A stretch of 27,225 bases of DNA from a virus. Position 1 is the first letter of the stretch. Every line of letters starts with the position of its first letter. A model generated the notes under the pieces. That model saw nothing but the letters and a program-made list of their open reading frames with translations. It had not been told where the DNA came from and did no database searches. The stretch spans positions 1-27,225 of the IMG/VR virus record IMGVR_UViG_3300010157_000208; one strand, 5' to 3'. Below, piece after piece: positions 1 through 27,225 of the stretch. Position numbers and translations under genes: made by a program.

Positions 1-1085
1 GCAATGATGCAATATCTGCTGCTTCAACTGCTGCTTATAATGCTGCGTACGCTGTCGTGCAAGCTAATGGGCAGAACCATGCTAATGCTAATGGAACTTG
101 TTGCTGCTGGGTTTCAGACCCTACTTGTAGTGGATGTGATTACTTAGGAAATAGAGAAAGAAATAGTTGTGATGGTTCTTATAGAAATACAGCTCCTACT
201 CAGTCTAGTTCTTGCGGATGTAATCAAAATTGCCAAGGTACTTATTATACTGATTACTATTGCGACAATCGAGATAAGGTTTATGTACAAAAATATAACT
301 GTAATGGTTCTGCTACAGGGGCAACAAATAGAGTTAACTGTGGTTGCGATGCAGGCTATCAAGAACTTACTTATCAAGGCTACGATACTTGCGTAGGTTG
401 TACAACAAGTGCCGTATACAAAGACACGAATAGATGCTCAGGTACTTATAATCAATATTTTGTTAATGGAGGTAGCGTAGGAACAAGTGCTCCATCAAAC
501 GGAAGTTGCAATACAACCCCTAATTATAATTTAGATAGAGGAGTAAGATGTTACGCAGGCACAAACTATCAAGTATACCAAAACACTAATGGCTGTGGCG
601 GTGGAGACCAATACCAATATAGGAATGGTGGAGGAGGAGTAGAGTTTACATCTAATGACTTTGGCTCAGACCCTTGTACATTCTATGCTTACAAAAGCGG
701 TAGTTTTACAAGAAACAACTGTGGCAGTGGATATAACGGAGGTACTGTAACTTACTCCCATACTTACTCATATACGGGCATACTTAATCAATCTGGGGCT
801 GACGCAACTGCTAATTCTAACTTCCCTACCGATGGACAGAATTATGCTAACTCAGCAGGTTCTTGTACAGCGATTCAAGTATGTAAGGTATATGATATTA
901 TTGCTTACGACTATGGATACTACGTTGATGGGTACTATACCTATTGTAATGGCAGTACAGGATACTTTAGTTTTTACGCAAGCTCTGCAGGTAGTATTGG
1001 GCAGACTCCTTGTGTTAATGCAAGCTCTGTTTACATAACTAATTATGGTAATGGTGCGGCAGTTCAAGAATCATACAGTTGTTAA
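1..1085 (+). CDS. Cysteine-rich DUF5977-like repeat protein, 3' part (probable tail fibre/adhesin)
   Basis: The reading frame is open from the window edge (first full codon at base 3), so only the C-terminal 360 residues are seen. A GTG at 57 is in frame but is not a credible start because coding continues upstream. About 26 cysteines are visible, rich in Gly, Asn, Tyr and Ser, in degenerate units with CxxC or CGC pairs separated by short aromatic beta-like strands. Two stretches fit the DUF5977 pattern (spaced Ala, then GQxxANAxGxC): the very start of the window, ending at TCCC, and about bases 780-870. DUF5977 occurs in Bacteroidota surface and phage proteins. The composition suggests an extracellular, disulphide-stabilised stalk or fibre. 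That it is a receptor-binding tail protein is inferred from composition and from its place before the lysis and tail genes. A host-type adhesin is the alternative. Confidence 0.75.
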   Translation, partial: NDAISAASTAAYNAAYAVVQANGQNHANANGTCCCWVSDPTCSGCDYLGNRERNSCDGSYRNTAPTQSSSCGCNQNCQGTYYTDYYCDNRDKVYVQKYNCNGSATGATNRVNCGCDAGYQELTYQGYDTCVGCTTSAVYKDTNRCSGTYNQYFVNGGSVGTSAPSNGSCNTTPNYNLDRGVRCYAGTNYQVYQNTNGCGGGDQYQYRNGGGGVEFTSNDFGSDPCTFYAYKSGSFTRNNCGSGYNGGTVTYSHTYSYTGILNQSGADATANSNFPTDGQNYANSAGSCTAIQVCKVYDIIAYDYGYYVDGYYTYCNGSTGYFSFYASSAGSIGQTPCVNASSVYITNYGNGAAVQESYSC

Positions 1086-1111
1086 TATTATTGTTTTTAT
1101 TCTTATATTTG
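1079..1111 (+). promoter_or_regulatory. Bacteroidota-type promoter for the gene at 1132
   Basis: TTG at 1079-1081, a 22-base spacer and TATATTTG at 1104-1111 match the Bacteroidota sigma-A consensus TTG-N17-23-TAnnTTTG. The start codon at 1132 follows 20 bases after the element, and ACCAAACA (1116-1123) lies between them. Confidence 0.7.
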
Positions 1112-1131
1112 TGTAACCAAACAAAAGAGAG

Positions 1132-1395
1132 ATGAATAAATTTCTAACAATTGCAAAGGCTTGGGGTATAGCCGTTTTTCATACAGACGAACAGAAGGAA
1201 TTAGCTGACAAGCGTTCTGCGGTTTGTTCTACTTGCCCATCACTACAAGAAGTTGATGTAAAGAATATGACAGGTGGTTTAGTTAATAACTACTTTTTAT
1301 GTGGTAGCTGCGGATGCCCTTTACAAGGTAAGATATATACACCCGTAGATAGTCCAAAAGAACAGAAGTGCCCATTAGACAAATGGGAGAATTAA
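1132..1395 (+). CDS. Small zinc-ribbon-like phage protein
   Basis: This 87-residue protein has cysteines at 32, 35, 57, 60, 62 and 80, in the arrangement CxxC, then CGxCGCPL, then KCP near the C-terminus, which is what a small zinc-binding fold would need. Similar short proteins (an N-terminal helix with an ADKR-like motif, then CGxCGCPLxxK and CPxxKW) are familiar from Bacteroidota phages, but I know of no assigned function. It has its own predicted promoter and an A-rich leader, and sits between the fibre-like gene and the lysis genes. The ATG follows the ACCAAACA leader and is the only good start. A structural or regulatory role cannot be told from sequence. Confidence 0.8.
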   Translation: MNKFLTIAKAWGIAVFHTDEQKELADKRSAVCSTCPSLQEVDVKNMTGGLVNNYFLCGSCGCPLQGKIYTPVDSPKEQKCPLDKWEN

Positions 1396-1406
1396 TATTA
1401 TATTTG
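1375..1406 (+). promoter_or_regulatory. Probable Bacteroidota-type promoter for the gene at 1428
   Basis: TATATTTG at 1399-1406 is a perfect -7 element and lies 21 bases before the ATG at 1428. The upstream box is degenerate: TTA at 1375-1377 with a 21-base spacer. A leader related to ACCAAACA (ATCAAACA, 1418-1425) precedes the start. Confidence 0.5.
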
Positions 1407-1427
1407 TAAAATTTTAAATCAAACAGA

Positions 1428-1853
1428 ATGGAAAAGATTAAATTGTCATTAGCAGAATTGCTAACATTAGAAGCCGAGTTAAATGGTTTCACTAATCCTC
1501 AAACAGGAGAGGTAATTATATCAGGATTTCTTAAAGAGAAATTAAACTTAGCTACTAAGTATTGGTTAACAAAGTTATCTGATAAGTTAACTTCTAAGAA
1601 GAAAACTATTGAGACATTGCGTGATGAGCTTATCAAGAAGTTTGGCGAAGAGAAAGAAGGTAGCATCGGTATTGAAACATTCTTAGATGAAGAGAAGACA
1701 AAGGTTAATCCTAAGTTTGTTGAGTTTCAAGATGAGTGGGCTAAGTTACTATCTGAAGAAGAAGAGATTGAGTACAATCCTATTTCAGTAGCTGACTTAG
1801 AAAAGATTGATTCTGAAAGCAATTACAACTTAGTATTTAAGTTAGTTAAATAA
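1428..1853 (+). CDS. Conserved phage protein of unknown function
   Basis: A 141-residue, charged, largely helical protein without membrane segments or cysteines. The N-terminal part has the pattern ELLTLEAELNG...TNPQTGEV, followed by KYWLTKLSDKL and a Lys/Glu-rich helix that may form a coiled coil (about residues 40-75), then an acidic region EEEEIEYNP near residue 115. I recall proteins with this shape as a recurrent hypothetical family in Bacteroidota phages; no activity is suggested by motifs. It is preceded by a predicted promoter and followed one base later by a tiny membrane-protein gene. A chaperone or tail-assembly role is possible but unsupported. Confidence 0.8.
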   Translation: MEKIKLSLAELLTLEAELNGFTNPQTGEVIISGFLKEKLNLATKYWLTKLSDKLTSKKKTIETLRDELIKKFGEEKEGSIGIETFLDEEKTKVNPKFVEFQDEWAKLLSEEEEIEYNPISVADLEKIDSESNYNLVFKLVK

Positions 1854-1854
1854 A

Positions 1855-1989
1855 ATGACTGATAACCAATTAATTTGGTTTGCTATATCTTGGGGGGCGA
1901 TATGTATAAGTACTATCGCCTTCTTAGTATACAATATTCTGAAATTCCAAAGGGAATGGAATATTACGTATAAAAAGATTTTGAGATAG
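1855..1989 (+). CDS. Small single-pass membrane protein (44 aa), possible lysis accessory
   Basis: A short ORF beginning one base after the preceding stop (TAAAATG). It encodes 44 residues with one clear hydrophobic segment at about residues 7-29 (LIWFAISWGAICISTIAFLV), followed by a basic C-terminal tail ending in Lys-Lys-Ile-Leu-Arg. The tight spacing, membrane topology and position just before two other membrane proteins and a lysozyme make it a plausible holin, antiholin or other lysis accessory. This role is inferred from context only. The TTG that forms the upstream box of the next promoter (1981-1983) lies inside its last codons. Confidence 0.6.
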   Translation: MTDNQLIWFAISWGAICISTIAFLVYNILKFQREWNITYKKILR

Positions 1990-2010
1990 GATTAAAGTGG
2001 TTTATCTTTG
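1981..2010 (+). promoter_or_regulatory. Bacteroidota-type promoter for the lysis genes
   Basis: TTG at 1981-1983, a 19-base spacer and TATCTTTG at 2003-2010. The ATG at 2031 follows after 20 bases, the same distance as at the other predicted promoters in the window. Confidence 0.7.
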
Positions 2011-2030
2011 TAACATAACTTACAAGATAA

Positions 2031-2228
2031 ATGAACAACAGTAGCCCTGAAACAGGAATAATAAACGTAGCTCTTAGCCTAACAAGTGCCGCAGTTTCTT
2101 TAGCAAGTATTCAAAGTTTTATAGGAATCATAGCAGGGTTAGTTGCAATTATATCAGGTTCATTTGCTATTAGGTACTACTACTACAAGACAGAAGAAGT
2201 TATCAAAACTAAGAAAGATGTTGACTGA
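2031..2228 (+). CDS. Two-helix membrane protein, holin candidate
   Basis: A 65-residue protein with two adjacent hydrophobic stretches, roughly residues 11-31 and 33-50, and a short charged tail rich in Lys and Glu after a run of four tyrosines. Small size, two membrane passes and a charged C-terminus fit a class II-like holin, and the gene stands 200 bases before a lysozyme that has no export signal and so would need a holin. It overlaps the next gene by 11 bases, pointing to translational coupling. The next gene also encodes a two-helix membrane protein, so these may be a holin/antiholin pair; which is which cannot be decided from sequence. Confidence 0.7.
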   Translation: MNNSSPETGIINVALSLTSAAVSLASIQSFIGIIAGLVAIISGSFAIRYYYYKTEEVIKTKKDVD

Positions 2229-2448
2229 ATTCTTTAAGGACGAAAAAGGTGCACACTCCCACACGAGACTCATATCTATTATTGGGTCTTTTGTTGTTTT
2301 AGGAGGGTTTGCATTTTATCCAACAAATGATGGGTTACAAAATACAGTCTTAGGGATATTGGCAACCTCATTAACAAACGCAACTGTATCAAAGTTTGCT
2401 CCTAAAAACAAAGTAAAAATAGATAACCCAGATGGAGAGAATAACTAA
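2218..2448 (+). CDS. Two-helix membrane protein, putative holin
   Basis: The ATG at 2218 is chosen, giving 76 residues starting MLTEFFKDEKG; the frame is open further upstream, but that part would lie wholly inside the previous gene. After a charged N-terminus there are two hydrophobic segments (about residues 18-34 and 43-58) separated by a turn containing PTND, then a basic and acidic tail. An FFKDEKG-type N-terminus followed by two helices resembles small proteins annotated as putative holins in Bacteroidota phages. It overlaps the lysozyme gene by 17 bases, so the two are probably translated together. The pairing with an unexported lysozyme supports a holin role, but a purely structural membrane protein is not excluded. 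Confidence 0.7.
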   Translation: MLTEFFKDEKGAHSHTRLISIIGSFVVLGGFAFYPTNDGLQNTVLGILATSLTNATVSKFAPKNKVKIDNPDGENN

Positions 2449-2893
2449 AATTAGCACTAACGGATTAACTGTATTAAAGCATTTAGAAGGATTCAGAGCT
2501 AAACCCTACTTGGACGCTGGCTCGATTGCCACTACGGGCTACGGTTCTACATACTACAAAGACGGCAAAAGGGTTTGCTTAACTGATGCACCTATTGGAG
2601 AATACGAGGCATCTTGTTTATTAGATGACTTATTGGTTCACTTTGAAAGAAGTGTAGATGCTTACACAAGAGATGACATTACTCAGAATCAGTTCGATTC
2701 CTTGGTGCTTTTCTCGTATAATGTGGGGGCAAACGCCTTTAAAAATTCTACATTATTGAAATGCGTTAATGAATATAAGCCTGACGATGAGATAAAGACT
2801 CAGTTTATGAGATGGACTAAGGTTAACGGAGTTGTTAATGTAGGGCTAAGAAATAGAAGAATAGCAGAAATTAATTTATACTTCAAGCAATGA
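2432..2893 (+). CDS. Phage lysozyme, glycoside hydrolase family 24 (endolysin)
   Basis: A 153-residue muramidase that would cleave the glycan backbone of peptidoglycan. The GH24 catalytic triad is visible as Glu19 (in LEGF), Asp28 (YLDAG) and Thr34 (TTGYG), with the same Glu-9-Asp-6-Thr spacing as T4 lysozyme. Further on, QFDSLVLFSYNVGANAF and a C-terminal GLRNRRIAE motif match the substrate-binding lobe of P22-type phage lysozymes. The length is normal for the family and there is no signal peptide, so release to the periplasm should depend on a holin, two candidates for which lie directly upstream. It overlaps the next gene by 4 bases (ATGA). Confidence 0.95.
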   Translation: MERITKISTNGLTVLKHLEGFRAKPYLDAGSIATTGYGSTYYKDGKRVCLTDAPIGEYEASCLLDDLLVHFERSVDAYTRDDITQNQFDSLVLFSYNVGANAFKNSTLLKCVNEYKPDDEIKTQFMRWTKVNGVVNVGLRNRRIAEINLYFKQ

Positions 2894-3126
2894 AAGAATT
2901 TAAAATAACAATAATAATTACAGCAATTATATTTATAGCTTTGTCTTGTTTTTATTTTAGAAGCCAACCAATAGAAAAAGAAACTACAAATAATTCTGAC
3001 TACAGCGTTAGTTATTTATTTGAAAAAGACGGAATAAAAGTATATCGTTTTTACGATAGAGGAGAATACATTTACTTTACAAGTCAAGGTAATGTAACCA
3101 ATACAAATATTAAATACAGAAGATAA
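2890..3126 (+). CDS. DUF4884-like small membrane or lipid-anchored protein
   Basis: A 78-residue protein with an N-terminal hydrophobic segment (about residues 5-20) ending in LSC, which could be a signal anchor or a loose lipobox with Cys20. The mature part contains LFEKDGIKVYRFYDRGEYIY followed by FTSQGNV. This matches the pattern I remember for DUF4884 (LFxxDGxxVYRFxDxGxYxYFTxxxGxV), found in Bacteroidota genomes and phages with no known function. ATGA overlap with the lysozyme gene and position before the spanin-like gene place it in the lysis cassette, so an envelope role during lysis is a reasonable guess, though there is no direct evidence. Confidence 0.75.
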   Translation: MKEFKITIIITAIIFIALSCFYFRSQPIEKETTNNSDYSVSYLFEKDGIKVYRFYDRGEYIYFTSQGNVTNTNIKYRR

Positions 3127-3146
3127 CTATTAAAATTTGACAAATT

Positions 3147-3659
3147 ATGGAAAATAAATATGCCAAATTCGGAAGTTTGCCGAGTTACTTACTATTATTT
3201 ATCATCTTAATAGCTGCATCTTGCAAGTCAACCAAGTTGACTAATACTGTATCCGAAAAGATACGTATAGATACGGTTATAAACGAAAGAACTATTGTCA
3301 AGTTTCATGCTATCCACGACACATTAACAATTGATAATCCTTGCGATTCTGCGGGCATCTTAACAACTTTCTATAGCAAGATAACACTACCACAAGGAAA
3401 GGTTATTATAAGGTCTTACAGGGGCAAGATTCAAGCTACCGTAAACATTGATTCTATTAGAAGTGTTTATGAGAATAAGTATCGTTATAAGGAAACTTCT
3501 GATGTAAAAGCATCTGAAAAAATTGTGACAAAGACAGTCTATCCAACTTGGTTAATTGTATCTTTTATTTTTGAGACTTTAATTATTTTAGGGTATATTT
3601 ACTTCAGAATATTTTATCCTACAACTAATGGCAAAAGCTTTAAACGTTACAGTATTTAG
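3147..3659 (+). CDS. Candidate unimolecular spanin (lipoprotein with C-terminal membrane helix)
   Basis: This 170-residue protein has a signal sequence (hydrophobic residues about 14-22) ending in ALA-like AASC, with Cys26 as the likely lipidated residue. The periplasmic part (27-130) is predicted beta-rich at first, then a Lys/Glu-rich helical stretch (residues 105-128). A second hydrophobic segment at about 134-156 is followed by a basic tail. An N-terminal lipobox together with a C-terminal inner-membrane helix is the defining layout of u-spanins such as T1 gp11, which fuse outer and inner membranes at the end of lysis. Position after the holin candidates and endolysin supports this. Family homology to T1 gp11 is not claimed; the assignment rests on topology and context. 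A generic lipoprotein with a second membrane segment is the alternative. Confidence 0.7.
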   Translation: MENKYAKFGSLPSYLLLFIILIAASCKSTKLTNTVSEKIRIDTVINERTIVKFHAIHDTLTIDNPCDSAGILTTFYSKITLPQGKVIIRSYRGKIQATVNIDSIRSVYENKYRYKETSDVKASEKIVTKTVYPTWLIVSFIFETLIILGYIYFRIFYPTTNGKSFKRYSI

Positions 3660-3765
3660 GATTAAAACTAAGAAAAAGAACAAGGGTGTCCACGCAAAAA
3701 CAAAGACATCATCGGCAAAGGGTAGTAAGAATTATAAAAAATCATATAAAAAACAAGGGCGATAA
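3628..3765 (+). CDS. Small, highly basic phage protein (45 aa)
   Basis: The ATG at 3628 lies inside the end of the spanin-like gene, in another frame, and the ORF runs to TAA at 3763-3765. The 45 residues are strongly basic (about 18 Lys/Arg) and contain GVHAKTKTSSAKGSKNYKKS followed by YKKQGR. I recall this motif, VHAKTKTSxxKxSKxYKKxYxGQGR, as a short conserved protein in many Bacteroidota phages, usually of unknown function. The charge suggests nucleic-acid or virion-DNA binding, but nothing more specific can be said. TAATG coupling with the following gene supports real translation. Confidence 0.7.
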   Translation: MAKALNVTVFRIKTKKKNKGVHAKTKTSSAKGSKNYKKSYKKQGR

Positions 3766-3959
3766 TGGAATTCGGAGACAACAATTATAATATCTATACA
3801 GAAAAAGACCTTCACGAAATAAAAAGAATTTCAATGATTGGTAGTAAGCTAGAGATATTACTAGAATCATTGGACGCCATTCAGGTTCTAAATGAAGCGA
3901 AGTTTGATATAGAAGAGAAAATAGTTGTAAAGCTCTCGAAGTTAATAGATTTAGTATAA
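3765..3959 (+). CDS. Small protein of unknown function (64 aa)
   Basis: A 64-residue ORF starting in the TAATG overlap with the basic 45-aa gene. It is mostly acidic and helical, with no Cys and no membrane segment; residues 17-62 look like two amphipathic helices that could form a small dimer. I do not recognise it. It is the last gene before the intergenic hairpin and the promoter of the virion operon. Its acidic nature beside a very basic partner is suggestive of complex formation, but this is speculation. Confidence 0.6.
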   Translation: MEFGDNNYNIYTEKDLHEIKRISMIGSKLEILLESLDAIQVLNEAKFDIEEKIVVKLSKLIDLV

Positions 3960-3984
3960 TATTTTTTTGTTTAAGTTTATTTCG

Positions 3985-4015
3985 CAATCCCTTGATTCTA
4001 TGAGTTGAGGGATTG
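3985..4015 (+). terminator. Possible weak terminator hairpin before the virion operon
   Basis: CAATCCCT at 3985-3992 and AGGGATTG at 4008-4015 form a perfect 8-bp stem with a 15-base loop, in the gap between the small lysis-side genes and the virion operon. The position suits a terminator, but no clear T-run follows, and the right arm carries the TTG of the next promoter, so it may act otherwise. Confidence 0.35.
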
Positions 4016-4044
4016 TCGTATATAACAAAAAATCATTAACTTTG
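4013..4044 (+). promoter_or_regulatory. Bacteroidota-type promoter of the virion operon
   Basis: TTG at 4013-4015, a 21-base spacer and TAACTTTG at 4037-4044, 23 bases before the ATG at 4068. No other good match was seen on the plus strand downstream to 22765, so this may drive a virion transcript of about 18.7 kb. Confidence 0.65.
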
Positions 4045-4067
4045 GTCTAAATTAAAAGAATAATATA

Positions 4068-4757
4068 ATGGCAGTTCCAATACAAGATGCACATAAGTTT
4101 ATTAGAAGCATTCTAAAGAAGAACAAGGGAGGATTTGTTTCTCCTGCTGACATAGATATGTACCTAAACAGAGCTGTATCTGATTGGATTTCAGCTATTG
4201 TTTTTAAGTTTAAGAAGACAAAGCATTTTGACTACGACCACTTGCTAACTAAAAGACTTGAGTTTCCTATTGCTGTCGATGGGGGTATCCAAACTTTGCC
4301 TGATGATTATTTAGAGGGGCTAACTATTTATATTACAAATAGCGGAAATCTAGTAGAAGGAACGCTATATAACTGGGATGAGTTCCTAGAGGTAACAAAC
4401 TCAAAGATAATAACTCCATCTACATCATATCCTGCGGCAACCATTTACTTAGATAGCACTAACGCTCCTAAGATTCAGTTTGCCCCTGTGCCTGTGTCGG
4501 GTAATTATGCCTACACACTTGTATATGTAAAGAAGCCAGATACAGCATTTTATGCATATACTGTTGATTCGAGTGGAAACATTTCTGATGCAGCAACTAT
4601 GAATTCTAAGCCAAAAGTAGACTTAGATATTTCAGATAGATTCTTGGGTGATATTTATGTTAGAACTTTATTATACTTAGGAGTAACTTTAGATAACCCT
4701 GTTCTTATTCAAACAGAGCAAATCAAAGATACAAACCAGAAAAACGATGAGAGATAA
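4068..4757 (+). CDS. Head-tail connector or ring-like structural protein
   Basis: A 229-residue protein without signal or membrane segments. The N-terminal half is helical with PADIDMYLNRAVSDW near residue 25, resembling the DxYLNxAxxD motif at the start of connector or ring proteins in Bacteroidota podoviruses; a Pro/Val-rich beta region (LEFPI...LPDDYLEG, then APKIQFAPVP) follows. Acidic and lysine-rich C-terminus. It is the first gene after the operon promoter and shares a TAATG junction with the next gene. Two more proteins of similar size and style follow, then a muzzle-like protein, an order that recalls the stacked ring proteins of crAss-like tails. The exact ring or adaptor identity is inferred, not shown. 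Confidence 0.6.
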   Translation: MAVPIQDAHKFIRSILKKNKGGFVSPADIDMYLNRAVSDWISAIVFKFKKTKHFDYDHLLTKRLEFPIAVDGGIQTLPDDYLEGLTIYITNSGNLVEGTLYNWDEFLEVTNSKIITPSTSYPAATIYLDSTNAPKIQFAPVPVSGNYAYTLVYVKKPDTAFYAYTVDSSGNISDAATMNSKPKVDLDISDRFLGDIYVRTLLYLGVTLDNPVLIQTEQIKDTNQKNDER

Positions 4758-5401
4758 TGGCAAATAGTAGATATGTGATATCCGAGCAAATTCAGCGATT
4801 ATATGCTCGTTTCTTGGACAAAGATAATCCAAGTGATATTATAAGTATTCCTGAAGTATCATTGCTTGTAAGTCAGGCTATAAACAAGATATTAAAACTT
4901 GAGGTATCAGAATCCTTTAAGGCAGGGTTAGTAGACATACCTAAGTGTAGCCTTATTGAGTATACGGCAACGGTAGTATCTGATTCGGGCAATAGTCGTT
5001 CTTATATAGCACTACCTGTTATTCCATTAACATTACCATTAAATATGGGGATATGGAGTATAGCAGCAACTAACGCAGCAATGACCCCTTACATCCCTAT
5101 TCCTGCACAAGATGTGTTGGTATTCCAAGGAGCTAATTTAAGTTACTTAGAAGGACAGATTGGGTACTACGTTCAAGGCAAGAAAGTATTCTTCACTAAG
5201 GACATTACATTATCTGCAAATGGTTCAATTAGTTCTGTTATATTAAACATATTAGCATCCGACTTTTCTCAGCTTACAGATACAGATATGTTGCCTATAT
5301 CTCCTGAGGTAGAGTCTGCTGTAATTACAGAAGTATTAAATATAATTAGTGCAGGAAGAGTTTCACAAGCTGAAATGGCTACGCAACAAGAAGGTCAATA
5401 G
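4757..5401 (+). CDS. Probable connector/ring structural protein
   Basis: A 214-residue protein translated from a TAATG junction with the preceding gene. The N-terminus (about residues 1-60) is helical, the middle is beta-rich with ALPVIPLTLP and YIPIPAQ, and the C-terminus contains DTDMLPISPEVESAVITEVL, similar to the LPIPxxxxxxVIxxVLxL segment seen in ring or adaptor proteins of Bacteroidota phages. It lies between two other connector-like genes, spaced by two bases from the following one. A role in the portal-to-tail assembly is likely from context; no enzymatic motif is present and I cannot say which ring it forms. Confidence 0.55.
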   Translation: MANSRYVISEQIQRLYARFLDKDNPSDIISIPEVSLLVSQAINKILKLEVSESFKAGLVDIPKCSLIEYTATVVSDSGNSRSYIALPVIPLTLPLNMGIWSIAATNAAMTPYIPIPAQDVLVFQGANLSYLEGQIGYYVQGKKVFFTKDITLSANGSISSVILNILASDFSQLTDTDMLPISPEVESAVITEVLNIISAGRVSQAEMATQQEGQ

Positions 5402-5403
5402 AT

Positions 5404-6162
5404 ATGAAAACTAAGTCTATAAATATAATTGTTAGAGATGCGTTGTTAGACAACGGTCTACCTCTTCATTACTATACAAGGTACTTACACCACGCATTAA
5501 GAATCACAGATGAGTTGTCTATGGATTTTAACTTGGGCAACGTAAAGGTAGTTGAGTTAGACGTAACGTCTTACCAAAGAGCTATCTTACCTTCTGACTT
5601 TATAGACTTTATTGACATCTCAGCTAAACATGGCGAGAGGTTGCTTCCAATGGAAAGAGAACGTACTTTAAACAAGAAGTATAACTACGATTCAAGTGGA
5701 AACAAGATTCCTTACGAGTCTACTCTTAGCGTAAATTATGATGCAGAAATAAACTATAACTTAATCTCAGGTTCTAATAATATGAATACAAGGGGCGAAC
5801 TTGTAGGAAGGTACTACGGTAGAGCAAGAGCCCCTAAGTTAACTTATGATATAGATGAGGTTAACCAAGAGATTGTGTTTAGTAACGGAATGATATTAAC
5901 GAAGGTTACATTAACATATATTACCTCAGCAGTATCCCGCTCAACAGCTAACGTTGTTACTCCTTATGCTACAGATGTAATTACAAAGTATGTACAGATG
6001 ATGGCGATTAAGGCAGAAGGTTCTTCGTTAGGTAAGTATCAATTAGCTAAACAAGAGTATGACAATGCTCGTAGAATATTTAGGTCTAGGATGAATGCCA
6101 CAGACTTTGCAGAAGTACTTGGTTCAATAAGAAACGGAATTGTTGGTAGTCTTAAAAACTAA
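5404..6162 (+). CDS. Probable connector/ring structural protein
   Basis: A 252-residue protein. The N-terminal helical part contains YYTRYLHHALRITDELSMDF, then VVELDVTSYQRAILPSDFID, resembling the ALRExxxDxxxxVKxxxLxVxxxxxxxLPxDYVxxxxI theme found in head-tail ring proteins of crAss-like and related phages. A beta-rich central part and a helical C-terminus (about residues 180-240, with repeated aromatic and Arg residues) follow. It is followed by a 17-base gap and the muzzle-like gene. As with its two upstream neighbours, the structural assignment comes from pattern and order; a homology or structure search would be needed to place it in the tail. Confidence 0.6.
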   Translation: MKTKSINIIVRDALLDNGLPLHYYTRYLHHALRITDELSMDFNLGNVKVVELDVTSYQRAILPSDFIDFIDISAKHGERLLPMERERTLNKKYNYDSSGNKIPYESTLSVNYDAEINYNLISGSNNMNTRGELVGRYYGRARAPKLTYDIDEVNQEIVFSNGMILTKVTLTYITSAVSRSTANVVTPYATDVITKYVQMMAIKAEGSSLGKYQLAKQEYDNARRIFRSRMNATDFAEVLGSIRNGIVGSLKN

Positions 6163-6179
6163 CATTTAATATTTAAGAG

Positions 6180-9100
6180 ATGACTAAAATAAGTCTAAGA
6201 GCAACTGGTGGTTTAAATCAAGATGTCGATGCTAACAACTTACCTGTAGGGGATTACCTTTCAGCTAACAACATTGTGTTTGACGGTGGCAAGGACGGAG
6301 GAGCAGGTGCTATCAAAATGCTAGACTCTATTAAGACATTAGGCTTAACTCAGATTTCGGGTACTATCAAGGAAACGTTCTTAAATACAGATGGAGTAAT
6401 TTATGTGTTGTCCCGTACAGATGCGACTTATGCATCCATATACAAGATTGTTCCTAATATGACAGTAAGTCCTGTGACTTATAGTAATCCTATTCAAATA
6501 CTTACATATTTACACGGAGGAGTGTCTACAACATTTGTCCCTGATTTAAGAGTTCTTGGGACTACTATTGTTTGGAATTATGCAAAAGAAGGGAATGATG
6601 AAGGAATTCCATTGTCATTCTATATTCCAAATTATGTATCAACTTTATTGACTCCTGTATTAAGTGATTTAAAATTACAAAAGCAGACTCCTAATAATGT
6701 TGTTGCTATCACAAAGACAATAGGAACAGGAAAAGAGTTTTTAGAATCTTCTGATTTTCAATTTGCATTTAGATACCAATATAGCAGTTATGAATTTTCT
6801 GCTCTTAGCAACTATACTCAAATATTTAAAGGAGAAAAGAATACTGAATCTTATTCGTTTGCATTTACATTTTCCTCAATACCTACTTGGGCTAGTTTCA
6901 TAGAGTCTTATGTTCGAATTGGGAACAATGGTACTTGGAGAAGAATTGATACCGCCGCTACTTCAAATTATACTCTAACTTGGACAGGGCAGATATATGA
7001 AAGTCTAGATATTATAACTACAGGCAAACCATTTGATGCAGTGCCTGTTAGCGCATATAGCATAGAGGTTGCTAAAAATAGGGTATTCCTTGCAAACATA
7101 CAAGATGAATACAATGAAATAAGTAGCATTACTCCACCTAGCTCTATTTCGTCAGGATATTCATTCCCAACAGGAACAACAGTTAAAACATTTAAAGCGT
7201 CAACCACTACAGATACAACGGTTACAAGTACCGAATCAGGGTCTTATATAAAACCTTTTGCTAATAATTCAACTTATGCAATTGGGGTAGCATTTTATGA
7301 TGCTGCAATGAAAACAAGAGGAGTCGAAGGAAAGTATACTAAGTTTACTACAGGAAATTTTGATTATCCTATTGTTCCTGATTTAACATTTACAATAAGC
7401 GGGGGTGCTCCGAGTTGGGCTAAATATGCACAAGTTGTTTATAGTAAAAACATTTCTAAGAGTTATATATTTGAAGGATATGCAAGTAGTATATTCTTTG
7501 AAATTACTAAGACCGTTGTTAATGAACTTACTAAAGAAGTCACAACTGTTAAATCATTTATTCAGTCTGTAACCAAGGATGATTTAAAAAACATTACCGC
7601 ATTTGTAATTGACATCATGGGTATGTTTCGTGCAGGTAGAATATATACTTGGAGCGATGGAGACTACGCTGCCATAAAAACTCCAATAGGGCTTCTTACG
7701 TTAAAGATAATTGGTCAGTTGGATAATTTAGTATACTGTGCTTATACAGGGGCTGAGATGACAAATACAACTGTTGTAGACCCAGCTACTTTACCTTTCG
7801 AGTTCTATACTCCTAAGCAACAGCAAGCAGATGAATCATTAGTATTCTATGAATATGGTAATTTAATTCCTGTAACAACAGGTACTACATCAATTGCAGT
7901 TACAGGAAGTGGTACATTAAATGGTCCTGCATCAGGAAGTAAGTTATTGGGGGATACGGTATTCTCTATAATTGATATGCCTACTTATACTGTTTCTCCT
8001 TTTACGGTAGATGTTACTAAAAGTTCTCCTGTAGTAGAAGATGTGGTTACGATTGTTAATTCAACTCACGCATTTAGTACATTACAGCTTGGAGCAGTAG
8101 GCAACGGAGGATATTTAGATAATTACACGGCTACTCCAAAATCAGAAACTCCTATATTAACTTCTATTCCTACTAACGGAGATGGTGCAACAATACTTGA
8201 TAATACAAATACAGCCGCATCTACAGGAACATCATTTAAAGTAAGTGGTTATTATGTACCCGCTGAACAAGAATCGGGAGTTAATAAGCTTTCGATTACT
8301 TATAATCTTCAGTCAACTGAGGTAATGTCATTGCTTACACCTCCTTCTGGTTCTATTTATACAGCAAGCCTTGACTATACGCTTACAGCACAAGTATATA
8401 AAAATCCGTTTAATAATACAACGTTCGCATACGATAAGACACCTGAGAAATTTGGAACACCATTCAATATTGCAACTCCTCGTTCTGTGCTTATGGCAAC
8501 AACGGGAACTGTAGTGGATTTTACTTCAACTCAGGTTATTGACTTTAAGAACGATATAAAAGAAGATGTTAAGCCTAATGATGCGTTTTATGTGGTGCTA
8601 ACATTAGAGTTTAGCGCAAGAGGATATTTGGACCAATCGACTGTAACTATTGCTAAGAAGTCAGGTCAAACTAATAGTATTGTATTTAATTGGAATGGAG
8701 ATAGAACTCCTGTAAATACAATTACATCGTTTAATTATAACGCTCCTGTATCTGCAACAAAAGGTAAGTATTTAATTCGTTCGGTATCAAATGCAACCGC
8801 TAATCCATATTGGAATACTTCTTCGGGTAAGCCTTTATTAGCGGCATCTAACATTACATCTCAAAGAAGATTAAATACAATTCGTTACGGAGGCAATTAC
8901 GTACAAGGCACAAAGGTTAATAACGTAAACTCATTCTTCTCTTTAGATAGCAATGATGTAGCAATAGAAAACGGAGATATTACTTCATTACAAAGAGCTA
9001 CAAGACTTCAAGGAAATGGTTCTATGATGTTGGTACTTTGTCAAAAAGAGTCAGCCTATATAATGCTTGGAGAGCAAGAGCTATCCCAAGGAAACAACTC

Positions 9101-9917
9101 TTCTATTCGTTCTTTAACTGCCAATATGATTGGTACTATCAGAAACTTTGGTAATAACCTTGGGATGCTTGATAAGAAGTCGGTAATGAACTACAAGGGT
9201 ACTATATGGTGGTGGGATGATTTTAATAAGAAGGTAATTAAATATACTCCTGATGGATTAGAGTTAGTAAGTGATACTTATATGCGCTCTGCATTTAGAA
9301 ATAAAAGTGGTATAGCAACGTTCTCTTATGATGCGTTTCATAATATGTGTTTTGTTGCTATTGGTAGCGAGACTCAGTCATTAGGATACTCAGATAACTT
9401 AAAGCGTTGGATTGCAGCGTATGACTTTGTTCCTGACTACTTTGAGAGTTTTGGAGACAGGATGATTATATTTAAGAACGGTACAATATATCGTTCATTA
9501 GAAAGTAATAACAAAACTGATTATAACGCATTCTTAGGCAACGCAGCAGTTAATGGGAACATTAAGTTTACGGTTAATAGCCAACTGCCTGTGATGCCTT
9601 TAAACATAGCTGTATTACACGATATGAACGTGACTGATTGGTCGCAACCTAATTACGTCAAAAGTTCATTAATGACAATAGATATCACAAACGATAATGG
9701 TCAAACAAGCTCAATAAACGAAACTAATTGGCTTTTAGAAGACAATAGAATATATGCCCACATAATGAGAGATAGTAGCTCTGCGGGCGGATTAATAGAA
9801 GGTAATTATATTGTGGGTTATTTAAATAATTTCTTGTTAACTTTGAAAGACAAAACACAGAATATGCGGGTTAATTCAATAGATATAGAAGTTAACCCGA
9901 TAACAGGACATTCATAA
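6180..9917 (+). CDS. Large tail muzzle / stabilisation-like protein
   Basis: A 1245-residue beta-rich protein, with very high Thr/Ser/Asn/Val content and few charged residues, as in tail structural proteins. The N-terminus (LRATGGLNQDVDANNLPVGD) is typical of tail proteins that start with a genome-position marker style GGxNxDxxxxxLPxGxY. Near residues 980-1060 is a propeller-like segment with GMLDKKSVMNYKG, IWWWDDFNKKVIKY and DGLELVS, followed by a GYSDNLKRWIAAYDFVPDYF stretch. This resembles the stabilisation/muzzle protein of crAss-like phages, related in role to P22 gp10 and T7 gp12, which seal the tail end. Length agrees with crAss-like versions. Function is assigned by resemblance and gene order, not by a search. 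Confidence 0.65.
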   Translation: MTKISLRATGGLNQDVDANNLPVGDYLSANNIVFDGGKDGGAGAIKMLDSIKTLGLTQISGTIKETFLNTDGVIYVLSRTDATYASIYKIVPNMTVSPVTYSNPIQILTYLHGGVSTTFVPDLRVLGTTIVWNYAKEGNDEGIPLSFYIPNYVSTLLTPVLSDLKLQKQTPNNVVAITKTIGTGKEFLESSDFQFAFRYQYSSYEFSALSNYTQIFKGEKNTESYSFAFTFSSIPTWASFIESYVRIGNNGTWRRIDTAATSNYTLTWTGQIYESLDIITTGKPFDAVPVSAYSIEVAKNRVFLANIQDEYNEISSITPPSSISSGYSFPTGTTVKTFKASTTTDTTVTSTESGSYIKPFANNSTYAIGVAFYDAAMKTRGVEGKYTKFTTGNFDYPIVPDLTFTISGGAPSWAKYAQVVYSKNISKSYIFEGYASSIFFEITKTVVNELTKEVTTVKSFIQSVTKDDLKNITAFVIDIMGMFRAGRIYTWSDGDYAAIKTPIGLLTLKIIGQLDNLVYCAYTGAEMTNTTVVDPATLPFEFYTPKQQQADESLVFYEYGNLIPVTTGTTSIAVTGSGTLNGPASGSKLLGDTVFSIIDMPTYTVSPFTVDVTKSSPVVEDVVTIVNSTHAFSTLQLGAVGNGGYLDNYTATPKSETPILTSIPTNGDGATILDNTNTAASTGTSFKVSGYYVPAEQESGVNKLSITYNLQSTEVMSLLTPPSGSIYTASLDYTLTAQVYKNPFNNTTFAYDKTPEKFGTPFNIATPRSVLMATTGTVVDFTSTQVIDFKNDIKEDVKPNDAFYVVLTLEFSARGYLDQSTVTIAKKSGQTNSIVFNWNGDRTPVNTITSFNYNAPVSATKGKYLIRSVSNATANPYWNTSSGKPLLAASNITSQRRLNTIRYGGNYVQGTKVNNVNSFFSLDSNDVAIENGDITSLQRATRLQGNGSMMLVLCQKESAYIMLGEQELSQGNNSSIRSLTANMIGTIRNFGNNLGMLDKKSVMNYKGTIWWWDDFNKKVIKYTPDGLELVSDTYMRSAFRNKSGIATFSYDAFHNMCFVAIGSETQSLGYSDNLKRWIAAYDFVPDYFESFGDRMIIFKNGTIYRSLESNNKTDYNAFLGNAAVNGNIKFTVNSQLPVMPLNIAVLHDMNVTDWSQPNYVKSSLMTIDITNDNGQTSSINETNWLLEDNRIYAHIMRDSSSAGGLIEGNYIVGYLNNFLLTLKDKTQNMRVNSIDIEVNPITGHS

Positions 9918-9929
9918 AATATTAAGAAA

Positions 9930-10889
9930 ATGATAGGTGCTATATTACAAGGATTAGGTGCTGTAGGAAGTGTGATTGGGGCAGTTGGTCAAAGCGAAGA
10001 AGCTCAAAGACAGTTTGATAGACAAACTCAATTTGGGCAACAACAAAAAGCTAAGTTCACTCAAGGCTACGGGGACTTAATTAATCAAGCCAAGGGGCTT
10101 AAAACATATCAAGGAGATATTAGCAAGTACCTTCAAGCACAACAAGCTGCTGAATTAGGCAAGCAAATGGCAGGCGGTGGTCGTGTAGCAGGAGAAGATA
10201 TAGCAAGGCAACAAGCATCTCAGTCTACAGCTAATACATTAGCAGCCGCACAACGTGCAGGAGGTTCATCTTCTGACTTGTTAACAGCCGCATTAATGGG
10301 GCAACAGCAAGAAGGTGCTCAGATGCAAAACATTGATGTTAACTCTCAGCAACAACGTCAGCAGATGCAACAACAAGCTCAGCAGAACTACTTACAATCA
10401 TTAGGTCAGACTGCTGCAGCACAAGCACAACAAGCGGGACTACAGTTTGAGTCTGAGTCAGGTAAACAACAACAATTATTGGGATTAGCTCAAGGGCAAT
10501 TTCAAGGAGGGATGGCGTTAGACCAATCTTTATTTGAACAACAACAAGCAGCGGCTGCGGCAGTACAAAATGCTAAGTCTGCTATATGGTCAGGTATTGG
10601 AGGAATTGCTTCTACTATAGGTAGTGGTTTAACTCAGATGCAAAATCAAACTCAGAATATGGATATGTTAAAAAGAATGTATCCAAGTGGAGCAGAGAAA
10701 GCAATGAAAGCATTCGGCACAGCAGGACCAGAAACACCTAAATTAGGACTAGGAGCTTTCTTTGGAAGTAAGCAAATAACAACTGGTATTCCAATGGCTA
10801 ATACTGCATCGTATCAGCCTTATTCATTTATGCCTCCGCAACAACAAACTAATTATTCGTCTTATACAAATCTTTTGGGACCTAAATAA
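9930..10889 (+). CDS. Gln-rich putative ejection (internal virion) protein
   Basis: A 319-residue protein with 61 glutamines (19%) and many alanines. It begins with a Gly/Ala-rich hydrophobic segment (about residues 2-20) that could insert in a membrane, then long Gln/Ala-rich helices with QQQ runs (about residues 25-215), a second hydrophobic segment near 217-235 (SAIWSGIGGIASTIGSGL), and a Pro/Tyr-rich tail. This layout is like small ejection proteins of short-tailed phages (T7 gp14, P22 gp7), which enter the host envelope with the DNA. It is followed by a 524-aa and a 2461-aa protein, so the three resemble the gp14-gp15-gp16 order of T7. Similarity is in composition and order only. Confidence 0.6.
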   Translation: MIGAILQGLGAVGSVIGAVGQSEEAQRQFDRQTQFGQQQKAKFTQGYGDLINQAKGLKTYQGDISKYLQAQQAAELGKQMAGGGRVAGEDIARQQASQSTANTLAAAQRAGGSSSDLLTAALMGQQQEGAQMQNIDVNSQQQRQQMQQQAQQNYLQSLGQTAAAQAQQAGLQFESESGKQQQLLGLAQGQFQGGMALDQSLFEQQQAAAAAVQNAKSAIWSGIGGIASTIGSGLTQMQNQTQNMDMLKRMYPSGAEKAMKAFGTAGPETPKLGLGAFFGSKQITTGIPMANTASYQPYSFMPPQQQTNYSSYTNLLGPK

Positions 10890-10891
10890 TA

Positions 10892-12466
10892 ATGGCATAT
10901 ATATACGACCCGTCGCAAAACATTCAGCAAGGATTCCAGCAAGCGGCTTCTGGAGTTGGCAATATATTTACACAAGTTATTGCACAACAACAAAGAGACT
11001 ACAACTTAGCTGAAAATGCATTTCAAAATATTGAAGCTCTTAAAAAAAACTTAAATATATTTGGTCAGAAAAATATTACAGCTAAAGCAAACGATTTATT
11101 AGGGAGAACAAGTTCTGCAATAATGAAAGATGGAAAGCTGGACTACTCTGCACTAGGTAATATCCGCCAACAAATATCTGAAATAGGAGACCTTAAACAA
11201 GGTTACGATGTAGGAGCTAAAGAATACGAAAAAATGTTACAGTTAGGAATTGCTAACAAAGACAACTTAGTTAGCTTTGAGAAATTCTACAAGGACTTGT
11301 CTGCTAAGATGGGAGATGAAAACTTAGTTAGAAATCCTCAAGACTTACAAAAGGCTTTAGCTGACACATATACCAATAACTTAGATTCATTTAAAATGTT
11401 TGGTAAGTCTTACTTGTCGTCTAATCCATATCAGAAAATATCTCAAGATGTTAAAGACCCTAAGACTGGTGCTTTAATGAGAGTACAAGGAGAGTTGCCT
11501 GCAGGATGGACTTTAGATACACAAGGGAATAGAATACCTCCTGTTCCAAAGACTATGGTTGTTAATGGACAGACTGTTACAATGGACTACGCTGACCAAG
11601 AGTTAGCTAGAATACAGGCTACTAGTCCTGAGCAGTTAGTATTAATGAGAAAACAAGCGGGTGCTACAGGTCAAAACTTAAGTGATAAGGACTTGGTTAA
11701 GATGTCTATTGATAAGATTCCAATGACTGTTCAATCTACTCAAGTTAAGTCTAAAGATGAAATAAGAGCACAAGAACTTGGAGTAGCCGCTGCCGAATTT
11801 AAAGGAGCTAATATGCAAAAAGAGTTTGATATGGAGATGGCGATGAAGCAAGCTCAAGTCAATTATTATAACTCTAAAGGGAATACGGGGGCTTCTGCTA
11901 GTGCGCCACAAGAATACGCTCAAGGTAATATGTATGATATAAATGTTCCTTTAACTAGCGGACGTTTAGCTAAGTTAACAGCCGCTCCAATAGGGAAAAG
12001 CATGAAGGTAAGTTTAGATAATCAACAAGTAATTGTAACTGATATTGGAAAATCTAAAGGCTCAGGAGCTATTTGGGCTAAGGTATTAGTAGATAAAGAC
12101 GACAACTTCTTATTAGACGAAAGTAATATTGCTGGAGCAAAACAAACTTGGGTAAAAGTTAAAGACCCTGCAATATTTAAAAAGACAATAGATAGAACTA
12201 TTCACGCGGGAGGATTTGCTAATAAAGAAAAGCCTTATGCTCAAGCATTAGTAGACGGAGTATTTGGAGCAGCTAGTCAAAACTTAGGTACTAATCCAGT
12301 ACGTAAACCTGCAACACCAAAACCTATTACTAAATTAACGGAACAGCAAATAAAAGATATAGCAGCAGTAAAATCTAATCCGCAAAATGCTAATGTAATT
12401 AAAGATGCTAAAACTGGAAAAATATTAAGCGATTTAGAGATTTGGGATTTAATGCAAAATCAATAA
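10892..12466 (+). CDS. Putative ejection / internal virion protein
   Basis: A 524-residue, mostly helical protein with no membrane span, signal or catalytic motif that I can see. It starts with a Gln-rich helix (QNIQQGFQQAASGVG), continues as Lys/Asp-rich helices to about residue 180, has a beta-like middle with MRVQGELPAGWTLD and PKTMVVNGQTVTMDY, and a second beta-like domain at about 350-430. Similar mid-sized helical proteins lie between the small and the giant internal proteins in Bacteroidota podoviruses. Position two bases after the Gln-rich protein and six bases before the giant protein suggests a three-part ejection apparatus. The function is inferred from context. Confidence 0.55.
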   Translation: MAYIYDPSQNIQQGFQQAASGVGNIFTQVIAQQQRDYNLAENAFQNIEALKKNLNIFGQKNITAKANDLLGRTSSAIMKDGKLDYSALGNIRQQISEIGDLKQGYDVGAKEYEKMLQLGIANKDNLVSFEKFYKDLSAKMGDENLVRNPQDLQKALADTYTNNLDSFKMFGKSYLSSNPYQKISQDVKDPKTGALMRVQGELPAGWTLDTQGNRIPPVPKTMVVNGQTVTMDYADQELARIQATSPEQLVLMRKQAGATGQNLSDKDLVKMSIDKIPMTVQSTQVKSKDEIRAQELGVAAAEFKGANMQKEFDMEMAMKQAQVNYYNSKGNTGASASAPQEYAQGNMYDINVPLTSGRLAKLTAAPIGKSMKVSLDNQQVIVTDIGKSKGSGAIWAKVLVDKDDNFLLDESNIAGAKQTWVKVKDPAIFKKTIDRTIHAGGFANKEKPYAQALVDGVFGAASQNLGTNPVRKPATPKPITKLTEQQIKDIAAVKSNPQNANVIKDAKTGKILSDLEIWDLMQNQ

Positions 12467-12472
12467 TAAATT

Positions 12473-15400
12473 ATGGCTAAGTTAAAATTAGATTTAACAG
12501 GTACTTCTTTTGATAAAAAATCAGCACCTGTACTTGACCTTTCTGGAACTTCATTTGAAAAAAAAAATCCAATTCAAAAAAGCGATACGGCATTATCTGG
12601 AAAGACAAGTTCTACGGCTGGGAAATTTGAAGTTCCCGATAATGATTCTGCTTGGTACGATTGGGATAACATCAAGAAAGCAGGTACAAATTTAATTGAT
12701 TTTGGAAAAGGGCTAGGGCAAGAAATACCATCTGAGGTAACAAGGATGATTGGAGATACAATATCGTCACTAGGTCTTGCTGTTGATTTGGGAGGAAGGT
12801 ATTCGTCTGCTGGAATTAATTATTTAATGGGCGACAAAAAACAAGCTCAAAAAGATATTGACTCTGACCCTACTTTTTTAGGTAAATATTTAGTAGACGC
12901 GGGAAATTATTTAAGTGAAAGTGCAGACTTAACTAAAGACGACACATTAAAAAATTGGGGTGTATCTGAAAAAAACAGAAACCCTAATCGGACATTTTAT
13001 GACGCATTTTCAGATGGAGATTTAGGAGATGGTTCTGCAATGTTATTTAGAGATGTATTATCTACTGTACCACAGGCTGCCGCAGCCATTTTAACATCGG
13101 GCGGTTCTTTAGAAGCCCAAGCATTAAGAAAATCTGGCGGATTACTTAGGCAAACAGCACTATCAGAGATGGGCGCTATTGCTAGTACTGAATTGCCTGC
13201 TGTTTTATCTACTGGTTTAAAATCTGAAATTGGAGGACAGTTTAAATTTGGAATAGGTCTTGGTACAACGTCTTCTTTAGCAGCAGAGTATAAAAAAGAC
13301 AATCACGTTACCGCAACTGATTTTCTAGAATCTATTGCTAGGGGTGTTATAGAAGGAGCTAGTGAATCCTTGTTTGATACTGATATTATTGCTGCTAAAA
13401 AATTAGCAAGTAAGTTCGTAAATGTATCAGATAATCCAGCTGTAAAAGGTATTATGGCTTCTATTGTAGGAGAAGGCGAAGATGCTGCAAAAGAAAAAAT
13501 AGTAAGAACAACTACAGATATTTTAGGGAAAGCTTTTGCAGGAGGACGTAACGAAGGATTTGAAGAGGTCGCATCTAGTTTTGGCAATATGCTTATTGAT
13601 GCAACAAAACAAGGCGGATTTACAATGGAGTCTTTAGATAAATTCAAGAAAGATGCTATTGAATCGTTTATTGTAGGGTCATTAAGCGGAGGTTTAATTT
13701 CAGGTGAAGTAGCAAGACGTTCTCGTGTAAAACTTACAGATATTCAGCAGAAAACAATTGATAGGTACAATGAGGTTATAAATGACGACACGGTTTCGGA
13801 TGAAGCCAAAAATGTAGCTAAGGAAAGAATTAAAAATATACTTGATTATAGTGCAAGTTTAAGTAAAGATAATTATGGTTTAATTGCAGCTTTACCTAAA
13901 GAAAAAAGAGTAGAGGCATTAGGGTATTTATCTAGTATTACCAAACTAGAAGAAGATATAAAGAATACAAAAGATTCAGAAGATGGCTCTTATCATTCAG
14001 AGTTAAATAATAGCATTAAGTCTTATGAAGATAAAGTTAATAATTTAATTGACGAGGAATATAAGTCTCAAAGAGAAGCTCGTAGGAAAGAAACAATGTC
14101 TCAGTCAGATATAGATACAGAAGATATTATTAGCTTTTTCCAATCTACTGAAAAGCAAGGATTTTCTATTGAAGATATGGATAGCGCTCTTAATGATATA
14201 AGAGCTAGAGTAAATAACAAAGAAGAGATAGACCAAAAAGATATTGGCACTGCTAATGATATGTTATATGAGATTATAGATAATATTGAAAAATCAGAAC
14301 TAACTGCCGAACAAAAGAAAGTTGCCTCTGAGCCATTCTTTAATCAGATTAAACAATTAGAATCATACGATAAAACAATTAAGACCACAGAGGTTACTAC
14401 TCCTATACAAGAAGTTACTACAACAACTCGTGAAACAGGAAGAAGAGAAAGACCAAAGACAACTGTGCTGACTGATAGGTTTAATCTTGAGCCTGTTGAA
14501 GTGACTGATTCAGAAGGAAATAAATCTAATTATGTCGCAAAGGTTAATGAGGACGGAAGTATATCCCTTGTACCAAAAGTTAAGTTTAGCAGAACCGCTA
14601 CAGAACAAAAGAGAAAGGGTATAGAATTAGATTATAATTTCTTAGAGTTCCAAGAAAGTATTAAAGACGAAAACGACAGGGTTATTGGAGCTAGATTATT
14701 AGATAAAAAGACGGGCAATATTATTGAGATATCTAATCCAGAATTAGCAATTGATTTAGCTTTAAAAGCAAAGCAAGACGCATTAGGTAATGTATCTGAG
14801 GGTGTAATGTCTCAAGAAAAAACGGTTACCCCAGTTGGTCAGTTAACTAGCATTGTTAAAGAGTTTGTCAACAAGAGAGCAACTAAGGTCGCGCCACAGG
14901 CTACAACAGAAACAACTGAAGAGCAAGCCCCAGCGTTAATAACAGAGGTTCCTACATCTCCCGTAGGATTGCCTTCAAGAAAAGCTTATGTAGTTGAGGA
15001 TGATGTTGAAACAAAAAAAGGGAATAAAATCTTAAACAAGATTTCTCCTGAAATAAAGAAGCGTATTGCTAATTATGTTAAATCATTAAAAGCTACTATC
15101 CCCAATTCAAAAGTTGTCCTTTATGACAATAAAGCTGATATGATTGAGGGCATTGTTAATCAAGGATATTCAAGACAAGAGGCAACAAAAGCGGTAAATG
15201 AATCCGATGGCTTATACGCAGGTTCATCTAATACTATTCACATTGATGTAATGAGAATGGACAAGACTACTTTGCCTCACGAGATATTTCATCCGTTAGT
15301 AGCTAGATTAGCTAAAGAAAATCCTGCCGAGTTTATTGCTCTAAGAAAAAGAATTTCAAAAGTTTTATCAGAAAGTCAACTTAAGGAGTTGGATGCTTTT

Positions 15401-18400
15401 GCTGCACAATATTCTGATGAAGGGAAAGCTGTAGAAGCCGAGGAGTTTTTATCTCAGTTAGGGGGTTTAGTAACAGCTAATAAAGCTAAGATGGAGCGAG
15501 GAACCCTTATGAATCTTGCCTTAGCAGTTAAAGAATTTTTGAAGAAAATTGCAGCTAAGACAAACTCTAAAGTATTAAAGAATTTTGCAGACAGTATTTT
15601 TACAGAGCAAACAAAAACAGACGATTTGATTAAATTTTTTGAAGGATTTGGCAAATCTCTAAGACAAGGTGAGGCAATTAATGTTGAAGGTTTAAATTCT
15701 ACAGTTGACTTGTTAGGCACTGAACCTTATTCTGAGAGTTTATCCATAGAAGTTCCTACTGAATCATTTAAGGCTTCTAATCCAATTATTAGAAGTAAGA
15801 AAATTGGGAAGTATAGTTTTCCAGATGGGGCAGTATTTGAATCAGTTGAACTACCAATAAAATCTTTAGATGATATTATTAAGCAATACGAAGGAAGAGT
15901 TGTAATTATAACTAGCGATGCTACAGGATATGGTGTAGACTCATTAGGAGAACCAATACTAGGTGGATTTGGGTTTTCTACTATTAAGCAAAACATCGAT
16001 GATAACATTGGATTTGCATCAGTAGGAGAGAAAGAAGTTAAGTCTACGATGACTCGTGCTTTCAATATTCACGGAAAAGGGAAGGCTGTAGTTTTAATCA
16101 TGATTCAACCTGCTTTTACTACCATTGGAAATTCCTATGGAGTTAAATACTTTGCAAGAGGTATGCGCGAGATAGCTCAGAAAGACGCTACTCAATTAGA
16201 GCAATTAAAAATTTCTATGAAAGAAGCAATTCTTAATAGCGCTGAGATATCTGAAGAGTTACAAAAAGTTGATGCTAAAAAAGGAAAAAGAAACACTGAA
16301 AAAGCTTTATTCAAACTAATTGATAGTATCAATAAGGATACTAATATAGAAGAGTTTACTAAAGAATTTTTGGCGGACACAACTTTTAAGTCAAGAACTG
16401 GAATTATTAATATGTTCCTAATCGACTCACAAAATGTTGGGTCTAACGTTGCAGCGCATCCATTAAAGGTAGCTTTAAAAGAGATTGGCTATACTAAAGT
16501 TGATTTTTTAAATGAATATGGAGATAAATCTTTCTTGACAAAAGAGATGATTGAATCTAATGCGGGAGGATTTGTTGTAGGAGGATTTGAGATTGATATC
16601 AAATCAGGTAAAGATATGGCAGAGCAGATATCTGAACTTCAGTCTAAAGGAATTACGCATCCATTATTTAACGGTAAGCTAGGAGGAACGAATCACTTTG
16701 CATTAGATGGCATCTATGATGTTAATGAAAACTTTGCTGAATTTGCTAAACCTGAATCTGAGATAACTTTACCAAACGAAGAAAGGGACGCTTTGGTTAG
16801 AGATTTTTACAAAGAAGATAAATTTTATGAGGCTAAATACAGAGAAACACCATTAGCAGAAAGAACTTACACTCAATTAAAGGCTGATTATAAGTCTAAA
16901 TTTAAAGATGAGATAATTAAACCTACAGGTGCACTTAAATACAAAACTGCGAATGTTGCGGCTAGCGTTGCCCGTAGTTTAGGGTTTAATTTAGATGAAG
17001 CCAAAAGAGATGACTTAAGAAAATCTGAATTTAAGCAACGTCAAAGAGATACTTTACGTCAAAAGAAATCCTATCCTGACGCATTTGAAGAATCAAGAAA
17101 TGAATATTTAGATAAATTTAAAAATACTCCTAAAGAAGTGTCTAGGTATTTGCGCAAGGTTTTGTTTGAGCGTAATATTAATGTTAAAAAAGCATTTGAA
17201 GATGCTGAGTTAGAGTTCTCTTTATATACTATGTATAATAGGGCAGGAGCATCTATGTTTGGCAATCTTAAATTTACTGAAAAATTTAATGAGATTTATG
17301 GGAATTTAAGTACTGAAGAGATTAAGTTATTGGATAATTTTATCTTACTAAGAAGAACTGTTGCGATTGATACAAACTTTGATAATAGAGAAGAGTCTAG
17401 ACCAGAACATCCTGACCATAAGAATATAGATGGGGTTAAAACTGCTACCAATAAGGAATCTGCTTTAAGTACGCTTGAAGATTATAAGGATTTATTAGGA
17501 GACGAATTGTATAATAAAATATATAATTCATCTGATAAATATTTTAAAGCATTTAGTGATATTCTTAAGTACAAGTATGACAACGGATTAATAAATAAGG
17601 AGACTTACGAACTTTATAAAGATTACAATTATTCGCCGCGTAAATTCTTACAATTTATGTTCGGCACATCTATTAGTGAAGAAAGTAAGTTAACAACAAA
17701 CAATTTTTATCAAAGAGGTCTTGCTTTATCTAAAGATGAATTATCTAAGATTCAAAGTGGTTCGACAAAAGGATTGTTTGTAGATTCAGCTAAACTGCTT
17801 CACGCTGCAATGATTGCTACTGAAGTACGAGTTGCATCTAACCTTGCTCTCAAAACACTTTATAACGAGGCAATTCCCGCTAACCTTGACTTTGTTAAAG
17901 AGGTTGAATACGAGAAGTATAAAGATGGTACAATAAAAGTAAACCCTGATGGTTCATTAAAGTATGTTAAAACTGCAGACGAAGGGTTCAGAATCGTAAC
18001 TTTTAAAGAAGACGGAATAGTAAAAGCATTTGAATTAAAAGAAGATTTGGCTAAGGAATACTTTGACGAAGAATTATTTGATAAGAATAGCAAAGCATAT
18101 AAGTTTGCTCAGGTTGCATCAGGTTCTAATATCCTTCGTAATATGGCAACTGGAATGAACTTAGCATTCTTTGTTACCAATATACCTGTCGATGCCTTAT
18201 CTCAAGTACAATTTTCGGGCATACACGATGGAGCTAGCCTTGGTGCGCCGGGGCAATTTGCTAGTGCTATTGCGGGAACTCTTATTAAGTCAGGTCAATT
18301 ATTGCCATTAGAGTTTGGCTTTAAAAACAAAGCTCTTGAAGACTTAATCTATGAGTACGGAAAAGCTGGTGGACTTATGATGACATTGACTGAAGAGTAT

Positions 18401-19858
18401 TCATCTAAACTTAAATTTTTAGGAAACATTCCCAAATATTTAGGTTCATTTGGTAATGCTTCAGAGATGGGCTCTAAGCTCAATGCATATGAGAAAGTTC
18501 GTAATAATGAGATAAAGAAATACAAGGAGCAAAATGGTAAAGAGCCAATTGGCGAGGATTTAGCAAAGATTCAAACTAAAGCTGCGTACATTGCCCGTGC
18601 GGCTATGGATTACCATAGAGGCGGACTTCTTACTAAATGGATAGATGGATTCATCCCTTATCTAAACGTATTGTCACAAGCAACTAAAATAACAGCGGAC
18701 TATATAGTTAAAAACCCCAAAGACTTTACAGACAAGATTACTCAAATGGGTATTTTTGTTATAGGACTAACTATCTACAATTTAATGGTAGCTGGAGGTG
18801 ATTACGATAACGACGATAATGAACAAGACTTATTAACTAAGATTGTTATATTTTCTCCATTTAAAGACGCAGATGGCAAAAGGGGTAAATTAGAGATTGG
18901 GGCGCCAGATATGGTTAAGAAATTCTTGAATATATTTCAAAGTATAGGAGAGGGAATTTATTATCAAGCTATTCTTGGTGAAAAACAAAAAATCGATGAA
19001 TGGAAAATTGCAAAGAGAGCGCAATACTTAAGCTCATTTGATTTAAAATTACCGTCAAATATTCCTCCTGCTCTTAAAGCTATGGTTGAATACAAGTATA
19101 ACTTAGATTTATGGAGAAATAAAGATATTACAAAGCAATTAGGAGATGTATTGCCACAAGATGAAGGAAGATATAATCCTAGTGTAGCATCATTCTACAA
19201 AATTATTGGTAGTTCAACAGGGATGTCTCCAATAAGATTACAAAAGGCGTCTGAAAACTTTATTACTCAATCAAACCCTTTAGTAGGAATAGGTTATTCT
19301 TTAATGGATAAGATGGTTAATAATTATGCCAATCTTCCAGAATCTCAACGTTCTAAATACGACAAGGGTAATATTTCAGATATTCCACTAGCTGCTTTTG
19401 ATAAGATAGCTGGTAGGCTTTATTCTAAGACTGACCCTACTGTAACATATACTAAAGGGAAAGATATAATTGATAGAATAAATCAAACTGCAGGAAGTAA
19501 AAAACAAGAGGCTAAAGCTGAGATGAAATTGCTTGTTGAGAAAAAAGCCTCAGTCGCAGAATTAAATGCATTCTTAATTAAACAAGACCCTATTTATAGA
19601 AAAGCGGCGGTTGAATACAGAGATATGCTACAGAAAAAGGCAAAATTAAATTATCCTGATTTTCAAGAAAAATATTATGATATTATGTTAGGTCAAAATG
19701 CTGAAGCAAAAGCTCAAATAGTCTACACTTATTTTCCTTATATTTTAAATAAAGGTAATGAGAAACTTGTACAAGATTTAAACGAGCTTAATTTAGTAGG
19801 TAAGGATACTAAAGTTTATTTAAATAAATACGTTAAAGAAAAAGGAATAAAAGAATGA
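12473..19858 (+). CDS. Giant 2461-aa polyvalent ejection protein with zincin-like motif
   Basis: Domains in order: residues 6-31, two 15-residue repeats of LDL(T/S)GTSF(D/E)KK; about 60-420, Gly/Ala-rich helices with hydrophobic patches, as in membrane-active ejection proteins; about 420-690, acidic coiled-coil-like helices; about 690-800, a beta-rich segment; about 880-1000, a zincin-like domain with HEIFH at 936-940 in the setting LPHEIFHPLVARL and a likely third ligand at Glu990/991; about 1100-1430, a conserved-looking beta/alpha domain; about 1880-2130, a region with MNLAFFVTNIPVDAL and YHRGGLLTKW like the C-terminal large polyvalent protein-associated domain (LPD38-like). Phage polyvalent proteins bring several effector domains into the host with DNA. 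The peptidase may cut envelope or host proteins. It is the largest gene here, occupying the position of T7 gp16 or of crAss-like virion RNA polymerases, but no polymerase motif was seen. Confidence 0.75.
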   Translation: MAKLKLDLTGTSFDKKSAPVLDLSGTSFEKKNPIQKSDTALSGKTSSTAGKFEVPDNDSAWYDWDNIKKAGTNLIDFGKGLGQEIPSEVTRMIGDTISSLGLAVDLGGRYSSAGINYLMGDKKQAQKDIDSDPTFLGKYLVDAGNYLSESADLTKDDTLKNWGVSEKNRNPNRTFYDAFSDGDLGDGSAMLFRDVLSTVPQAAAAILTSGGSLEAQALRKSGGLLRQTALSEMGAIASTELPAVLSTGLKSEIGGQFKFGIGLGTTSSLAAEYKKDNHVTATDFLESIARGVIEGASESLFDTDIIAAKKLASKFVNVSDNPAVKGIMASIVGEGEDAAKEKIVRTTTDILGKAFAGGRNEGFEEVASSFGNMLIDATKQGGFTMESLDKFKKDAIESFIVGSLSGGLISGEVARRSRVKLTDIQQKTIDRYNEVINDDTVSDEAKNVAKERIKNILDYSASLSKDNYGLIAALPKEKRVEALGYLSSITKLEEDIKNTKDSEDGSYHSELNNSIKSYEDKVNNLIDEEYKSQREARRKETMSQSDIDTEDIISFFQSTEKQGFSIEDMDSALNDIRARVNNKEEIDQKDIGTANDMLYEIIDNIEKSELTAEQKKVASEPFFNQIKQLESYDKTIKTTEVTTPIQEVTTTTRETGRRERPKTTVLTDRFNLEPVEVTDSEGNKSNYVAKVNEDGSISLVPKVKFSRTATEQKRKGIELDYNFLEFQESIKDENDRVIGARLLDKKTGNIIEISNPELAIDLALKAKQDALGNVSEGVMSQEKTVTPVGQLTSIVKEFVNKRATKVAPQATTETTEEQAPALITEVPTSPVGLPSRKAYVVEDDVETKKGNKILNKISPEIKKRIANYVKSLKATIPNSKVVLYDNKADMIEGIVNQGYSRQEATKAVNESDGLYAGSSNTIHIDVMRMDKTTLPHEIFHPLVARLAKENPAEFIALRKRISKVLSESQLKELDAFAAQYSDEGKAVEAEEFLSQLGGLVTANKAKMERGTLMNLALAVKEFLKKIAAKTNSKVLKNFADSIFTEQTKTDDLIKFFEGFGKSLRQGEAINVEGLNSTVDLLGTEPYSESLSIEVPTESFKASNPIIRSKKIGKYSFPDGAVFESVELPIKSLDDIIKQYEGRVVIITSDATGYGVDSLGEPILGGFGFSTIKQNIDDNIGFASVGEKEVKSTMTRAFNIHGKGKAVVLIMIQPAFTTIGNSYGVKYFARGMREIAQKDATQLEQLKISMKEAILNSAEISEELQKVDAKKGKRNTEKALFKLIDSINKDTNIEEFTKEFLADTTFKSRTGIINMFLIDSQNVGSNVAAHPLKVALKEIGYTKVDFLNEYGDKSFLTKEMIESNAGGFVVGGFEIDIKSGKDMAEQISELQSKGITHPLFNGKLGGTNHFALDGIYDVNENFAEFAKPESEITLPNEERDALVRDFYKEDKFYEAKYRETPLAERTYTQLKADYKSKFKDEIIKPTGALKYKTANVAASVARSLGFNLDEAKRDDLRKSEFKQRQRDTLRQKKSYPDAFEESRNEYLDKFKNTPKEVSRYLRKVLFERNINVKKAFEDAELEFSLYTMYNRAGASMFGNLKFTEKFNEIYGNLSTEEIKLLDNFILLRRTVAIDTNFDNREESRPEHPDHKNIDGVKTATNKESALSTLEDYKDLLGDELYNKIYNSSDKYFKAFSDILKYKYDNGLINKETYELYKDYNYSPRKFLQFMFGTSISEESKLTTNNFYQRGLALSKDELSKIQSGSTKGLFVDSAKLLHAAMIATEVRVASNLALKTLYNEAIPANLDFVKEVEYEKYKDGTIKVNPDGSLKYVKTADEGFRIVTFKEDGIVKAFELKEDLAKEYFDEELFDKNSKAYKFAQVASGSNILRNMATGMNLAFFVTNIPVDALSQVQFSGIHDGASLGAPGQFASAIAGTLIKSGQLLPLEFGFKNKALEDLIYEYGKAGGLMMTLTEEYSSKLKFLGNIPKYLGSFGNASEMGSKLNAYEKVRNNEIKKYKEQNGKEPIGEDLAKIQTKAAYIARAAMDYHRGGLLTKWIDGFIPYLNVLSQATKITADYIVKNPKDFTDKITQMGIFVIGLTIYNLMVAGGDYDNDDNEQDLLTKIVIFSPFKDADGKRGKLEIGAPDMVKKFLNIFQSIGEGIYYQAILGEKQKIDEWKIAKRAQYLSSFDLKLPSNIPPALKAMVEYKYNLDLWRNKDITKQLGDVLPQDEGRYNPSVASFYKIIGSSTGMSPIRLQKASENFITQSNPLVGIGYSLMDKMVNNYANLPESQRSKYDKGNISDIPLAAFDKIAGRLYSKTDPTVTYTKGKDIIDRINQTAGSKKQEAKAEMKLLVEKKASVAELNAFLIKQDPIYRKAAVEYRDMLQKKAKLNYPDFQEKYYDIMLGQNAEAKAQIVYTYFPYILNKGNEKLVQDLNELNLVGKDTKVYLNKYVKEKGIKE

Positions 19859-19998
19859 TAAAGAAGGTAGCAAAAGGATACGAAGTCGTATCTAAAACAA
19901 CAGGAAAGAATCTTGGGGTTTCAAAAACAAAAGCAGGCGCAGCTAAAAGAGAAAAGCAAGTTAATTATTTTAAATATTTAGCATCAAAAAAGAAATAA
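19855..19998 (+). CDS. Small Lys-rich phage protein (47 aa)
   Basis: A 47-residue ORF whose ATG overlaps the stop of the giant gene (ATGA), strong evidence for coupled translation. It is very basic and contains KKVAKGYEVVSKTTGKNLG, then SKTKAGAAKREKQV. Short proteins with a KKVxxGYxVxSKxGKxL...T+xxAxKRxxQV pattern are common in phage genomes and are of unknown function. It opens a series of very small Lys/Ala-rich genes that runs to 22765. DNA binding or virion association is inferred from charge and position. Confidence 0.75.
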   Translation: MIKKVAKGYEVVSKTTGKNLGVSKTKAGAAKREKQVNYFKYLASKKK

Positions 19999-20001
19999 AA
20001 G

Positions 20002-20067
20002 TGTTAATTTTAACAATCAAAAAATAATAATGATTACCTGCGGCTCACACCGTTTAACAAGTTAAAC
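20002..20067. promoter_or_regulatory. Two palindromes and an 11-codon ORF ahead of the Dps-like gene
   Basis: TGTTAA-TT-TTAACA at 20002-20015 and GTTTAAC-AA-GTTAAAC at 20052-20067 are perfect inverted repeats; the second ends two bases before the ATG at 20070. A short ORF of 11 codons (20030-20065, ATG to TAA) ends inside it. The stretch is unusually GC-richer (CTGCGGCTCACACCG) than its surroundings. It could be an operator, an RNA hairpin or a leader peptide; I cannot tell which. Confidence 0.4.
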
Positions 20068-20069
20068 TT

Positions 20070-20537
20070 ATGGCGAATTTAATAGAAGTACAACAGAAAG
20101 CTAAAAGAGCGCAAGCCTTCGGTACATTAATGAATGACTACTCACAGAACTCTTCAGAGATGGAAGGCGCGGATGACCCTCAAGAGGAGTTGTTATGTGA
20201 GATGCTAGAGGCATCTGCACAAGCAAAGGTATTCCATTGGCAAACGGAAATTTTTTCAGAACATGAGGCTTTAGGCGAATTTTACGAAGAGTTTAATGAT
20301 TTAATGGATAAGTTTATAGAATCGTATCAAGGCTGTTATGGAAGAATTATGTTGGGCTGCGATATGGAAGTTAAGCCGTACACAGTTGGTGCCCCTATGG
20401 TATTCTTAGAATCATTTAAAGAATATATTTCAGGCGGAGCAAGAATGTTAGTTTTGGGTAATTCTGCGTTAACAAACATCTTAGATGAAATTAATGGATT
20501 AGTAGAGCAAACTATTTATCGATTAACTTTTAAATAA
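20070..20537 (+). CDS. DUF5856-like protein with a Dps/ferritin-like motif
   Basis: A 155-residue, predominantly helical protein recalling DUF5856 family proteins of Bacteroidota and their phages. Residues 55-88 read FHWQTEIFSEHEALGEFYEE followed by LMDKFIESYQG. His56, His65, Asp80 and Glu84 copy the HW...H...DxxxE pattern of Dps ferroxidase sites; the His65-Asp80-Glu84 spacings (15 and 4) equal those of E. coli Dps H63-D78-E82, while His56 to His65 is three residues shorter. Dps proteins are iron-oxidising, DNA-protecting 12-mers; iron binding here is inferred. No Lys-rich N-tail is seen, but the surrounding genes make very basic peptides. It follows the palindromic leader and precedes a GIY-YIG homing endonuclease. 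Alternatives: a helical structural protein without metal. Confidence 0.75.
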   Translation: MANLIEVQQKAKRAQAFGTLMNDYSQNSSEMEGADDPQEELLCEMLEASAQAKVFHWQTEIFSEHEALGEFYEEFNDLMDKFIESYQGCYGRIMLGCDMEVKPYTVGAPMVFLESFKEYISGGARMLVLGNSALTNILDEINGLVEQTIYRLTFK

Positions 20538-20548
20538 TAAAGTAGCTT

Positions 20549-21253
20549 ATGAAAGAAAATGCTTATATATATTGTCATTTAAGAAAAGATAAAAATGAGA
20601 TATTTTATATAGGCATCGCCACTAAAAAAACTAGGGCTTATGAAAGTTTTAATAGGCGTAATAAAATCTGGGGCAAAATAGCGAGTAAAACCAATTATGA
20701 TGTAATAATATTATATGAAAATTTATCTTGGCAGCAAGCTTGCGAAATCGAGAAGCTAATGATAAAATCTCATGGAAAAATATACGATAATACTGGTACG
20801 CTAGCAAACATTACAGATGGAGGAAATGGAACGTTAGGTTATGTTAATGATAAAAATCCTTTAAAGGGTAGAAAGCTTTCGGAAGAGCATAAATTAAAAA
20901 TTAAAAATGGTTTATTAAATTCACAAGACAGAAGAAAGCCATATAGTGAAGAACGCAGGAAAGCTATATCTGAAAGGATGAAATCAAATAAATATTGTCT
21001 TGGAAGAAAATTGAGTGAAGAAGAGAGAAAAAAAAGGCTAAATAATAAAAGCAATAGTCGAAAAGTGATAGATATAGTTTCTTTAGAAGAATATGCTTCC
21101 TTGAAAAATTTATATAAAAGCAATTTTAATTATTTTAATAACCTTGGTCTTAAATATTCGGCTTGCGTTGCTCAATTAAGAGGTCAAAATAAAAATAAAA
21201 CAAATTATATGTACTTGGATTTATATTCACAAAAACAATTAACTTTAAAATAA
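20549..21253 (+). CDS. GIY-YIG homing endonuclease with NUMOD3 repeats
   Basis: A 234-residue freestanding homing endonuclease. The N-terminal GIY-YIG nuclease has AYIY (residues 5-8) and FYIGIA (19-24), Arg29/Arg36-37 and the conserved Glu66-Glu68 in CEIEKLMI. Then come three DNA-binding NUMOD3-type motifs: NPLKGRKLSEEHKLKI (about 103-118), PYSEERRKAI (131-140) and LGRKLSEEERKKRL (151-164), and a C-terminal NUMOD1-like helix-turn-helix segment from about 171. Such genes move by cutting an allele that lacks them. Codon use is more AT-rich and the text is less compact than in the neighbours. It separates the Dps-like gene from the small basic genes, with no promoter seen, so it depends on read-through. 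The target site is unknown. Confidence 0.9.
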   Translation: MKENAYIYCHLRKDKNEIFYIGIATKKTRAYESFNRRNKIWGKIASKTNYDVIILYENLSWQQACEIEKLMIKSHGKIYDNTGTLANITDGGNGTLGYVNDKNPLKGRKLSEEHKLKIKNGLLNSQDRRKPYSEERRKAISERMKSNKYCLGRKLSEEERKKRLNNKSNSRKVIDIVSLEEYASLKNLYKSNFNYFNNLGLKYSACVAQLRGQNKNKTNYMYLDLYSQKQLTLK

Positions 21254-21262
21254 ATTAAACTT

Positions 21263-21376
21263 ATGAAAACTAAGAAAGCAATGCCAATGAAGAAGGATTC
21301 TAAAAAAGCTATGCCAGCTACAAAGAAGCCTATGCCCCCAATGAAAAAAGGAATGATGTCTAAAAAGAATTGTTAA
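21263..21376 (+). CDS. Tiny Lys/Met/Pro-rich protein (37 aa)
   Basis: A 37-residue ORF consisting largely of KKAMPMKK-like and KKPMPPMKKG-like units, with a single C-terminal Cys. The composition, Lys with Met-Pro, is repetitive and low in complexity. The ATG lies 9 bases after the preceding stop and the stop overlaps the next start (TAATG), so translation is credible. I recall similar Lys/Met/Pro-rich short peptides in phage late regions without function. A virion peptide that binds DNA or a coat protein is possible. Confidence 0.6.
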   Translation: MKTKKAMPMKKDSKKAMPATKKPMPPMKKGMMSKKNC

Positions 21377-21555
21377 TGAAAGAAAAGAAAGGAATGGGGT
21401 TTAAGGCAGCAGCTGCTAACATTGCCTCAAAGCAAGGTATCTCAAAAGAAAGAGCAAGTGCTATATTAGCTGCATCTGCAAGAAAGGCATCACCTAAAGC
21501 AAAGAAGGCTAACCCTAATTTAAAGCACGTTTTACCTGCTAAAAAGAAATATTAA
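21376..21555 (+). CDS. Small basic protein, possible DNA-binding (59 aa)
   Basis: The ATG at 21376 (TAATG) is preferred over a TTG two codons upstream because it overlaps the stop of the previous gene. The 59 residues contain GFKAAAANIASKQGISKERA followed by SAILAASARKASPKAKK and a basic tail. The first 35 residues look like a short helix-turn-helix-like segment (AAAANIASKQGISKERASAIL), a pattern common in small phage proteins that read KAxAxxIAxKxGxSxxxAxAIL. The Lys-rich tail resembles histone-like tails. The role is unknown; DNA binding is inferred from composition. Confidence 0.65.
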   Translation: MKEKKGMGFKAAAANIASKQGISKERASAILAASARKASPKAKKANPNLKHVLPAKKKY

Positions 21556-21559
21556 TTTT

Positions 21560-21706
21560 ATGAAGAACGGTCTCTATAGCAATATTAATGCAAAGCGCAA
21601 GCGTATTGAAGCAGGTTCAGGCGAAAAGATGAGAAAAGTAGGTAGCAAAGGTGCTCCTACTGCAAAGCAATTTAAGCAAGCGGCTAAGACAACTAAGAAG
21701 AAATAG
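21560..21706 (+). CDS. Small basic protein (48 aa)
   Basis: A 48-residue ORF starting MKNGLYSNINAKRKRIEAGS, then SGEKMRKVGSKGAPTAKQFK and a KKTTKKK-like tail. The pattern (LYxNIxxKRxRIxxGSGExMRxxGxxGxPTxxxF) is one I associate with short, widespread phage proteins of unknown function that occur in T4-like and other large phages. It lies four bases after one small gene and one base before another, all in the same direction. No membrane segment or Cys is present. Virion-linked DNA binding is a guess from charge. Confidence 0.7.
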   Translation: MKNGLYSNINAKRKRIEAGSGEKMRKVGSKGAPTAKQFKQAAKTTKKK

Positions 21707-21707
21707 T

Positions 21708-21998
21708 ATGGCATCAGAACTTTGGCAGAAGAAAGCAGGGCAAAATAAAAATGGCGGCTTATCTAAAGCGGGTCGAGCCTCCTATAATGCTCAAACTGGG
21801 GGTCATCTTAAAGCTCCTGTTAAGGCAGGAACTAATCCAAGAAGGATTTCCTTTGCCGCAAGGTTTGCGGGGATGGCAGGACCAATGAAGAAGCCTAACG
21901 GAGAGCCTACAAGAAAGGCATTAGCTCTAAAGGCTTGGGGTTTTGGAAGCGTAGAAGCTGCAAGAAACTTTGCGAATGCTCATAAAAAAAAGAAATGA
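21708..21998 (+). CDS. Small basic phage protein, DUF6321-like pattern (96 aa)
   Basis: The ATG at 21708, one base after the previous stop, gives 96 residues; the frame stays open upstream only within the previous gene. The sequence has GGLSKAGRASYNAQTGGHLK, then SFAARFAGMAGPMKKPNGEP and TRKALALKAWGF. The pattern GLxxxGRxxYNxxTGxxLKAP...FxARxxGMxGPMxxxxGxPTRKALALxxW is shared by short proteins in many aquatic phages, which I remember as DUF6321 or DUF5872 (the number is uncertain). No function is known to me. It is basic, and its stop overlaps the start of the HNH gene (ATGA), suggesting the HNH gene was inserted right behind it. Confidence 0.75.
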   Translation: MASELWQKKAGQNKNGGLSKAGRASYNAQTGGHLKAPVKAGTNPRRISFAARFAGMAGPMKKPNGEPTRKALALKAWGFGSVEAARNFANAHKKKK

Positions 21999-22462
21999 AA
22001 CTAACTGAGTGGTTTAAGTTTTGTCAATCCTGCGGGAAAAAGCAATACTATACTACTAAATGTGAGCTCAATAGGGCAATCAAGATTAATACTCTCTGTA
22101 TTAGTTGCCATAATAAATCAGGTAAAAATAATAAAGGTAAGTACAGGGAAATTCCCATCTCTTGGTTTGAGTCTAAAAGAAGAAAAGCGTTAGAGAAAAA
22201 TAGGGAGTTTGGATTTGATATTAAATACATCTGGACTATTTACATCAAACAAGACAGGAAGTGTGCTTTGTCGGGTATCCCATTAGATTTTGATGCAGAT
22301 ACGGATAATGGTATGGTGTCAATTGACAGGATTAATAACGACAAGGGATACGTCAAGAGAAATATACAACTGCTTCATAAGGATGTTAATTACATGAAGT
22401 GGACGTTTACTCAGAAACATTTCATAGAATTGTGTAACTTAGTAGCCAAGAATCATAAATAG
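21995..22462 (+). CDS. HNH homing endonuclease
   Basis: A 155-residue HNH nuclease. An N-terminal zinc-ribbon has Cys10, Cys13, Cys35 and Cys38 (CQSC and CISC). The nuclease half contains CALSGIPLDFD (from residue 90), then SIDRINNDKGYVKRNIQLLH and KDVNYMKW near 109-136, with Asp111, Asn114, Asn123 and His128 as the HNH-like core. This is close to HNH enzymes of T7- and T4-like phages that act as freestanding mobile elements. The start is coupled to the preceding small gene (ATGA), and the stop at 22460-22462 is directly followed by the TTG start of the next. Lysine and isoleucine rich; likely horizontally acquired. Confidence 0.85.
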   Translation: MKLTEWFKFCQSCGKKQYYTTKCELNRAIKINTLCISCHNKSGKNNKGKYREIPISWFESKRRKALEKNREFGFDIKYIWTIYIKQDRKCALSGIPLDFDADTDNGMVSIDRINNDKGYVKRNIQLLHKDVNYMKWTFTQKHFIELCNLVAKNHK

Positions 22463-22765
22463 TTGAACGTGAACAAGTCAAACGCTAAAGGTAGAACCGC
22501 TAAGTTTTACGCCACCCATCCTGAGTCTAAAGCTAAGAAAGCTTCTTACGATAAAGCTAATGATGCAACACCTGAACGTAAGGCAAGGCGTGCTGAATTA
22601 ACTAAGATTAATAGAGAACATCAGAAGTCTGGAAGGGGTAAGGTCGGAGATGGTAAGGACGCATCTCATACAAAGAATGGTATTGTTTTAAAACCTGCTT
22701 CCGTAAATAGGGGAAGTAAGACGGACAGCAGCGGCGATGCTAGGGCTAGGGGGAACAAAAGGTAG
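22463..22765 (+). CDS. Small basic phage protein with GDGKDASH motif (100 aa)
   Basis: A 100-residue basic protein, last gene on the plus strand. No ATG is near the N-terminus: translation should begin at TTG 22463, directly after the HNH stop, or at GTG 22469. The sequence reads NKSNAKGRTAKFYATHPESK, then YDKANDATPERKARRAELTK and GKVGDGKDASHTKNGI, followed by NRGSKTDSSGDARARG. I recall the NKSNxxGRTAKxxxxxPExxAKKxxYDK...NRxxxxxGxGDGKDxSH pattern as a conserved short protein of tailed phages, function unknown. The loss of ATG right behind the HNH gene may come from that insertion. The last 78 bases overlap a minus-strand gene. Confidence 0.7.
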   Translation: MNVNKSNAKGRTAKFYATHPESKAKKASYDKANDATPERKARRAELTKINREHQKSGRGKVGDGKDASHTKNGIVLKPASVNRGSKTDSSGDARARGNKR

Positions 22766-23089
22766 TCGTTCTTTATAGATTATTCCTCCGTGAATAGTTC
22801 CTTTATATTCAGGAAATACCCCCTTTTCATCTTCGTCGTCTTCGTTTTCTCTAAAAACAACTAATGACTTACATAGAAAAGGTGCGTTCTTGGTTAGCGT
22901 TGAAAGCAGTTTATCAACGTATTTTTTATCTACTGCTAAAAACGATTCGATTACAATATATTTGTCTCCGCTTGCCACTACCCTATAGCAATTCTTATCG
23001 TACTTTACCCATTGTCCTGCATAAGGACTTGGTGAATCTTTGTCTCTTTTTATAGCGATAGAGATATCGTATTGTTTTTCTTCTTCCAT
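22688..23089 (-). CDS. Unknown protein at the end of the DNA-metabolism operon
   Basis: A 133-residue protein with a clean start: its ATG shares TAATG with the stop of the nuclease gene. The first 70 residues look like a compact beta/alpha domain (QYDISIAIKRDKDSPSPYAG, then WVKYDKNCYRVVASGDKYIV); residues 90-105 are very acidic (ENEDDEDEKG). The C-terminal 26 residues, rich in Pro and Ala, are encoded in the 78 bases that overlap the plus-strand gene, so they may be a read-through tail added by chance and less constrained. I recognise no family. Confidence 0.65.
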   Translation of the reverse strand: MEEEKQYDISIAIKRDKDSPSPYAGQWVKYDKNCYRVVASGDKYIVIESFLAVDKKYVDKLLSTLTKNAPFLCKSLVVFRENEDDEDEKGVFPEYKGTIHGGIIYKERLPFVPPSPSIAAAVRLTSPIYGSRF

Positions 23090-23622
23090 TATTTTTGTTT
23101 ATTTAAAATTTCTTCATATAATACTTTCTTGTCTAACCCCTCTATCCTTGGAGGTCCGTATAGTCCCATAACATCAATAGCTTTGACTAGGTAAGCTGAA
23201 AAGTCTTTAAGGTCGGATATTACCACCAAGGCAATTATATCATCAGCAGAGGGCAAGCAAACGAGTTTATCGGTAGGTTGGAATACCCAAGAGTTTTCTC
23301 TGTCTCTTACACTCATGCAAGACTTGACATGAATAGGAGTCTTCTCATCTACAAATAGGTCAGCATCAAAAGACTTCCTCTTAACTGAGTATATCATTAT
23401 ATCAGGCTGAGTCACTACCCTATCCTTTTCTACTAAAAAATTATATACGGCAAACTCCGCCATCTTGCCTATGTATATATCAGACTTGACCTTGAGCTCG
23501 TTGGTTTGCTTGCGTTTGTCGTAAGTACTCTTGTTGCTAAGATACACGGCATCTGCAAATGCATTACATAAAGACTCTTGGTATAACGTTGGAGGGATTA
23601 ACTCTACTTTAGTTATTTGCAT
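23089..23622 (-). CDS. PD-(D/E)XK-like nuclease
   Basis: A 177-residue protein with a plausible PD-(D/E)XK core: Glu56 in GKMAEFAVYNFL, Asp88 in SFDADLFVD, and His98-Val-Lys100 in PIHVKSC. These follow the helix-E, then D-(x9-10)-hydrophobic-K order of endonucleases and exonucleases that cut or resolve DNA. The remainder includes WVFQPTDKLVCLP and ALVVISDLKD, both consistent with the beta-sheet of the fold. It overlaps the RusA-like gene by 14 bases and shares TAATG with the next gene, so it belongs to a recombination/repair module. A restriction-like or phage-resolvase role is possible; the family is not pinned down. Confidence 0.7.
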   Translation of the reverse strand: MQITKVELIPPTLYQESLCNAFADAVYLSNKSTYDKRKQTNELKVKSDIYIGKMAEFAVYNFLVEKDRVVTQPDIMIYSVKRKSFDADLFVDEKTPIHVKSCMSVRDRENSWVFQPTDKLVCLPSADDIIALVVISDLKDFSAYLVKAIDVMGLYGPPRIEGLDKKVLYEEILNKQK

Positions 23623-23983
23623 AGGATATAATTTGGACGTATAGTTTGTAATGCTTTTTACCTAATGTTTCATCTGGGATTATATGTAACCCTTTATAAT
23701 ATTTCTTAGTATCATCTATTATTAAATTAGTACTTCTTAGATAGTCAATAAGAAATTTGCAATGGAGGATTGTATTATCTGCATCAAGCCTTGAGTTATA
23801 TCTTAATGTTAATTGATATTCATTTATTTGCCTATTGTTTTTTATCGGCATCTTTGCAAAAAAGTTTTTCCAAAAATTCTTTTCCTTGCTTCTTAGTGTC
23901 CAATGAGGCGAACTATAAAATTTATTTAATGATACATCTACTCCCTCCCATTCAAATAATAATTCATCTATTATTTCATACAT
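23609..23983 (-). CDS. RusA-like Holliday junction resolvase
   Basis: A 124-residue protein with the RusA signature: Asp67 and Asp69 in LDADN, Asn70, Lys76, Asp80 in CKFLIDYL and the DD pair at 90-91 in LIIDDTKKYYKG. In E. coli RusA, D70, D72, K76 and D91 make the active site; here Lys is 9 instead of 6 residues after the first Asp, as I recall for many Bacteroidota phage versions. RusA dimers cut four-way DNA junctions during phage recombination and before packaging. Size is typical (E. coli RusA is 120). It is flanked by a PD-(D/E)XK-like nuclease downstream (14-base overlap) and a small unknown gene upstream (8-base overlap). Confidence 0.85.
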   Translation of the reverse strand: MYEIIDELLFEWEGVDVSLNKFYSSPHWTLRSKEKNFWKNFFAKMPIKNNRQINEYQLTLRYNSRLDADNTILHCKFLIDYLRSTNLIIDDTKKYYKGLHIIPDETLGKKHYKLYVQIISYANN

Positions 23984-24173
23984 TTTTAAGTCTTGTTTTA
24001 AATTCTTCCTCTACATCTTTCCAATAACACTTATCATCAAAACTTGCATGGCTCATTTCATTCGCCAACTCATTTAAAAAATAAGAGATAAGCGAGATAT
24101 GCCCCTCACAGAAGTATATTCTCGCTATCTCATTTAGCCTTTCAGCTGGTTTTAGATTACTAGGATTTGTCAA
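23976..24173 (-). CDS. Small protein of unknown function (65 aa)
   Basis: A 65-residue ORF starting with TTG at 24173, which overlaps the TGA stop of the HTH gene; no ATG is available upstream within its open frame, and overlap with the preceding stop supports coupled translation. It is helical, acidic and has two cysteines. The N-terminal LKPAERLNEIARIYFCEGHI followed by SLISYFLNELANEM suggests a two-helix bundle. Family not recognised. It overlaps the RusA-like gene by 8 bases, so it is part of the same operon. Confidence 0.6.
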   Translation of the reverse strand: MTNPSNLKPAERLNEIARIYFCEGHISLISYFLNELANEMSHASFDDKCYWKDVEEEFKTRLKNV

Positions 24174-24397
24174 TGTATTCTTATTTTCTTTTGGTTGACC
24201 GTAAGTATCACATCAAGTGAAGCGGCAATTCCATTAGAAGCAAGGTGTCTTACTATCTTACTTAGTAGGAAAAACCCTAAGCCCTTTACGTTGTTCTCTA
24301 AGCCTGATACCTGTTGTACCTTGTTAAAGCCAGATACTTTAGCAAAGGCTGCTTGGGTCATCCCTAACTCTGTTCTAATATCTTTTATAATATTCAT
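24170..24397 (-). CDS. Cro/CI-type helix-turn-helix protein (75 aa)
   Basis: The ATG at 24397 is preferred (75 residues); the frame can be extended to a TTG at 24439, but that adds only a basic stretch overlapping another ORF. The HTH is at about residues 4-42: IIKDIRTELGMTQAAFAKVS, then the recognition helix region NKVQQVSGLENN, typical of HTH_3/XRE domains (TQxxFAKxSGxxxxxxSxxE). The rest is a short helix plus a beta strand. It may repress early/middle genes of this module or be an accessory regulator. No integrase is nearby, so a lysogeny repressor is not indicated. It overlaps an upstream 51-aa ORF by 23 bases. Confidence 0.8.
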   Translation of the reverse strand: MNIIKDIRTELGMTQAAFAKVSGFNKVQQVSGLENNVKGLGFFLLSKIVRHLASNGIAASLDVILTVNQKKIRIH

Positions 24398-24530
24398 AAC
24401 TTTCTTTGTTGTTTTTCTCAGCCAACTTTTCTCTTTCAAACTTATCCTTAGCGTGCTGTATTTTTGTTTGGTGGTGTATGTCTAGTTGATTGTAGATATT
24501 TTGGTACACCTGATTAAATGTTCTTTCCAT
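24375..24530 (-). CDS. Small charged protein of unknown function (51 aa)
   Basis: A 51-residue ORF with ATG at 24530, two bases after the stop of the preceding gene, and ending at TAG 24377-24375, inside the HTH gene in another frame. It is rich in Gln, Lys, Tyr and Asn: FNQVYQNIYNQLDIHHQTKI, then HAKDKFEREKLAEKNNKESY. The second half would be a strongly charged amphipathic helix. I recognise nothing similar. Close spacing on both sides argues that it is real; the overlap is longer than usual, so translation is less sure than for its neighbours. Confidence 0.5.
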   Translation of the reverse strand: MERTFNQVYQNIYNQLDIHHQTKIQHAKDKFEREKLAEKNNKESYEYYKRY

Positions 24531-24532
24531 AA

Positions 24533-25003
24533 TTATTTAATTGTTACACGAATAGATGTTGTACTTGTTTTATATGGAGGGAAGAACTCTTTGGTCTCTC
24601 CTGTCTCCTCATCTACTACAACAAGTTTTCCTTTAAGACTTTTAGCCATAGCCTCAATGTCTTTTAGTTTCTTAGTCTCTAAATCTATTACTTCTTTTTG
24701 AGTTACCCAAGACGGAGTTGCACTATAATCATTTCTAACTCCTGTCTCTACTACCTTTAAAGATGCACCTAATATCTCAGCCTCTTGTTTATCAAAGTTG
24801 CTTAACTCGGATATTGCGTAGTCCTTTAAAGCCTTTTCTAACTCCTCTAATACAAATATATATTTTCTGCATATAGCTAAGTCATTCAAAGGCTCGCCCC
24901 CGTTGAAGGCTAGCTCCTGAATATAGGAGCTAACCATTGCGGATAAACCTTCCTTGTCTGCCGATACAATTGGGTTTGTTTTAAGTAATGCTAATTCGTT
25001 CAT
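24533..25003 (-). CDS. Conserved phage protein of unknown function (156 aa)
   Basis: A 156-residue, helical and acidic protein. It starts MNELALLKTNPIVSADKEG, has LNDLAICRKYIFVLEELEKA near residue 45, RNDYSATPSWVTQKEVIDLE near 90 and a C-terminus VVDEETGETKEFFPPYKTS ending in SIRVTIK. The pattern (helical N-terminus, GxxxDYSxxxxW, a long helix, then VDEETGExxxxxPPxKTSTTSxxVxI) is one I remember from Bacteroidota phages beside recombination or ssDNA-binding genes, with no function assigned. The ATG is preceded by an ACCAAACA leader. It lies downstream of an HNH-like gene and upstream of the small 51-aa ORF. Confidence 0.75.
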   Translation of the reverse strand: MNELALLKTNPIVSADKEGLSAMVSSYIQELAFNGGEPLNDLAICRKYIFVLEELEKALKDYAISELSNFDKQEAEILGASLKVVETGVRNDYSATPSWVTQKEVIDLETKKLKDIEAMAKSLKGKLVVVDEETGETKEFFPPYKTSTTSIRVTIK

Positions 25004-25013
25004 ATTAAAAATC

Positions 25014-25021
25014 TGTTTGGT
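25014..25021 (-). promoter_or_regulatory. ACCAAACA leader before the 156-aa gene
   Basis: ACCAAACA read on the minus strand (25021 to 25014), followed by an A/T-rich run to the ATG at 25003. No TAnnTTTG element lies upstream, so this is more likely a translation-start or RNA signal than a promoter part. Confidence 0.45.
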
Positions 25022-25039
25022 TTATTTTTAAATTATATA

Positions 25040-25561
25040 TTAATCTTCTTTATTTTCAATGCAATAAAATATAAATGATTGGTGCTTTTCTTTTGTATCA
25101 AGAAGTTCGTTTGTATCACATCTCCTATACATCATCCGCTCTTGGTCATAAATAATAAAACGGTGAGCCTTCATGTGATGTTTTTTTGTTACAAATATTA
25201 AGTCCTTGTAATGTTCTTCATTATAAGACCAATGGTGTCTTTCAAGTCCTAATTCTGGGGGTTTAATACTTGCTGACATACTATGAGCTGATTTTTTTTC
25301 AGGATATAGAAATTTATACCTAATATTGCGTTGTGGGCTAATTTTATTATTTACCCCTACGTATAATCTATGATACTTATCTCTTCCTCTTTTGCGTTCT
25401 TTTTCAATATATGATTCGTCTTCTGAATTTTTTACGTAGTTTTCTTTAACATCTGTTTTTGCACAGGGCTTGCATTTATTTAAATGCCCATCTCCCATTT
25501 GGCTATGTTTATAAAACTCGTTTAATTCTTTTAACTCGCCACATTTGAAACACTTCTTCAT
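25040..25561 (-). CDS. Zinc-finger HNH-type protein, probable homing endonuclease
   Basis: A 173-residue protein. The N-terminal zinc finger has Cys4, Cys7, Cys30 and Cys33 in CFKCGELKELNEFYKH...CKPC, typical of the zinc ribbons of HNH-like phage proteins. Residues 107-133 hold ERHHWSYNEEHYKDLIFVTK followed by KHHMKAHR, with His109-His110, Asp120 and His133 likely forming an HNH-like site; the classic Asn is unclear. Its own predicted promoter and location between the ssDNA-binding-like gene and a conserved 156-aa gene suggest an inserted mobile gene. It could alternatively be a non-mobile phage nuclease. Confidence 0.7.
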   Translation of the reverse strand: MKKCFKCGELKELNEFYKHSQMGDGHLNKCKPCAKTDVKENYVKNSEDESYIEKERKRGRDKYHRLYVGVNNKISPQRNIRYKFLYPEKKSAHSMSASIKPPELGLERHHWSYNEEHYKDLIFVTKKHHMKAHRFIIYDQERMMYRRCDTNELLDTKEKHQSFIFYCIENKED

Positions 25562-25581
25562 AATATTTATTTTTGTTTCCG

Positions 25582-25614
25582 CAAAGATAACTAAAATAAT
25601 CTAAAAACTTCCAT
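25582..25614 (-). promoter_or_regulatory. Bacteroidota-type promoter for the zinc-finger HNH gene
   Basis: On the minus strand TATCTTTG (25589 to 25582) is a perfect -7 element, 20 bases before the ATG at 25561. The upstream box is only ATG instead of TTG (25614 to 25612), with a 22-base spacer, so the promoter is weaker than others. Confidence 0.5.
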
Positions 25615-25615
25615 T

Positions 25616-26320
25616 TTAGAAGGGCAAGTCTGAATGACCAGCTGCTTCTAATACAGGCTCTGCGAATATTGGATGGAACGTTTCAACCTGAGGAATTTCT
25701 TCATGGGATACCTCTTGTGAAGTCTTGCGTGAGTCTAAGTATTCCTTTAATAAGTCGTACGCTGCCTCTGCTTTCTCGCTTGCATCAAGACTAATTCCTT
25801 TTCCTAATGTGAATGTAGGAGTTGTGTACTTAACTGCTCCCTTCTTTCCTTCAGTCGCCGAATTAACTTCAATCGTGTTGCCTAAGAAAGACTTGCGATT
25901 GTCTTTAGTGAAGTCAGACCAAGTCATCAACGCTGAACCCTTTAAAGAGATATTAACAATCTCGTTGTTAACGAATGCGTAGATGCTAACACAATAGTGA
26001 CCACCTAATGACTGAACCTTTAACTTAATGTCTTGGTAGATTCCCTTAGCTAAGTCCCCTCCTTTAAATGCTCTAACGTTTAATTCTTCGTTCTTAGTAG
26101 AACGCACTTCGTTAGAATAGATTCCTGATGAAGATGAATCGTGCCATCCCTTAACTGTAGACAATTCGTCTAAGTGGATTAATGTTAACGGCAAAGTTAA
26201 CTTCTTGTTCTCTTTTGTTTCCTTGTCGTAGAAGGTAAAACATTTGTCGTTGGACGACCAGGATAAGTACTTCTTAACTGGTGACTCAACTGTTGTGCGA
26301 TAAGCGTCTGCTCTTGACAT
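25616..26320 (-). CDS. Probable single-stranded DNA-binding protein of phage type
   Basis: The ATG at 26320 is chosen over an upstream TTG because the protein then begins MSRADAYRTTVESPVKKYLS, as I recall for this Bacteroidota phage family. The 234 residues form one conserved block with KKYLSWSSNDKCFTFYDKET, then HLDELSTVKGWHDSSSSGIY and ELNVRAFKGGDLAKGIYQDI, and a final acidic/hydrophobic tail ending SDLPF. A C-terminal DLPF tip matches the protein-interaction tail of bacterial SSB (DDDIPF/DLPF). Neighbouring RusA, PD-(D/E)XK and HTH genes fit a DNA-metabolism role. The OB-fold itself cannot be confirmed from sequence alone. The start is preceded by an ACCAAACA leader. Confidence 0.7.
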   Translation of the reverse strand: MSRADAYRTTVESPVKKYLSWSSNDKCFTFYDKETKENKKLTLPLTLIHLDELSTVKGWHDSSSSGIYSNEVRSTKNEELNVRAFKGGDLAKGIYQDIKLKVQSLGGHYCVSIYAFVNNEIVNISLKGSALMTWSDFTKDNRKSFLGNTIEVNSATEGKKGAVKYTTPTFTLGKGISLDASEKAEAAYDLLKEYLDSRKTSQEVSHEEIPQVETFHPIFAEPVLEAAGHSDLPF

Positions 26321-26329
26321 AATCTGTTT

Positions 26330-26337
26330 TGTTTGGT
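26330..26337 (-). promoter_or_regulatory. ACCAAACA leader before the ssDNA-binding-like gene
   Basis: ACCAAACA on the minus strand (26337 to 26330), followed by AAACAGATT and ATG at 26320. No TAnnTTTG element is present in the 20-base gap to the preceding gene, so the motif is probably a translation signal here. Confidence 0.45.
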
Positions 26338-26342
26338 TTAAA

Positions 26343-26522
26343 TTAATATTGATAGTTACTTTCTGGTGTAGCAAATTGAGACAAGTACGCTACTCTAAAT
26401 ACTAGCTTGTCTACTTTCTTTTGTACTGGTGCTTTTAAGTTACCGTTAGATAAACGATTCTTTGGATTAGATACGATAGCCTCCGCCTTGCAGAGCACAT
26501 CGCTGTATGTTTGTTTTTTCAT
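26343..26522 (-). CDS. Small protein of unknown function (59 aa)
   Basis: A 59-residue ORF that begins 17 bases after a predicted promoter and stops 22 bases before the ssDNA-binding-like gene. It is basic, with KAEAIVSNPKNRLSNGNLKA followed by VQKKVDKLVFRVAYLSQFAT and a single Cys11. Two helices are plausible. The family is not recognised. Its promoter, leader and position as the first gene of this transcription unit are strong support that it is a real gene; it may act with the ssDNA-binding-like protein. Confidence 0.65.
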   Translation of the reverse strand: MKKQTYSDVLCKAEAIVSNPKNRLSNGNLKAPVQKKVDKLVFRVAYLSQFATPESNYQY

Positions 26523-26539
26523 TTTCTTGTTTGGTATGA

Positions 26540-26569
26540 CAAAGTTAAACTAATTTATTTATAATCCAA
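26540..26569 (-). promoter_or_regulatory. Bacteroidota-type promoter for the minus-strand operon
   Basis: On the minus strand TTG (26569 to 26567), a 19-base spacer and TAACTTTG (26547 to 26540), 17 bases before the ATG at 26522. ACCAAACA (26535 to 26528) lies four bases after the -7 element, exactly as at the plus-strand promoter before 1132. Confidence 0.7.
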
Positions 26570-26596
26570 AACATTTAGATAAAATAATTAAAATAA

Positions 26597-26625
26597 AAAA
26601 GCACCCCGTAAAACAAGATGCTTTT
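26597..26625 (-). terminator. Intrinsic-type terminator after the MazG-like gene
   Basis: Read on the minus strand, AAAAGCA (26625 to 26619), a 15-base loop and TGCTTTT (26603 to 26597) form a 7-bp stem followed by TTATTTTAATTATTTT, a T-rich tract. It lies about 25 bases after the stop of the gene at 26651 and just before the promoter at 26569, so it separates two minus-strand units. Confidence 0.65.
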
Positions 26626-26650
26626 AACCACTTCAACCTTTTAACCATTA

Positions 26651-27058
26651 TTATCTATGCCAAGTATATTTAATTTTAACTGGCAATCTCTCTTTGCTTG
26701 GTATAGCTATATTCTCATCTGCAACTTCTGTGCCATACTTGTATCTTAGCTTTTTCTTTTCGTCTTCTTGCTTTATCTCGTCCCACCTCTCTTTAATCAT
26801 AGCCTGAGTCTTGAAGGCTCTTAACTCCTCTTCCATCGCAAGCATATCTTTCTTTAACCTCTTGAGATATAGTGCCATGTCTAGGCATTCCTCGTAGGCG
26901 TGTTGTACCCAGTCAGAGGCTATCAAATCCTCTCTATCCATTGTCGTATTATACTTAGCTAAGCCTAGCTCCGCTCTACTTGCAATGTCCTTAATGACAT
27001 CAAATACAATGCTGTCTGTAAACGTTGTTACGTTCTCGTTATTCTGTGACAATTCCAT
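26651..27058 (-). CDS. MazG-like helical phage protein
   Basis: A 135-residue, helical protein. Residues 24-65 read DIASRAELGLAKYNTTMDRE, then LIASDWVQHAYEECLDMALY. The arrangement of an alpha-helix with KYN, then DWxxHAxEExxDMAxYLxR, resembles the MazG/all-alpha NTP-pyrophosphohydrolase-like phage proteins, with Glu56, Glu57 and Asp60 in the EExxD pattern that usually binds metal. The C-terminal half (70-135) is a basic/acidic helix and a Pro-rich end. If catalytic, it would hydrolyse non-canonical or alarmone nucleotides; the assignment is from motif only. It overlaps the upstream gene by 20 bases and is followed by a terminator. Confidence 0.65.
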   Translation of the reverse strand: MELSQNNENVTTFTDSIVFDVIKDIASRAELGLAKYNTTMDREDLIASDWVQHAYEECLDMALYLKRLKKDMLAMEEELRAFKTQAMIKERWDEIKQEDEKKKLRYKYGTEVADENIAIPSKERLPVKIKYTWHR

Positions 27059-27225
27059 AAGATTTGAATATTTCGTTTATTTTTTCTGATATTGCTTCTA
27101 CTAATAAAGGGTCAATGCTTTGCACCTGCAATCCTTTTCTAAAGTAATACTCCATAAATCGGGTGCTCTTTACAAAGTTGTCTAGCATATCCTCCTTGTC
27201 TTCATCTGAGAATTCCTTTGCGTCA
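27039..27225 (-). CDS. C-terminal part of a minus-strand protein, unknown
   Basis: The minus-strand frame is open from the window edge (first full codon ends at 27224) to TAA at 27041-27039, giving 61 residues. The visible part includes EFSDEDKEDMLDNFVKSTRF, then YYFRKGLQVQSIDPLLVEAI and SEKINEIFKSYGIVTE. It is helical and acidic, without motifs. The stop lies within the next gene, a 20-base overlap typical of this operon. Identity needs the sequence to the right of the window. Confidence 0.6.
   Translation of the reverse strand, partial: DAKEFSDEDKEDMLDNFVKSTRFMEYYFRKGLQVQSIDPLLVEAISEKINEIFKSYGIVTE

Follow-up and report, generated by a model that had tools for sequence, protein, structure and literature searches.

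A short phage protein of family DUF5856 carries a Dps-like H-H-D-E quartet and is a candidate ferroxidase

The DUF5856 gene of a 27,225-nucleotide viral DNA (the window, i.e., the whole stretch analyzed) encodes a small acidic helical-bundle protein whose role is probably in iron handling and not in DNA packing, since the metal-binding residues of Dps are kept in this family. The account that we favor, with fair though far from full confidence, is a short ferritin-fold protein which works like Dps and oxidizes Fe(II) through a paired H-H-D-E quartet. According to this mechanism, helices A and B would bear the four ligands, paired between two subunits; the paired quartet would bind Fe(II) and oxidize it with peroxide or oxygen, so that less Fenton damage would occur while the phage infects or within its particle. 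The sequence evidence and one structural model give good support to the iron-site reading. The most likely function is that of a ferroxidase, as a candidate only; that the metal is iron and that the protein assembles as a dimer or cage is what we infer.

The window protein matches DUF5856 (PF19174) with E=1.3e-20 (74.6 bits for a gathering cut-off of 34.6) and phrog_858 with E=2e-23 (profile positions 8-127 of 129), a group annotated in PHROG as "starvation-inducible transcriptional regulator". The ferritin/Dps profile PF00210 gave no match to it at E<=1 and matched a single member of a 14-protein family alignment (E=0.034), whereas PF19174 matched all 14, RB14 included. For want of a PF00210 match, the protein is filed under DUF5856 and not under Dps, even if it probably works like the latter. 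Using tblastn, 756 phage records were retrieved at E<=0.01, repeated records of the same phage being counted, and 1410 at the looser E<=1. The relatives comprise RI.-1 of T4-like phages (RB14, weak with the window protein as query, E=0.02), proteins of Ackermannviridae and of ~350 kb phages, and those of Caulobacter phage KcrB and Methylophilaceae phage P19250A; the annotator of one phage record mentioned an HHpred similarity to L. lactis DpsA. DUF5856 is a widespread and little-studied viral family, and a PMC search found no paper on "DUF5856". Two giant-virus proteins, from Pithovirus LCPAC404 and Fadolivirus (BFVD A0A481ZC29 and A0A7D3V608), also match the window model (TMt 0.93 and 0.77, ~30% identity), so that the family may extend to viruses of eukaryotes.

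An earlier sequence-only reading of this DNA had pointed to a Dps-like site in this open reading frame, and H56, W57, H65, D80 and E84 are indeed all present. The distances H65-D80 (15) and D80-E84 (4) were verified and both equal those of Dps, as that reading had stated. Its placement of the first histidine in the HW context of Dps stands in part: W57 directly follows H56, but H56 lies 9 and not 12 residues before H65, and the turn between helices A and B is therefore three residues shorter than in Dps. For Dps, we take the ligand numbering to give 12, 15 and 4; Dps chains were also aligned here. In shuffled versions of the window protein, HW-x(4-12)-H-x14-D-x3-E occurred in 1 of 100,000 and the looser H-x(8-11)-H-x14-D-x3-E in 22 of 100,000, both patterns having been chosen post hoc with the protein already seen. 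Invariance across homologues is a stronger test than these odds.

For this purpose, 163 tblastn-matched loci yielded 153 proteins with a start and a stop (10 were dropped), and the conservation set comprised the window protein and 152 others, i.e., 109 distinct proteins, the window's own copy (L015) being left out and L018 entering as its annotated open reading frame. H56, H65, D80 and Y150 are each found in 109/109 distinct proteins, Y72 in 108 and E84 in 107, counts which are biased upward for the scored ligands because some of the patterns used to fetch sequences include H56/D80, H65 or D80/E84. The 15- and 4-residue spacings hold in all 109 and the H56-H65 distance of 9 in 107; the member from phage Cognac has a three-residue insert which brings its H-H spacing to 12, as in Dps. 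Within the 14-protein alignment, whose 13 other members are 21-35% identical to the window protein except one at 78%, only M1, H56, H65, D80, E84, Y150 and L152 are invariant, and the 12 GenBank phages in it, found by tblastn without residue patterns, have the same invariants. That a motif arose by chance and has no function is scarcely credible for a quartet present in 107-109 of 109 distinct proteins. For a metal site, no line of evidence weighs more than this one: as read from these alignments, proteins that otherwise diverge have kept the four Dps ligands. Together with a profile search headed by Dps, this bears out the Dps-like site first proposed.

In ferritins and bacterioferritins, each subunit bears E, ExxH, E and ExxH on its four helices. 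No conserved ExxH was found in DUF5856, and the invariant H/D/E residues lie on helices A and B. Helix C has no invariant H/D/E, and helix D contains the invariant Y150, a near-invariant N136 and a near-invariant D139 (D in 104/109, E in 3). The latter means that the site is possibly not of plain Dps type, and D139 could, judging from its conservation, be a further ligand. W57 is less general (24/25 close members vs 36/109 in the wider family), and other traits of the close clade, namely the N-terminal helix (4-26 in the model), C43, C89 and C97, are mostly missing from the wider family. In two close relatives, L049 and L050 (3001-3465), K replaces E84 and S replaces both C89 and C97, cysteines which are present in the remaining 23 of 25 close members; these copies may possibly have lost the metal site and linked cysteines together.

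In a PDB search with a profile built on the 14-protein alignment, the 11 leading matches were all of the Dps family (best 1.5e-6), NAP and CAIP being counted by us as such, and H56, H65, D80 and E84 were aligned to H, H, D and E. With a 37-sequence alignment, the first six PDB matches were again of the Dps family (best 3.8e-5). The four-helix bundle which the sequence-only reading had proposed to look for is present in the AlphaFold model (pLDDT 86.5, pTM 0.73), with helices at 37-58, 62-90, 108-127 and 132-154 in addition to the N-terminal one; it is of ferritin/Dps type and not specific to Dps. Foldseek listed 50 matches, nearly all Dps with probabilities of 0.97-1.00, with weak scores (best E 0.023, none <=0.001, TM 0.47-0.61 among the matches listed). 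VIA-align superposed the model on MsDps2 with Z 13.3 and 2.6 A over 121 residues, a Z near 13 being within reach of helical bundles, and 3fse, YciE/YciF and mini-bacterioferritin scored within about one Z unit of most Dps rows. A ferritin-like fold is thus supported by the predicted model, and since other ferritin-like folds fit about equally well, it is the ligand pattern, together with the profile search, that points to Dps in particular. Residues 91-107, at the place of the short BC helix which lies at the two-fold interface of the dodecameric Dps cage, are modeled without helix (mean pLDDT 78 for 91-100).

For L055, a short member, the model is of higher confidence (pLDDT 95.9). Foldseek placed Dps first for it, but with an rmsd of ~18 A, and VIA-align superposed helices A and B only (~61 residues, 1.7-2.1 A, Z ~5), a fit no better than that to unrelated hairpins. 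Its best whole-length match was sulerythrin (Z 7.8, rmsd 6.4 A). The link between helices B and C is short in L055 (residues 55-66), which suggests that a partner subunit may supply the C/D part.

Compared with MsDps2, E. coli Dps and B. subtilis MrgA, the window protein shares the quartet on helices A and B, the 15 + 4 spacing and the predicted four-helix bundle, and differs by its shorter A-B turn, the missing BC helix of its model, its acidity and its lack of a PF00210 match. This acidity bears on the proposal, made in the sequence-only reading, that the protein shares a role in DNA protection or condensation with its basic neighbors. A DNA-binding Dps that coats or condenses DNA together with these proteins would suit the Dps-like fold, and the six surrounding proteins, noted in that reading as very basic, have pI values of 10.3-11.5. 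The window protein itself, however, has a computed pI of 4.35 and no lysine-rich tail of the type found in DNA-binding Dps; across 25 close members, the net charge is +1 or +2 over the first 20 residues and -1 to -3 over the N-terminal part as a whole. All 13 distant members computed have pI values of 4.1-5.6, and short members have no N-terminal extension. The proposal was consequently not upheld: a DNA-coating role is improbable, and the tie to the basic genes comes down to a gene order conserved in 14/14 close relatives.

This order consists of a large protein, a 46-49 aa basic protein, DUF5856 and a 48-50 aa basic protein (Table 1 for the window). The large proteins at the upstream end are partly similar among the 14 relatives; they measure 1715 aa in L013 and about 2400-2600 aa or more in the others, sizes which are lower bounds where the open reading frame runs to the edge of the 8-kb flank. 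Homing or other genes are variably inserted in the block: the slot after DUF5856 is empty or differently filled among relatives, and the phrog_16028 homologue, found downstream in 14/14, is not always adjacent. A phrog_6437 homologue occurs in 13/14, the locus of the remaining relative ending before that point.

Table 1. Genes and candidate metal-ligand codons discussed in the text (window coordinates)
Feature	Position	Strand	Product	Basis or remark
Endolysin	2432-2893			
Large protein, no clear family	12473..19858	+	2461 aa	Upstream end of conserved block
Basic protein	19855..19998	+	47 aa, pI 10.3	Homologue just upstream of DUF5856 in 14/14 close relatives
DUF5856 / PHROG 858 gene	20070..20537	+	155 aa	ORF list, Pfam and PHROG matches
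Candidate ligand H56	20235-20237			Codon
Candidate ligand H65	20262-20264			Codon
Candidate ligand D80	20307-20309			Codon
Candidate ligand E84	20319-20321			Codon
Homing-endonuclease-like gene (phrog_314)	20549..21253	+		PHROG match; directly after DUF5856
Basic protein	21263..21376	+	37 aa, pI 10.5	
Basic protein	21376..21555	+	59 aa, pI 10.8	61 aa from TTG 21370
Basic protein, phrog_16028	21560..21706	+	48 aa, pI 11.0	
Basic protein, DUF6321	21708..21998	+	96 aa, pI 11.5	Homologue in 4/14 close relatives
HNH/endonuclease-VII-like gene	21995..22462	+		PHROG match
Basic protein, phrog_6437	22463..22765	+	100 aa, pI 10.6	
Endonuclease-like gene (third in window)	25040-25561			
phrog_6706 protein	25616-26374	-		

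The same gene order can be read differently, i.e., as that of a structural metal protein whose quartet binds Zn, Mn or Fe and holds a dimer of a head or tail part, with no catalysis. The block kept in 14/14 relatives lies beside window genes with virion-protein matches, tail-fibre-like genes neighbor the family members L055 and L066, and, as described below, homologues have been detected in virions. In the wider family, however, the neighbors differ: among 56 nearest or second-nearest open reading frames (of 121 listed) at viral_contigs loci outside the close clade, no fixed functional partner was found and the families were mixed, with at least 8 HNH endonucleases, at least 7 small terminase subunits, at least 5 epimerases and at least 2 tail fibres. 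The chromosomal copies of the Actinomarina family, considered further on, are also left unexplained by a phage particle part. We hold this non-catalytic role to be rather unlikely, though deserving of real weight.

Two homologues of Ackermannviridae connect the family to the virion. In the LIMEstone1 report, ORF78 is an "unknown structural protein" of the virion, of 13.15 kDa and with 28.21% coverage (PMC3296691). We identified ORF78 with DUF5856 through its homologue in Coodle by mass, coverage and position, and not through its own sequence: the Coodle protein has 117 aa and 13.15 kDa, 33/117 equals 28.21%, and its place near the primase gene agrees with ORF78. In Sajous1, the DUF5856 gene is gp217 (117 aa, identical to heyday_90); CsCl-purified virions yielded 10 spectra of its product, which Phyre2 matched to "Ferritin", and the authors caution that proteins with low spectral counts may be contaminants (PMC10892097). 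For one member, both likeness to ferritin and association with the virion are hence already published, and the earlier remark that phage Dps-like proteins are rarely studied, fair in general, overlooked this distant homologue reported as a virion "ferritin". CBA120 and Coodle homologues and gp217 share the family and quartet of the window protein, from which these Ackermannviridae proteins differ by their length of 117 aa, the lack of an N-terminal extension, ~35% identity and another genome context. The window protein is possibly carried in the virion, and its packaging by this phage would follow by analogy; the virion evidence comes from other phages and few peptides.

From gp217, the Sajous1 authors suggested a "ferrojan horse", in which particle-held iron docks to the iron-uptake receptors of the host for entry (PMC10892097). 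In the same paper, deficiency of the host in TonB or FeoB left the efficiency of infection much the same, and we judge this entry route highly improbable for the window protein. If phages do package an iron oxidase, infection would include the control of iron and peroxide. Other ferritin-like proteins encoded by phages are the DPS-like enzymes of gut phages ("Gratiaviridae" and others), for which a reduction of free iron has been proposed and which PMC8008677 describes as members of the Dps family. The YerA41 paper was discarded as a source for a phage Dps, the dps in it being that of the host.

The T4 member of the family, RI.-1, has been linked to lysis. A T4 record is a 100% match to the RB14 copy (L019), which has the quartet; this copy differs from the window protein by an identity of 24% and its place beside rI. 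Weak effects of RI.-1 on lysis inhibition have been described, over-expression slightly delaying its collapse (Golec 2010, as summarized in PMC6832632), and a literature search found no paper joining Dps, RI.-1 and phage. A lysis-timing factor, as proposed for RI.-1, would fit the position of the gene, which comes after rI or an antiholin gene in each of five examined records of T4-like phages and before a holin gene in P19250A. It is nevertheless a very unlikely role here: no lysis gene was recognized beside the window gene, the endolysin lying elsewhere (Table 1), and phage RaK2 has a relative of RI.-1 with no apparent T, RI, RI.1 or RIII, according to PMC3622015. The ferroxidase reading provides the family, T4 RI.-1 among its relatives, with a biochemical hypothesis that can be tested on four specified residues.

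DUF5856 is also found in cells. Genome scans with family patterns gave 29 pattern matches and no relative, and a second query 30 matches and one relative, L166 (4974-5381), in a Candidatus Actinomarina genome bin, with neighbors which look metabolic, an assignment of our own except for DsrE. Chromosomal DUF5856 genes occur in 14/42 Actinomarina-family genomes (L166 and L167-L180), genomes of 0.6-1.1 Mb and unstated completeness, and a kinase-DsrE-SDR locus holds the gene in 9 of the 14 carriers. PF00210, the sole measure used for classical ferritins there, rubrerythrin-type families being left out, matched 0/42 of these genomes vs 14/14 control genomes. Among the controls, PF19174 matched B. 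subtilis only, below the cut-off. A phylum sample gave matches in 3/296 genomes, the sole one above the cut-off being the starting genome itself, and no paper was found on Actinomarina with ferritin. The Actinomarina copies offer a cellular setting for testing DUF5856 function.

A broader picture, which we consider doubtful, is that DUF5856 forms a separate compact, iron-oxidizing branch of the ferritin fold, with short forms possibly being domain-swapped dimers and not Dps cages, which is carried in phage particles and is the only ferritin-type protein in the small genomes of marine Actinomarina. If true, the particle protein would serve to quench iron or peroxide of the host as the phage enters, and T4 RI.-1 would act on lysis timing via iron or redox.

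Further observations concern other genes of the window and its relatives. The PF03237 terminase profile matched 0/10 relatives and phrog_2 (terminase) 1/8, with internal stops. On the contig of L004, L165 (41759-42295, minus strand) has a terminase-like match interrupted by three stop codons (one TGA, two TAA) and is perhaps an intron-split or broken terminase gene. For a 1245-aa protein, the phages collection gave no match; in the same collection, the phrog_6706 protein has matches in 52 mycobacteriophage records only. A third endonuclease-like gene lies in the window (Table 1). Finally, the DUF6321 protein matched 483 phage records, mainly from phages of Synechococcus and other cyanobacteria, Pelagibacter and Methylophilales, a range which points to an aquatic phage.
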